This document shows, piece by piece, positions 1-45,401 of a DNA stretch of 45,401 bases (position 1 is its first letter; each line of letters begins with the position of its first letter). Source of the stretch: a virus; the IMG/VR virus record IMGVR_UViG_3300046517_002587, positions 1-45,401 of that record. One strand, given 5' to 3'. Both the position numbers and the translations under genes were made by a program. The notes under the pieces are model-generated. The model saw only the letters and a program-made list of their open reading frames with translations. It was not told where the DNA came from and ran no database searches.

Positions 1-14
1 CCTGACCGGGGCAC

Positions 15-20
15 AATCTT
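15..20 (+). promoter_or_regulatory. AATCTT motif, copy 1 (candidate late promoter)
   Basis: AATCTT lies 17 nt before the ATG at 38. A TGA at 3-5 may be the stop of an upstream gene outside the window. Between motif and ATG there is an AGGAG ribosome binding site, so this copy serves a gene that also has a normal translation signal. Confidence 0.55.
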
Positions 21-37
21 AGGGTCTAGGAGAACAA

Positions 38-439
38 ATGCTTCTAGGCTGCCGCTTCCTCACTGACGTCGCGGGCGTCAACACCTTCCAGGTCGTCGCC
101 CAGGCGGAGATGTACAAGGGTGACACCCAGAATCTGTACATCCAGCTCACGGACGAGTCCGTGGACCGCACCGACCAGGGCTTCTCGCCGCGCGGTCGTC
201 GTTACTGCCCCGCCCCGGGTGCCACGATGTCGGTGACGTTCAAGAACGTCGACGACTCCAAGGTGGTCACGCGCAACGCGGTGCAGGCGTTCCCCACGCT
301 CGACGCGAGCATCTGGTACGTCCCCGTGCTGGCCACCGATCCGCTCAACGGCACGGTGGCGATGTCCGCGGTGCTCACGGACGGTGGCATCGCCCGCAAC
401 TTCGCCAACGCGAAGGGTGTCATCCTTCGGGTGCGATAA
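38..439 (+). CDS. Hypothetical virion protein, 133 aa
   Basis: Not recognised. The 133-residue product looks globular and beta-rich, with no signal peptide, membrane segment or metal motif. An AGGAG site precedes the ATG. It sits 3 nt before the connector-like gene and downstream of an AATCTT motif, so it is probably expressed late with the structural genes. A small head or neck decoration protein is possible, but the sequence does not show it. Confidence 0.6.
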   Translation: MLLGCRFLTDVAGVNTFQVVAQAEMYKGDTQNLYIQLTDESVDRTDQGFSPRGRRYCPAPGATMSVTFKNVDDSKVVTRNAVQAFPTLDASIWYVPVLATDPLNGTVAMSAVLTDGGIARNFANAKGVILRVR

Positions 440-442
440 TCC

Positions 443-1288
443 ATGGACTACACCAACTCAAAGCCGGGCATCGGCGCCGTCTACCCGGTGCATGCGACCG
501 GGAGCGCGTGGGAGCGCAGCGAGCCGCTCATCACTCCGAACCAGCTGCGCCGTCAACACCTGTTCGGCATCCCTCTCGTCTCCGGCATGAAGGACCCGAC
601 CACGGGCCGCAACGACCGCCTCACCGAGGACGACCTCAAGGACTACATCGACACGGCCGTCGGTCTCGCCGAGACCCAGCTGGGCATGTCCATCTTCCAG
701 ACGCAGATCAAGGAGAAGAAGGCCTGGGACCGTAACGACTACGACTCGTTCGGCTACTTCCGCATGGATCAGCGCCCGTGCGCGAGCATCGAGAGCCTCA
801 CGGTCAACCTCTCCAACAACGACGACATCTACATGGTGCCGCCGGAGTGGATCGAGACGTCGAACTTCCACAAGGGCCAGCTCAACATCATCCCGCTCAC
901 CATCGCGCTCACGAACGGCAACCCCGTCGCGATTCCGACGACGGCAGGCGGCGCGCTTCTGCTCTCGATCTTCCAGGGCAAGTCGCAGTGGGTCGCCAGC
1001 TTCTGGCAGATCGTGTACACGGTCGGCTTCCCCGACGGCAAGGTCCCCAAGGTCGTCAACGACCTCATCGGCACCATCGCGGCGATGGAGGTCCTGTCCC
1101 AGCTCGCGTCGACGTACGGCAAGTCGTCCGGCTCCAGCTTGAGCATCGGCGGCGGTTCGCAGAGCGTGAGCACGCCGGGTCCCGAGATCTTCACCAAGCG
1201 CACCACCGACCTCGCGGAGAAGCGCGAGATGCTGATCAACAAGCTGAAGAACATGTACGGCTTGAAGTTCTTCTCGGACAACGTGTAA
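443..1288 (+). CDS. Head-tail connector/adaptor-like protein, 281 aa
   Basis: The N-terminal third has a helical stretch (about residues 60-85, DLKDYIDTAVGLAETQLG) of the kind seen in gp6/gp15-type head-tail adaptors, where helices pack in a ring under the portal. The middle is beta-rich and aromatic (MVPPEWIE, FWQIVYTVGFPDG), and the C-terminus has two long helices (DLIGTIAAMEVLSQ, LAEKREMLINKLKNMYG) separated by a Ser/Gly linker. It follows a small virion gene by 3 nt, which fits a neck module. The adaptor call rests on general architecture and position, not on a diagnostic motif; another neck or tail protein is possible. Confidence 0.4.
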   Translation: MDYTNSKPGIGAVYPVHATGSAWERSEPLITPNQLRRQHLFGIPLVSGMKDPTTGRNDRLTEDDLKDYIDTAVGLAETQLGMSIFQTQIKEKKAWDRNDYDSFGYFRMDQRPCASIESLTVNLSNNDDIYMVPPEWIETSNFHKGQLNIIPLTIALTNGNPVAIPTTAGGALLLSIFQGKSQWVASFWQIVYTVGFPDGKVPKVVNDLIGTIAAMEVLSQLASTYGKSSGSSLSIGGGSQSVSTPGPEIFTKRTTDLAEKREMLINKLKNMYGLKFFSDNV

Positions 1289-1289
1289 C

Positions 1290-1409
1290 ATGTGCTACGA
1301 GTATCCTCCCCGCCCAGGTGCCATGCCCGAGATTTTCGCAGCCAGGCTGCGTGACCTCGCCGAGAGGCGCAAGAAGCTGGCCGCGGAGATCCTTGCGCTC
1401 CTGGAGTAA
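1290..1409 (+). CDS. 39-aa helical mini-protein
   Basis: A short reading frame exactly fills the gap between the connector-like gene (stop 1 nt upstream) and the Nudix/kinase gene (start 3 nt downstream). The product starts MCYEYPPRPGAMPEIF and ends in an amphipathic, strongly charged helix (LRDLAERRKKLAAEILALLE). Tight packing on both sides and a clean helix support it as a real gene. Function unknown; an internal start at ATG 1323 would give a 28-residue form. Confidence 0.5.
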   Translation: MCYEYPPRPGAMPEIFAARLRDLAERRKKLAAEILALLE

Positions 1410-1412
1410 GCC

Positions 1413-4400
1413 ATGGACGTGCGCAAGCAACCCATCGGCACCTGTCCCCACGGGCTGAAGATCTTTCTCGTCGACGGGGAGTCCGTCCGCACCGAGCATG
1501 ACTCGGACTTCGTTCAGGGCGGCAACCCGGAGCGCTACAAGTGGATTCCGAAGGGCGAGATCTGGATCGACGACACCACGCCGAAGCCCGAGGTCCCGTT
1601 CGTCGCGCTGCACGAGTGCAACGAGGCGAACCTCATGGCCACGAAGGGCGAGAGCTACGACCAGGCGCACGATGAGGCGAAGGAGCTGGAGAACAAGTTC
1701 CGCCACCACGCCACGCGCGTTGCGATCGTCACCTGCTACAACGGCCAGGGCCAGCTGCTCGTCGGCAAGCGCAACGACAACCAGCGCTACACGCTCCCCG
1801 CCGGTCACCTCGAAGACGGCGAGTCGCCGCAGGCAGGTGCCACGCGTGAGCTGTACGAAGAGACCGGTCTCCGCGCTCTGAGCCTGTCCCACCTCAAGAA
1901 CTACACGCTCACCGACGGTACGGAGCTGCACTGCTTCAGCGCGTACGTGTCCGGTGAGCCGCACAGTCAGAACGACCCTGACGACGAGGTTTCCGAGTGG
2001 GAGTGGGTCGACGTCGAGGAGGGTCTGCCGCCGAAGGTGTACAACCACCTCCACGGCCCGCAGGACGAGCAGAACCTCATCAAGCAGCTGTTCCAGCTCC
2101 AGAAGTCCGAGTGGGAGGAGCTGTTCAAGCGCGCGAAGGTTTGGCACTCGGACGACTGGGGCACCGCGCGTGTTTCGATCCCCTCGATGGAGCATCCGGA
2201 CCGCCCGCAGTACGATGCCAACTACACGGCCGCGCTGAAGGACCACTACGGACCGTTCATCAAGCCCGTCAAGGTGGCGACCGACCAGCTCATCCCGCAG
2301 AACGACGTCCACGACAAATCCCGCTACAACCTGTACCGCAAGATGTACCGCGCGGGCGAGAAGCTGCCGCCGCTCGTCGTGCGCAAGAGCAAGACGCCGG
2401 GCGCGTACGAGATCTTGGACGGCAACCACAAGTACCACGCCGCGAAGGCCGAGGGCGGTGGCAAGCTCGACGCGTACGAGATCGATGACGGCCTCTCGAA
2501 GGCCGAACAGCGTCTCGTCAAGGCCCTCAAGTTCATGGCGGCCTTCCGTCATCCGGTGAGCGGCAAGATCGTCAAGACCGGCTCGTTCCACGACGTCGAC
2601 CAGCTCCCCGAAGGGAAGCTCGGCTCGTTCCAGGACGGCTTCGTCGACGAGGGCGACAACTTTTACACGCGCGCGGAAGCCGCGCACGCCCTCAAGACGA
2701 CGCACCCGAGCTACAAGCCCACGAAGCTGGACTCGGGCGACCTCGAAGGGAACTGGCAGACCACCGGCCACGTCTACCGCGGCCTCGCGAAGGCCGAGGA
2801 CGAGGTCTTCCGCATGCTCGACAACCCCGATCCGGTCGAGCGCGCGATGGCTCTCAAGCTGGACACGGTCCGTCCGGAGCACCTCCTGGCCGCTGCTCTC
2901 GATCCTGACCCCTCGGTGTACCAGCCGGCCATCGATGACCCCCGCTTCGGGCCCTCCCAGTCCCTGAGCCTGATGGAGGCCGTGGCGGGCAAGAACGGCG
3001 CCTACCCGGACGCCCAGAAGCGCCTGTTCCTGTCCCGCTCGGGGCGGGTGGAGCCCTACCACTTCACCGCGCTCGTCCGCGCGGCTCGCATGGCCGGCCC
3101 GGCCTACCTTGCCCAGGCGGTGGCCCAGGTCGCCGGCCACCCGCAGGCGCCCGCGGGCATCCTGCGCTCCATGTACCTGGATCCAGACGTGATTCACGAT
3201 TCGCGAATGGCGATCGTGAGCCACCCCACGGCCACCCCCGACCTGCTGGATCACGCCCTGAAGACGGCCCTGTCCGTCCCCGGGGGCGGCGCCGCCGACC
3301 TTGGCGCGCGCGCCGTCGAGCACCTGGAGCTTCCGATCGGAAGCCTGCGGGCCCTGGTCGACCGCGCGGCCGACCGCGGCGAGCCGCACGTCACCGCGCT
3401 GGCGGCCCGCGCCTTGGAGTACAACCAAGGTCTGTCCACCCCGGCCCTGGCTGAGATCTTCCGCGACCTCCTCCCCAAGGCCCGCCTCATCCCCTCCGGA
3501 GCCGCGCCGGCCCTCCTGGCCGCGCTCCTGCGCAACAAGAGCACGTCCCCCGCGCTGGCGGACGAGGCCACCCGGCTCCTGCCGCCCGACACCCTCCTGC
3601 GCGCGGGCGTGATGGCGAACCCGTCGTTCGGCCCGCAGCACCTCCAGAAGATGCTCGATTCGCTCGTGTCGCCGACCGCCCCCGAGGTCGTGCACCACCA
3701 CGTGGTCATGCATCAGCTCGGCTTCGAGCCGGCGAACCACCGCGCGTTCAAGGCGGCTCAGTTTCTCGCCAACGGTGTCGAGGGTCCTTCGGAGGAGCAG
3801 GTGCGCTCGGTGCTCTACTTCGAGGATGGCGACATCGACCGCGCCGCTCTCGCAGCGTACAGCTTGCCGTGCACCGAGGAGAACCTGAAAGCTCTCCACG
3901 CCATCATGTCGTTGACGAAGTCGGATCCGATCATGGAGCCGACGCCGCACGCAGAGAAGGTCGTGACCGCGCACCTCGAAGGTGAAGACGTCGCTCAGAT
4001 GATCGAACGCGCGTTCAAGACGAACTACGTGTTCCCCGTTGCTCTCGGTGGCAAGCACTCGAAGGGCTCGATCATCGCGTACGACGACCAGACGCACACC
4101 ACGATTTTGCTCAAGTCCGGCAGCGGTGGAGCGGGTGGCGCAGCGGGCTCGAAGGAAGATCCGTCGAACCCCAACGCGCGCGAGGCTGCGTTCTACCACA
4201 TCGCGAAGCAGTGGGGCATCGGCGAGTACTACCCGCGCGCCGAGCTGGTCATCATCGACGACAAGATGTACTCCGCGCTCCAGCTGCTCGCCCTCGACTT
4301 CAAGACGCTCGACGAGAAGGAGCGCCAGGAGCCGGGCATCTCCCGCCGCATCCTGCACCCGTACCTCTACAGCGGCACGCTCCACAAGTGGGCGCTGATC

Positions 4401-4808
4401 GACTACATCCTCGGCAACCCGGACTCGCACGGCCAGAATGTGATGGTCAACGCGAAGGACGAGGTGCAGCTCATCGACCACGGATCGGCGTTCGCTGGTC
4501 CGAGCTTCGACCCGGGCCACGACAACAACTCGTTCGTGCCGTACTACCTGCGCGCGTGGTGCCTCGACGAGAACTTCACCAAGCTCGACACCGAAACGAA
4601 GCTCAAGTCGTTGCCGCGTGTCCCCGGCTCCGTCGCTGACGAGCTGAAGCGCTGGTTCGGCGACATCGTGCCCGAGAACGTACGCCTGGTCTGCACTCGT
4701 TACGGCATCAACACCGAGCCGACGATGGATCGTTTGCAGAAAGTCTCCGTGCGCCTCGGGAACGAGCCCCTCGATCTCGTTGTCAATTCTCTCTGGGTGA
4801 CGACTTAA
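1413..4808 (+). CDS. Multidomain protein: HExxE-like region, Nudix hydrolase, ParB-like domain, repeats, PI3K/HipA-like kinase
   Basis: A 1131-residue mosaic. Residues 1-95 hold IPKGEIWIDD and a HECNE motif (67-71), possibly a degenerate zincin-like fold. Residues 100-220 are a Nudix hydrolase; the Nudix box at 131-153 is complete (G, E, REL, EETG). Residues 285-360 look like a ParB-type nuclease domain with DGNHK at 336-340. Roughly 465-850 is a run of short helical pairs containing DPD/NPD-type turns, resembling HEAT-like repeats. The C-terminus resembles PI3/4-kinase or HipA kinases: N1002, D1004, H1006 and N1009 in a catalytic loop and D1022 in LIDHG. It follows the 39-aa gene by 3 nt inside the virion block. 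I infer a virion-associated or late effector acting on nucleotides and on a host protein or lipid. The domain order is seen; the activities are inferred. Confidence 0.8.
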   Translation: MDVRKQPIGTCPHGLKIFLVDGESVRTEHDSDFVQGGNPERYKWIPKGEIWIDDTTPKPEVPFVALHECNEANLMATKGESYDQAHDEAKELENKFRHHATRVAIVTCYNGQGQLLVGKRNDNQRYTLPAGHLEDGESPQAGATRELYEETGLRALSLSHLKNYTLTDGTELHCFSAYVSGEPHSQNDPDDEVSEWEWVDVEEGLPPKVYNHLHGPQDEQNLIKQLFQLQKSEWEELFKRAKVWHSDDWGTARVSIPSMEHPDRPQYDANYTAALKDHYGPFIKPVKVATDQLIPQNDVHDKSRYNLYRKMYRAGEKLPPLVVRKSKTPGAYEILDGNHKYHAAKAEGGGKLDAYEIDDGLSKAEQRLVKALKFMAAFRHPVSGKIVKTGSFHDVDQLPEGKLGSFQDGFVDEGDNFYTRAEAAHALKTTHPSYKPTKLDSGDLEGNWQTTGHVYRGLAKAEDEVFRMLDNPDPVERAMALKLDTVRPEHLLAAALDPDPSVYQPAIDDPRFGPSQSLSLMEAVAGKNGAYPDAQKRLFLSRSGRVEPYHFTALVRAARMAGPAYLAQAVAQVAGHPQAPAGILRSMYLDPDVIHDSRMAIVSHPTATPDLLDHALKTALSVPGGGAADLGARAVEHLELPIGSLRALVDRAADRGEPHVTALAARALEYNQGLSTPALAEIFRDLLPKARLIPSGAAPALLAALLRNKSTSPALADEATRLLPPDTLLRAGVMANPSFGPQHLQKMLDSLVSPTAPEVVHHHVVMHQLGFEPANHRAFKAAQFLANGVEGPSEEQVRSVLYFEDGDIDRAALAAYSLPCTEENLKALHAIMSLTKSDPIMEPTPHAEKVVTAHLEGEDVAQMIERAFKTNYVFPVALGGKHSKGSIIAYDDQTHTTILLKSGSGGAGGAAGSKEDPSNPNAREAAFYHIAKQWGIGEYYPRAELVIIDDKMYSALQLLALDFKTLDEKERQEPGISRRILHPYLYSGTLHKWALIDYILGNPDSHGQNVMVNAKDEVQLIDHGSAFAGPSFDPGHDNNSFVPYYLRAWCLDENFTKLDTETKLKSLPRVPGSVADELKRWFGDIVPENVRLVCTRYGINTEPTMDRLQKVSVRLGNEPLDLVVNSLWVTT

Positions 4809-4812
4809 TCTT
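4807..4812 (+). promoter_or_regulatory. AATCTT motif, copy 2
   Basis: The motif lies just after the stop at 4808 (partly overlapping it) and 7 nt before the lipoprotein ATG at 4820. No Shine-Dalgarno sequence is present between them, so the transcript would start at or next to the ATG if this is a -10-like element. Confidence 0.55.
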
Positions 4813-4819
4813 TCAAACG

Positions 4820-5170
4820 ATGAAGCTCAAACCCATCACTGCATTCCTGGTTCTCGCCTTCGCGGCTCTGATGGTCCTCTGGGCCGGCTGCGCCTCGACC
4901 TCCGCCTACCACGGCCCGGACTACTCGTCGCCGATCGTGCGCGACGAGCCGTACACGCACTGGAACACGCTGGACCTGCGCGCCCCGCACTGGGAGACGC
5001 ACCACGTCCTCGTGTTCGAGAACCCGCTCTACAAGCCGGTGAGCTTCGACGTCGACTGCCAGTACAACCGCTTCGCGGTCGACGTTCCCGCGCGCACCGT
5101 CCAGCGCCTGCTCCTCGTTCGTGAGGACGGCAGCTGCGACATCCACCGCGTCCCCGACCGCACGTTCTAA
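4820..5170 (+). CDS. Small lipoprotein with NPLxKPVxF motif, 116 aa
   Basis: An N-terminal signal peptide (residues 1-23, hydrophobic) ends in WAGC with Cys24 as the likely lipidation site; Trp at -3 is atypical, while Ala-Gly-Cys is normal. The mature part has the motif NPLYKPVSF followed by Cys, shared with the secreted protein at 29150-29509 (NPLRKPVWF then Cys). That pairing suggests two paralogues of a small cell-envelope domain. Phage lipoproteins often act in superinfection exclusion, but nothing here proves it. The start is 7 nt after an AATCTT motif and lacks a ribosome site. The stop overlaps that of the convergent gene 5167-5475 by 4 nt. Confidence 0.7.
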   Translation: MKLKPITAFLVLAFAALMVLWAGCASTSAYHGPDYSSPIVRDEPYTHWNTLDLRAPHWETHHVLVFENPLYKPVSFDVDCQYNRFAVDVPARTVQRLLLVREDGSCDIHRVPDRTF

Positions 5171-5475
5171 AGCCGGCGGCGCCGGGGCTTCCCGATCTCG
5201 CCGACCACGAGCTTCTGCATCAGCCACGACACGACCTGCTCCATCGACATCTCGTAGGTCTTCCGGCCGCGGAACGGTCGGATGCGCATGGTCAGGGTCT
5301 TGTCGATGGTGACGATGGCGTCCCGCGGCTTGCCGCCCTTGCCCAGCCTGGCAGGCACCCGAGCGCGGAACCGGATCGTCTTCTTCTTGGCGGGCTCCGC
5401 CTCGGCCGGCGGCGTCGGTGAGAACAGCTCGCGCTCCTGCTCGGCTTGCCACTTCTGGTACTCGGCTTGCGTCAT
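5167..5475 (-). CDS. Basic hypothetical protein, 102 aa
   Basis: Start chosen at 5475 because AGGAG lies 7 nt upstream and a sigma70-like promoter lies just beyond it; upstream codons in the same frame run through that promoter. The N-terminal half is Glu/Pro-rich and helical (MTQAEYQKWQAEQERELF), the C-terminal half very basic, ending GKPRRRRL. That charge suggests nucleic-acid binding, but no family is recognised. It is a single-gene minus-strand unit between two plus-strand genes. Confidence 0.6.
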   Translation of the reverse strand: MTQAEYQKWQAEQERELFSPTPPAEAEPAKKKTIRFRARVPARLGKGGKPRDAIVTIDKTLTMRIRPFRGRKTYEMSMEQVVSWLMQKLVVGEIGKPRRRRL

Positions 5476-5511
5476 CGCACGCTCCTGTGGTGTTGGTGTT
5501 CCATTCTCAAG

Positions 5512-5540
5512 ATGGTAGCACGACTGGAATCCCCCGTCAA
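5512..5540 (-). promoter_or_regulatory. Sigma70-like promoter for 5167-5475
   Basis: On the minus strand TTGACG and TACCAT are separated by exactly 17 nt. The predicted start of transcription is near 5505, giving a leader of about 30 nt that contains the AGGAG site. Confidence 0.65.
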
Positions 5541-5544
5541 CACC

Positions 5545-5550
5545 AATCTT
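5545..5550 (+). promoter_or_regulatory. AATCTT motif, copy 3
   Basis: Lies 9 nt before the ATG at 5560, back to back with the minus-strand promoter at 5512-5540. No ribosome site is visible before the ATG. Confidence 0.5.
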
Positions 5551-5559
5551 TATCGTACC

Positions 5560-5868
5560 ATGCAGATTCAACCGCAGGAGATCGAGTACAAGGAGCGCAT
5601 CGGCCACACCGAGGACGGCAACCCCATCATGGAGCTGGGCCTCAAGGGCGGACTCCACATCGTGTGCTCCGTCCGCGGACCCAAGATCGACTACCTTGGC
5701 GTGGGCCCGCACCGCGCGGTCGCCCGCTACCTCGCGAAGAAGCGCATGCCCAGCATCACGCTCACCCAGCTCGCGAAGTCCGACTGGGTCGACCCCGCCT
5801 CGTTCTCCGCCACGATGCTGGAGAAGTACGAGTCGATCACGGTCACGTTCAACAAGGCCCGCAAGTAA
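5560..5868 (+). CDS. Hypothetical protein, 102 aa
   Basis: Start placed at ATG 5560, directly downstream of AATCTT, rather than at further-upstream starts that would overlap the promoter of the divergent gene. The product (MQIQPQEIEYKERIGHTEDG...) is compact with mixed alpha/beta character and a basic end. It precedes the structural gene at 5875 by 6 nt, so it is probably late. No family recognised. Confidence 0.6.
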   Translation: MQIQPQEIEYKERIGHTEDGNPIMELGLKGGLHIVCSVRGPKIDYLGVGPHRAVARYLAKKRMPSITLTQLAKSDWVDPASFSATMLEKYESITVTFNKARK

Positions 5869-5874
5869 CGAGCC

Positions 5875-6699
5875 ATGGCCGGCAGGAAGGCAGAAGGCAA
5901 CGTCGACCTCACCGGCCCGCTGACCACAGTCAGCTGGGACGAGGATGCGTTCGACGTCTTCATCCGCTCGCAGGGAGCGAAGCTCGTGCACTGGCGATCG
6001 ATGCCGTGTCCCGTCGGCATGACCGATCGGTACGACGTGCGCCGCACGGAGCATGACCACTCTGGGTGCTCGAACGGTCACATCTACACGAAGGCCGGCG
6101 AGATCACGTGTCTGTTCACCAACAACGGGAACAAACTGGACCAGAACGACATCGGCACGATCAACGGCTCCACGGTTCACGTGACGGCGCCGTTCACGTA
6201 CGACGACAACGAGACTAAGATGGTCGACGTGATGCCGTTCGACCGCTTCTTCCTCGCTGACGAGAACCTCCTGGTGCCGCACGTGCAGCGCGTGGAGCAC
6301 CACATGACCCTGCATGATCGCCTCGACTATTTGGCCGTCGAGGTCGTCGACATCATCGACAACCAGGGCCTGCGCCACGGCCCGGACGAGTACATCATCG
6401 AGAACGGTCAGATCGTGTGGAAGCAGTCGATCGGCTACGACCTGGTCGCGAAGAAGGGCACCATCTACTCTATCCGCTACTTCTACCGCCCGTACTGGTA
6501 CGTGAAAGTTCTACAGCAGCAGCTGCGCGTCGCCCAGGTCGAGACCATCGATGGCCGCGTTGCGAAGCGCTGGCCGCAAGAGTGGAACATGACCCGCGAG
6601 CACGTCTTCGAGAAGGAAGAGAACGACGACCTCGCCATCGATCCCAGCAGCCCGCGGCAGGTGAAGGGCCCGCGCGATTCCGCGTTTGGACCGCGGTAA
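5875..6699 (+). CDS. Virion structural protein candidate, 274 aa
   Basis: Cys and His residues cluster at 45-65 (PCPVGMT, EHDHSGCSNGH), possibly a metal site. A central region around IYSIRYFYRPYWYVKVL is aromatic and beta-rich. The C-terminus is charged and ends GPRDSAFGPR. It lies 6 nt after the preceding gene in the neck/tail region. The general character fits a tail-associated structural protein, but I do not recognise the family. Confidence 0.6.
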   Translation: MAGRKAEGNVDLTGPLTTVSWDEDAFDVFIRSQGAKLVHWRSMPCPVGMTDRYDVRRTEHDHSGCSNGHIYTKAGEITCLFTNNGNKLDQNDIGTINGSTVHVTAPFTYDDNETKMVDVMPFDRFFLADENLLVPHVQRVEHHMTLHDRLDYLAVEVVDIIDNQGLRHGPDEYIIENGQIVWKQSIGYDLVAKKGTIYSIRYFYRPYWYVKVLQQQLRVAQVETIDGRVAKRWPQEWNMTREHVFEKEENDDLAIDPSSPRQVKGPRDSAFGPR

Positions 6700-6703
6700 T
6701 CTT
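6698..6703 (+). promoter_or_regulatory. AATCTT motif, copy 4
   Basis: Immediately follows the stop at 6699 and lies 10 nt before the ATG at 6714. The intervening GAGAGAG could serve as a weak ribosome site. Confidence 0.5.
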
Positions 6704-6713
6704 GAGAGAGTAG

Positions 6714-7697
6714 ATGTCTTTCAACCGCGCACAATTCTTGATCGAGGTTCTCGGCGCTGACGCCGCCCGCGCTCTCGCGAAGGCTGCGTCCCGCTCCGAG
6801 CATCTCGCTCAGATGATCGTGCCTCGCACCATCCTCGCGATGCTGGAGGCCACGCCCGCGTACGCCGGCACCGTGCCCGGGTTCGACGAGTGCAGTCTGA
6901 GCTACTCGAAGTCCGAGAAGGGCTTCACCGGGAACGTCACGCTCGGCGAGGACTTCTACAAGTTCGAGGCCGCCAACATTTTCCACGTGGCCGGTGCCAT
7001 CTCCACGGCGATGGGGTTGGACACGCTGATGTTCACCACCGGTCGCAACACCGAGCTACAACGCCTCGGCAAATCCATCGACCTGATGGCGAAAGCTCAC
7101 TGGGTTGGTGAAGAGCTGACGAAGGCCAAGTGGCCGCCCGGCAGCGGCAGTCCGCACCAGGAGACGACGCGCGAGCCGATCGGTCACAGGTACGTTGACT
7201 CTGACGTAGATATTGCTGGCTCGGCCGGCGACAAGTGCAAGGGCCCCGGCACCGAATGTCACGAGCACGACCCCTGTTCCGCTTGCGTCGCCGCCCACGA
7301 CAAGAAGCTGGAGAAGAAGGCTATGGGCGAAGGTTCCGGCAAGTCCGCCGGCCCCGTGGCTCCGTCAGCTCCCGCCGCGCCGACCGCCACCGCAGCTGCG
7401 CCCACCACGAAGCAGAACCTCCCCAAGGCCCCTCCGTCCGCCGGTCTCCCGAAGCCCCCGAAGCCCGTCACCTCCTCCACCGTCAAGCTCACTCGCTCCG
7501 AGCAGTCTCGGCCGTGCACCGCGTGCGGCCTCAAGCAGTTCAGCGCGGACCACAAGTTCGTCGGCTGCCTTTGCTTCCGCGCGCTCGCAAAATCCGTTGA
7601 CTGGGTCGATCGGATGGAGTACGCTGAGCTTCATTTCGGAAAAGACTGGGACCGCGAGACCATCGTGACCTTCCTCGAATCTGTGGGGCGAAAGTAA
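6714..7697 (+). CDS. Zinc-ribbon-containing virion-block protein, 327 aa
   Basis: Three parts are visible. Residues 1-160 are a globular helical domain. A Cys/His cluster follows near 174-192 (CKGPGTECHEHDPCSAC). A Pro/Ala/Lys linker of about 70 residues then leads to a C-terminal CTACGLKQF...GCLC segment that could bind zinc. Long low-complexity linkers joining small Cys domains recur in this block (7698, 11866, 16046). It abuts the next gene with no gap. Function unknown; a flexible virion or head-interior protein is a guess. Confidence 0.6.
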   Translation: MSFNRAQFLIEVLGADAARALAKAASRSEHLAQMIVPRTILAMLEATPAYAGTVPGFDECSLSYSKSEKGFTGNVTLGEDFYKFEAANIFHVAGAISTAMGLDTLMFTTGRNTELQRLGKSIDLMAKAHWVGEELTKAKWPPGSGSPHQETTREPIGHRYVDSDVDIAGSAGDKCKGPGTECHEHDPCSACVAAHDKKLEKKAMGEGSGKSAGPVAPSAPAAPTATAAAPTTKQNLPKAPPSAGLPKPPKPVTSSTVKLTRSEQSRPCTACGLKQFSADHKFVGCLCFRALAKSVDWVDRMEYAELHFGKDWDRETIVTFLESVGRK

Positions 7698-8396
7698 ATG
7701 GCATTCAAGCTCAATCGCCTTCCCCAGTGGCAGGGCAAGTACCCGATGTCGGACACCACGCACGAGCCCGACCTCCAGATGCGCTCGGACATCTACGAGC
7801 ACATGCACCGCATGCCGAGGCACGACGCTCAAGCTCGCGCGCACGCTGACTACCGCAAGGAGCAGATCGAGAAGGCCGCCGGCCACCACTGGAACGGCAT
7901 GAAGGCCTCGCACGCTGCTGGTCAGACTGAGGCCGCGAAGAAGCACGGCACGATGTACGCGCTCGCGCTGCACCAGCTCGGCCACAAGGACCTCCTGAAT
8001 CCACCGCCCGAGGTGCTGGAGGCCGCCAAGGATCCGAAGCAGGCCATCGGCACGTTCCGCGCTCACCCCGGTGACGCCTACTCGATGCCCGATGAGCCCG
8101 CAGAGGAGCCTCTGCGTAGCGGCAACGAGAAGCAGGTGAAGGACCGCGCCGCCGCGATGAAGAAGGCCGAGGAGGACGCACCCGTGAGCGAAAAGTGCTC
8201 GGCGTGCAAGGGTCCCTTCCACCCGTCCACCGGGCACCAGCCGATCGAGGGCGTCAGGGTCTGTGGGCCGTGCACGCACCGCCTCGTCGACTGGCTCAAG
8301 GTCCACACGAAGGGCAAGTACGGTCACCCGAAGGCGTCGTTCTACGACGCCGCCGCGACGAGCATCAAGCCCGGTGACGGAGACAAGAAGGAATGA
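7698..8396 (+). CDS. Zinc-ribbon protein, 232 aa
   Basis: The start is directly adjacent to the preceding stop. The N-terminal part is His/Ala/Lys-rich and helical. The C-terminal part holds two Cys pairs (KCSACKGPF and VCGPCTHRLVDWL) spaced like a treble-clef or zinc ribbon. The layout mirrors the neighbour at 6714-7697, suggesting related modules. Its stop overlaps the next start (ATGA), indicating translational coupling. Confidence 0.6.
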   Translation: MAFKLNRLPQWQGKYPMSDTTHEPDLQMRSDIYEHMHRMPRHDAQARAHADYRKEQIEKAAGHHWNGMKASHAAGQTEAAKKHGTMYALALHQLGHKDLLNPPPEVLEAAKDPKQAIGTFRAHPGDAYSMPDEPAEEPLRSGNEKQVKDRAAAMKKAEEDAPVSEKCSACKGPFHPSTGHQPIEGVRVCGPCTHRLVDWLKVHTKGKYGHPKASFYDAAATSIKPGDGDKKE

Positions 8397-8776
8397 AGCT
8401 CAAGCTCCACCCCGGCACCTACGCCGAGTACGAAGTAGAGGGAACGCCGGCCGAGGTCGCGGAATTCGTCAGGGCTCTTGGAAAGGAGCCGCCAGCTCCT
8501 CTTCCGATCTCGATTCCGTCGGTGTTTGTACCGCTCGACGTGTGCCCGCTGGGCGACGGAGTTCATCGCTATCCAGCGGTGTGGTTGAGCGTGAGTCCTC
8601 CGACGTGCGAGAAGTGTGGGATGCCGGGAAAGTGGGTTCAGCCTCAGTGGACTGTGACATGGGACTCGTGTCTGGACCAGAAGAACCCGATGCCTCCGTG
8701 TAGTACGGAGACCGTGCAAGTGGGAAGCTTCTCCCTGCCCGCAGGTCCGCGAGGACCCCTAAGCTGTACCGACTAG
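8393..8776 (+). CDS. Hypothetical CxxC protein, 127 aa
   Basis: The ATG overlaps the preceding stop by 4 nt. The first 35 residues resemble a small alpha/beta unit (KLHPGTYAEYEVEGTPAEVAE). A CEKCGMPGKW motif sits near residue 75 with further cysteines downstream. Its 3' 308 nt overlap the antisense 3' end of the transglycosylase gene (8469-9179), so one of the two C-termini is probably unconstrained. Coupling to the upstream gene and the Cys motif favour this frame being real. Confidence 0.55.
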   Translation: MKLKLHPGTYAEYEVEGTPAEVAEFVRALGKEPPAPLPISIPSVFVPLDVCPLGDGVHRYPAVWLSVSPPTCEKCGMPGKWVQPQWTVTWDSCLDQKNPMPPCSTETVQVGSFSLPAGPRGPLSCTD

Positions 8777-9179
8777 GTCGGCAGCCCCGCGCCGGCCGGT
8801 TGTACTTCGTCAGCCAGCGGCTCGGCCGATCGCACTCGCGCACGAACCGAGACAAATACCAGACGCTGATGCGGATGTTCGTGTCGACGTCTTCGAGCTG
8901 ACGGCGCGTGAGACGCAGGTCCGCGCCCTGGATGGCCCCGTGGCGCAGTAGCTGCCCGAGCCCGACCTCACCGGCCGCGCCGACCGCGTGCTTGTCGTAG
9001 TGCGACTCGTGGTAGATTTTGGCGGCTTCGACTGCGGCCGGCACACCGTAGTGGGCGGAGTGCTTGGTGATGGCTGCGACCAGCTCGTGGACGTACGGCG
9101 TGTGACACCGCTCGTCTGGCGGAGGTCCGTGTTCGATCGTTCGCAGAACGCAGGCGAAGATGATGAGAGGGTGACTCAA
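8469..9179 (-). CDS. Lytic transglycosylase (SLT family)
   Basis: Residues 33-130 match the soluble lytic transglycosylase fold: AAKIYHESHYD with catalytic Glu58, then GEVGLGQL (70-77), and a downstream TKYNRPARGCRPSRYS segment typical of the C-terminal lobe. These enzymes cleave peptidoglycan between MurNAc and GlcNAc, in lysis or during DNA entry. The start is TTG at 9179, supported by AAGGAGGT upstream; no clear signal peptide follows. The last 100 or so residues are Ser/Thr/Pro-rich and lie antisense to 8393-8776, so the functional domain probably ends near residue 140. The DNA ligase gene lies 15 nt upstream on the same strand. Confidence 0.75.
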   Translation of the reverse strand: MSHPLIIFACVLRTIEHGPPPDERCHTPYVHELVAAITKHSAHYGVPAAVEAAKIYHESHYDKHAVGAAGEVGLGQLLRHGAIQGADLRLTRRQLEDVDTNIRISVWYLSRFVRECDRPSRWLTKYNRPARGCRPSRYSLGVLADLRAGRSFPLARSPYYTEASGSSGPDTSPMSQSTEAEPTFPASHTSRTSEDSRSTTPLDSDELRRPAGTRRAVQTPTESRSEEELAAPFQEP

Positions 9180-9194
9180 TCGGGACCTCCTTGG

Positions 9195-10364
9195 TTACTC
9201 GTAGTCGCGCACCGCCATGCCCACGCCGTGCGAGGGCTTCTTGTCGTCCGTCCACTCGAAGAACTTGACCGTGAGCTGCTGGCCGATCATGGCGTCCCCG
9301 CGGCGCAGGAACTCCTCGCGGTCCGCGAAGTTGCCCGGCGCGGTGCAGTCGAATTCCTGCGGCGCCCCGTCGTCGCGCCCCTCGACTGTGCGGCAGGTGA
9401 ACATGGCCAGTCCCGCGAACTTCCCGCGGCCCTCGTACACGCCGATGATCGGGAACTCCAGGTCCTTCCACCGCTTGACCTTGAGCAGGCCGTACGAACG
9501 CGAGTCCGACTCGTAGGGCGTGTCGAGGTTGCGGTACATCAGCCCCTCGTAGTGCTCGGCGACGAAGGAGTCCTCGACCTGGCGCATGTGAGTCTCGTCG
9601 CGCAGCTCGATGGTCTCGACCTTCTTGATCTCGGGCTGGTCGCCGATGATCTCGGTGAACAGGTCGCGGTGGTCCTCTTCGCGCTCGCGCCAGAGACGCT
9701 CCATCCCGCGCCCGTACATCACCGGGACGTCGTAGACGTGGTGCAGGATCTCCTCGAAGCCGGGCTTGGTGCCTTCCTTGCGGACGTAGCCCGAGATCTT
9801 CTGGAGCGACCACCCGTGGCGGTACAGCTCGCCGTCGATGGTGAACTCTCCCTTGACGCTGGCGAAGAGCCTCTCGTACGCGGCCTGGACGTGCGGCACG
9901 CCCACGATCGGCTTGCCCTTGCGGCTCCAGAGGCTGACGACGCCGTCATCGATGTTCACCAGGCAGCGGACGCCGTTCAGCTTGCGCTGGCCGTGCGCCG
10001 GGAAGGCGTGGTACTTGTCCTTGACCTCGCCGTAGACCTTGGCGAGCATGGGAGGCGTCCCTCCTTTGTCGCTCTCGCCCGCTTCGGCGCGGGCCAGGTC
10101 CTCGACGTAGCCCTCGCGCTCCTGCTTCTTGCGCCACTTCGCCTCGGCCTCGTTGGCCGCCTGCTGGATGGGCGTGGTCTCGTTCTTCTTGCCGGGGTTC
10201 TTACCCTCGGTCACGACGTCGACGCTGCACTGGAGCTTCCCGCCGACCTGGCCGTGTTCCACGACGATGGTGCCCTCGCCGCCCATCTTCTGGCCGGCTG
10301 AGATCGTCCACTGCTGGAGCGCGCCTCGACCGGACTTCTTGTACAGGGTCGGGAAGGTCTTCAT
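9195..10364 (-). CDS. ATP-dependent DNA ligase with N-terminal WGR-like domain
   Basis: 389 residues. Residues 1-85 resemble the WGR-like N-terminal module seen on some viral ligases (TLYKKSGRGALQQW, GKNPGKKNETT). The nucleotidyltransferase core shows motif I KLNGVR with adenylated Lys128, motif III FTIDGEL (174-180), motif IV YEGLMYRN (272-279) and motif V LLKVKRW (293-299), followed by an OB-fold-like end. It seals nicks in duplex DNA using ATP, for phage replication or repair. The start ATG at 10364 overlaps the upstream lipoprotein stop by 4 nt. Confidence 0.9.
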   Translation of the reverse strand: MKTFPTLYKKSGRGALQQWTISAGQKMGGEGTIVVEHGQVGGKLQCSVDVVTEGKNPGKKNETTPIQQAANEAEAKWRKKQEREGYVEDLARAEAGESDKGGTPPMLAKVYGEVKDKYHAFPAHGQRKLNGVRCLVNIDDGVVSLWSRKGKPIVGVPHVQAAYERLFASVKGEFTIDGELYRHGWSLQKISGYVRKEGTKPGFEEILHHVYDVPVMYGRGMERLWREREEDHRDLFTEIIGDQPEIKKVETIELRDETHMRQVEDSFVAEHYEGLMYRNLDTPYESDSRSYGLLKVKRWKDLEFPIIGVYEGRGKFAGLAMFTCRTVEGRDDGAPQEFDCTAPGNFADREEFLRRGDAMIGQQLTVKFFEWTDDKKPSHGVGMAVRDYE

Positions 10365-10597
10365 TCGCACACCTTGAAGTGGAAGACGCGGTCGCCGTCG
10401 GGGGTGGAAACGGTGCAGGCGGCGCGATCGGCCTTGCCCTGGACGTGCTGCGGCTTGCACTCCAGGACGGTGCCGAACTGGGCCGCGCGCACTTCAGGCT
10501 CGCGGCAGGTGGTGGCGCAGCCGGTCAAGGCCAGGATCGCGACTGCCACGGCGTCGACTACGATCCATGTGATGAAGAATCTGAGCGGGTGCTTCAT
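10361..10597 (-). CDS. Small lipoprotein, 78 aa
   Basis: Hydrophobic residues 6-26 end in LTGC, a canonical lipobox with Cys27 as lipidation site. The mature part has three further cysteines (CREPEV, LECKPQ, AACTVS) and a C-terminal Cys-Glu. The ATG lies 6 nt after the -10 hexamer, predicting a leaderless mRNA. It is the first gene of the unit lipoprotein, ligase, transglycosylase. An envelope role such as lysis or superinfection control is only inferred. Confidence 0.7.
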   Translation of the reverse strand: MKHPLRFFITWIVVDAVAVAILALTGCATTCREPEVRAAQFGTVLECKPQHVQGKADRAACTVSTPDGDRVFHFKVCE

Positions 10598-10603
10598 TCC
10601 CAG

Positions 10604-10632
10604 AGCTTACCCCAAGGACGAGGCGGTGTCAA
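10604..10632 (-). promoter_or_regulatory. Sigma70-like promoter for the lipoprotein-ligase-transglycosylase unit
   Basis: Minus-strand TTGACA and TAAGCT are separated by 17 nt. The -10 ends 6 nt before the ATG at 10597, so transcription should begin at or next to the start codon. The -35 lies at the 3' end of the dNMP kinase gene. Confidence 0.75.
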
Positions 10633-11414
10633 GCACCCATTCTGCGGAGGTCGCCGTACTGGACGGCCATCATGTCGTCGACCTGGGAGTACAGGGCCTC
10701 GAAGGTCGAGTCGTTCACGATGGTGTCGGAGAAGAAGTGGTCGGGGATCCCGTCCATCTCGCTCTCGCTCTTGTGGCCGGCGATGCCCACGAGCTTCAGC
10801 TCCTTCGAGGGGCGGGTGACGCGCCACGTCGTGCCGCCGAGGTAGGCGACGCCCAGCATCTCGTTGCGGAACCGGCCGTCCGTGATGATGGCGTAGTCGT
10901 AGGCCCGGTCGCTCTTCTCCATCCCCTCCTCGCGGGTGTAGGCGAACCCGCCCTCGACCAGCTGGCGCGCGTTCGCGATGGCGCGATCGATCCACATCTT
11001 GGGGGCGAAGTTGCGGCCCCATTCGGTGCCTAGGGTCTGGAGGACGACCCGAGCCGAGATGGCGCCGTCGATGACCAGGCGCTTCTGGACGTGCTCGACG
11101 TACCATTCCCGCAGACCCTCGCCGTAGGACGACCGGGGGTCGAAGGAGTGGCCGAAGACGTCTACCGCGAGGCAGTCGATCGCGCGGGCGAAGTCGCCCA
11201 CCTGGAGCTGGTCATCAGCCACGGGGGCGTTCCGGGCTTCGCTGGGGCCCCAGAGCTGGTGGTCCGTGAACCCCAGCAGGCGCTTGACGAACCGCTTCAT
11301 CGGGTCAGCCTGGGCGACGCAGACCCCGTTGTAGTTCTCCGCGATGTAGCCCGCGACCGTGTCCTTGCCGGACCCAGCCTTGCCTGAGACGATGATGATC
11401 GGTGTGTTGGACAT
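10629..11414 (-). CDS. Deoxynucleoside monophosphate kinase
   Basis: A Walker A P-loop (GKAGSGKDT, residues 11-19) opens the protein. LQTLGTEWGR and ITDGRFRNE in the second half are typical of phage dNMP kinases of the T4 gene 1 type, which phosphorylate dNMPs to dNDPs for DNA synthesis. Its 261 residues fit the family. GGAGG lies 8 nt before the ATG. A GATTCCGTAGAAAT element upstream on the same strand is a probable promoter. Confidence 0.85.
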   Translation of the reverse strand: MSNTPIIIVSGKAGSGKDTVAGYIAENYNGVCVAQADPMKRFVKRLLGFTDHQLWGPSEARNAPVADDQLQVGDFARAIDCLAVDVFGHSFDPRSSYGEGLREWYVEHVQKRLVIDGAISARVVLQTLGTEWGRNFAPKMWIDRAIANARQLVEGGFAYTREEGMEKSDRAYDYAIITDGRFRNEMLGVAYLGGTTWRVTRPSKELKLVGIAGHKSESEMDGIPDHFFSDTIVNDSTFEALYSQVDDMMAVQYGDLRRMGA

Positions 11415-11432
11415 GTGATGAGCCTCCGCACC

Positions 11433-11446
11433 ATTTCTACGGAATC
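11433..11446 (-). promoter_or_regulatory. GATTCCGTAGAAAT element upstream of dNMP kinase
   Basis: This minus-strand element matches the extended -10 of the plus-strand promoters at 25351, 28157 and 29129. No good -35 is seen 17 nt upstream. Predicted transcription start is near 11427. Confidence 0.45.
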
Positions 11447-11459
11447 AATCTATTATACA

Positions 11460-11846
11460 GTGCCCTCGGTCGACTTTCAGAACTTCGCGAAGAACCGCGC
11501 CAACCAGATGGCGGGTCACGTCGTGTGGTTCCGGGAAGAGACGGGCGGGGACAAGAAGCTTGGCCGGGTGGTGGGCTACTACTACACCATGGCCCAGCTG
11601 CTCCTGGAGGTCTCGTTCTACCCGAAGTATAACGTGGACCCCCACATGAGCCACCTCAATCTCACCGCTGGCTTCAGGCCGGGGACCTTGTGGTACACCT
11701 GCGTGGACGTCTTCATGGTGGACGAGGAGAAGAAGAGCCCCACCGGCCGCTATCCGCACTCCTGCCCCAGCTGCGGGTCCAACGCTTTCATCCTCTTCCG
11801 CACCGTCGAGTGCTCGAACTTCTCCTGCAAGCACCACCGCCCGTAG
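11460..11846 (+). CDS. Zinc-finger hypothetical protein, 128 aa
   Basis: Start placed at GTG 11460, 7 nt after an AATCTA variant of the late motif (11447-11452); ATG 11418 in the same frame is an alternative but would overlap the promoter of the divergent kinase gene. The C-terminus has CPSCGSNAF and ECSNFSCKHH, a likely four-Cys zinc site. The rest is mixed alpha/beta with YYYTMAQ and VDVFMVDEEKK. Function unknown. It precedes the palm-domain gene. Confidence 0.6.
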   Translation: MPSVDFQNFAKNRANQMAGHVVWFREETGGDKKLGRVVGYYYTMAQLLLEVSFYPKYNVDPHMSHLNLTAGFRPGTLWYTCVDVFMVDEEKKSPTGRYPHSCPSCGSNAFILFRTVECSNFSCKHHRP

Positions 11847-11850
11847 CGGC

Positions 11851-11856
11851 AATCTT
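11851..11856 (+). promoter_or_regulatory. AATCTT motif, copy 5
   Basis: Lies 9 nt before the ATG of the palm-domain gene at 11866 and 4 nt after the preceding stop. Confidence 0.55.
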
Positions 11857-11865
11857 CCAGGTAAC

Positions 11866-13146
11866 ATGGACGTTTTCGTTTGTTGGGACGGCGACAAGAT
11901 CGGCCGCCGCGTCGGGCGAGCAGTGCTCGCGAACGACGTGGGTGAGGTCCGTCGAGTCGACCAGGCCATCAACTCCGGCAATGAGATCTGGAAGGCCTTC
12001 GCCGTGAACCACGGCGGCTCGGTCATCGAAATCGGTGGCGACGAAGGCAGGATCATGATCGATGCCAGCTGGCTGGCCGAGATGCCTTCCATCGCGCGCG
12101 GCTACGCGAACCTCGTGGGCGCCACGGTGTCCGTGGGCGTCGGGATGAGCATGTCCGACTCCGCCATGGCCCTCGTGGTCGCGAAGCTCCGCGGCGGCAA
12201 TCAGATCTTGGTGTGGGACCCGAAGGCGATGGCCGGCGAGTACCAGGCCGCGGTGGACGCGCCGAAGACCGAGCAGCAGAAGCTGACCGACGAGTACCTC
12301 GCCAAGGCCGACACGCCGAAGGGCCCCGAGTCGAAGTCGGCCGGCGGCAAGGACGTGCAGAAGGTCCTGGAGCACAACACCGCCAAGAACAAGGGCCCGA
12401 CCGCGGGCTTCGCCGTCCAGCACAAACCCGGCTTCACCGACATGAAGCACCCGGGCGATGTGATCGGTGACGATCCGAAGCCGGCCACGCCCGAGATGAC
12501 CCACGCCGCGGGCGCAGACGAGAACATGAACCAGGACATGGAATCAGACCTTCACTCTGCGGCCGAGGATTCCGGCAAGCAAGCGGAAGCCGATGGTGAC
12601 GCGGGCCAGAAGAAGACCGAGTCCGTCAAGAAGATGGTCACCGACTCGCTCACCAACATCCGCAAGCAGCTGCCCGACATCGTGCGGCTCCAACAGTACG
12701 CGCCCGAAGCGTACAAGGCCATCATCGGCCTCGTCCAGGGCGTCGTCCTCCTCGGCAAGGAAGTGATGGGCGACGGACCTCCGATGGACGACGAGCCCCA
12801 GGTCATCAAGGACGCGATGGCAAAGTCCGAGGACGGCTGCCCGCACTGCGACGAGAAGGAGTTCATCCCGCACAAGGACGGCTCCAAGACTTGCAAGGGT
12901 TGTTTCAAGGACTACTCCGCGGTCGAGAAGGCCGACAGCTCTCCGATCGAAGGCACGCCCACGCACCACAAGATGAACTTCCCCGTCGGCTCGGCCGTCA
13001 ACGGCAAGATCAAGGTTCAGCACGGTGACGGCAAGACCGGCTGGAAGCAGGTCGACTCCGGCATGGTGCAGGCGCAGGACGCAGACGCGCCCATTGTCGG
13101 CGCCAACAGTCACCCGGTCTCCTCCCGCGAACCGTCGAGCAGCTGA
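11866..13146 (+). CDS. Palm-domain nucleotide polymerase/cyclase-like protein (mCpol/GGDEF-like) with disordered and zinc C-terminus
   Basis: Residues 1-117 look like a minimal palm domain. They run from DGDKIG (Asp8 and Asp10 as possible metal ligands), through GGDE at 57-60 in the second metal-binding hairpin, to GATVSVGVG (86-93) and an AMALVVAKLRGGN helix, the order found in GGDEF cyclases, Cas10 palms and mCpol. A long Lys/Ala/Asp-rich linker follows, then CPHCDEKEF...CKGCFKDY, a probable zinc ribbon near 325-350. mCpol and GGDEF enzymes make cyclic nucleotides or oligonucleotides; an equivalent product here is inference. The gene overlaps the next one by 1 nt and stands among virion genes, so the protein may be packaged. 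Confidence 0.65.
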   Translation: MDVFVCWDGDKIGRRVGRAVLANDVGEVRRVDQAINSGNEIWKAFAVNHGGSVIEIGGDEGRIMIDASWLAEMPSIARGYANLVGATVSVGVGMSMSDSAMALVVAKLRGGNQILVWDPKAMAGEYQAAVDAPKTEQQKLTDEYLAKADTPKGPESKSAGGKDVQKVLEHNTAKNKGPTAGFAVQHKPGFTDMKHPGDVIGDDPKPATPEMTHAAGADENMNQDMESDLHSAAEDSGKQAEADGDAGQKKTESVKKMVTDSLTNIRKQLPDIVRLQQYAPEAYKAIIGLVQGVVLLGKEVMGDGPPMDDEPQVIKDAMAKSEDGCPHCDEKEFIPHKDGSKTCKGCFKDYSAVEKADSSPIEGTPTHHKMNFPVGSAVNGKIKVQHGDGKTGWKQVDSGMVQAQDADAPIVGANSHPVSSREPSSS

Positions 13147-14000
13147 TGTTCTCCATCAACGTCGACCTGTCCCAGCTGAACGAGCTGATGGAAGTCGGCC
13201 CCGCGCTCAAGAAGATCGCTGACGACGCAGGCGAGGAGCTGTCCAAGATGGTCGTCGCGAAGGCGAAGGAGATCGCGGCCGACAAGCTCCACACGCGTCG
13301 CCAGATGTACCAGGACGGTTTGAGCTGGGACAGGGCCGGGGACAACACCTACGTGGTCTCGCTCTCCGCGAAGGTGCGCTGGATTGACGACGGCCAGTCC
13401 GCGTTCGACATGCTCAAGGCCTTGCTCAATTCGCCGAAGGCGAAAACCGGCAAGAAGGGCAAGTACCTCGTCGTCCCGTTCCACACCGGCCCCAAGGGCA
13501 GTGCGGAGGGGATGAACACCCGCATCGGCAACACGTCTGCGCAGCAGGACCTCGTCAACACCGTCAAGAAGGAGCTGAAGTCCCGCGGCATCCCCTTCGG
13601 CAAGATCGAGAAGGACGCGAATGGGCAGGACCGCACGGGCAAGCTCCACAGCTTCAACATTTCGAACGCGCCCACCAAGAAGGACGCGGGCCCAGGCCAG
13701 CGCCGCGGGCCTGTGGGAGACGTCATGCAGGGCTCGAAAGGGGCCGGCGAGAAGTCGGGCACGCCGTTCTTGCAGGGCGTGTCCATCCACCAGTTCAAGG
13801 ACAAGAACGGGAAGACCAAGCGATCGATCATGACCTTCCGCGTGGCCTCCGAGTCTCAATCGGGCATGGCGAAGTGGGAGCACCCGGGCAACGCGGCCGT
13901 CGACATCCTCGACAAGGCCGCGGAGCAGGCGGTCGAGATGTGGCACAAGGAGATCGCTCCGGCCATCCTCGACAAGGCCCTCGCTGAGATGAACAGCTAG
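13146..14000 (+). CDS. HK97 gp10-like neck/tail-completion candidate, 284 aa
   Basis: An N-terminal helix (GPALKKIADDAGEELSKMVVAKAKEIAADK) is followed by a beta segment (TYVVSLSAKVRWIDDG). The C-terminus has FRVASESQSGMAKWEHPG then long helices (ILDKAAEQAVEMWHKEIAPAIL). This order resembles gp10-family head-tail joining proteins, but a roughly 100-residue insertion (GKKGKYLVVPF to GTPFLQG) makes it longer than usual. The ATG overlaps the upstream stop; its own stop overlaps that of the convergent gene by 4 nt. Confidence 0.45.
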   Translation: MFSINVDLSQLNELMEVGPALKKIADDAGEELSKMVVAKAKEIAADKLHTRRQMYQDGLSWDRAGDNTYVVSLSAKVRWIDDGQSAFDMLKALLNSPKAKTGKKGKYLVVPFHTGPKGSAEGMNTRIGNTSAQQDLVNTVKKELKSRGIPFGKIEKDANGQDRTGKLHSFNISNAPTKKDAGPGQRRGPVGDVMQGSKGAGEKSGTPFLQGVSIHQFKDKNGKTKRSIMTFRVASESQSGMAKWEHPGNAAVDILDKAAEQAVEMWHKEIAPAILDKALAEMNS

Positions 14001-14332
14001 TTGCTGTCTTCGTCGACTGCCCCGTCCGCGAGGTAGCTGCGGAGCGTGAGCACGGCGCTTTCGGCGATGTCGACCATGTCGCCCGTGCTGAACTTGTCCT
14101 TCGGGTGGGCGGCGTTGAACTCCCGCCCGAACAGCTCCAGCTCGTGGACCATGCGCGAGATTCCCTTGTGCATCCACTTCATGCGGTAGTGGTCGGGCTC
14201 GACACCCTTGGCCAGTTGGGAGTGGATCCAGCGACGAAGGACGGCTCCGACGGCAAGCCGGTGTTTTTCGTTCGTAAGGGTTCTCTCGAACGTGTCAACC
14301 GTGAACTCGATGTCCTCGTCGGCGTCACCCAT
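13997..14332 (-). CDS. Acidic helical hypothetical protein, 111 aa
   Basis: Single minus-strand gene inside the virion block. The product is mostly helical with an acidic start (MGDADEDIEFTVDTF) and end (GAVDEDSN). On the minus strand an AATCTCTT variant precedes the ATG by about 7 nt, mirroring the plus-strand copies. Family not recognised. Confidence 0.55.
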   Translation of the reverse strand: MGDADEDIEFTVDTFERTLTNEKHRLAVGAVLRRWIHSQLAKGVEPDHYRMKWMHKGISRMVHELELFGREFNAAHPKDKFSTGDMVDIAESAVLTLRSYLADGAVDEDSN

Positions 14333-14352
14333 ACCTAAGAGATTGCGGCGAC

Positions 14353-14358
14353 AATCTT
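14353..14358 (+). promoter_or_regulatory. AATCTT motif, copy 6
   Basis: Only 6 nt separate the motif from the GTG at 14365, with no ribosome site. The 32-nt divergent gap thus carries a near-motif for each strand. Confidence 0.55.
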
Positions 14359-14364
14359 TTCTTC

Positions 14365-15363
14365 GTGGCGGACACGGAACTAAAAGGCGTTTTCCAGGGC
14401 GACATCATCGTCCGCACGGCGATCATCCGTGCCATGGACCTCGTCCGTGCCGACCCGAAGCTGCTCGACCACGTCTTCCACTCGCTCGCGGAGGACGAGC
14501 TGACCCGCGACGTGTACGGCGCGAAGCAGATCGCAGAAGCCCGCAAGTGGTTCATGAAGACCGACATCCCGGTGTTCATGAACTTCCGCGTGGCTGAGGA
14601 AGCTCTGCCGTGCATCACTATCTCGCTTCAGGAGTCGGCGGAGGCCGACCAGACCCACGGTGACGTCCACTACGTGACGGAAGAGAGGTCGCCGGGAGAC
14701 TGGCCCGCGCTCACCGAGCCGTTCACGCCGGTCGCGTACTCGCCCGGGTCGGGGATCATGGTCCTGCCCATCGACGTCATGGGCAACAGGGTTGTCGCTG
14801 CGGGCATGCAGCTGGTGACTCGCGACGGTCGCTCGTACACGATCATGCAGAACCTCGGCGACGATGAGATCTCGTTGAAGCCGGGTACGGTCGACGACTT
14901 CAAGAACGCCGTCATCAAGGGCGCGACCGACCGCTTTGCGACTACCGTCGAGAGCGTCACGTTCAAGGAGGTCTACCAGATCGGCATCCACGTGATGGGC
15001 GAGCCTACCTACCTCCTCCACCTGCATTCCATCGTGCAGTTCATGCTCCTCAAGTACAAGCAGGAGCTGCTGGAGACCCGCGGCTTCGAGCGCACGTCGC
15101 TCACCTCGACCGACTTCCGTCGCAACCTGGAGTTCGACAACGAAGAGGTCTTCGCCAGGTTCATCACCATCACCGGCTACGCGCGCCACTACTGGCCGAA
15201 GGCTACGAACCCGCTGATCGATGTCGTCGACACGCAGCCGGCGTTCGAGCCGACGTTCGCGTACGAACCCGGCCTGGTACCCGCCCCCGCACCCCCGCCC
15301 GTTGATGACCAGGGCGAAGGCCTGAACGACGACGACGCCTGGGGCGTCATTCCCGTGGAGTAA
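14365..15363 (+). CDS. Neck/tail-terminator-like structural protein candidate, 332 aa
   Basis: GTG start 6 nt after AATCTT. The N-terminal helices lead to KTDIPVFMNF and LPCITISLQES, reminiscent of tail-terminator proteins that cap the tube, and the middle is beta-rich. The last 60 residues are Pro/Asp-rich and probably flexible (PAPAPPPVDDQGEGLNDDD). Position between the gp10-like gene and the sheath supports a neck role. The specific family is not certain. Confidence 0.45.
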   Translation: MADTELKGVFQGDIIVRTAIIRAMDLVRADPKLLDHVFHSLAEDELTRDVYGAKQIAEARKWFMKTDIPVFMNFRVAEEALPCITISLQESAEADQTHGDVHYVTEERSPGDWPALTEPFTPVAYSPGSGIMVLPIDVMGNRVVAAGMQLVTRDGRSYTIMQNLGDDEISLKPGTVDDFKNAVIKGATDRFATTVESVTFKEVYQIGIHVMGEPTYLLHLHSIVQFMLLKYKQELLETRGFERTSLTSTDFRRNLEFDNEEVFARFITITGYARHYWPKATNPLIDVVDTQPAFEPTFAYEPGLVPAPAPPPVDDQGEGLNDDDAWGVIPVE

Positions 15364-15366
15364 CCG

Positions 15367-15990
15367 ATGCGACCCCTGCGCAAAGACGAAGTCGAAGCAA
15401 ACGAGCACAACCTGTATTCGGTGGTCCCGAAGGAAGTGTCGGACCACCCGTTGTTCAACAAGGGCCACACCGTGGGGATCATGACGGCGGAGTCGCCGCG
15501 CTTTCCCACACATCCGGGCGGTAACGAGGCGTTGAGCGCAGACCTGCACGGCCTCGGGCTGCACCACGAGCCCACGCACGGATCGTACGGTGCGCCGGAG
15601 AACAGCTTCATCGTGCACAACCCCACGCGCGAGCACATGTACACCCTCGGCCGCAAGTACGGCCAAGAAGCTGTCGTGTACTCGCAGGATGGGAAGCACG
15701 AGCTGCTCTACACCCACGGCCCCAACGCCGGCAAGCACCAAGAGTCGAAGCCGGAGATGCACTACAGCCAGACCCAGCCGAAGGACTTCTACACCCACCT
15801 GCCGGGCAAGGGGTACGTGACCCTTCACTTCGGCGACGAGATGCACGATTCCCCCGTGAAGGGGACGGTGCCGCTGGAGCACCATGTGGCGCAGCCGCCA
15901 CTCAATCCGATGGAGCGCGATCTGATGCGGAAGTTCGCAAAAGACCTGGCGGCCGTCATCGGACGGGTTCTGGAGAAGGCCGAGAAATAG
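15367..15990 (+). CDS. DUF3293-like protein, 207 aa
   Basis: GIMTAESPRFPT near residue 37, GLGLHHEPTHGSYGAPENSFIVHN in the middle and YGQEAVVYSQDG later follow the pattern of DUF3293 proteins (TAxxP, Gx...YG..E.SF.V, QxAV.Y). The biochemical role of that family is not established. The C-terminus is a basic helix. The gene starts 3 nt after its neighbour and is followed by a TTTTGTTCC/AATCTT control region. Confidence 0.55.
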   Translation: MRPLRKDEVEANEHNLYSVVPKEVSDHPLFNKGHTVGIMTAESPRFPTHPGGNEALSADLHGLGLHHEPTHGSYGAPENSFIVHNPTREHMYTLGRKYGQEAVVYSQDGKHELLYTHGPNAGKHQESKPEMHYSQTQPKDFYTHLPGKGYVTLHFGDEMHDSPVKGTVPLEHHVAQPPLNPMERDLMRKFAKDLAAVIGRVLEKAEK

Positions 15991-15994
15991 GCCG

Positions 15995-16021
15995 TTTTGT
16001 TCCGCTAGAGCCCCCAATCTT
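15995..16021 (+). promoter_or_regulatory. TTTTGTTCC plus AATCTT (copy 7)
   Basis: TTTTGTTCC (15995-16003) lies 12 nt before AATCTT (16016-16021). The same pair at the same spacing occurs at 23534-23560, and a shorter-spaced version at 34034-34056. This suggests a two-part late promoter at some sites. Confidence 0.5.
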
Positions 16022-16045
16022 TCAAACACCTATCGGGAGACCCAC

Positions 16046-17896
16046 GTGGCCGAATCAAATCGTAAGCTTTCCGCGCCCCTTCAGAAGTTCGCGACCGACC
16101 TGAAGGCTGTGCTGCTCAAGACCGAGACCCAGATCCGTGAGATGCGCGCCCGCGAGGCGTCGACGAAGGAACGCAAGCTGGAGAAGCACGAGCTGTGCGC
16201 TCTCTGCGGCGGCCCCGAGCGCGACTCGCTCTGCCCTTGCGTTCAGAAGCTCCAGAAGAACGCGCAGGCAGGTTACGGCGGACCGACCCCCAGCCCGCCT
16301 CAGGCCGGCGGGACTCAGCCGATGGGCATGGCCGAGGGTGTGAAGAAGAACGAGCTGTGCAAGAGCTGCGGCAAGTCGCACGACATGGGCAAGTGTGACA
16401 TGGACGACGTGCGCCCCGGCAAGGATCTCGCGAAGAAGACCCCCGAGGGGATTTCCGAGAAGACGATGCACAAGCTCAAGGACGAGTACGGTCACGACAA
16501 GGAAGGCAAGTCGAAGGCCTACGCCACCGCGAACGCAATCGCGAACGGCACCGTGAACCACAAGTCCGAGCTGGCGAAGGCCGGCACCACGCCGCACATG
16601 GACGAGGTGAAGCCCGGCAAGAATCTCGCCAAGGGCATGCCGACGTCAAGTGCCGCATCTCTCGCGCCGAAGGCTCCCGCGCCCGCGACTTCCGTCGGTC
16701 AGGCGAACAAGGAGATCGGTGGCATGAAGTCCGTGTTCGGCGCGCACCCGGCAGTCACGGGTGGCACGATGGCGCCGAAGAAGCCCGTCGCCCACATGGG
16801 TCGTACCGGTGGCAGCGGGTTCTCGATGACCGCTGGTGGCGCATCGACGCCGCGCGCGAGCGTCTCGGGCTCGATCCCGAACGCGAAGTCCGAGAAGAAC
16901 CCCGGCAGCGCCTCGAAGTACGGCACGGGCGGACCGGGTCACGCGACCCAGACGAACATGCCCTCAGCTCTCAAGACGAACATGGCTGCGACCGCGAAGA
17001 GCGAGAACTCCATGGTCTACCCGAAGGTCGCAGCCGAGAAGGCCGTCGACGGTGCCAAGGCTCCGAAGAAGGGCAAGGACGCCACCCCGGACAAGCAGGG
17101 TTCAGGCGGCGAGATCAAGGGCGGCAAGGGCCTGAGCAAGGCCGCTCCCGCGATGGCGAAGGCCCCCGCAGGTAAGGGCGTGCCGGGCAAGCAGCCGGTG
17201 GGTCAGGGCGGCGGCGACGCGCACAAGCTTCCCGCAGCCGCTTCCGCAGCGAAGCCCGGCGCTCAGAAGCCGGCCGCGAAGCCCGCAGTCGGCTCCCTGA
17301 AGACCGCAGGCGCGGCCGAGGCCGGTCGCCTGAAGGGCAACGCCAACGTGCAGCGTCTGCGTGGCGATCTGGCGAACGTCCAGGCTCAGAAGGACAAGGC
17401 CCAGGGCATCGACCTCGCGTCGCTCGCCTCGGGTGCGAAGGCTCACGCTGGCTCGGTCGACGTCGACGTCTCCGACTTCGACAAGGGCCCGGCCAACGCG
17501 ACCCTCGGCCAGCGCCTGAAGGCGAACCCGGCCGCCGCCCCCGCGGGTGGCGGTGCCGACGCCCTCAGCGGCGCGCGCGACAAGATGAACCTCGCGGCGG
17601 CCAGCAAGCAGAAGGGCGGCGTGGGATTCCTCCGCGGCCTGTTCTCGATGTTCCACTCGCCGAAGGCTCAGGCTCCGGCCCCGGGCGCCCCCCAGCAGCA
17701 GGGCAGCCTCACCAGCAAGCGCTTCCACGGCGCGATGCCGCTCCAGCGCGGCGAGATGGACATGCGGAAGGCCGCCCTCTCGCTCACCAAGAAGGACCTG
17801 GAGGCCGACGAGCTGGACAAGGGCCTCTCCGGCGTAAACCACAACCGCAGGATGCTCTCGGTGACCCCGAAGCGCCGCGGCAAGAAAAATCGTTAA
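16046..17896 (+). CDS. Long disordered Ala/Lys/Pro/Gly-rich virion-block protein, 616 aa
   Basis: GTG start with GGGAGA upstream. Residues 11-48 form a helix. Two Cys clusters follow (C51, C54, C63, C65 and C105, C108, C117). A motif is duplicated: DDVRPGKDLAKKTP near 120 and DEVKPGKNLAKGMP near 186. KDEYGHDKEGKSKAYATANAIA lies between. From 190 to about 430 the sequence is low-complexity Ala/Lys/Pro/Gly. The end has short helices and RRGKKNR. Nothing indicates an enzyme. A DNA- or head-associated filler, scaffold or injected protein is possible. Confidence 0.6.
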   Translation: MAESNRKLSAPLQKFATDLKAVLLKTETQIREMRAREASTKERKLEKHELCALCGGPERDSLCPCVQKLQKNAQAGYGGPTPSPPQAGGTQPMGMAEGVKKNELCKSCGKSHDMGKCDMDDVRPGKDLAKKTPEGISEKTMHKLKDEYGHDKEGKSKAYATANAIANGTVNHKSELAKAGTTPHMDEVKPGKNLAKGMPTSSAASLAPKAPAPATSVGQANKEIGGMKSVFGAHPAVTGGTMAPKKPVAHMGRTGGSGFSMTAGGASTPRASVSGSIPNAKSEKNPGSASKYGTGGPGHATQTNMPSALKTNMAATAKSENSMVYPKVAAEKAVDGAKAPKKGKDATPDKQGSGGEIKGGKGLSKAAPAMAKAPAGKGVPGKQPVGQGGGDAHKLPAAASAAKPGAQKPAAKPAVGSLKTAGAAEAGRLKGNANVQRLRGDLANVQAQKDKAQGIDLASLASGAKAHAGSVDVDVSDFDKGPANATLGQRLKANPAAAPAGGGADALSGARDKMNLAAASKQKGGVGFLRGLFSMFHSPKAQAPAPGAPQQQGSLTSKRFHGAMPLQRGEMDMRKAALSLTKKDLEADELDKGLSGVNHNRRMLSVTPKRRGKKNR

Positions 17897-17911
17897 CCCT
17901 CGCAAAGACAC

Positions 17912-17917
17912 AATCTT
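17912..17917 (+). promoter_or_regulatory. AATCTT motif, copy 8 (sheath)
   Basis: Lies 21 nt before the sheath ATG at 17939, and a CGGAG ribosome site lies between. The high-expression sheath gene therefore has a leader, unlike several other AATCTT genes. Confidence 0.6.
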
Positions 17918-17938
17918 TCCTTACGGAGATCGACCAAA

Positions 17939-20455
17939 ATGTCTCAGAATTTCCCCACCGACGCTGGCGTACTGATCACCCCGGGTGCGTACGCGCGCTA
18001 CAACGTCGTCCAGCAGAACACCGGCATCGCCACCACGGGCGTCATCATGCTCGTCGGTGAGGCGGACGCCGGCCCCGATTTCACCCAGGAAGAGGACCTC
18101 GCGTCCACTGTCTTCGGTCCGGGCCAGATCGGCGACGTCAAGGCGAAGTACAAGACCGGTCGACTGGTCGATGCGTTCAACGCGGGCGCGGTCCCGGCGA
18201 ACGACCCCCAGATCCAGGGTGCGCCCGCGGGCTTCATCCTGGTGAAGACCAACCCGTCGACGAAGGCGTCGGGAATCCTCTCGCACTTCGACGACACCAA
18301 CTACGCGACCATCCAGGATCGCAGCTGGGGCAAGATCGGCAACCTGATCTCGTTCGAGGTCACGGCGAAGACGGAAGAGTCCGTTCCGAGCACGGGTTCG
18401 TTCGCGATCATGCTTCCCATCGCGTCCACCAACATCTCGTTCCGCGTGAACGGCGGAACCGAGCTGGCGGTCACCATCGCAGCCCTTGACACTCCGACCA
18501 CCACGGCCACTGCCATCGGCGGTCTCGCTGGCATCGACTGTGACGGCGGCGCTGCTGTCGCCTGCCTCACGGCCGCCACGGGCACCATCGCCCTGACGGT
18601 CATCGGTGGTTCCGGAAGCTTCAAGGTCCAGCTCGATCGCTCGATCCCCTTCGACCTCCTGCCGGCAATCGGTGACACGCTCTACATCCCGTCGACGGCA
18701 GGCCTCGCCGTGGCTCACGCCGTGAACGCGGGCTCGTACATCGTGACGGGCGCAAGCACGTCGCAGATCCTCGCGACGAAGATGCTCGACGTCACGGGCG
18801 CTCCCGACGCGCGCACCGCGCCGATCACCACGGCCGCGACCGCGGTCGTCGGAACGGGCGACCTCGTCGGCTACGGCGCCATCACCATCCACCTCATTGA
18901 CGCCGTCGACCCCATCGACGGCTACGGCAAGAGCCTCCAGTTCAACGAGCTGGAGACCGGCACTGGCACGGTTCTGTCGCTCTGCTACACGCTCGGCTCC
19001 TCGGGCCCGGCAGCGGTCAACTTCATCTCGACGGACGAAGATCCATTCCTCATCGTCTCGGGCGCCGAGTACGTGGCGACTCTGACCGAGTCGCGCCAGG
19101 TCGACAACGTCACCAACGACATCAACGCGGGCGGCGGCATCGGCCTCAAGATCGGCTACCTGGGCACCACGGCTCTCGTGACCGTCGACAGCACCTCCAT
19201 CTCGGTCGTGGCGGTCGGCGGCACCAACGCCGGCACCCTCACCGTCCTCCTGGCGGACTACCCGTCCATCGCGGACCTCGCGGCGTTCATCAACTCGAAC
19301 GACGGCTACACCTGCACCCCGGGCACCGCAGTCCTCGGCTCCCTGCCCTCGACCGCTCTCGACCAGGTCACCTCGCTCGGCTGCTGCTCGACGTGGGAAG
19401 CCCTGACCCCGGGACGCATCAAGGTGGACGCGTACAAGTTCTTCACCGCTCTGCGCGACAACGGCTTCCTCACGGAGCTGTCGGCGCAGGCGACCTCGGG
19501 TCTCCCGCAGCCGAGCGTCGGCGTCTCGTTCCTCTCGGGCGGTGCGAAGGGCGCAACCTCGGACGCGAACATCGCGGCGGCCTTCGACGCGCTCAAGATG
19601 GTTCGTGGCAACTTCCTCGTCCCGCTGTTCTCGCGTGACGCCACGGGCGACATCGCCGACGGTCAGACCGACACGTCGTCGACGTACACGATCGAGGCGG
19701 TGCACGCGAACGCGCGCGCCCACGTCCTCCAGATGTCGACGCTGAAGAAGCGCCGCAACCGCCAGGCCTTCCTGTCGCTCCGCGGCGCCCTCTCGGACGT
19801 CAAGTCCGCCTCGGGCGAGCTGGCCTCGTTCCGCTGCTCGCTCGCGTTCCAGGACGTGCGCGATCGTTCGATCGCCGGCAGCGTCGCGCAGTTCCAGCCC
19901 TGGATGAACTCGGTCAAGGCCGCGGGCATGCAGGCCGCCGGCTTCTACCGCGCGATCTTCAACAAGGGCATCGCCATCTCCGGCGCTCTCCAGGCGGCCG
20001 GCGACTTCAACGACCAGGACGACGACGCCGTCGAGCTGGCGCTGGAGGCGGGTCTGCTCATCATCGCTCGTCCCCCGACGGGTGGCTTCAAGTACGTGTC
20101 CGACCAGACGACGTACGGCCGCGACAACAACTTCGTGTACAACAGCATCCAGGCTGTGTACGTGGCCGACATCATCTCGCTCACCACGGCGCAGATCATG
20201 GAGCAGGCGTTCGTCGGCCAGTCCCTCGCGGACGTGTCGGCAGCGCAGGCGCTCTCGGTCCTCGACGCGATCATGGACAACATGCGCCGCCTGAAGCTCA
20301 TCGCGTTCAGCGACGACGCGCCGAAGGGCTACAAGAACCCGGTCATCAAGATCAACGGCCCCGCGATGGTGGTGAGCGCCGAGGTGAAGGCTGCGACCGC
20401 GCTGTACTTCATCCCGATCACGTTCTCCATCACGCAGATCCAGCAGTCGGCGTAA
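17939..20455 (+). CDS. Contractile tail sheath protein, 838 aa
   Basis: The N-terminus (FPTDAGVLITPGAYARYNVVQ) and C-terminus (TTYGRDNNFVYNSIQAVYVADIISLT, then VKAATALYFIPITFSITQIQQ) match the conserved ends of myovirus sheath proteins, which build the contractile outer tube. The middle (about 140-460) is Thr/Ala/Gly/Val-rich and looks like one or more inserted beta domains on the outside of the sheath, making it longer than T4 gp18. It is followed by the tube gene under its own AATCTT copy. Confidence 0.85.
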   Translation: MSQNFPTDAGVLITPGAYARYNVVQQNTGIATTGVIMLVGEADAGPDFTQEEDLASTVFGPGQIGDVKAKYKTGRLVDAFNAGAVPANDPQIQGAPAGFILVKTNPSTKASGILSHFDDTNYATIQDRSWGKIGNLISFEVTAKTEESVPSTGSFAIMLPIASTNISFRVNGGTELAVTIAALDTPTTTATAIGGLAGIDCDGGAAVACLTAATGTIALTVIGGSGSFKVQLDRSIPFDLLPAIGDTLYIPSTAGLAVAHAVNAGSYIVTGASTSQILATKMLDVTGAPDARTAPITTAATAVVGTGDLVGYGAITIHLIDAVDPIDGYGKSLQFNELETGTGTVLSLCYTLGSSGPAAVNFISTDEDPFLIVSGAEYVATLTESRQVDNVTNDINAGGGIGLKIGYLGTTALVTVDSTSISVVAVGGTNAGTLTVLLADYPSIADLAAFINSNDGYTCTPGTAVLGSLPSTALDQVTSLGCCSTWEALTPGRIKVDAYKFFTALRDNGFLTELSAQATSGLPQPSVGVSFLSGGAKGATSDANIAAAFDALKMVRGNFLVPLFSRDATGDIADGQTDTSSTYTIEAVHANARAHVLQMSTLKKRRNRQAFLSLRGALSDVKSASGELASFRCSLAFQDVRDRSIAGSVAQFQPWMNSVKAAGMQAAGFYRAIFNKGIAISGALQAAGDFNDQDDDAVELALEAGLLIIARPPTGGFKYVSDQTTYGRDNNFVYNSIQAVYVADIISLTTAQIMEQAFVGQSLADVSAAQALSVLDAIMDNMRRLKLIAFSDDAPKGYKNPVIKINGPAMVVSAEVKAATALYFIPITFSITQIQQSA

Positions 20456-20459
20456 TCCC

Positions 20460-20465
20460 AATCTT
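20460..20465 (+). promoter_or_regulatory. AATCTT motif, copy 9 (tube)
   Basis: Lies 16 nt before the tube ATG at 20482; an AAAGGAACG ribosome site sits between. Separate motifs for sheath and tube would allow independent high expression. Confidence 0.6.
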
Positions 20466-20481
20466 CACTTAAAGGAACGAA

Positions 20482-20991
20482 ATGGCCTCCAAGCAAACTG
20501 CCCCGAAAGTGATGTCGGGCGCCCGCGCCAAGCTGAACGTGTTCGATCCGAACACGGGCAACAGCCACGTGGTCGGGCTCTTCAACAACGTCTCGTACAA
20601 CATGACGTACGAGACGCAGCCCGCGTACGTCCTCGGTCGCTTCGGCGCCGCGGAGGTCGATTTCACGTCCATGGACCTCATCTCGATCACGTGCTCGGGC
20701 TTCCGAGTCATCGAGCACGGCCCCTGGGTCGAGACCGGTCTGCCCAAGCTTCAGGACCTGCTCCTGAGCGAGTACCTCACGCTGGACATCTACGACCGCC
20801 AGCGCCAAGCCCTCGGTCTGCCGGACTCGATCGCGCACTTCAAGAACGTCCGCTGCACCGGCTTCTCGACCACCATCTCGGCCCGCAACCTCGAAGAGAT
20901 CACGGTCACCTTCGTCGCGCTCGGCATGGACGACGAGTCCGCCGCCAACAGCGAGCACGTCACCGCCGCCGACCTGCCCCCGATCACCTAA
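20482..20991 (+). CDS. Tail tube protein, 169 aa
   Basis: Size, position directly after the sheath and a beta-rich fold (ARAKLNVFDPNTGNSHVVGLF, ISITCSGFRVIE, ARNLEEITVTFVALGMDDE) match the inner tube subunit of contractile tails. The closing strand plus short acidic tail is typical. A strong terminator follows, ending the sheath-tube unit. Confidence 0.8.
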   Translation: MASKQTAPKVMSGARAKLNVFDPNTGNSHVVGLFNNVSYNMTYETQPAYVLGRFGAAEVDFTSMDLISITCSGFRVIEHGPWVETGLPKLQDLLLSEYLTLDIYDRQRQALGLPDSIAHFKNVRCTGFSTTISARNLEEITVTFVALGMDDESAANSEHVTAADLPPIT

Positions 20992-21028
20992 GCCCGGGTC
21001 CCCCTCCCTTCTCCCCGGCTGCTGGACT

Positions 21029-21064
21029 GGCCCGCCCTCCTCACGGATGGCGGGCCTTTCTTTT
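21029..21064 (+). terminator. Rho-independent terminator after tail tube
   Basis: GGCCCGCC (21029-21036) and GGCGGGCC (21049-21056) form a perfect 8-bp stem with a 12-nt loop, followed by TTTCTTTT. It separates the sheath-tube unit from the promoter at 21070. Confidence 0.9.
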
Positions 21065-21069
21065 GGGGC

Positions 21070-21098
21070 TTGACCTTCGGGTCGAGATTCAGTAGACT
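21070..21098 (+). promoter_or_regulatory. Sigma70-like promoter with GATTCAGTAGACT
   Basis: TTGACC and TAGACT are separated by 17 nt, and the -10 is embedded in GATTCAGTAGACT. GACC TTCG GGTC forms a small inverted repeat starting in the -35. Predicted transcription start is near 21105, next to the TTG at 21106. Confidence 0.75.
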
Positions 21099-21105
21099 GT
21101 CCTTG

Positions 21106-21684
21106 TTGGACATCCTGCTGCACATCCTCGTGACCCTCGCCCTGATCCCCGGGTCGCTGCTCTTCGTTGCAGTGCTGGTGTGGCGCGCTGCGCGGGCCGC
21201 CACGGGCTTTTCCAAGCCCTCCCTGCCCCTCAGGTCGTCGACCGGATCGATCGTTTGTACGGAGGCTGACTGGCACCGGCACATGAAGGCGGAATACCCG
21301 TATCATTACGCGGCCTTCGAGTCGTTTCCGATGCTTCTCCGCCGGCTGGGGCGTCTCGCCGTCCGTACCTTCAGCCTCAAGACCGTCCGGGAGTCGATTT
21401 TGAGCGGTGCCTTCCGCACCTTCGCGAGCTGGGTGGAGTTCAACTGGGACGACATCCAAGACTTCCACCTGCTGGAAGGCGAAGAGGGTCCCCGCGCGCA
21501 GCACAACGTTCGGATGGCTGAGATCCGATGCCTGTATTTGTGGTGGACCGAGGTCCGTCCCGAGCGCGTCCGCCGGCACGACGAAGCTTCCCTTGACCAC
21601 CGGGAGCGGGATGTGCTAGACTCGGAACTCGATGACCAAATTCACCTTGCCCGGCTCGCCAACGTTTGGAGGGACCTCACATGA
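21106..21684 (+). CDS. N-terminally membrane-anchored hypothetical protein, about 192 aa
   Basis: Start set at TTG 21106 (TTG 21103 also possible) because the promoter places the transcript start there; a leaderless message is implied. Residues 2-28 are a transmembrane helix (ILLHILVTLALIPGSLLFVAVLVW) followed by RAAR. The rest is soluble and rich in Arg, Glu and Trp (SWVEFNWDDIQDF, CLYLWWTEVRPERVRRH). The 3' end contains the promoter and leader peptide of the next gene. Family not recognised. Confidence 0.5.
   Translation: MDILLHILVTLALIPGSLLFVAVLVWRAARAATGFSKPSLPLRSSTGSIVCTEADWHRHMKAEYPYHYAAFESFPMLLRRLGRLAVRTFSLKTVRESILSGAFRTFASWVEFNWDDIQDFHLLEGEEGPRAQHNVRMAEIRCLYLWWTEVRPERVRRHDEASLDHRERDVLDSELDDQIHLARLANVWRDLT
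21593..21622 (+). promoter_or_regulatory. Sigma70-like promoter inside 21106-21684
   Basis: TTGACC and TAGACT with an 18-nt spacer. The -10 ends 9 nt before the ATG of the leader peptide at 21632. Confidence 0.6.
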
Positions 21685-21688
21685 GTAA
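21632..21688 (+). CDS. 18-residue leader peptide
   Basis: ATG at 21632 opens an 18-codon frame (MTKFTLPGSPTFGGTSHE) whose TAA overlaps the start of the next gene (ATG 21681). It begins about 2 nt after the predicted transcription start. Its sequence carries the GGAGGGACC ribosome site of the downstream gene, so its translation would cover or open that site. Translational coupling is likely; the peptide itself may have no function. Confidence 0.4.
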   Translation: MTKFTLPGSPTFGGTSHE

Positions 21689-22061
21689 GCGGTACCACGA
21701 CGACTTCCCAGCAGCGCCCACGTCTCTGATTGCAGGCATCGCTGCCGCCTGCGTGATCCCGACTATCATCGCGGCGCGGGTGGGGAAGGACGGGTCGGTG
21801 TACCTCGACATCTTCGAGAACGACGACTACCAGCTCGACCTCGACAGCCTGAACGAGATCGCCGACTTCTTCGAGGTCGAAGGCGACGAGGTCTTCGTCG
21901 AGCCGGGTCCGGAGTCGGACACCATCACGGTCAGCGTCTCCTCCTCGTGCTACGACTTCAGCGCGCAGTTCATCGAGCGCAGCGCGCCTCTCCCGGGCGA
22001 AGAGGACTCGGAAGAAAGCGTGGAGGCCAGTGTATCGCTTGCACTCTCCCGGAGAATTTAA
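21681..22061 (+). CDS. Hypothetical protein, 126 aa
   Basis: ATG 21681 follows GGAGGGACCTCAC. The N-terminal region has PTSLIAGIAAACVIPTIIAARV, which may be a transmembrane segment or a buried helix. The remainder is acidic and beta-rich (DGSVYLDIFENDDYQLDLDS, DEVFVEPGPESDTITVSVSSS). No family is recognised. It begins a run of overlapping small genes up to 23530. Confidence 0.55.
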   Translation: MSKRYHDDFPAAPTSLIAGIAAACVIPTIIAARVGKDGSVYLDIFENDDYQLDLDSLNEIADFFEVEGDEVFVEPGPESDTITVSVSSSCYDFSAQFIERSAPLPGEEDSEESVEASVSLALSRRI

Positions 22062-22062
22062 C

Positions 22063-22323
22063 GTGAAGGCGATCCCCTGCGCCGTCGAGGACTGCGGCGG
22101 CCTGGCGGTCCCCACACAGAAGGACGGGAGGTTCTACCTCCACCGCGGCAACGTCTACATCAACGTGCCGCCGAGCTTCGTCATCCCGAAGTGCAACCGC
22201 TGCGGGATGGACATGTTCACGGAAGAGCTAGGCAAGGTCCTCATCCAGGTGTTGGAGGTCGAGTACCAGCAGCACGCGGACCTCATCAAGACCATCGTCA
22301 CCAAGCACGCGAAGGCACAATGA
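22063..22323 (+). CDS. Zinc-finger protein, 86 aa
   Basis: GTG 22063 chosen because GGAG lies 8 nt upstream and the previous gene ends at 22061. Two Cys pairs (CAVEDC and CNRCG) flank a beta segment with NVPPSFVIP, similar in layout to MqsA/YgiT-type zinc domains. A C-terminal helix (LIQVLEVEYQQHADLIKTI) follows, but no HTH is evident. The stop overlaps the ATG of the next gene. Confidence 0.55.
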   Translation: MKAIPCAVEDCGGLAVPTQKDGRFYLHRGNVYINVPPSFVIPKCNRCGMDMFTEELGKVLIQVLEVEYQQHADLIKTIVTKHAKAQ

Positions 22324-22775
22324 ACATCCTCATCTTCATCTTGGTCGCCGCAGTCTTCGCCCTTGGTATCGTCATGCTCGTGCACGCTCTCAAGAAGTCG
22401 CCCGGACCCGGGCCGGCAGCATCAGACCTGAAGCGGGCGCTCGTCATCATCTGGAACCAGATCTACGACATGCACGACTCGCTGCCGACCATCCGCTGGG
22501 TGACCGGCACGGACTTGAACTGCGCCAAGGGGACCGGCTGGATGGACAAGTTCGATGGCTGCGTGGCGGGGCTGTCTTGGCCTGACTCCAAGATGATGCT
22601 GGTGGCCTGGTACCTGGGGCTCAAGATCTCGGATTCGGCGCTCGCGCACGAGCTGTGCCACCACTACCTCTACCGCACGGGCCAGGACCCCGACTCCGGC
22701 CACACCGGCCCGGCCTTCGCCGCGGGCGGCATCAAGGACCGGGCCAACGCGGCCCTGAAAGCGGCCGGGCTGTGA
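22320..22775 (+). CDS. Membrane-anchored zinc metallopeptidase-like protein, 151 aa
   Basis: Residues 2-24 are a transmembrane helix (NILIFILVAAVFALGIVMLVHAL) followed by KK. A zincin motif HELCHH (H110, E111, H114) sits in a helix, and H128 (DSGHTGPAF) could be the third ligand. Such small metallopeptidases hydrolyse peptide bonds with a catalytic Glu. ATG overlaps the previous stop. The substrate and the side of the membrane are unknown. The holin-like genes 800 nt downstream make a role at the envelope plausible. Confidence 0.6.
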   Translation: MNILIFILVAAVFALGIVMLVHALKKSPGPGPAASDLKRALVIIWNQIYDMHDSLPTIRWVTGTDLNCAKGTGWMDKFDGCVAGLSWPDSKMMLVAWYLGLKISDSALAHELCHHYLYRTGQDPDSGHTGPAFAAGGIKDRANAALKAAGL

Positions 22776-23530
22776 CCGGTCACGACCCGAGCCTCAAGGC
22801 CGAGGACACCCCGAGCGCGGTCGTGAGCGACTGGCACAAGCCCATCACCTTCGAGGGGCTGATGGAGACCATCGAGAAGGAGCCGCTCCTGAAGATGATC
22901 CTCGACGCGCGCGTGGCGGCCTTCATGCGCATCCCGATTCTCAAGTACTCGGGCTACGACATCGAGTTCAAGGTCCCCGAGCCCATCGAGTACACCTGCA
23001 AGGGCTACACGATCTACGAGGACGCGCTCGACGCTGCCCGCTACGGCGGCGTCGCGGTCACGGGCAACCCCTGCGCTGAGGTACAGCTGACCGGGTACGA
23101 ACGCGACCCGTTCTGGCAGCAGTGGCAGGCGCAGAAGGCGCAGATCGAAGCCGAGGGCGGCGCCAAGTGGCGGACGCCCATCTTCACAGACGACGCCGAC
23201 GTCCACGCCGCCTCGTACGCCTCGTACGTCGCGTCCACGATGGACTGGGACTCGGAAGAGGAGTCCACGGACCCCGGCGTAGGCCCTGCCCCCGCCGAGG
23301 AGTACAAACTAGAGGCCGCGCCCGAGGCTCCCTACGCCGTCCCGACGGTCGACACCGACGGTTTGATGAAGTCCGACGTCTGCTACCTCTGCGGCACGAA
23401 GCACAGCATCTGCCACTTCAACCGGTCGCCCTACGACTCCCTGATCGCCTGCATCCGGTGCATCGAGGTGCACTTGAACTGGAAGCTCAACCGGGACGGC
23501 ACCCTGACTCGCGTAGAGCCCGGTCTGTAG
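22772..23530 (+). CDS. Hypothetical protein with C-terminal Cys cluster, 252 aa
   Basis: GTG 22772 overlaps the metallopeptidase stop. The N-terminal 100 residues are helical with FMRIPILKYSGYDIEFKVPEPIEY. The middle is acidic (DWDSEEESTDPG). Near the end CYLCGTKHSICHF and CIRCIEVHL supply two Cys pairs plus His, a probable zinc-binding fold. Function unknown; translational coupling ties it to the upstream gene. Confidence 0.5.
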   Translation: MTGHDPSLKAEDTPSAVVSDWHKPITFEGLMETIEKEPLLKMILDARVAAFMRIPILKYSGYDIEFKVPEPIEYTCKGYTIYEDALDAARYGGVAVTGNPCAEVQLTGYERDPFWQQWQAQKAQIEAEGGAKWRTPIFTDDADVHAASYASYVASTMDWDSEEESTDPGVGPAPAEEYKLEAAPEAPYAVPTVDTDGLMKSDVCYLCGTKHSICHFNRSPYDSLIACIRCIEVHLNWKLNRDGTLTRVEPGL

Positions 23531-23533
23531 GGG

Positions 23534-23560
23534 TTTTGTTCCATTCGGCACCCCAATCTT
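23534..23560 (+). promoter_or_regulatory. TTTTGTTCC plus AATCTT (copy 10)
   Basis: TTTTGTTCC (23534-23542) is again 12 nt before AATCTT (23555-23560). The AATCTT is flanked by CCCC and GGGG, so it could sit in a small hairpin loop. The ATG at 23567 is 6 nt downstream. Confidence 0.55.
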
Positions 23561-23566
23561 TGGGGT

Positions 23567-23905
23567 ATGCCCAATCCTGCGCTCATCGAAATCTATGAGG
23601 ACCGGATCGCACGCCTTGAAGAGGGCGTGACGGACTGCAAGGTCGACCTGGGCATCGTCAAGACCCAGATCTCAGACGGCGTGAAGATGCTGTCGGAGAA
23701 GCTCGACGCCGTCGCTGTCTTGTCGGAGCGGGTCGCCGTGCTGGAGATCAAGGGCCAGCTCGCGCAGCAGCTCAAGATTCAGGAAGAGGAGATCCACGCG
23801 AAGACGTCCGCGCGGCGCTCGTTCCGATGGAAGCTCGTGACCGGCGCCATCACTGCCGCCGTGGCCGTCATCGGCCTGCTGCTGAAAATCGCATTCGGCG
23901 GGTAA
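23567..23905 (+). CDS. XhlA/hemolysin-like tail-anchored coiled-coil protein, 112 aa
   Basis: A long coiled coil spans residues 8-75 (RIARLEEGVTDCKVDLGIVK, then LSEKLDAVAVLSERVAVLE) with a basic turn at 80-90. A C-terminal transmembrane helix (LVTGAITAAVAVIGLLLKI) follows. This is the layout of XhlA-type lysis accessory proteins and some holin partners. The next gene looks like a holin, supporting a lysis module. No catalytic residues are expected. Confidence 0.5.
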   Translation: MPNPALIEIYEDRIARLEEGVTDCKVDLGIVKTQISDGVKMLSEKLDAVAVLSERVAVLEIKGQLAQQLKIQEEEIHAKTSARRSFRWKLVTGAITAAVAVIGLLLKIAFGG

Positions 23906-23906
23906 C

Positions 23907-24212
23907 GTGGGCAAGCACGTCAAGAAGTTCAACCTGGGGCACCTGAAGTCCCAGAAGTTCGCGGGGCTCATCATCTGCGTCCTCGTGCTGGCCATTTGTG
24001 CGTTCTTCATGGCCGCGGGGAACTTCGGCAACCTCGCCCTGGGGATCACCGGCCTCTACACCGCGTTCGTCGGAGGCCGCGCCTGGAGCGACGGCCAGTC
24101 CCTGAAGTTCGGCGGCGCCACGGGCCCGGGAGATCGTGAAGAGGGCAGCGCGGTCCGCCGGCTGCCGAAGGCCGAGGGCGAAGCCGAAGGCCAAGAGAAA
24201 GAGGTCGACTGA
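23907..24212 (+). CDS. Holin-like small membrane protein, 101 aa
   Basis: GTG start 1 nt after the previous stop. Two hydrophobic helices (about 19-37, FAGLIICVLVLAICAFFMA, and about 40-57, NLALGITGLYTAFVGG) are followed by a charged tail (EGEAEGQEKEVD). Two-helix topology next to an XhlA-like gene fits a class II holin that permeabilises the inner membrane. The stop overlaps the ATG of the next gene (TGATG). Confidence 0.55.
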   Translation: MGKHVKKFNLGHLKSQKFAGLIICVLVLAICAFFMAAGNFGNLALGITGLYTAFVGGRAWSDGQSLKFGGATGPGDREEGSAVRRLPKAEGEAEGQEKEVD

Positions 24213-24649
24213 TGTTCAACTGGATCAAGCGCGTTCGTTTCACCCAGCCCCCGACCCCGAAGACGAAGGTCATCGAGCTGGAGATCGGTGGCCGTATCGG
24301 CAGGTTCATGTGGAACCACAACTGGGGCGCGATGACCGTGCCCTGGCCGTTCATCACGACGATCTTCTACTGGTCGGCGGACCCGCAGCCCGACGGCGCA
24401 GTGAACCAGTTCATCCGCGTGCACGAGTTCGTGCACGTGAAGCAGAACGAGCCGGATCTCTTCTTCGGCGTGAGCTGGGTCCGCTACATGTGGGCTTCGA
24501 TCCGCAACTTCTCGTTCAAGACCTGGCGCGCTGACGGACTCTCCGCGGCTCTCCTCGCGGCCTACCACGCGAACAAGTTTGAGCTGGAGGCGTACGCGGT
24601 CGAGGACGGTACCGGACAACACGGACTGCCCGACTGGGCCAAGGAATAG
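24212..24649 (+). CDS. Small zincin metallopeptidase-like protein, 145 aa
   Basis: HEFVH (H71, E72, H75) is followed about 50 residues later by NKFELEAYA, supplying a possible third ligand (E124 or E126), the gluzincin pattern. The protein is rich in Trp and Phe (FMWNHNWG, FITTIFYW, WVRYMWASIRNF). No signal peptide is obvious. It overlaps the holin-like gene, so it may be a lysis or envelope enzyme, but SprT-like or tail-associated roles are also possible. Confidence 0.55.
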   Translation: MFNWIKRVRFTQPPTPKTKVIELEIGGRIGRFMWNHNWGAMTVPWPFITTIFYWSADPQPDGAVNQFIRVHEFVHVKQNEPDLFFGVSWVRYMWASIRNFSFKTWRADGLSAALLAAYHANKFELEAYAVEDGTGQHGLPDWAKE

Positions 24650-24653
24650 CGCC

Positions 24654-24682
24654 TTGACTCGGGCCTGAGCCCGTGATAGAAT
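24654..24682 (+). promoter_or_regulatory. Sigma70-like promoter with palindromic spacer
   Basis: TTGACT and TAGAAT are separated by 17 nt. The spacer holds CGGGC CTGA GCCCG (24660-24673), a perfect inverted repeat that could be an operator. The -10 ends 7 nt before the ATG at 24690. Confidence 0.8.
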
Positions 24683-24689
24683 CCGCCCC

Positions 24690-24866
24690 ATGTCCGTCGA
24701 CAACTACCTGAACCGTCTCCGCAAGGCGGGATGGGACTGGCTGGAGCACAAGAACAGCTGGTACCACCGCGCGCCGCGGAACAAGGACCGCCGCTCGGGC
24801 CGCGCCGAGAAGCGCGCAGCGCGCGCGCTCGACCGCAAAGAGATCGACTCGGAAAAGATTCCGTAG
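24690..24866 (+). CDS. Basic 58-aa protein, leaderless
   Basis: ATG 24690 coincides with the predicted transcription start of the strong promoter upstream; no ribosome site exists. The product is very basic with aromatic residues (YLNRLRKAGWDWLEHKNSWY, then RRSGRAEKRAARALDRKE). A small nucleic-acid or ribosome-binding protein is possible. The 3' end contains GATTCCGTAG, similar to the promoter extended -10. Confidence 0.6.
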   Translation: MSVDNYLNRLRKAGWDWLEHKNSWYHRAPRNKDRRSGRAEKRAARALDRKEIDSEKIP

Positions 24867-24938
24867 TAGTTTGAGGACAAAGTCGCCGTTGGATGAAAAA
24901 TCGGACGGCACGCTGGTAGGCCCTTAATCCCCTCAAAA

Positions 24939-24986
24939 GGACGTCGGCCTCTGGAGGTCATTGTTGAGAAAGGCTGACCTGCGTCC
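24939..24986 (+). other. Nested hairpin before tRNA cluster
   Basis: GGACG/CGTCC (24939-24943, 24982-24986) encloses AGGTCA/TGACCT (24955-24960, 24975-24980). No T tract follows, so it may be an RNA processing or leader structure. The stretch 24867-25092 otherwise holds the AATCTT copy at 24988 and one 15-codon frame, and I see no larger gene in it. Confidence 0.4.
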
Positions 24987-24987
24987 C

Positions 24988-24993
24988 AATCTT
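24988..24993 (+). promoter_or_regulatory. AATCTT motif, copy 11
   Basis: Lies 11 nt before the ATG at 25005 and about 100 nt before the first tRNA, so it may drive the start of the tRNA cluster. Confidence 0.45.
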
Positions 24994-25004
24994 CTGTGAG
25001 CCCG

Positions 25005-25052
25005 ATGAAGTTCCACCGCTTGCTATCCCTGTCTCTGTTGCTGCTCGCGTAA
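25005..25052 (+). CDS. 15-residue hydrophobic micro-ORF
   Basis: The frame encodes MKFHRLLSLSLLLLA and stops. It resembles a signal-peptide N-terminus without a mature part. It could be a truncated gene, a toxic micro-peptide or chance; placement after an AATCTT motif is the only support. Confidence 0.25.
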   Translation: MKFHRLLSLSLLLLA

Positions 25053-25092
25053 GCGAGAACAACAAACCTGCGCCTCAGGCGCTCAGACATAG

Positions 25093-25179
25093 GCGATCGT
25101 GGCGGAACTGGTAGACGCGCTGGATTGAGAGTCCAGTGGGCTAACGCCCGTGCAGGTTCGACTCCTGTCGATCGCACCA
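25093..25179 (+). tRNA. tRNA-Leu (GAG)
   Basis: Acceptor GCGATCG pairs with CGATCGC, then ACCA is encoded. The anticodon loop TTGAGAG gives GAG. A long variable arm, typical of Leu, is present, and the T loop is TTCGACT. Confidence 0.9.
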
Positions 25180-25180
25180 C

Positions 25181-25267
25181 CCCCAGGTGGCGGAATCAGA
25201 AGACGCGCGTGGCTCAGAACCACGTGGGCGAAAGCCCGTGCAGGTGCAAGTCCTGTCTTGGGGACCA
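25181..25267 (+). tRNA. tRNA-Leu (CAG)
   Basis: Acceptor CCCCAGG pairs with CTTGGGG, with ACCA encoded. The loop CTCAGAA gives CAG. A long variable arm is present. The T loop is TGCAAGT instead of the usual TTC form. Confidence 0.85.
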
Positions 25268-25268
25268 G

Positions 25269-25342
25269 GCGCTCGTAGCTCAACAGGCAGAGGCAATCCG
25301 TTCAAAGCGGAGAGGTTGTGGGTTCGAATCCCACGGGGCGCA
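25269..25342 (+). tRNA. tRNA with CAA anticodon and short variable loop (nominal Leu)
   Basis: Acceptor GCGCTCG pairs with GGGGCGC except one G-G mismatch next to the T stem. The loop TTCAAAG gives CAA. The variable region is only about 5 nt, whereas bacterial Leu tRNAs have a long arm, so charging identity is doubtful. CCA is not encoded. Confidence 0.65.
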
Positions 25343-25350
25343 CTTTTCTC

Positions 25351-25379
25351 TTGCACTCTTCGAGAAGATTCCGTAGACT
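25351..25379 (+). promoter_or_regulatory. Sigma70-like promoter with GATTCCGTAGACT
   Basis: TTGCAC and TAGACT are separated by 17 nt; TCTTC GA GAAGA is a perfect inverted repeat in the spacer. AATCTT (25381-25386, copy 12) follows directly. It probably drives the 47-aa gene and the rest of the tRNA cluster. Confidence 0.7.
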
Positions 25380-25397
25380 TAATCTTGAAGGTTGAAG

Positions 25398-25541
25398 ATG
25401 AACGCGCTGACCACATACACCACGACCCGAACCGGCGGAATTACCGTCGGTGGCCGGACGAACGTGTATCCGCGCCATCAACACCAGCAGCGCCCACTGT
25501 CGGGTGCTCTCGATCGCTTCGATCCTCGCGGATCAAAGTAA
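25398..25541 (+). CDS. 47-aa hypothetical protein between tRNAs
   Basis: ATG 25398 has GAAGG 7 nt upstream and lies under the promoter at 25351. The product is Thr/Gly/Arg-rich (MNALTTYTTTRTGGITVGGR...). It is the only protein-coding frame visible inside the tRNA cluster. Function unknown. Confidence 0.45.
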   Translation: MNALTTYTTTRTGGITVGGRTNVYPRHQHQQRPLSGALDRFDPRGSK

Positions 25542-25548
25542 ACGCCAA

Positions 25549-25563
25549 GCCGGCTAGGCCGGC
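25549..25563 (+). other. Short palindromic hairpin
   Basis: GCCGGC TAG GCCGGC can form a 6-bp stem just after the 47-aa gene and before tRNA-Phe. No T tract follows; processing or spacer structure is likely. Confidence 0.35.
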
Positions 25564-25578
25564 ACAATCGATCGAAGA

Positions 25579-25652
25579 CGCACCCTAGCTCAGCCTGGTA
25601 GAGCGGTGCCCTGAAAAGGCACGCGTCGGTGGTTCAAATCCATCGGGTGCGA
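25579..25652 (+). tRNA. tRNA-Phe (GAA)
   Basis: Acceptor CGCACCC pairs with GGGTGCG. The anticodon stem GTGCC/GGCAC holds CTGAAAA, giving GAA. The T loop is TTCAAAT. The encoded end is ACCG, so CCA must be added. Confidence 0.9.
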
Positions 25653-25659
25653 CCGCTTT

Positions 25660-25732
25660 GCTGCTGAAAGCTTCTGGTGGAGCTACGCCGCTGTCTACGG
25701 CGAGTTGACGAGTTCGATTCTCGCCAGCAGCG
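25660..25732 (+). tRNA. tRNA-Asp (GTC)
   Basis: Acceptor GCTGCTG pairs with CAGCAGC and the discriminator is G, as usual for Asp. The loop CTGTCTA gives GTC. One T-stem mismatch is present. CCA is not encoded. Confidence 0.85.
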
Positions 25733-25758
25733 CAATGCTCCCCAGTGTGTTCGATCAT

Positions 25759-25836
<78 letters not shown>

Positions 25837-25849
25837 GAAAATTAAATAT

Positions 25850-25923
25850 GGTGGCCGTAGTGTAGTGGCCCTGCACGTCGTGCTGTGAACACGGAAGTAC
25901 CGGATCGAAACCGGTCAGTCACC
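25850..25923 (+). tRNA. tRNA-His (GTG)
   Basis: An extra 5' G (25850) faces C73, the His hallmark. The acceptor GTGGCCG pairs with CAGTCAC with one mismatch. The loop CTGTGAA gives GTG. CCA is not encoded. Confidence 0.85.
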
Positions 25924-25963
25924 CCGCTTCTTTGAAAACTAAATAGTCGACCATGTCTCATGT

Positions 25964-26044
25964 GGGGACGTATACCGCTAGAGGGGCGGGCCTGATTGTA
26001 ACCCAGGTGTCTTGGCTCCGTAGGCGCGACTCCTACCGGCCCCA
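25964..26044 (+). tRNA. tRNA-Tyr (GTA)
   Basis: Acceptor GGGGACG pairs with CGGCCCC with one A-G mismatch. The loop TTGTAAC gives GTA. A longer variable region is present as expected for bacterial Tyr. The T loop CGCGACT and the D arm are irregular. Confidence 0.7.
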
Positions 26045-26050
26045 CAACTT

Positions 26051-26121
26051 GCCGATCTCGTTCAACGGTAGGACGACTGCCCAGTAAGCAGTTCATGAGG
26101 GTTCAATTCCTTCGTTCGGCT
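26051..26121 (+). tRNA. tRNA with AGT anticodon (nominal Thr), C33
   Basis: Acceptor GCCGATC pairs with GTTCGGC with one T-T mismatch; discriminator T. The stem ACTGC/GCAGT holds CCAGTAA, nominally AGT, with C at position 33. D arm TC GTTC...GAC and T arm resemble the next tRNA, suggesting tandem duplication. Identity is uncertain. Confidence 0.65.
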
Positions 26122-26127
26122 CCCGAT

Positions 26128-26198
26128 GCTACTCTCGTTCAACGGCAGGACATCCCCTTCGTACGGTGAAAAAGAGGGTTCAATTCCTTCGAGTAGCT
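26128..26198 (+). tRNA. tRNA-Thr (CGT)
   Basis: Acceptor GCTACTC pairs perfectly with GAGTAGC; discriminator T. The loop TTCGTAC gives CGT. One mismatch lies in the anticodon stem. D and T arms are nearly the same as in the preceding tRNA. Confidence 0.75.
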
Positions 26199-26208
26199 CA
26201 GAAAATAT

Positions 26209-26279
26209 TCCCCTGTGGTCTAAAGCATGATGCCTGGTTCTGACCCAGAGCGACGGAGGTGCGAGTCCTTCCGGGGGAA
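26209..26279 (+). tRNA. tRNA-Gln (CTG)
   Basis: Acceptor TCCCCTG pairs with CGGGGGA, identical to the Gln (TTG) tRNA at 26505. The loop TTCTGAC gives CTG. The T loop is TGCGAGT. The D arm is unusually long. Confidence 0.75.
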
Positions 26280-26292
26280 CGAAAAGAAACAC

Positions 26293-26363
26293 GCGAGAAT
26301 AGCACAATGGTAGTGCGCCTGGCCGATTACCGGGTGACGTTGGTCCGATTCCAGCTTCTCGTA
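26293..26363 (+). tRNA. tRNA-Ile (GAT), C33
   Basis: Acceptor GCGAGAA pairs with TTCTCGT through one G-T wobble, and D stem GCAC/GTGC is perfect. The loop CCGATTA gives GAT but has C at position 33 and T at 37, both atypical. Confidence 0.7.
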
Positions 26364-26367
26364 CTGC

Positions 26368-26445
26368 ATCGCTGTCGGTCAACTGGACAGACCACCTCGC
26401 TACGAACGAGGAACAGTGGAGGTTCAAATCCTCTCAGCGATACCA
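26368..26445 (+). tRNA. tRNA-Arg (ACG)
   Basis: Acceptor ATCGCTG pairs with CAGCGAT and ACCA is encoded. The loop CTACGAA gives ACG. D stem, anticodon stem and T loop TTCAAAT are regular. Confidence 0.9.
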
Positions 26446-26446
26446 C

Positions 26447-26499
26447 GGTGTCCGATACTTTAGGCAAAACAGGCCATTTCGTCTGAAGTATCGGACACC
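26447..26499 (+). repeat. 19-bp inverted repeat (hairpin) between tRNA-Arg and tRNA-Gln
   Basis: GGTGTCCGATACTTTAGGC pairs with the reverse arm ending at 26499 through 19 bp, including two G-U pairs in RNA, around a 15-nt loop. It begins 1 nt after the encoded CCA of tRNA-Arg and ends 5 nt before tRNA-Gln. No T tract follows, so RNase III-type processing of the tRNA precursor or a mobile remnant is more likely than termination. Confidence 0.8.
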
Positions 26500-26504
26500 A
26501 TCGA

Positions 26505-26575
26505 TCCCCTGTCGTCTAACGGCAGGACGGCGGGCTTTGAACCCGCCTATGGTGGTTCGAGTCCATCCGGGGGAA
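26505..26575 (+). tRNA. tRNA-Gln (TTG)
   Basis: Acceptor TCCCCTG pairs with CGGGGGA. The stem GCGGG/CCCGC holds CTTTGAA, giving TTG. D arm TC GTC...GAC, 4-nt variable loop and T loop TTCGAGT are regular. Its D arm is the closest match in the window to the permuted tRNA at 33945. Confidence 0.9.
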
Positions 26576-26597
26576 CAGCACATGGTCTTCACCTGAA

Positions 26598-26660
26598 GCC
26601 GGCGGCGCCGGGCTGGATGGGCAACTCCTTCTCCCGGATCCCATCGCCCGCGCCGCCGGC
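26598..26660 (+). terminator. Long GC-rich hairpin ending the tRNA cluster
   Basis: GCCGGCGGCGC pairs with GCGCCGCCGGC (11 bp), then GGGC/GCCC and GATGGG/CCCATC after small bulges, for about 21 bp around an 18-nt loop. CGTTTCGTAG follows, a weak tail. It probably ends or stabilises the tRNA transcript; an independent small RNA is possible. No protein frame is seen between 26576 and 26745. Confidence 0.55.
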
Positions 26661-26698
26661 CGTTTCGTAGCTTACACTTTCGTGACCTCCGGAAGCTC

Positions 26699-26727
26699 TT
26701 GCCTTTCCGGAAAAGATTCAGTAGAAT
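26699..26727 (+). promoter_or_regulatory. Sigma70-like promoter for ClpP-like gene
   Basis: TTGCCT and TAGAAT are separated by 17 nt with GATTCAGTAGAAT at the -10 end. TTTCCGGAAA is a perfect palindrome in the spacer, and TCCGGAA/TTCCGGA flank the -35. The transcript has a short leader with GGAGG. Confidence 0.7.
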
Positions 26728-26745
26728 TAAGACTGGAGGTTACGA

Positions 26746-27513
26746 ATGAAAGCTGTACTGGTCGCCATCCTCACGCTCTTGGCCGTCCCCGCCTTCGCCG
26801 CCGATCAACCCACGCAGCCCCCGCCTTTCGTGCCCAACGATGCGCCCGCGGCTCCCAGCGAGCCGACCGAGGCCGCTCCCGACATGGATTCGATCCTTCG
26901 CAGCCTCATGAACGACGACGACGACAAGAAGCTGACGATCGAGTGCAAGGAACACCCCTGCATCCCCACCTACCGCTTCTCCGACAGCGTCGACGAGGAC
27001 GCCACCAAGAAGTTCGAGAAGTTCATGACGGCCGCCATCGAAGCGAAGGCCGACATGGTACTGTTGGAGATCAACACCCCCGGCGGCAGCATGGACGACG
27101 GCCACGAGATGGTTCGGGTCATCGAGCGCTCTCCCCTCCAGGTGGTCTGCGTCGTCGACGGCAAGGCCGCTTCGATGGGCATGTACATCTTCCAGTCGTG
27201 TGACCAGCGAGTGATGACCAAGCGCAGCATGCTCATGATTCACCAGGTCTCGCTGATGGTCAACCACGCCCGCATCACCGAGGTCACGGTCGAGAACGCC
27301 GCCGCGACGATCAAGGTCGCGACCCGCGCCTACGTCGAGTGGTGCACCCACCGCATGAAGATCAAGGCCCCCGCGGTGCTCCAGAAGATCAACTCCGGCC
27401 GCGAGTGGTGGCTGGACTGGGAAGAGGCCATCCGTACGGGCGCCGCCGACAAGGCTGTCGACGGCCCGCCGGGCGAGGTCCTCAAGAACCTGAAGGCCCA
27501 CGGAACGCCGTAG
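26746..27513 (+). CDS. Exported ClpP/SppA-fold serine protease, 255 aa
   Basis: A signal peptide (VLVAILTLLAVPAFA, cleavage near residue 18) and a Pro-rich linker precede a ClpP-like core. GGS after EINTP (112-115), GKAASMGMYIF with Ser143, and MLMIHQVS with His166 follow the ClpP order; the acid residue is not assigned. Cytoplasmic ClpP works with AAA+ unfoldases, but this copy should act outside the cytoplasm and without them, like NfeD- or SppA-type proteases. GGAGG precedes the ATG. The next gene starts directly after the stop. Confidence 0.75.
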   Translation: MKAVLVAILTLLAVPAFAADQPTQPPPFVPNDAPAAPSEPTEAAPDMDSILRSLMNDDDDKKLTIECKEHPCIPTYRFSDSVDEDATKKFEKFMTAAIEAKADMVLLEINTPGGSMDDGHEMVRVIERSPLQVVCVVDGKAASMGMYIFQSCDQRVMTKRSMLMIHQVSLMVNHARITEVTVENAAATIKVATRAYVEWCTHRMKIKAPAVLQKINSGREWWLDWEEAIRTGAADKAVDGPPGEVLKNLKAHGTP

Positions 27514-27780
27514 GTGAGCTTCGAGGACGACTGCATCAAGGAGCGTGGGCGCCCGCTGACCGGGCGCTTCGCTCACTACTGCTATGACTGGGACGGGATG
27601 ACCGTCGACGAGACCTGCCCTGGCGAGATCACGTCGTGCCACTGCACGATCGAAGGTGTCGGGGAGGTGCCGGCGGAAGTGAAGGCGGAGGCGGACGCGG
27701 AGATGGTGCGGATGGAAGAGGAGTTCCACCGTCAGCAGCTCACGGAGCGTCCCACTCCTCCAGATCCTTCAAGCACTTAG
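27514..27780 (+). CDS. Hypothetical Cys-containing protein, 88 aa
   Basis: GTG start immediately after the protease stop, so it is probably co-translated. The N-terminal half holds Cys residues (DDCIKE, HYCYDWDG, ETCPGEITSCHC) and the C-terminal half an acidic helix (EVKAEADAEMVRMEEEFHRQQL). No signal peptide is present. Function unknown. Its last 40 nt overlap a minus-strand gene. Confidence 0.5.
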   Translation: MSFEDDCIKERGRPLTGRFAHYCYDWDGMTVDETCPGEITSCHCTIEGVGEVPAEVKAEADAEMVRMEEEFHRQQLTERPTPPDPSST

Positions 27781-27901
27781 TGCAGACGGGGTCCCGCCCC
27801 GGCGGGACGAAACAGCCACACCTGAAGCATCGAGCCACGACCACCAGGTCGGGCTCTAGCTCAGCCAGACGCCCTGCTGCTTCGTCAAGTCCGGAACGCA
27901 T
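27740..27901 (-). CDS. Small zinc-ribbon protein, 53 aa
   Basis: Start placed at ATG 27901. The product has CFRCG and CTKC spaced 14 residues apart, a typical small zinc ribbon, then LKDLEEWDAP. It overlaps the upstream minus-strand gene by 46 nt and the convergent plus gene by 41 nt. Family not assigned. Confidence 0.5.
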   Translation of the reverse strand: MRSGLDEAAGRLAELEPDLVVVARCFRCGCFVPPGRDPVCTKCLKDLEEWDAP

Positions 27902-28104
27902 GGGATCCCTGCGATGGAGAAGTCCTCGTCGAGCGTGGCCCCCAGAATCTCCCACTCCAGCTTGCCCAGGATGGCGATGGCTGGGAGCTTCTCGTGCTTC
28001 TTGTCGTAGGCGATGACCATCTCCTGGACGTACGACACGACGCCCATCATCTCGTACCGGTGCTTGCGTTCTTCGCTGTTCATGAAATGTGTGAGTCCTT
28101 TCAT
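27856..28104 (-). CDS. Hypothetical protein, 82 aa
   Basis: ATG 28104 lies 9 nt after the -10 of a minus-strand promoter; ATG 28083 in frame is an alternative with AAAGGA further upstream. The product is helical then beta (RHRYEMMGVVSYVQ-like start, KLPAIAILGKLEWEIL). No motif is recognised. Confidence 0.5.
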   Translation of the reverse strand: MKGLTHFMNSEERKHRYEMMGVVSYVQEMVIAYDKKHEKLPAIAILGKLEWEILGATLDEDFSIAGIPCVPDLTKQQGVWLS

Positions 28105-28113
28105 CTTGCTTGA

Positions 28114-28142
28114 AGTGTGCCAGACGGCCGCGGGGGTGTCAA
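28114..28142 (-). promoter_or_regulatory. Sigma70-like promoter for 27856-28104
   Basis: Minus-strand TTGACA and CACACT are separated by 17 nt. It lies back to back with the plus-strand promoter at 28157. Confidence 0.55.
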
Positions 28143-28156
28143 GGTCCAAATAGTGC

Positions 28157-28185
28157 TTGCTTTCCTTCGCGAGATTCCGTAGACT
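28157..28185 (+). promoter_or_regulatory. Sigma70-like promoter for ParB-like gene
   Basis: TTGCTT and TAGACT with a 17-nt spacer, including GATTCCGTAGACT; TCGCGA is palindromic in the spacer. The leader is about 80 nt (28192-28272). In it TAGGGT (28193-28198) can pair with ACCCTA (28243-28248), or GGGTA (28195-28199) with TACCC (28251-28255), so two alternative folds exist. Confidence 0.7.
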
Positions 28186-28272
28186 TAAAGAGTAGGGTAC
28201 TTCCTGGGTGATTAAACACTGGCAATCCCGCCGTGTGATGAAACCCTAGATACCCAACTCGGAGAATTGAAC

Positions 28273-29127
28273 ATGAGCGACAAAGAAGACGTCCAGGTAT
28301 TGTGTGTGCTCCCCAGGAACAAGCGGTTCGGAGGGAGACAGGTCGTGCTGGTGCTGAGCGCGTGCGTGGAAGCGTGGGACAAGAATCCCGAAGTCCGCAC
28401 GAAGAACGCCAACCTCGTCGAGCTGGCCAAGCGCCTCGCTGGCGATGTCGGCCAGCTGGTTCCCGCCTCGGTCATCGAGATCGGCCGCCGTGACGGCCGC
28501 CGTCGCTTCCGAATCGTGGACGGTCACCGCCGGTTCATGATTCTCGACAGCGCTGGCGTGGAGCACTTCCTCGCCATTCTGTACACCGACATCAAGCCGG
28601 GCTCGTCGCAGTTCGGCGAGCTGTTCGAGAACCTGAACACCGCGACGCGCGCCATCGGCATCCGCGAGCGCGTGTGGCTGGCTCTGAACGACGAGCGCAT
28701 GGCGGCTGGCGAAGACGCCTGCAAGCTCGCCGACGAGATCAAGCGCGGCCTCGGTGCCGAGGCCCTCAGGGCCTTCGTCGAGGCGTGCTGCCCCGTTCAG
28801 GCGTTCAACAGCGCCAAGCGGGCCTTCAACATGATGAAGGATCACCTCGGGGTCGATTTCGAGAACGACATCGTCACTCGCAAGGCCTTCATCTCGAAGG
28901 TCATCACCTGGCAGCTGGAGCAGAACGAGCAGCAGCAGCTGAAGCTCCGCCTCACCCAGATCGGTGAACTCCCGGCGAGCAAGAAGAAGCAGGTCATCAA
29001 GGACTTGAACTACATCAAGGGCCTCATCTACGGGAACCAGGGCTTCCCCAAGGCCGACGCCGCCGAGACCGAGGCGGAGGACGAGGACGAGGACGAGGGG
29101 TTCCAGGTCCGCAAGAAGGTCGCCTGA
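28273..29127 (+). CDS. ParB/Srx-fold nuclease-like protein, 284 aa
   Basis: Start at ATG 28273 behind GGAGAA. The N-terminal domain contains VDGHRRF (82-88), the signature loop of ParB-like nuclease/CTPase domains, preceded by NLVELAKRLAGDVGQL and VIEIGRRDGRRRFR. Helical regions follow (112-230), then KKKQVIKDLNYIKGL and a very acidic tail (EAEDEDEDEG). Phage ParB-like proteins can be nucleases or DNA-binding regulators; no partner ParA is seen. It has its own promoter and a long leader. Confidence 0.7.
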   Translation: MSDKEDVQVLCVLPRNKRFGGRQVVLVLSACVEAWDKNPEVRTKNANLVELAKRLAGDVGQLVPASVIEIGRRDGRRRFRIVDGHRRFMILDSAGVEHFLAILYTDIKPGSSQFGELFENLNTATRAIGIRERVWLALNDERMAAGEDACKLADEIKRGLGAEALRAFVEACCPVQAFNSAKRAFNMMKDHLGVDFENDIVTRKAFISKVITWQLEQNEQQQLKLRLTQIGELPASKKKQVIKDLNYIKGLIYGNQGFPKADAAETEAEDEDEDEGFQVRKKVA

Positions 29128-29128
29128 T

Positions 29129-29142
29129 CGATTCCGTAGAAA
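29129..29142 (+). promoter_or_regulatory. GATTCCGTAGAAA element
   Basis: CGATTCCGTAGAAA resembles the extended -10 of other promoters. No recognisable -35 is present 17 nt upstream. It ends 7 nt before the ATG at 29150. Confidence 0.45.
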
Positions 29143-29149
29143 TACCACG

Positions 29150-29509
29150 ATGAAGCACTACACCATCCTCGCGGCCCTCCTCCTCACGGTGTGGGGAGGG
29201 CCGGCTTGGGGTTACACCAAGCACCCGGAACCCCGGATGCCCTACATCTCCAGCCAGCACACCGAAATGGTGATCCCGCGGTACGCCTCGCCGTACTGGG
29301 ACCGTTTCATCGCCGTCCGGAACCCGCTGCGCAAGCCAGTCTGGTTCTGGATGGAGTGCGAGTCCCACCTCACCACGAACGCCATCGCGCTGCGCGCGCG
29401 GCACACCAGCGTGTTCACTTTCAAGGACATCCCGCCGGAAGAGAAATGCCTCATCAACCACTGGGAGTACCAGCGCCGCGGGCACCAACCGAAGGAGTGG
29501 AGACCATGA
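29150..29509 (+). CDS. Secreted protein, paralogue of lipoprotein 4820-5170
   Basis: A type I signal peptide (ILAALLLTVWGGPAWG, cleavage after Gly21) replaces the lipobox of its paralogue. The shared core is NPLRKPVWF followed by Cys, against NPLYKPVSF and Cys in the other protein; both also have a later Cys near the end. The mature protein is Arg/His/Tyr-rich. The ATG sits 7 nt after a GATTCCGTAGAAA element, suggesting a leaderless message. An envelope function is inferred. Confidence 0.65.
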   Translation: MKHYTILAALLLTVWGGPAWGYTKHPEPRMPYISSQHTEMVIPRYASPYWDRFIAVRNPLRKPVWFWMECESHLTTNAIALRARHTSVFTFKDIPPEEKCLINHWEYQRRGHQPKEWRP

Positions 29510-29844
29510 GCCAGCTGAAGGACAAGATCGAACAGCGCGTCCTCGACCTGAAAGGCGGCGGCGAGAAGAAGGTCGGCCAACTCATCGAGGCCACCGCGTG
29601 GCACCTCGTCCACCGCGACATGATGATGGCCGCCGAGGTCGCTCGTGACGTCGCGACGAAGGCCTCGATCGACATCGACAACGTCGAGGAGCCCGCCATC
29701 TCGGACGTTCTCGCCATCCACCAGCTGTACCAGGCCTACCTCGGCCCGGCGTACCAGACGCTGGTCGAGGCGGGGGACATCCCGCGCCCGCCGGTCCCCA
29801 CCAACAACAGCGGAGTCAAGACCAAGGACCAGCTGGACAGCTGA
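29506..29844 (+). CDS. Helical hypothetical protein, 112 aa
   Basis: ATG overlaps the previous stop by 4 nt, with GGAGTGGAG upstream. The product is mostly alpha-helical and charged (MSQLKDKIEQRVLDLKGGGE, MMMAAEVARDVATKA) with a Pro-rich end. Its stop overlaps the ATG of the cupin fusion. Function not recognised. Confidence 0.6.
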   Translation: MSQLKDKIEQRVLDLKGGGEKKVGQLIEATAWHLVHRDMMMAAEVARDVATKASIDIDNVEEPAISDVLAIHQLYQAYLGPAYQTLVEAGDIPRPPVPTNNSGVKTKDQLDS

Positions 29845-30716
29845 TGCTCACCGCGTTCTACATCGCGCTGGCCGTCCTTGGGTCCGTCCTCTGCCTGCGC
29901 CTGATTCGGCTCGTCGACTGGGCGATTCGAGTCTTCGACCCGACCCACCGCTCTCGCTCGCTCGCCGAGCAGGCGTTGGTGTCGACGGGCTGCAACGTGT
30001 TCTGGCTCTCCGGGTACAGCTTCAAGGCTGCTCTCATGTGGGCGGGCTGTACCGCCGTGCTCTGGCCGTTGTTCGTCGGCATCTACTGCCTCGTCAAGTA
30101 CCGGCCGCACTGGTTCACGATCTGGTCGGCGTTCAAGGCCGTGTTCGCCGTGTTGATCTCGCCCTTCATCCTGCTGGTGTTCAAGCTCGACAAATCAGCG
30201 TTCATCGGCCTCATGACGGCGCTCTGGCCCCACATCGACATCTACACGCCCGACGGCAAGCTCTACCTGCGCCGCTGGTTCATGACCCCGAAGGGGCAGA
30301 GCTACCGCCCCCGCTTCCTGCACCTCATCTGCCTGTCCGACGAGGGCCGCGACCCGCACGACCACCCGGGCTCGTTCACGTCAGACATCCTCTGGAACGG
30401 CTACGACGAGGAGATCTACTTCCCGCACGACTACTGCACCACCTGCGACGAGAAGCACCCGCTGGTGGGCCGCCCCGGCAACCCTCTCATGCGCGCCGCG
30501 CGCGAGGGCGACCACCTCGACAACCCGGAAGGTCACACGCACACCGTCAAGCTGATCGGCCCAACCCTCACCTGGGTCGTGGCCTGGCAGAAGGGGCGCC
30601 CGTGGGGGTTCTGGGTGATGGACGAGTGCCAGCCTGAGCTGGACGTCTGGATCGAGTCCGAGCAGTACGGCGACAAGGGCGAAGAGCGAAAGTCCTGGAC
30701 AATCGACGGCAAGTAG
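29844..30716 (+). CDS. Membrane-cupin fusion protein, 290 aa
   Basis: Three hydrophobic segments (about 4-20, 62-84 and 94-115) occupy the N-terminal part. The C-terminal part is a cupin: HDHPGSF (H172, H174) in motif 1 and HTHTVKL (H231, H233) plus GRPWGFWV in motif 2. Soluble cupins with this HDHP/WGFW pattern occur in many phages and may bind metal and small ligands. Fusion to a membrane domain is unusual. ATG overlaps the preceding stop (TGATG). Confidence 0.65.
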   Translation: MLTAFYIALAVLGSVLCLRLIRLVDWAIRVFDPTHRSRSLAEQALVSTGCNVFWLSGYSFKAALMWAGCTAVLWPLFVGIYCLVKYRPHWFTIWSAFKAVFAVLISPFILLVFKLDKSAFIGLMTALWPHIDIYTPDGKLYLRRWFMTPKGQSYRPRFLHLICLSDEGRDPHDHPGSFTSDILWNGYDEEIYFPHDYCTTCDEKHPLVGRPGNPLMRAAREGDHLDNPEGHTHTVKLIGPTLTWVVAWQKGRPWGFWVMDECQPELDVWIESEQYGDKGEERKSWTIDGK

Positions 30717-30730
30717 GGTAGGTGTACGAC

Positions 30731-30994
30731 ATGGGAAGTCCACTGGAATTCGTGAAGTGTGAGAAGCGCCGGGCCCGCATCGAGACCCTGGAGTCGGACC
30801 ACTTCGTCGCGGAGCGCCACAGGGTGCTGGAGGGCTTCGTGTACTACGAGCCCGTGCAGGAGTGCCACTTCGTCCTGTACCGAGACGACGACAAGCTCAT
30901 GCGCACGAGCGAGATCTTGGAGGTCTACGCGCGCACGAACGAGACCATCCACTTTCGCACCCACCACACGAAGTACCGCTTGACCTGGCTGTAG
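30731..30994 (+). CDS. Hypothetical protein, 87 aa
   Basis: ATG 30731 chosen (AGGTG upstream); GTG 30722 is an alternative. The product is basic and beta-rich (FVKCEKRRARIETLESDHFV, FRTHHTKYRLTWL). Its 3' end contains the -35 of the promoter for the rtcB leader. No family recognised. Confidence 0.5.
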   Translation: MGSPLEFVKCEKRRARIETLESDHFVAERHRVLEGFVYYEPVQECHFVLYRDDDKLMRTSEILEVYARTNETIHFRTHHTKYRLTWL

Positions 30995-31008
30995 GTCTCT
31001 GGTACGCT
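30980..31008 (+). promoter_or_regulatory. Sigma70-like promoter for rtcB
   Basis: TTGACC and TACGCT with a 17-nt spacer. Predicted start is near 31015, just before the structured leader. Confidence 0.65.
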
Positions 31009-31017
31009 GTCCGTTCA

Positions 31018-31112
31018 GGGTGCGAGGAACACAAGCGATTCGGCCCTCACATTCAAAAGCAGGCGACGGCGAAGGGCCGCCTACGGACCTGGCGCGTTAG
31101 GACCTCGCACCC
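31018..31112 (+). ncRNA. Structured leader RNA upstream of rtcB (three-way junction)
   Basis: GGGTGCGAGG (31018-31027) pairs perfectly with CCTCGCACCC (31103-31112). Inside are a 7-bp stem CGGCCCT/AGGGCCG (31041-31047 with 31073-31079) and a 4-bp stem CCTA/TAGG (31080-31083 with 31098-31101), giving a compact three-way junction of 95 nt. It starts about 3 nt after the predicted transcription start and ends 17 nt before the rtcB ATG. No T tract follows, so read-through into rtcB is expected. It could be a regulatory leader, a Y-RNA-like RNA or an RtcB substrate. Confidence 0.6.
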
Positions 31113-31129
31113 ACTACTTTGAGGAACCC

Positions 31130-32416
31130 ATGTCGATCTCACAACTGAACAAGGCCGGCCAGATCGTGCCGGTGAAGCTCTGGGCGAACCTGCACGAGGT
31201 CGACTCGGGAGCGCTCGATCAGCTGTCGAACGTGGCACGTCTGCCGTGGGTCTTCCACCACGTCGCCGTGATGCCGGACGTCCACGCGGGCAAGGGCTGC
31301 ACGGTCGGCTCGGTCATCGCCATGAAGGACGCGGTCGCGCCGGCTGCGGTCGGCGTCGACATTGGCTGCGGCATGGGTGCCATCCGCACGTCGCTGACGG
31401 CATCGGACCTCCCGGAGAACCTGCACGACCTGCGCCTGGCGATCGAGTCGGCGGTGCCGGTGGGGTTCAACTCGCACGGCGCGCCCGCGTACCGCGGGAA
31501 CCAGATCACCAAGCGCAAGGGCGACGAGCTGTTCTCGAACTTCAAGGACCTCCACGAAGGGGTCCAGGATCGCCTGGGCAAGGCCCGGGAGCAGATCGGC
31601 ACCCTCGGGGGCGGGAACCACTTCATCGAGGTCTGCCTCGACGAGGGGTCGTCCTGCGCGTATCCTGAGGACTGCCTCGACCTCCAGAAGTGCCAAGAGC
31701 CCCGCGTATGGCTCATGCTGCACTCGGGCTCGCGCAACATCGGCAAGGAGCTGGCGGAGCGCCATATCGAGGTGGCGCAGGAGCTGATCCACAACGCCCG
31801 CCTGCCCGACCCGGACATGGCCGTCTTTCTCGCCGGCACGCCGGAGATGAAGGCGTACCGGAACGACCTGTTCTGGGCGCAGGACTACGCGTTCCTGAAC
31901 CGGTTGGTGATGTTCGATTTGCTCAAGTCCGCGTTCTGTGACACCCTCGGCCTCTTTGAGGTGCCCGAGGGGCACAAGGGCATGGTCGCGGGAAAGTCCG
32001 TCTCGTTCGCGGACCCGATCCTTTGTCACCACAACTACGTCGCCGAGGAAGTTCACTTCGGCGAGAAGGTCTTCGTGACCCGCAAGGGCGCGATCAATGC
32101 GGAATTGTGGACCATGGGCATCATCCCGGGCTCAATGGGGACGAAGTCCTACATCGTCCGCGGGCGCGGCAACACGGAGTCGTTCAACTCGGCGTCGCAC
32201 GGCGCCGGCCGTAGAATGTCCCGCGGCAAGGCGAAGAAGATGTTCACGCTGGACGATCTGGCCGAGCAGACGAAGGGTGTCGAGTGTCGGAAGGATCAGG
32301 GCGTGCTCGACGAGATCCCGGGCGCCTACAAGGACATCGACGAAGTCATGGCCAACCAGGCCGACCTCGTCGAGGTCGTGCACACCCTGCGGCAGGTGCT
32401 CTGTGTCAAGGGGTAG
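31130..32416 (+). CDS. rtcB: RtcB RNA ligase
   Basis: 428 residues with all major RtcB motifs. GVDIGCGMGA carries metal ligands D77 and C80. GTLGGGNHFIE, LMLHSGSRNIG and CHHNYVAEE follow, then IIPGSMGTKSYIVRG, and SHGAGRRMSR with H357 as the expected GMP-accepting histidine. RtcB joins RNA 3'-phosphate or 2',3'-cyclic phosphate ends to 5'-OH ends with GTP and Mn2+, as in tRNA splicing or repair of tRNAs cut in the anticodon loop. GAGG lies 5 nt before the ATG. The next gene overlaps by 14 nt. It sits 1.1 kb upstream of the tmRNA. Confidence 0.92.
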   Translation: MSISQLNKAGQIVPVKLWANLHEVDSGALDQLSNVARLPWVFHHVAVMPDVHAGKGCTVGSVIAMKDAVAPAAVGVDIGCGMGAIRTSLTASDLPENLHDLRLAIESAVPVGFNSHGAPAYRGNQITKRKGDELFSNFKDLHEGVQDRLGKAREQIGTLGGGNHFIEVCLDEGSSCAYPEDCLDLQKCQEPRVWLMLHSGSRNIGKELAERHIEVAQELIHNARLPDPDMAVFLAGTPEMKAYRNDLFWAQDYAFLNRLVMFDLLKSAFCDTLGLFEVPEGHKGMVAGKSVSFADPILCHHNYVAEEVHFGEKVFVTRKGAINAELWTMGIIPGSMGTKSYIVRGRGNTESFNSASHGAGRRMSRGKAKKMFTLDDLAEQTKGVECRKDQGVLDEIPGAYKDIDEVMANQADLVEVVHTLRQVLCVKG

Positions 32417-32663
32417 CGTCTTCCTGCGGATCGCCATCGTCTTCGCGTTCTGCGGGTCCTTGTACTGCTTCGGAGGCGTGATTCGGTCGTGGGGCCAGCG
32501 TGCCCTCGTCGACCCTCCCTGCGTAGATGTCATCGGTTTCAACGCTTGCAGCAAGAGCGAAGAGCAGGCCTGCAAGCGGCCCGACCAGGTCCTGACCTGG
32601 CAGCCGGCCAATCCGACCGGCTTCGTCTACCGCTGCACCTGTCCCCACCCGGCGGCGAAATGA
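32403..32663 (+). CDS. Cys-rich membrane or exported protein, 86 aa
   Basis: GTG 32403 overlaps the rtcB end. An N-terminal hydrophobic segment (VFLRIAIVFAFCGSLYCFGGVI) acts as signal or anchor. The rest has Cys residues (PPCVDVIGFNAC, EEQACKRP, YRCTCPHP) suited to disulfides in the periplasm. No family recognised. ATG of the next gene overlaps its stop. Confidence 0.5.
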   Translation: MSRGSVFLRIAIVFAFCGSLYCFGGVIRSWGQRALVDPPCVDVIGFNACSKSEEQACKRPDQVLTWQPANPTGFVYRCTCPHPAAK

Positions 32664-32809
32664 GGCTCCTTCGCCCTTCCAAGAAGCCGTGTCGGAACGC
32701 GAAGCGCTACAAGGGCTTCCGTCCGCCACGGTGCTCGGGCGGCGCCGGCTGCTTCGCGTGCATCGACAAGTGGGTCGAGCGCACGAAGGGGCTGGTCAAT
32801 GTATGCTAA
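32660..32809 (+). CDS. Basic Cys protein, 49 aa
   Basis: MRLLRPSKKPCRNAKRYKGF starts a strongly basic chain with CSGGAGCFAC in the second half. It overlaps both neighbours (4 nt and 11 nt), strong evidence of a coupled operon. A tiny zinc-binding protein is possible. Confidence 0.5.
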   Translation: MRLLRPSKKPCRNAKRYKGFRPPRCSGGAGCFACIDKWVERTKGLVNVC

Positions 32810-33065
32810 CAAGCTCGTCAAGCTCAAGGTCCTCGGCTACCAGATCCGGAAGACCTGCGCCAACTGCGTGCACTCCTTCTTCCCGAACGAGCGCACCGCC
32901 TGGGGCACGTGCTCGAAGTACACCTACGACCACCTGAAGCACAGCGATGCCAAACGACAACTCTCGATCCACCGCTCGGGGAAGTGCGAAGAGGGCTACG
33001 AAAAGAGCCCCACTGCAACCTCCTCCCTCAACCTCGGCGGATTCGAACAGCTCGTCGAAGACTGA
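32799..33065 (+). CDS. Small four-Cys protein, 88 aa
   Basis: ATG lies inside the end of the preceding gene. CANCVHSFFP, GTCSKY and GKCEEGY provide four cysteines in a spacing suited to zinc or iron-sulfur binding. The C-terminus is Ser/Thr-rich. Function unknown. Confidence 0.5.
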   Translation: MYANKLVKLKVLGYQIRKTCANCVHSFFPNERTAWGTCSKYTYDHLKHSDAKRQLSIHRSGKCEEGYEKSPTATSSLNLGGFEQLVED

Positions 33066-33108
33066 GCCCCGCCGGCCGTTCCTGGCCGTCCAGCGGATCG
33101 GTCACGCG

Positions 33109-33282
33109 GTGCCCCGCGGCTTCGTCGCCTACGAGGTCAACGTCCTCGACTGGGATCACGAGTGGTGGATGTGGACTTGGGAGTGGCAGCGCCTGAAAGT
33201 CCGACGCAATCTTCTCTTGCAACCGCCCGAGGGATCTGCTAGGGTATCTGAACTGGCTGAGACCAAGGGAGACACAACATGA
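33109..33282 (+). CDS. Possible Trp-rich small protein, 57 aa
   Basis: GTG 33109 is one of several possible starts; a longer form from ATG 32947 would overlap the previous gene by 119 nt. The frame encodes VLDWDHEWWMWTWEWQRLKV, notably rich in Trp, and ends overlapping the ATG of the next gene. AATCTT (copy 13) and the next promoter lie within it, which weakens the case. Confidence 0.35.
   Translation: MPRGFVAYEVNVLDWDHEWWMWTWEWQRLKVRRNLLLQPPEGSARVSELAETKGDTT
33208..33213 (+). promoter_or_regulatory. AATCTT motif, copy 13
   Basis: Lies 66 nt before the ATG at 33279 and 4 nt before a sigma70-like -35. The only copy not next to a start codon. Confidence 0.35.
33217..33245 (+). promoter_or_regulatory. 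Sigma70-like promoter upstream of 33279
   Basis: TTGCAA and TAGGGT with a 17-nt spacer containing CCCGAGGG. A leader of about 27 nt with GGGAG precedes the ATG. Confidence 0.6.
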
Positions 33283-33485
33283 GCGACAACGGAGAGAAAG
33301 TCCACGAGCGAGCCGATTCCGAGAAGGTGCGTCATCGCATCTACACGGACTCCAAGCAGGCGGTCGAGAAGACCCTCAAGGACGTCAGCGAAGGCCTCGT
33401 CAAGCGCGGCTTCGACGCGAAAGAGATCAACCCCATCATCCGTGAAGGCGCAGACGACGCGTCCTACGGGTTCCGCAACAAATAA
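33279..33485 (+). CDS. Helical hypothetical protein, 68 aa
   Basis: GGGAG precedes ATG 33279. The product is charged and helical (SEKVRHRIYTDSKQAVEKTL, LVKRGFDAKEINPIIREGAD). No family recognised. It has its own promoter and is followed by a hairpin and the tmRNA, so the same transcript might supply the tmRNA. Confidence 0.6.
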   Translation: MSDNGEKVHERADSEKVRHRIYTDSKQAVEKTLKDVSEGLVKRGFDAKEINPIIREGADDASYGFRNK

Positions 33486-33490
33486 CGCAG

Positions 33491-33504
33491 CCGCCGGGAG
33501 GCGG
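33491..33504 (+). other. GC-rich hairpin between 33485 and tmRNA
   Basis: CCGCC GGGA GGCGG forms a 5-bp stem with a tetraloop 5 nt after the stop at 33485. No T tract follows. It may mark a processing point upstream of the tmRNA 5' end. Confidence 0.35.
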
Positions 33505-33550
33505 ACGGTAACTGGAGGTGCAGCAACAGACACACCACTGAATCAATTCT

Positions 33551-33944
33551 GGGTCCGAACCGGTATCGACTGGGGAACTAGAAGCTGAGACGCGTGCAGA
33601 GGTTGGTCAGCAGGCCTCTTAAAAAGCGGACCAAAAAACAAATGCGAAGCCTTCTCTGGAAAGCCTCGTTCCCTTCGACATCGTGTCGCAGGGATTCGGC
33701 TCGCGCCTCGCGGCGTAAGCTGAAGACTGAGTGGGTAGAGTAGCCCTAGGTATCCCACTCGGTCTCAAAGCAACTATGGGCAATGGCGTAGTGTCGCTCG
33801 TTCTTGGACGTAAACCAAGTGGTGGAGGGCGCCGGAAACGGATCGTGGGGTACTCGAACCCCCGCCCCCGAAATCGAGAAACGCACGTACAAGCTCAACG
33901 ACAACGTCCCTTGGACTCGGGTTCGACTCCCGACGGATCCACCA
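33551..33944 (+). ncRNA. ssrA: tmRNA (trans-translation RNA), one-piece, 394 nt
   Basis: The 5' end GGGTCCG pairs with CGGATCC before an encoded ACCA, and the T arm GACTCGGGTTCGACTCCCGA is intact, forming the tRNA-like domain. A pseudoknot PK1 is visible (AGAGG/CCTCT and GGTC/GACC, 33600-33634), directly before the tag frame. The tag runs from GCG at 33644 to TAA 33716-33718; it begins AKPSLESLVP and ends GFGSRLAA, 24 residues. LAA is the classic ClpXP degron end. tmRNA rescues stalled ribosomes and tags their products. Downstream hairpins (GACTGAGTGGG with CCCACTCGGTC) fit the remaining pseudoknots. The next tRNA-like fragment begins at the very next base. Confidence 0.88.
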
Positions 33945-34018
33945 GGCAGAAACGCCAGTTCAACTCTGGCACCCGGCCCTTACACATGGTCGGGTTCGTC
34001 TAACGTCAGGACGCTGCC
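33945..34018 (+). tRNA. Circularly permuted tRNA-like gene (Glu-like) or permuted pseudogene
   Basis: The 3' half comes first: GGCAG (33945-33949), AAAC, T arm GCCAG TTCAACT CTGGC, acceptor ACCCGGC (33971-33977). After an 11-nt spacer the 5' half follows: acceptor GTCGGGT (33989-33995), TC, D arm GTC TAACGTCAG GAC, G, CTGCC (34014-34018). Acceptor halves pair over 7 bp (one G-U) and CTGCC pairs with GGCAG over 5 bp, so a full cloverleaf forms if the ends meet in the anticodon loop. The D arm is Gln/Glu-like; CTGCC...GGCAG is common in Glu tRNAs. G19 of the D loop is T. The anticodon cannot be read because the break lies in that loop. A remnant of a deleted tandem pair is the main alternative. 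Confidence 0.55.
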
Positions 34019-34033
34019 ACTACTTTCCCTCTT

Positions 34034-34056
34034 TTTTGTTCCGGCGTCTTAATCTT
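34034..34056 (+). promoter_or_regulatory. TTTTGTTCC plus AATCTT (copy 14)
   Basis: TTTTGTTCC (34034-34042) is 8 nt before AATCTT (34051-34056), a shorter spacing than at 15995 and 23534. The ATG at 34078 is 21 nt downstream behind AGGAGGG. The T-rich run may also end tmRNA transcripts. Confidence 0.5.
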
Positions 34057-34077
34057 GGTTGTCAGGAGGGATACCTG

Positions 34078-34497
34078 ATGGCCATCAAGCCCACGCTCGC
34101 CAATTCCGCAACTTTCGTCGTCGACAACGTGACCGGTGACACCACCGGCCAGATCTGGGTCGGCAAGTTCTCCGCCAAGAAGCGCCTGAACTTCAACGAC
34201 CAGCTCCGCATGGACAACTTCCGCCGCCAGATGCTGGGCGCCGCGGAGGGTGAACCCACCCCGCGCGCAGCGTCCATGGCGCATATTTTCTCCAACCTGC
34301 TCGTGCGCCTCATCGAGGCCCCGAGCTGGTGGGTCGACGCCGACGAGGGTCGCGAGCTGGAGGACGAGAACCTCGTCCTCGACGTGTACGAGAAGGCCCT
34401 GAAGGTCGAGACCGACGCGCGCGAGGAGATCTCCAAGAAGGCGGAGGCCGCAAAGGCCGACCTGACCGAGACCCTCGCAGCCGTCGACAAGAAGTAA
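34078..34497 (+). CDS. Tail assembly chaperone candidate, 139 aa
   Basis: ATG 34078 follows AGGAGGG. The beta-rich N-terminus (TFVVDNVTGDTTGQIWVGKF), central helix and LIEAPSWWVDADEGRELEDEN segment (PSWW then an acidic stretch) match the first gene of tail assembly chaperone pairs found just upstream of the tape measure. Such chaperones coat the tape measure during tube assembly. The next gene overlaps by 1 nt in the -1 frame. Confidence 0.6.
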   Translation: MAIKPTLANSATFVVDNVTGDTTGQIWVGKFSAKKRLNFNDQLRMDNFRRQMLGAAEGEPTPRAASMAHIFSNLLVRLIEAPSWWVDADEGRELEDENLVLDVYEKALKVETDAREEISKKAEAAKADLTETLAAVDKK

Positions 34498-34808
34498 TGC
34501 GGATCGACGGGAAGACGCCCATCGGGCGCAAGGTCCGCTGTCTCGACCCCAACGGTCAGATCAACGGGACCGTCTCCGCTTGCGACACGACCGCCGGCTG
34601 GATCGAGTGCTACGTCCTTCGTCCCGCCGACAAGCAAGGAAACACGAAGGTGCTCGTGGATCGCAAGAAGCGCGACTTCGTCAAGATCCGGGTCCACACG
34701 GACTTCGACATCGTCACCCGCCGCGGGCGCAAGCTGTTCTCGTGCCGCTGGACGATGACCAAGCCTCCGCAGCTGACCACCGTCCAGCACGGCCCACTCC
34801 CGAAGTAA
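34497..34808 (+). CDS. Small basic beta-rich protein, 103 aa
   Basis: ATG overlaps the preceding TAA (TAATG). The product looks like an SH3/KOW-type barrel (GRKVRCLDPNGQINGTVSAC, GNTKVLVDRKKRDFVKIRV). It is in the -1 frame relative to the chaperone gene, but no convincing slippery heptamer is seen, so a separate protein is more likely than a frameshift extension. Confidence 0.55.
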   Translation: MRIDGKTPIGRKVRCLDPNGQINGTVSACDTTAGWIECYVLRPADKQGNTKVLVDRKKRDFVKIRVHTDFDIVTRRGRKLFSCRWTMTKPPQLTTVQHGPLPK

Positions 34809-34818
34809 AGGAGTCCTC

Positions 34819-35394
34819 TTGGACTTCTCCGACATCGAGCTGATCGCTCTCCGTGACGTCTGGCTGACGCGCCTGCGCCTGCCCGGCGTCTCGGAGGACT
34901 TCCACATCCACCGGATTTTTCGCGAGTACAGCAAGAAGTTCGTCACGCCCTTGCACGAGGTGTACGACCTGCCCGTGGAGTTCGTCGTGCAACGCTGGAT
35001 GGAAGACCTCTACGAGGACTGGAAGGATGAGGACCTGATCGCTGAGGCGGTGAGCTTGCTCAAGCCCCACGACAAGGTCATGGCCGAGCGTCGCATGGAG
35101 GACGCTGACGACGCCGAGATGTTCCTCCTGGGCGAGGACGTCAAGCGCAGCGAAGCCGCAGCCAAGAAGATGGAGGACGCCATCAAGGCCCTCTCCGGCG
35201 TGGCCTCGATGCTCCGCGGACCCACGCTGGAGGAGAAGGTCACTGGCGGCAGGCTGTCGAAGCCGTCCGAGCTGGCGAACGTCAAGGTGGACCCGGGCAA
35301 GAAGATCGAAATGAGCTTCGGAAACTTCGACCTCGACGCCGACTCTTTCGGGCTTCTGGACGAGCCCGCGCCCAAGTCCCCGAACTCAAAGTAG
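34819..35394 (+). CDS. Second tail assembly chaperone candidate, 191 aa
   Basis: TTG start with AAGGAG 7 nt upstream. The N-terminal region (DFSDIELIALRDVWLTRLRL, HRIFREYSKKFVTPLHEVYDLP, WMEDLYEDW) has the short acidic/aromatic helices of proteins translated just before tape measures. The C-terminal third is acidic and flexible (SFGNFDLDADSFGLLDEPAP). It lies 19 nt before the tape measure, under the next AATCTT. The role is inferred from position. Confidence 0.5.
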   Translation: MDFSDIELIALRDVWLTRLRLPGVSEDFHIHRIFREYSKKFVTPLHEVYDLPVEFVVQRWMEDLYEDWKDEDLIAEAVSLLKPHDKVMAERRMEDADDAEMFLLGEDVKRSEAAAKKMEDAIKALSGVASMLRGPTLEEKVTGGRLSKPSELANVKVDPGKKIEMSFGNFDLDADSFGLLDEPAPKSPNSK

Positions 35395-35398
35395 CCGC

Positions 35399-35404
35399 AA
35401 TCTT
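35399..35404 (+). promoter_or_regulatory. AATCTT motif, copy 15 (tape measure)
   Basis: Lies 9 nt before the ATG at 35414 with only AGGT between, so the tape measure message may be nearly leaderless. Confidence 0.55.
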
Positions 35405-35413
35405 TAGGTAACG

Positions 35414-38152
35414 ATGGCAGCGCAGGACAAAACCGTAAAGATCACCATCGTCGTCGACGACGCTGCGGCCCAGAAGGCCAAGCGCGCGATCATGGAGATC
35501 AAGCAGGAGGTCGACCGCCTCGTCGAGTCGACCTCCCGTCTTGGCGGGTTCCTTGGTGGCCTCGGCGCGGTCAAGGTCGGCAACAGGGCCGGTCAGACTG
35601 GCATGGGCTCGGCCACGCAGGCCACGCACAGTGCTGCCGGCGGCGCCATGGGCGGCGTCACGCAGGCCATCGCTGGCGGCGCCAAGGCCGGCGCGGCCGA
35701 GATTCGAAAGACCGCCGAGGAGACGAACAAGTCCTTCAAGTCGATGAAGGACAACTTCAAGAGCTTGGTCGACGCCCAAGATCGAGAAGTCCGCCGCATG
35801 GAGGGCATCTTCGGTCGCTTCCGTAGGATGTTCGGGGGTGGCGGCGGTGGTGGAGCTGGTGCCGGCCCGATCTCTCCTGGTGTGGGTGGCGCGGGCTCCG
35901 TCGCCGGAGGCGGTGGCGCGCCCGGCGTGAGCAACCCGCCGAACGCTCCGCGTCCGGGTGGTAGTGGCGGTGGCGGTGGTGGAGCGGGTGGCGGTGGCGG
36001 AGGTCGTCCGTGGTACAGCGTCACGGGCGCAGGTCTGACCCAGGGTACCGGTGCAAGCTGGCTCCCGGGTGGTGCGACCGGCATGGCCGCTGGCTTCGCT
36101 GGCGCGGCCGGTCTCCCGACCGGAACGCTCTCGCCCGCGGGCGCGGTCGGCATGGGCCTCAAGCTCGGCATGTCTGGCGTCTCCGCCTCGTACGAGAACC
36201 AGATGGCCAACGTCAACCAGGCCCTCATCGCGCCGATGTGGTCCACGAACGCGCGCGCGAAGCTCGGCGACACCATGGGACAGAACGCGCTCGCGATGCG
36301 CCACGGTGACATCGCTCGTTTCCACACGATGCGCGCGATGGAGTCAGATCCGAACTACAAGCAGATGATGAACCAGACGGACCTTCTGGAGTTCAAGCGC
36401 CAGAAGGAACACCCGACCGATGCCCTGAACGCCTTCGCGGCCGGCAGGGGCAAGGACTACCTCAGCAGCAAGGCCGGCGGATTCATGGGCGGCTCCGCGG
36501 GTGGAGATCAGTACGGCACGTCCCAGCAGGGTGGCCTGGAGCGCACTTGGAATAACACCAAGTCCGCCGCGAGCAGCATTGGTGCGTGGTTCACTGGTGG
36601 CAAGGCCACCGACTACACCGCGCAGGCCGACGCAGCGTACAACAACGCCGCGCCCGGTACCCGCGTCGGCAACAAGGGCGTGTTGGATATCGAGCAGGAG
36701 AATGCTCGCAACTCTGAACTCGCGATGCAGGCAGAGCGTCGTCAGGACATGCTGAACGCGAAGATGCGTGAGGACCCGGAGTACAACGAGCGCATGAACA
36801 ATCAGTTCGCCCGCTCGAACGCCGACTCCTCGCTCATGCGTGGTCTCGGAATGAGCGGTCGCGATCTTCGTGTGGCTGGCAAGGGCAGCCCGATGATCAC
36901 TGCGTCGCAGAAGATCCAGTCGCTCGCCGAGGTCCAGGGCCGTGACGTCAGCGAGTTCACGGGCGCGTTCTCCGCCCTCGCCTCGGGCGGTCGTGGCTTC
37001 GGCAAGAACTACATGGGCATCCTCGGCGCGCAGACCGGCGGCCTCTACAACGCTGCCGGCATCCAGACTGGCGGCGCCCAGTTCGGTGGCTACGGTGGCC
37101 TTCTCGGTCGTGGTGGCAAGTCCGGCATTCAAGGCATGATCGGTTCAGGCGGCCTCGACGTGACCGCAGGCGCGCAGCTGGCGGGCGGTGGCTTGTCCGC
37201 CATGATGTCTGGCAACTTCCTCGCCGGCTCCGGCGGCATCGGCGGCAGCGGTCTCATGGAGACCATGATGACGGCTGCCATGGGTGGCGGAGGGTCTACG
37301 ACCGGCGGCCAGATGCGAGTCGCTCGCGAACTCCAGCAGAGCCAGGGCTACGCTGACCGTGAAGCCGCGGGCGGGCTCGACAACCTCAACAAAGCTTTGA
37401 ATATGCGCGCGGCCATGAAGGCCTCGCCGGAAGCTCCGTGGGCGATCCGAAACATGCTCACCACCTTGAGTGAGCCGCAGCTGAACGACATCATGAAGGG
37501 CGGGCCCATGCCCGACGCCCTGATCGCTAACGGCGTGACGAAGGAGATGGTCCAGAAGTACTACGCCGCGAAGAACCAGACGATGTTCTCGCGCTTCGGT
37601 ACTTCGAAGGAATACGGCACGGACGCGCAGCGCAGTGAGGTCGGTAAGTACCGCGCCGCAAGCGGCCTCGGTTACCTGAAGGGCAAGTCTCCGCAGGAGG
37701 TCGAGAGGGCTCTCAACGTCCTCGCTGGCGCTGGCGCAGCCGGCGGTGGCAGCATCATCGATCACCTTGGCGTTCTCCGTAAGCAAGCTGCTGTGATCGG
37801 TGTCTACGGCAAGCCGCACGGCAAGGGCGCTGGCGACGTGCTCGCCAGTGGCACCAACATCGAAGCCTCCAACACCGCCCGCGCCATCGAGACGAACGTG
37901 TCTGGACAGAAGGAGGCCGTCGAGGGCGGCGCCTTCCGCGACGACACGGGGCACTTGGCCGAAGGTCATGCCGCCGAGGTCATTGGTCGCAAGCATGCTC
38001 AAGGTGCGCTCGGTTCGGGCAAGGACGTTGCGACCGCAATCACGACCGTGACCGCTGCGCTCACGAACCTCGGAGCAGCTCTCACCGCCATGACCGCGAG
38101 CGTGCCCGCCCCGAAGGGCGGAGGCAAGCGCGCGGCCGGCGCCGGAGGGTAA
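35414..38152 (+). CDS. Tail tape measure protein, 912 aa
   Basis: The N-terminus (VKITIVVDDAAAQKAKRAIMEIKQEVDRLV) is typical of tape measure proteins. A helical segment follows, then a Gly-rich stretch (about 135-210) and long helical/Gly/Ala-rich regions with recurrent GGxxG patterns. At roughly 1.5 angstrom per residue a 912-residue protein would set a tail near 130-140 nm. Position between chaperones and hub supports it. No lytic domain is visible. The next gene starts 3 nt after the stop. Confidence 0.75.
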   Translation: MAAQDKTVKITIVVDDAAAQKAKRAIMEIKQEVDRLVESTSRLGGFLGGLGAVKVGNRAGQTGMGSATQATHSAAGGAMGGVTQAIAGGAKAGAAEIRKTAEETNKSFKSMKDNFKSLVDAQDREVRRMEGIFGRFRRMFGGGGGGGAGAGPISPGVGGAGSVAGGGGAPGVSNPPNAPRPGGSGGGGGGAGGGGGGRPWYSVTGAGLTQGTGASWLPGGATGMAAGFAGAAGLPTGTLSPAGAVGMGLKLGMSGVSASYENQMANVNQALIAPMWSTNARAKLGDTMGQNALAMRHGDIARFHTMRAMESDPNYKQMMNQTDLLEFKRQKEHPTDALNAFAAGRGKDYLSSKAGGFMGGSAGGDQYGTSQQGGLERTWNNTKSAASSIGAWFTGGKATDYTAQADAAYNNAAPGTRVGNKGVLDIEQENARNSELAMQAERRQDMLNAKMREDPEYNERMNNQFARSNADSSLMRGLGMSGRDLRVAGKGSPMITASQKIQSLAEVQGRDVSEFTGAFSALASGGRGFGKNYMGILGAQTGGLYNAAGIQTGGAQFGGYGGLLGRGGKSGIQGMIGSGGLDVTAGAQLAGGGLSAMMSGNFLAGSGGIGGSGLMETMMTAAMGGGGSTTGGQMRVARELQQSQGYADREAAGGLDNLNKALNMRAAMKASPEAPWAIRNMLTTLSEPQLNDIMKGGPMPDALIANGVTKEMVQKYYAAKNQTMFSRFGTSKEYGTDAQRSEVGKYRAASGLGYLKGKSPQEVERALNVLAGAGAAGGGSIIDHLGVLRKQAAVIGVYGKPHGKGAGDVLASGTNIEASNTARAIETNVSGQKEAVEGGAFRDDTGHLAEGHAAEVIGRKHAQGALGSGKDVATAITTVTAALTNLGAALTAMTASVPAPKGGGKRAAGAGG

Positions 38153-38155
38153 ACC

Positions 38156-40240
38156 ATGTCCCGCGCCGGCTACTACAACCTCGCCCAGGACTTTGGGGCG
38201 TCGAACCTCGACGACCTCTACGAGATGGATCCGTACTGGATCATTGCGGTCATCCGTCTCGGCGAGCCGCTGTCGTTCAACCGCAAGAAGATGTCGTCGG
38301 ACTCCACCGACCTCTCCTCGGGCGCATTGCTGCGCGCTGCACTTCCTCTCGTCATCACCGACGACTGCATTCAGCTGAGCGTCTCGATGGGAAAGGGCGC
38401 GGAGACGAAGTCGTTGAACGCCACGCTCAAGCAGACGAACATCAACTACCTCGTCGAGATTCTCCCCGGCGACTGGGTGATGGCGTGGATGGTGAACAAC
38501 CGCACCGACTACGAATCGCTGGTCTCCAAGATCAGCGACATCGCCTCGGGCGCCAACACGAAGGACATGGTCAACGGCTTCCACGATGGTTTGAAGTTCG
38601 TCGGCCGCGTCGACGACGTCTACAAGGACGTGGTCGTCGATCCGAACATCGGCACCAAGATCTCCAACTACAGCTTGAAGTGCAGCGGCTTCGCCGAGCT
38701 GAACACGTACATGTACTACGACTACGCGCTCGCCACGTCGGACGCTCAGGGCGGCAACTTCGGCTGGATGGCTCGCTTCGGTGTCAGCACGGACGCGCTC
38801 TTCGGCAACGACGCCGAGGAGGGCATCAAGCAGAACAACATCAACAACATCGTCCCCACGCTGCTCGACCTCGTGCTTGGCAAGGGGCCGGCGCCAGTGG
38901 GAGACATCTCGCTCGACGGTCCCGGTGGAAACATCAGCGCGACCCCGCAGCTCGCAGACCAGGCGGACCCGAACCGTTCGAGCGGGAACGACCCTCCGTA
39001 CTCCTACCTCGTTCCGATCTCAGTCGGCAACCTCCTCGGGAAGAAGTCGGCCAGCAAGGGGATCATGTCGTATGCCGACATCCTGGAGCTGTGGACGGGC
39101 GTGCACTCGTACAACGTCAAGTCCGGAGAGCTGACGTTCACGCCGGAGTTCGACCACTCGGTCGGCAGCAGCCGTCGCGTAACGAAGGGTGGGGAGCTGC
39201 TCGGCACGTTCCTTCCGTTCATGCCGGACTTCGCGAACCGTCCGCTGTGGGGCGTGTTGCAGCAGTACGTGAACCACGCCATCAACGAGATCTACACCGC
39301 GATGAAGGTGAACCCGGAGGGCCGCATCGTCCCGACGGTCGTGTTCCGTCAAATCCCGTTCACCACTGACGCTCTCAAGCTCCCGACCGACTCGCAAGAC
39401 ATCGGCAAGGGCACGACTACGAGCGCTTCGCAGGAGTTCGTCTCGGCGGACGACAGCTCGATCAACGTCACCAAGTTCCTCGACCTCCCGCGCTGGTACA
39501 TCCCCTCGGTGATGGTGAAGCGCGTGCACGTGGGCCGCAGCAACGCGACCCGCACGAACTTCGTGCACGTCTACGGTACGGCGACGAACTTGCAGAACCA
39601 GGGCACTGGCGTCCAGTACCAGATGCTCACCAACCCGCCGGTCCGGGACGACGTGGACATCTTCCGCTCGGGTTGCCACACGCACGTGAGCACGGTGGAC
39701 TGCTGGGTCGACGACAGCGTCGGCAAGGTGCCGGGCAAGTGGATGGCTCTCATCGCTGACTGGATGATGGGCTCGCACCTCACGCTGAACGGCATGGTAG
39801 ATCTGTTCGGTGTCCAGGCTCCCATCGCCGAGGGCGACAACGTCGTGTTCGATGGCGTCGTCTACCACGTCATGCAGGTGGATCACTTCGCGAACATCGA
39901 CACGGCCTCGGGAGCCAAGCACTTCGGCACCACGCTCCAGCTCACCAACGGCATGCGCGATCAGGACCTGAACCCGGCCTTCAACGAGTCGGACTTGGGC
40001 AAAGGCCTCCAGCCCATCTACCCTGGCTTCCTGCCCGACGACAACACCGCTCTCGATCCTGGCCTCACCCTGGAGCAGAACCCGACCACGGGCGGCATCA
40101 CGCAGCACCACGCCGCGGAGGAGAAGCCGAAGGCTGACACCGCCGCCACCCCGCTCAACCCGAACAGCGATGCAGCTATTCGCGCTCGCGCCGATGCGCC
40201 GCCCGACTATAGCAACACCGATCTGAAGGACCTGCTCTAA
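38156..40240 (+). CDS. Baseplate hub candidate, 694 aa
   Basis: It lies between the tape measure and the spike. Early segments (IQLSVSMGKGAETKSLNATL, INYLVEILPGDWVMAWMVNN) look like the beta-barrel strands of gpD/gp27-type hubs that form the ring at the tail tip. The middle has PYSYLVPISVGNLLGKKSASKG and a large beta region; the end is Pro/Asp-rich. The stop overlaps the spike ATG. The assignment depends mainly on position and size. Confidence 0.55.
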   Translation: MSRAGYYNLAQDFGASNLDDLYEMDPYWIIAVIRLGEPLSFNRKKMSSDSTDLSSGALLRAALPLVITDDCIQLSVSMGKGAETKSLNATLKQTNINYLVEILPGDWVMAWMVNNRTDYESLVSKISDIASGANTKDMVNGFHDGLKFVGRVDDVYKDVVVDPNIGTKISNYSLKCSGFAELNTYMYYDYALATSDAQGGNFGWMARFGVSTDALFGNDAEEGIKQNNINNIVPTLLDLVLGKGPAPVGDISLDGPGGNISATPQLADQADPNRSSGNDPPYSYLVPISVGNLLGKKSASKGIMSYADILELWTGVHSYNVKSGELTFTPEFDHSVGSSRRVTKGGELLGTFLPFMPDFANRPLWGVLQQYVNHAINEIYTAMKVNPEGRIVPTVVFRQIPFTTDALKLPTDSQDIGKGTTTSASQEFVSADDSSINVTKFLDLPRWYIPSVMVKRVHVGRSNATRTNFVHVYGTATNLQNQGTGVQYQMLTNPPVRDDVDIFRSGCHTHVSTVDCWVDDSVGKVPGKWMALIADWMMGSHLTLNGMVDLFGVQAPIAEGDNVVFDGVVYHVMQVDHFANIDTASGAKHFGTTLQLTNGMRDQDLNPAFNESDLGKGLQPIYPGFLPDDNTALDPGLTLEQNPTTGGITQHHAAEEKPKADTAATPLNPNSDAAIRARADAPPDYSNTDLKDLL

Positions 40241-41142
40241 TGCGTCCCGTGGTCCCAGGACACGCTGACGGTGGCTGGCTGCCCGACAACGGCATCGCCG
40301 GAAACGTCATGCTTCGCATCGGCGAGGTCCAGAACATCTACTTCCCCGAGGACCAGGAGAACGTCTCCAAGCGCTTCGTCGAGTACCGCGTGTGGGTGCA
40401 GCACAAGGCGAACGGCACCGCGGTCACGAAGATGTACGACCACTGCATCGCGATCGATCACCTCGCTGCCATCGCGGACTATTCGTACGCCACGTTCCGC
40501 GCTGACTCCGCGGCGACGAAGGAGAGCAGTCAGAAGCGCGCAGCGGCTGGCAAGGGCGCGCGTGTCCTGCTCCTCTGCATCAACGGCGAGTCGCAGAACG
40601 CTGTGATCTTGGGCGGCATCCGTGACGCCGCCGCGCCGGACGACGTCAAGGACACGAAGGACGATGGACACCACCTACACTCGGTGTTCAACGGCATCGA
40701 TTTCAGCATCAACAAGGACGGCGAACTCCTCCTCATCTACAACGGCGCCACCGACCTCGACGGCAACCCGGCCGAGGGCACCGACACTGACGCCGCAGGC
40801 ACGTTCATCAAGATCGACAAGAAGGGGAACCTCACCGTCTCGGACGGCAACGGCGACAACCTGGTGTTCATCGATCGGGTGAACGGCAAGATCCGAGTCC
40901 AGACGGCAACCGAGGTGGACATCGTCTCCCCCAAGGTGCGCTTGGGCGACGACCAAACCGACGACCCGTCCGTGAAGGGCAACGAGCTGAAGGGGCTGAT
41001 GAGCGACCTCATCGACGCCATCGCCCAGCTCACGGTCCCCACCGCGGTCGGACCCTCTGGCATTCCGATCAATCTCGCAGCCTTCAAAGCAGTTCAGGCT
41101 CGACTTGACGAGATGCTTTCTGATACAGTGTTCGTCAAATGA
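40240..41142 (+). CDS. Baseplate spike (gp5-OB/gpV-like), 300 aa
   Basis: Residues 20-130 look like an OB-fold domain (MLRIGEVQNIYFPEDQENVS, ARVLLLCINGESQNAVILGG). A repetitive beta region (INKDGELLLIYNGA, IKIDKKGNLTVSDGNGDN, INGKIRVQTATEVDIVS) follows, typical of needle beta-helices. KVRLGDD then leads to a C-terminal helix region. This is the order of gpV/gp5-type spikes that puncture the outer membrane. Overlaps the neighbouring genes by 1 and 4 nt. Confidence 0.75.
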   Translation: MRPVVPGHADGGWLPDNGIAGNVMLRIGEVQNIYFPEDQENVSKRFVEYRVWVQHKANGTAVTKMYDHCIAIDHLAAIADYSYATFRADSAATKESSQKRAAAGKGARVLLLCINGESQNAVILGGIRDAAAPDDVKDTKDDGHHLHSVFNGIDFSINKDGELLLIYNGATDLDGNPAEGTDTDAAGTFIKIDKKGNLTVSDGNGDNLVFIDRVNGKIRVQTATEVDIVSPKVRLGDDQTDDPSVKGNELKGLMSDLIDAIAQLTVPTAVGPSGIPINLAAFKAVQARLDEMLSDTVFVK

Positions 41143-41309
41143 GTTTCACCCCCGCAGAAGGCAACTCTTGGGATCCCAAGGTGGTGGAGAACTGCCGGGT
41201 GTGTGGACCCAAGATCGCCTGCCGTACCTGTCACCGCCACGGCGAGCCCCGCGGGAAGTGTCCGGAGTGCCCGCCCGAGAGGAAGAAGCTCGATGGCGCT
41301 AAGCCCTAA
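41139..41309 (+). CDS. Rubredoxin-like four-Cys-pair zinc protein, 56 aa
   Basis: ATG overlaps the spike stop by 4 nt. Cys positions are dense (CRVCGPKIACRTCHRHG, then KCPEC), enough for two metal sites. Its end overlaps the next gene by 17 nt. It may be the tiny metal-binding tip or accessory of the baseplate, but function is unknown. Confidence 0.5.
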   Translation: MSFTPAEGNSWDPKVVENCRVCGPKIACRTCHRHGEPRGKCPECPPERKKLDGAKP

Positions 41310-41790
41310 CGTTCTCGCCCAGGCGTTCCTCGAAATCGCGAGCAACCACCCAGCGAACTACGAAGAGGCGGGCAAGCGCTGGGCGCACGCCTACGCGACC
41401 TACGCCAAGGATGCGCTGACCATCCCATCGCCCACCCCGCTGCCGGCCACGCTGACGGGCGCCGAGGAGAGGGTGATGGGCGGTGTACTGGGCGCTGCCT
41501 TTGCTGCGTCCTTCCTGACCCCACAGACCGCGCTCGCGTTCGACAACGCCTGCACGGCCTTCTGGTTCGCGCCGCCGGTCATCTTCGGGGCCGGCGTGGT
41601 CACCGCCGTGGGCGGCACCGGTACGCTCGCCTCAGGCCTGCCTTCGATCTGGGCTGCCAACGTCGCCGGCCGCCTGGACTCTCAGACTTGCTGCAAGCTG
41701 ATTGCAGCCGCGTTCCACGCGTTCACGCTGACCGTCATCGTGACCGTCCCGAACCTCTCGGGCCCGCCTTTCATTGGGCCGATTTCTTGA
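41293..41790 (+). CDS. Hydrophobic Ala/Gly-rich baseplate-region protein, 165 aa
   Basis: Residues 60-90 and 95-160 are rich in Ala, Gly, Thr and Phe (GVLGAAFAASFLTPQTALAF, VIFGAGVVTAVGGTGTLASG). They could be buried beta/helix structure rather than membrane helices. Overlaps the upstream gene and ends 20 nt past the stop of the convergent RNase H gene. No family recognised. Confidence 0.5.
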   Translation: MALSPNVLAQAFLEIASNHPANYEEAGKRWAHAYATYAKDALTIPSPTPLPATLTGAEERVMGGVLGAAFAASFLTPQTALAFDNACTAFWFAPPVIFGAGVVTAVGGTGTLASGLPSIWAANVAGRLDSQTCCKLIAAAFHAFTLTVIVTVPNLSGPPFIGPIS

Positions 41791-42298
41791 CTCGGCCGCT
41801 GGGCTTCTTCACCAAGTACCCGGTCACCTCGCCCCACGTGGGCTGACGCTGCCAGATCTGGAGCGCCTTCGAGAGCACGTCGGCCTCGCGGTTAACCTCG
41901 CGCCGGATCCACGTGAACTTGACGTAGGGCAGGAGCTGCGCGAGCTTCAAGCACGAATCGCGCAGGAACATGAGCTTCAGGTCGTAGCAGTTGTAGTGCC
42001 CGGTCAGCTGGTTGATGACGGTCTGCGAGTCCGAGTGGAGCTTGACCACCGCGTTCTTCCAAGGCGAGTTCAAGATCCAGTAGAGCGCCGCGCGCACGGC
42101 CATGTACTCGGCTACGTTGGCCGACATGTGCGTGCCCTCGCCGAGGTCGATGGACGCCCAGTGCAGAGCGACGTTGCCGCCCTCGTTCCGGACCCACCAG
42201 CCGCACCAGGCGTGCGCGAGCGTGTCCTTCTGGTTCCTCTTCGCCCAGTGGCTTCCGGTGATGCTGCCGTCGCAGAACACCTCCAGGACGTCGGTCAT
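41771..42298 (-). CDS. Ribonuclease HI
   Basis: 175 residues with the full RNase H acidic set: D10 (FCDGS), E64 (ANVAEYMAV), D90 (LHSDSQ) and D140 (READVLSKA). The IRREVNREAD motif near the end is typical of RNase HI. It removes RNA from RNA-DNA hybrids, for example primers during replication. ATG overlaps the stop of the upstream minus-strand gene by 4 nt. Confidence 0.88.
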   Translation of the reverse strand: MTDVLEVFCDGSITGSHWAKRNQKDTLAHAWCGWWVRNEGGNVALHWASIDLGEGTHMSANVAEYMAVRAALYWILNSPWKNAVVKLHSDSQTVINQLTGHYNCYDLKLMFLRDSCLKLAQLLPYVKFTWIRREVNREADVLSKALQIWQRQPTWGEVTGYLVKKPSGRVKKSAQ

Positions 42299-42486
42299 GC
42301 GCAGAGGTTCATGGCCTGCGTGATCCGCCAGGCGTCATCCATGTTGTCTACGACGCATAGGATGCGCTCGTCCACGCGGTCGTAGACCCCGCCCTGCATG
42401 ACGAAGTTGATGCTGTACATCTCGTCACGCTCGTCGTTGAACTCCGACAGCTCGGACTTGCTGATGGCCACGTAGCGGATTTTCAT
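42295..42486 (-). CDS. Hypothetical protein, 63 aa
   Basis: ATG 42486 chosen because it overlaps the neighbour's stop by 1 nt. The product (MKIRYVAISKSELSEFNDER...) is a small alpha/beta chain with DNMDDAWRITQAM at the end. No motif recognised. It is coupled to RNase H by ATGA overlap. Confidence 0.5.
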   Translation of the reverse strand: MKIRYVAISKSELSEFNDERDEMYSINFVMQGGVYDRVDERILCVVDNMDDAWRITQAMNLCA

Positions 42487-42683
42487 CAGTGCCTGCTCCC
42501 GTCTGGTTTGACGTGGCCGTTCTCGACGCACATCGCCTCCCACTCGCGCTCGACCTCTTGGATCGCAGCCTTGAACTCCGGAGGCATGCACTTCATCCCA
42601 CCCTCGCCCCGACGGACGTAGGTGACGCCCTCGCAGTGCCAGACGTGGAACATGTACCACTCCAACGCCTTCTTCCAGTCCAT
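42486..42683 (-). CDS. Hypothetical protein, 65 aa
   Basis: ATG 42683 follows GGGGGAA. A helical start (MDWKKALEWYMFHVWH) is followed by CEGVTYVRRGEGG and a second helix (EFKAAIQEVEREWEAM). Overlaps both neighbours by 1 nt. Function unknown. Confidence 0.5.
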   Translation of the reverse strand: MDWKKALEWYMFHVWHCEGVTYVRRGEGGMKCMPPEFKAAIQEVEREWEAMCVENGHVKPDGSRH

Positions 42684-42859
42684 CAGTTCCCCCACTTTCG
42701 GTGTTCGAGTCGTCCCAGGGTTGCAGCCCGTGCTCGATCTAGGGCCTCCACCGCGTCGTCAGCGTAGCGTCGTGCCAGGCGCGGGTGGTTGGAGCACCAG
42801 ACGTAGACGAGCGACGCCAGGGCGAGGAGCAGGGACACGGGGAACAGCAGCCGGCTCAT
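42683..42859 (-). CDS. Small membrane protein, 58 aa
   Basis: An N-terminal transmembrane helix (LLFPVSLLLALASLVYVWC) precedes a basic helix (RLARRYADDAVEALDRARAA). Start overlaps the TadG-like stop by 4 nt. Spanin inner-membrane or secretion accessory roles are possible but unsupported. Confidence 0.5.
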   Translation of the reverse strand: MSRLLFPVSLLLALASLVYVWCSNHPRLARRYADDAVEALDRARAATLGRLEHRKWGN

Positions 42860-43938
42860 AGCGCGAGCCCCGCGTGGTGTGAGCCGATGCCGAAGTTCGC
42901 GCAGCCGCCGCGCGTGGGTGGGTCCCTGCTGTCGTCGCAGTCGATGTAGACCGTGACACCAGCGTCGTTGCCGCTTGGGTTGACACCAAGAATCACCACA
43001 CGCACGAAGCCGATGGTGGTCGAGGCCGTGTTCATCGGCGCCGCGCAGTTGCCGTTGTTCGAGACGGCGAGACTGAACTTCGAGCAGCCGTCGTACGGAG
43101 CTGCGGCGGTGCACACCACACCGCTCACCAGCGACGCCAGCTGGTTGTTGAAGTCCGTACCGTTGCCGAGGCTCACCGGATCCCCCGCGTCGACCTGGGC
43201 GAGCTTGCAAGCAGCTCCGTCGCCCATCTGCTGGCGCTCGACCGAGTTGTTCACGTTCGAGCCGGGGTTGACGATGTTGGCCAGGACGATGTCTCGCCCG
43301 GTGCCGTGGTTGAAGTACATGGTCTGGCTGGTGCCGCACACCGTGACACCCTGGTTGTCCACCAACCCACAAGACGGCACCACGATGGGGAGCACGCAGC
43401 CCTGTTGCTGGCACGACCCGCCGGCCACAGCCACCGCGGTCGCCGTGGGCTTCAGCTCGTGGAGGTAGATGGGGATGGCCATCTTCTGCGACTCGCCGTG
43501 CGAGCCGACGCCGTCGTAGCGCGTGTAGACCTTCACCGCGTTGATGAACTGCGGGGTCCACGGGGAGATGTTGATGAACCCGTCTCCGATCTTGATGGTG
43601 GAGCCGATGGGGTAGAACTGCTTGGCCGCGGGGTCCCACCAGCCGGCGTTGACGTCCTCCTGGTTCAGGCCGATGTCGCCGAGGTCGGTGGTGTTCTTGC
43701 CGGCCATGGAGCGGGCCGCGAGCGGCGCAGCAACAGCCCCTGGGGGCGTGCCGTCCAGGGTCTCAGCGCCGGCCCGAGCCGCCGCGTCGACCCCGTTCTG
43801 GATCTGCAAGCGGATGGCGTAGTAGTGCCCGAAGTCGATGGCCACAAACAGCATCGCCATCATCAGCGGCAGCATCACCGCTACGATGAGGACGACCCCG
43901 CCTCGCTCCGGGTTGCGGCTCAGCGGCGCCACAGCCAC
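42856..43938 (-). CDS. TadE/TadG-like pilus-assembly protein, 360 aa
   Basis: The first 60 residues match TadE/TadG proteins: RNPERGGVVLIVAVMLPLMM, a hydrophobic helix, then IDFGHYYAIRLQIQNGVDAAARAGA, the conserved region after the membrane anchor. The exported part is long and Cys-bearing (SCQQQGCVLPIVVPSCG, CTAAAPYDGCSKF, DCDD). In bacteria these proteins belong to the Tad secretion system for Flp pili. Here it stands in a phage operon without other Tad genes. GTG 43938 is the first start; GTG 43932 is possible. It may be a secreted adhesion or exclusion factor. Confidence 0.7.
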   Translation of the reverse strand: MAVAPLSRNPERGGVVLIVAVMLPLMMAMLFVAIDFGHYYAIRLQIQNGVDAAARAGAETLDGTPPGAVAAPLAARSMAGKNTTDLGDIGLNQEDVNAGWWDPAAKQFYPIGSTIKIGDGFINISPWTPQFINAVKVYTRYDGVGSHGESQKMAIPIYLHELKPTATAVAVAGGSCQQQGCVLPIVVPSCGLVDNQGVTVCGTSQTMYFNHGTGRDIVLANIVNPGSNVNNSVERQQMGDGAACKLAQVDAGDPVSLGNGTDFNNQLASLVSGVVCTAAAPYDGCSKFSLAVSNNGNCAAPMNTASTTIGFVRVVILGVNPSGNDAGVTVYIDCDDSRDPPTRGGCANFGIGSHHAGLAL

Positions 43939-44336
43939 ACGTTGAATCCCACGCCGAGCACCAGGGCGCCCGAGAGCCAGAGGATGTCGACCCAGTACTC
44001 GCGAACGAGCCGGGAGATGGGCCGGCCGCTCTTCCAGACCAGCAAGGCGTTGAGGATGCGTGCGATCCAGCGCGTCCCGCGTCCGTCGAGGTCGAGGACC
44101 AGCCAGCCCGCTTCGCGCTGGCAGTCGATGTTCTTGGTGTTGGCGACGAAGTCGCGCAGGAACTGAGCGTTGCCCAGCCCCCAGTTGTCCTCGGGCTGGA
44201 CCACTGCGAGTGGCGCCACGAACTCGTAGTGGACGCCAGCGAGGTCTTCCGAGACGTCCTCCAGGTCCAGATCGGCGGCGTCCAGGTCGACGACCGTGGC
44301 GTCGTCCACAACGGTGCGAACGGATTCTTCGATCAC
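43920..44336 (-). CDS. Tail-anchored acidic protein, 138 aa
   Basis: GTG 44336 overlaps the upstream stop by 4 nt. The N-terminus is very acidic (DDATVVDLDAADLDLEDVSE). The middle contains CQREAGWLVLDLDGRG. The C-terminus is a transmembrane helix (YWVDILWLSGALVLGVGFNV) ending WLWRR. It precedes the TadG-like gene with 19 nt overlap, so the two may work at the same membrane. No family recognised. Confidence 0.5.
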   Translation of the reverse strand: MIEESVRTVVDDATVVDLDAADLDLEDVSEDLAGVHYEFVAPLAVVQPEDNWGLGNAQFLRDFVANTKNIDCQREAGWLVLDLDGRGTRWIARILNALLVWKSGRPISRLVREYWVDILWLSGALVLGVGFNVWLWRR

Positions 44337-44584
44337 GCGGCCACCGACAGCTGAATCAGCCCCTTCGCCACCATCTCGGGCAGCTCGGTCTCGTCGATGG
44401 CCATGTGCTGGGCCTCCCAGAACTCGATGACCTGAGCGTGGAACTCCTTCTCGGGCACCTCGGTCGCGCGGACCGGGTAGCCGATGCGGTGGGTGCCGAT
44501 GATGCCCCGGTCTGCGCCCTCGATGCGGTCGAGGGACTTGGGAGCGGTGGTGAAAATCTTGCGGGTGCCGATGATGTTTTCCAT
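44333..44584 (-). CDS. Hypothetical protein, 83 aa, leaderless
   Basis: ATG 44584 lies 6 nt after the -10 and has no ribosome site, predicting a leaderless message. The chain is mixed alpha/beta (MENIIGTRKIFTTAPKSLDR, AQVIEFWEAQHMAIDETEL). It heads the operon that runs through the TadG-like protein to RNase H. Confidence 0.6.
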   Translation of the reverse strand: MENIIGTRKIFTTAPKSLDRIEGADRGIIGTHRIGYPVRATEVPEKEFHAQVIEFWEAQHMAIDETELPEMVAKGLIQLSVAA

Positions 44585-44590
44585 GATTTG

Positions 44591-44619
44591 ATGCTACGCC
44601 AAGACGTCCCCGAAGTCAA
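44591..44619 (-). promoter_or_regulatory. Sigma70-like promoter for TadG-RNase H operon
   Basis: Minus-strand TTGACT and TAGCAT with a 17-nt spacer containing the palindrome GACGTC. Located 5 nt after the stop of the upstream gene. Confidence 0.75.
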
Positions 44620-44623
44620 GCCC

Positions 44624-44887
44624 CTAAATTTGCTCCATGACCGCCAGGTCCTTGTCGCGGGCCTCGGCGAGGTAGGACGCCCGCGCGACGACGATGGAGT
44701 GCGGGTGGGTCCCGTACCAGCGTTTGTCGACCGTGAGTTCGCCCAGCGTTTGGCCGTTGTGCGAGATGATGATGTCCCGGATCTTGACCCACCCCGGGTA
44801 GGTGGGAGCGTCGATGTAGGCCAAGATCTTACGCCGCGGTTCGGGCGGCATGAGCTTGAAGAGCTTGCGGTCAGAACGAGACTTCAT
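44624..44887 (-). CDS. Hypothetical protein, 87 aa
   Basis: Basic start (MKSRSDRKLFKLMPPEPRRK) and a beta-rich middle (GWVKIRDIIISHNGQTLGEL). It begins inside the 3' end of the upstream gene (17-nt overlap). Function unknown. Confidence 0.55.
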   Translation of the reverse strand: MKSRSDRKLFKLMPPEPRRKILAYIDAPTYPGWVKIRDIIISHNGQTLGELTVDKRWYGTHPHSIVVARASYLAEARDKDLAVMEQI

Positions 44888-45116
44888 AGCCGCTCCTGAT
44901 TTCGCTGTTGTCCTCGATGGTGATCACGTGTTGGGAGTCCTCCAACATGATGCGGAGACGCGCCCGGTCGTCGCGCTCGAACGCGCGCACCATGTCCGCC
45001 ACCGGCACCTCTCGGGTGTGGCGTGTGCCGCCGCAGACCTGGAGAAAGTAGGTCGCCTTCTTGGCGGCCGTGAGCTTGATGCGCGCAGCCTTGCGAGTGA
45101 GGGTGATGCGCCTCAC
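44871..45116 (-). CDS. Hypothetical protein, 81 aa
   Basis: GTG 45116 overlaps the preceding TGA by 4 nt, favouring it over longer forms. The product is basic and beta-rich (RRITLTRKAARIKLTAAKKA) with CGGTRHTRE and an acidic end. No motif recognised. Confidence 0.5.
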   Translation of the reverse strand: MRRITLTRKAARIKLTAAKKATYFLQVCGGTRHTREVPVADMVRAFERDDRARLRIMLEDSQHVITIEDNSEIRSGYEVSF

Positions 45117-45307
45117 TTGCGTCTCGATCTCAGGATGGAGATGTAGATCGTGTTGCCCCACATCACCACGGCCGTCCCTCCGAATGACACGATGGTCGAC
45201 GCTCGATTTTGTCCGAGGACGAACAGGACTGTGGCCAGCACCAGCACCAGCAGCAACGGCACCACGATGGTCCAGCAGTCTCTTACGAAACGAAGGAGGA
45301 ACTTCAT
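45113..45307 (-). CDS. Two-helix small membrane protein, 64 aa
   Basis: Two hydrophobic stretches (about 12-31, TIVVPLLLVLVLATVLFVLG, and about 36-56, ASTIVSFGGTAVVMWGNTI) end in RSRRK. Holin-like topology, but far from the lysis candidates. Start overlaps the neighbour's stop by 4 nt. Confidence 0.5.
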   Translation of the reverse strand: MKFLLRFVRDCWTIVVPLLLVLVLATVLFVLGQNRASTIVSFGGTAVVMWGNTIYISILRSRRK

Positions 45308-45401
45308 CCGATCCCCAAATACCGGCGGATGGTCGCGAACACAGAGCTGAAGCCCCCGATGACGCCCAGCTCCTGCTCGAACTTGGTTTGCTCCTTGCGG
45401 T
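45304..45401 (-). CDS. Partial CDS, C-terminal 31 residues
   Basis: An open frame runs off the window end and stops at 45304, overlapping the next start. The visible part reads RKEQTKFEQELGVIGGFSSV then FATIRRYLGIG. Too short to assign. Confidence 0.5.
   Translation of the reverse strand, partial: RKEQTKFEQELGVIGGFSSVFATIRRYLGIG

What the first reader, a model, noticed from the sequence alone, without database searches (positions are those of the whole stretch)
11866..12220. mCpol/GGDEF-like palm domain in a virion-block protein
Residues 1-117 contain DGDKIG, GGDE, VSVGVG and an AK..GGN helix in the order of minimal palm nucleotide polymerases. mCpol-type enzymes are known from bacterial anti-phage signalling systems, where they make cyclic nucleotides. 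A phage copy, flanked by neck genes and carrying a disordered tail plus zinc ribbon, could make a decoy signal, interfere with host signalling, or be delivered with the DNA.
Basis: partly seen in the sequence, partly recalled or inferred. Interest (0 to 1): 0.8.

Follow-up and report, generated by a model that had tools for sequence, protein, structure and literature searches.

The report
Phage virion-block protein with mCpol enzyme
A little-known group of large tailed phages carries, in the gene block that builds head and neck, a protein whose front end is the small nucleotide-cyclising enzyme (mCpol) that bacteria use in the Panoptes anti-phage system, usually with its catalytic residues intact, which suggests that these phages make their own immune-signal nucleotides.

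Summary
Residues 5-115 of the 426-aa ORF at 11866-13146 match Pfam mCpol (PF18182; 48 bits against a cut-off of 26.4, E 1.6e-12). The predicted fold is closest to the solved Panoptes OptS mCpol (TM 0.85-0.88).

It is not a one-off. I found 51 distinct phage mCpol domains, all fused to the N-terminus of the same virion-block carrier protein, just upstream of a conserved neck-type gene. Among named phages only Myxococcus phage Mx1 has it. Both metal-binding aspartates survive in 42 of 51; nine have lost at least one, including Mx1, in about five independent events. Two lineages have deleted the domain but kept the carrier. The palm domain is therefore an ancestral, mostly active, dispensable module and not an assembly part.

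The carriers have the make-up of polyvalent (virion-delivered) proteins: disorder, GNAT/YunG/zinc modules, and a virion-specific KSE motif that looks like a head-protease site. No Panoptes-type receptor was found in 19 phage records.

Best reading: a probably packaged cyclic-nucleotide synthase that manipulates host nucleotide signalling. Activity, product, packaging and target are all untested.

The parts
11866..12216 (+). mCpol palm domain, residues 1-117 (Pfam match 5-115)
   Evidence: PF18182 E 1.6e-12; AF2 pLDDT about 90 and best PDB matches OptS; synteny-conserved in 51 distinct phage sequences
11884..11904 (+). first catalytic motif W7-D8-G9-D10-K-I-G13; D8 corresponds to OptS metal ligand D6
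   Evidence: alignment with OptS; D8 in 42/51 and D10 in 51/51 phage homologues
11959..11973 (+). base-selectivity region D32-Q-A-I-N36 (D32 = OptS S30, N36 = OptS N34)
   Evidence: alignment; position 32 is S in 35/51 phages but D in the window, L002, L003 and L010; role of S30/N34 from PMC12657218 and PMC12657230
12034..12045 (+). second catalytic motif G57-G58-D59-E60; D59 corresponds to OptS D57
   Evidence: alignment; D59 in 47/51 phage homologues
12307..12543 (+). disordered linker, residues 148-226
   Evidence: AF2 pLDDT below 50
12529..12768 (+). helical middle segment of the carrier, residues 222-301
   Evidence: AF2 helices; retained in orthologues that lack mCpol
12823..12831 (+). 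KSE motif (residues 320-322), candidate head-maturation-protease site
   Evidence: virion-block enrichment of KSE; inference
12838..12903 (+). zinc-ribbon-like CPHC...CKGC (residues 325-346), a variable insert of the carrier
   Evidence: sequence; present in L002 and L003, replaced by other modules elsewhere
12970..13143 (+). conserved C-terminal segment 'PVGS..GKIKV.H.DG..GW......HPVSSREP'
   Evidence: 57% identical between the L012 and Mx1 C-termini, against 32% for window and Mx1 in the mCpol domain; alignment
13146..14000 (+). neck/tail-completion-type gene, immediately downstream (phrog_16819)
   Evidence: phrog_16819 E 2.9e-13; downstream of the carrier in every locus of the lineage that could be read
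14365..15363 (+). next conserved virion gene (weak match to phrog_1000), ahead of the tail sheath gene at 17939-20455
5875..6699 (+). upstream virion structural gene (phrog_1004) of the same block
   Evidence: synteny

Best explanation
The ORF encodes a bona fide mCpol-family palm nucleotidyltransferase fused to a virion-block carrier protein. SHOWN by sequence and structure prediction: mCpol membership, predicted OptS-like fold, both metal aspartates (D8, D59), carrier and neck synteny across a phage lineage, and dispensability of the domain. INFERRED: (1) the carrier is taken into the head (helical and C-terminal core as targeting part, KSE sites trimmed by the head protease) and its N-terminal mCpol enters the cell with the DNA, as for polyvalent proteins; (2) there it dimerises and makes a cyclic dinucleotide from NTPs, without needing activation; (3) this nucleotide acts on host nucleotide-based immunity: either it keeps inhibitory-ligand effectors of the Panoptes type switched off when a phage sponge has removed the host's own ligand, or it occupies receptors of CBASS-type systems with a non-activating isomer. 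Repeated decay or deletion of the palm fits an accessory, host-dependent function.
For: PF18182 well above cut-off in the window and relatives. Fold closest to OptS. Catalytic aspartates intact in 42/51 homologues. Invariant place upstream of the neck gene. Modular inserts (GNAT, YunG-like, zinc, DUF5661) in carriers, and the Mx1 neighbour matches ART-PolyVal plus NUDIX plus GNAT, the make-up described for injected polyvalent proteins (PMC5512222). KSE 17 observed against 2.4 expected in the Mx1 virion block, 1 against 5.5 in the rest of Mx1 examined, 23 against 2.9 in window-clade carriers and none inside the mCpol domain. A second palm cyclase (GGDEF) in ten related phages, in or next to head-block genes in those read. 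Acb2/Tad1-type sponges in 4 of the 34 related phage records searched, including L003, the closest long relative of the window.
Against: No enzymology, no virion proteomics, no known target. Nine homologues have lost D8 and/or D59 but kept the domain (the fold of one, L007, was checked), which hints at an additional non-catalytic role. Acb2-type sponges are present in only a minority and one sits with a degenerate mCpol (L025), so no tight coupling. KSE cleavage is unproven, and KSE is only weakly enriched in the second clade (6 against 1.8).
Confidence: 0.5

Rival explanations
1. The palm domain is mainly an assembly or structural module of the neck/head, perhaps binding NTPs or dimerising, with no signalling role.
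For: Fixed position among neck genes; domain retained without its metal ligands in nine homologues, one of which (L007) still folds with pLDDT 94 and TM 0.86 to OptS.
Against: Orthologous carriers in L097/L099 and L155-L157 lack the domain altogether while keeping helical core, C-terminus and synteny, two independent losses; conserved metal ligands in 42/51.
Confidence: 0.2
2. An enzyme made in the infected cell (late gene) and never packaged, which shifts host cyclic-dinucleotide physiology, like a phage-borne GGDEF enzyme.
For: Catalytic residues intact; many of the same phages also encode GGDEF domains with complete motifs.
Against: Fusion to a virion-block carrier with KSE sites and polyvalent-type modules argues for packaging; late expression would be late for host take-over.
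Confidence: 0.17
3. A phage-borne Panoptes-like defence that excludes competing phages, with a paired effector.
For: Cellular mCpols work this way; the P. syringae control locus shows a CD-NTase-like gene, mCpol and Cap15-type receptor side by side.
Against: No Cap15/OptE receptor (PF18153) in 19 phage records, while Pfam finds it in the control locus; neighbours are virion genes; other receptor types (CARF, SAVED, HEPN) were not searched genome-wide.
Confidence: 0.05
4. Inhibitor by imitation: the phage palm pairs with host OptS or binds its nucleotides, poisoning the host enzyme; the degenerate copies are the end state.
For: OptS active sites are shared between protomers (PMC12657218); five or so independent losses of metal ligands with the domain retained.
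Against: Only about 18-23% identity to OptS in the structure alignments; most copies keep catalysis.
Confidence: 0.08

Closest known systems
Panoptes OptS / mCpol (PDB 9mnr, 9pd0, 9nwn; PF18182)
   Same: Same palm fold (TM 0.85-0.88), both metal aspartates, DGD, G and SxGVG motifs, alignable base-selectivity positions.
   Different: Phage origin; fused to a large disordered virion-block carrier; no adjacent OptE/S-2TMbeta receptor; GGDE in place of the AAD of OptS; D at the S30 position in the window group.
CARF/HEPN-mCpol fusion proteins (PADLOC CARF_HEPN_mCpol)
   Same: mCpol as one domain of a fusion protein.
   Different: No CARF or HEPN domain found in the phage proteins.
Phage polyvalent proteins (PMC5512222), including prophage GGDEF-containing ones
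   Same: Multi-domain, modular, virion-block encoded, GNAT and ART modules in the same protein set; GGDEF in such proteins already described.
   Different: mCpol is not named among their domains in that paper (term search only); here it is lineage-fixed at one position.
Cas10/Csm1 palm and GGDEF diguanylate cyclases
   Same: Palm-type cyclase superfamily.
   Different: Window and relatives match Cas10 and GGDEF models only below cut-off; structure match weaker (GGDEF about 0.45-0.56).
Myxococcus phage Mx1 WNM70340.1 ('hypothetical protein')
   Same: Orthologue by position and full-length similarity; the only named-phage relative.
   Different: Active site lost (WSID / GAVG); below the Pfam cut-off (21 against 26.4 bits).

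Membership tests
mCpol (PF18182) | Score above the curated family cut-off over the whole domain | tested here: met
   48.3 bits against 26.4, profile 2-112 of 114
mCpol (PF18182) | OptS-like palm fold | tested here: met
   AF2 pLDDT about 90; top six PDB matches are mCpol; prediction, not an experimental structure
mCpol (PF18182) | Two metal-binding aspartates (OptS D6, D57) | tested here: met
   D8 and D59 by ungapped alignment
mCpol (PF18182) | Synthesis of cyclic dinucleotides from NTPs | not testable with these tools
   needs enzymology
Panoptes defence system | Two-gene operon with an OptE-type (S-2TMbeta/Cap15) receptor effector | tested here: not met
   neighbours are virion genes; no PF18153 in 19 phage records, control locus positive
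GGDEF diguanylate cyclase (PF00990) | Match to the GGDEF family model | tested here: not met
   no PF00990 match in the window record; only GGDEF_GdpP at E 0.21
Phage polyvalent proteins | Several unrelated enzymatic domains in one virion-block polypeptide | tested here: inconclusive
   met in L005 and L012 (mCpol plus GNAT); the window protein itself has one enzyme domain plus a zinc motif
Phage polyvalent proteins | Packaging in the virion and delivery with DNA | not testable with these tools
   indirect only: KSE enrichment, location

The most novel reading that the evidence does not exclude
Phage virions carry and inject a cyclic-dinucleotide synthase related to an enzyme of bacterial immunity, which refills the inhibitory ligand pool so that Panoptes-type guard effectors stay off while the phage's own sponges disarm CBASS: an antidote to a guard system. 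Lineages with dead copies would have turned it into an inhibitor or nucleotide binder.
Probability: 0.15. Interest if true: 0.92.

Novelty: new variant of a known kind. Interest (0 to 1): 0.72.

Why it matters
mCpol is known so far as a bacterial anti-phage enzyme. The two 2025 Panoptes papers that I searched describe it in prokaryotes and give no phage copies in the passages I read. A phage lineage that has kept a mostly intact mCpol in its virion block, with repeated inactivation and deletion, is a natural test of whether phages manipulate nucleotide immunity by making signals, not only by degrading or sequestering them. Active, dead and missing versions exist at one syntenic site, so cause and effect can be tested directly, and Mx1 gives a cultivable relative for virion proteomics.

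Tried and rejected
Canonical GGDEF: rejected, no PF00990 match in the window record. Chance motif order: rejected. Recent host acquisition: no relative of this phage family in 84,980 species genomes with phage-family patterns; the second genome scan found only a P. syringae Panoptes locus. Phage-borne Panoptes: no receptor. mCpol as an obligatory assembly domain: rejected by carriers that lack it. Strict coupling with Acb2/Tad1 sponges: not supported, 4 of 34 related records, one with a degenerate mCpol; no Acb1 in 18 records. Led nowhere: single-sequence Mx1 scan of viral contigs, OptS and plasmid searches, nine-row C-terminal alignment (no usable pattern). A sample of 398 Pseudomonadota genomes gave one clear mCpol (the P. 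syringae genome that was the search's centre); two others pass the cut-off only weakly in long frames and may be Cas10-like (not followed up), which fits its reported rarity.

Full report
Observation. The ORF at 11866-13146(+) encodes 426 aa. Residues 5-115 match Pfam PF18182 mCpol at 48.3 bits (cut-off 26.4, E 1.6e-12); PADLOC's CARF_HEPN_mCpol model agrees (1.2e-5), and the two Panoptes mCpol structures are the first hits in the PDB by sequence. The metal ligands of Klebsiella OptS, D6 and D57 (PMC12657218), correspond without gaps to D8 and D59 here. The full-length AlphaFold2 model has a confident palm (residues 1-131), a disordered stretch (148-226), a helical segment (222-301) and a weakly modelled zinc and C-terminal part. 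Foldseek puts six mCpol chains first (TM-target 0.85-0.88), then GGDEF and adenylyl cyclase domains at about 0.4-0.56.

A phage family, not a single case. Among 50,697 named phage records only Myxococcus phage Mx1 has a relative (WNM70340.1, 31.7% identity, E 5e-5). Alignment-based scans of IMG/VR contigs raised the set step by step. Scanning instead for the downstream neck-type gene and then testing each locus with a phage mCpol HMM gave the least biased view. In total there are 51 distinct phage mCpol sequences, many on contigs of 150-182 kb. In every readable locus of the lineage the carrier gene lies just upstream of the 13146-type gene, which is followed by the 14365-type gene and the sheath. 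dN/dS for the domain is 0.19-0.29 between the window and L002, L003 and L010.

Catalytic state. Of 51 sequences, 42 keep both D8 and D59; D10 and G91 are invariant. Nine have lost D8, and four of these also D59: Mx1 (WSID / GAVG), L007, L062, L068, L087, L089, L096, L025 and L103. The L007 domain still folds with pLDDT 94 and is closest to OptS (TM up to 0.86). In five loci the orthologous carrier has no palm domain: L097 and L099 start directly in the linker, and in L155-L157 the palm is replaced by repeated CxxC zinc knuckles, while helical core, C-terminal segment and synteny remain. A tree of the neck protein (56 loci) needs five changes for the degenerate state (four forced by well-supported branches) and two for absence (one locus counted as intact, L024, shows only part of its domain). 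With an intact ancestor, assumed from the distribution, the domain is ancestral and repeatedly inactivated or deleted. That pattern fits an accessory enzyme better than a building block.

The carrier. Between palm and C-terminus different members carry GNAT, YunG-like, DUF5661 or zinc modules. The YunG-like and GNAT modules also occur in the neighbouring 1479-aa Mx1 protein, which scores as ART-PolyVal, NUDIX and GNAT; these are hallmarks of polyvalent proteins thought to be injected (PMC5512222). The tripeptide KSE occurs 17 times in the Mx1 virion block (2.4 expected) and once in the other Mx1 proteins examined (5.5 expected); permuted tripeptides are not enriched; window-clade carriers hold 23 (2.9 expected), none within the palm. 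The head protease of SPN3US cuts after Glu (A-X-E; PMC10052503), so KSE is a reasonable candidate site, unproven. The conserved MCP N-terminus ends in a similar QIED/QVED stretch.

Other nucleotide-signalling genes. Ten phages of the window/Mx1 clade also encode a GGDEF domain over cut-off: L003, L005, L007, L010, L015, L028, L062, L100, L101 and Mx1. In the six read in full it lies in or beside the head-block polyprotein, with the GGDEF motif complete in five (L022, from the L007 phage, reads GGDEG). The sampled members of the second clade lack it. Acb2/Tad1 sponge proteins occur in the L003, L067, L107 and L025 phages; no Acb1 and no Cap15/OptE receptor were seen, although Pfam finds the receptor in the P. 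syringae control locus.

Mechanism. Shown: family, predicted fold, residues, synteny, dispensability. Inferred: packaging, activity, target. In Panoptes, OptS makes 2',3'-c-di-AMP that holds the effector off, and phage sponges release it (PMC12657218, PMC12657230). A phage that supplies such a nucleotide could keep the guard silent; a phage that supplies a non-activating isomer could block CBASS receptors. The base-selecting position is Ser in 35 of 51 phages, as in Klebsiella OptS, but Asp in the window group, so its product may differ; this is inference.

Limits. All relatives except Mx1 are uncultivated contigs, many incomplete, so absences of GGDEF, Acb2 or receptors are weak evidence. The window record itself is 45.4 kb and ends before the expected capsid and protease genes, so its own GGDEF status is unknown. 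No prior report of phage mCpol appeared in the open-access papers searched, but that library is incomplete.

Noticed in passing
L017-L022; OR576727.2 17173-17904: GGDEF-type palm cyclase in or next to the prohead-protease polyprotein of related phages (annotated 'nucleotide cyclase' in Mx1), substrate and GGDEF motifs complete in most.
   Followed up: partly
Virion blocks of Mx1 (L001, L016) and the window; carriers: KSE tripeptide strongly enriched in virion-block proteins and depleted elsewhere in Mx1: a candidate head-protease recognition motif.
   Followed up: partly
L187-L198 (MCP); L016 10003-13722: MCP N-terminus 'KALEAGNYNAAPSTLVQGAALQIED' is conserved across the lineage and an Mx1-like copy lies inside the large prohead-protease polyprotein.
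   Followed up: partly
L155:5541-6980, L156:5667-6995, L157:5541-6980: Palm domain of the carrier replaced by an array of CxxC zinc knuckles.
   Followed up: partly
window 1413-4808: 1131-aa virion-block protein with NUDIX and ParB-like segments, whose C-terminal third matches the Mx1 'kinase' (HipA/PI3K-like) protein: another polyvalent-type protein.
   Followed up: partly
window 8469-9179, 9195-10460, 10629-11414 (-): Minus-strand insert of a transglycosylase-like ORF (by eye), an ATP-dependent DNA ligase and a dNMP kinase inside the virion block, upstream of the mCpol gene; its presence varies among relatives.
   Followed up: no
G002:C1 about 40008-40175 (L200), L201, L202, G012:C1:41346-41513: Acb2/Tad1-type cyclic-nucleotide sponge genes in phages that also carry the mCpol carrier.
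   Followed up: partly
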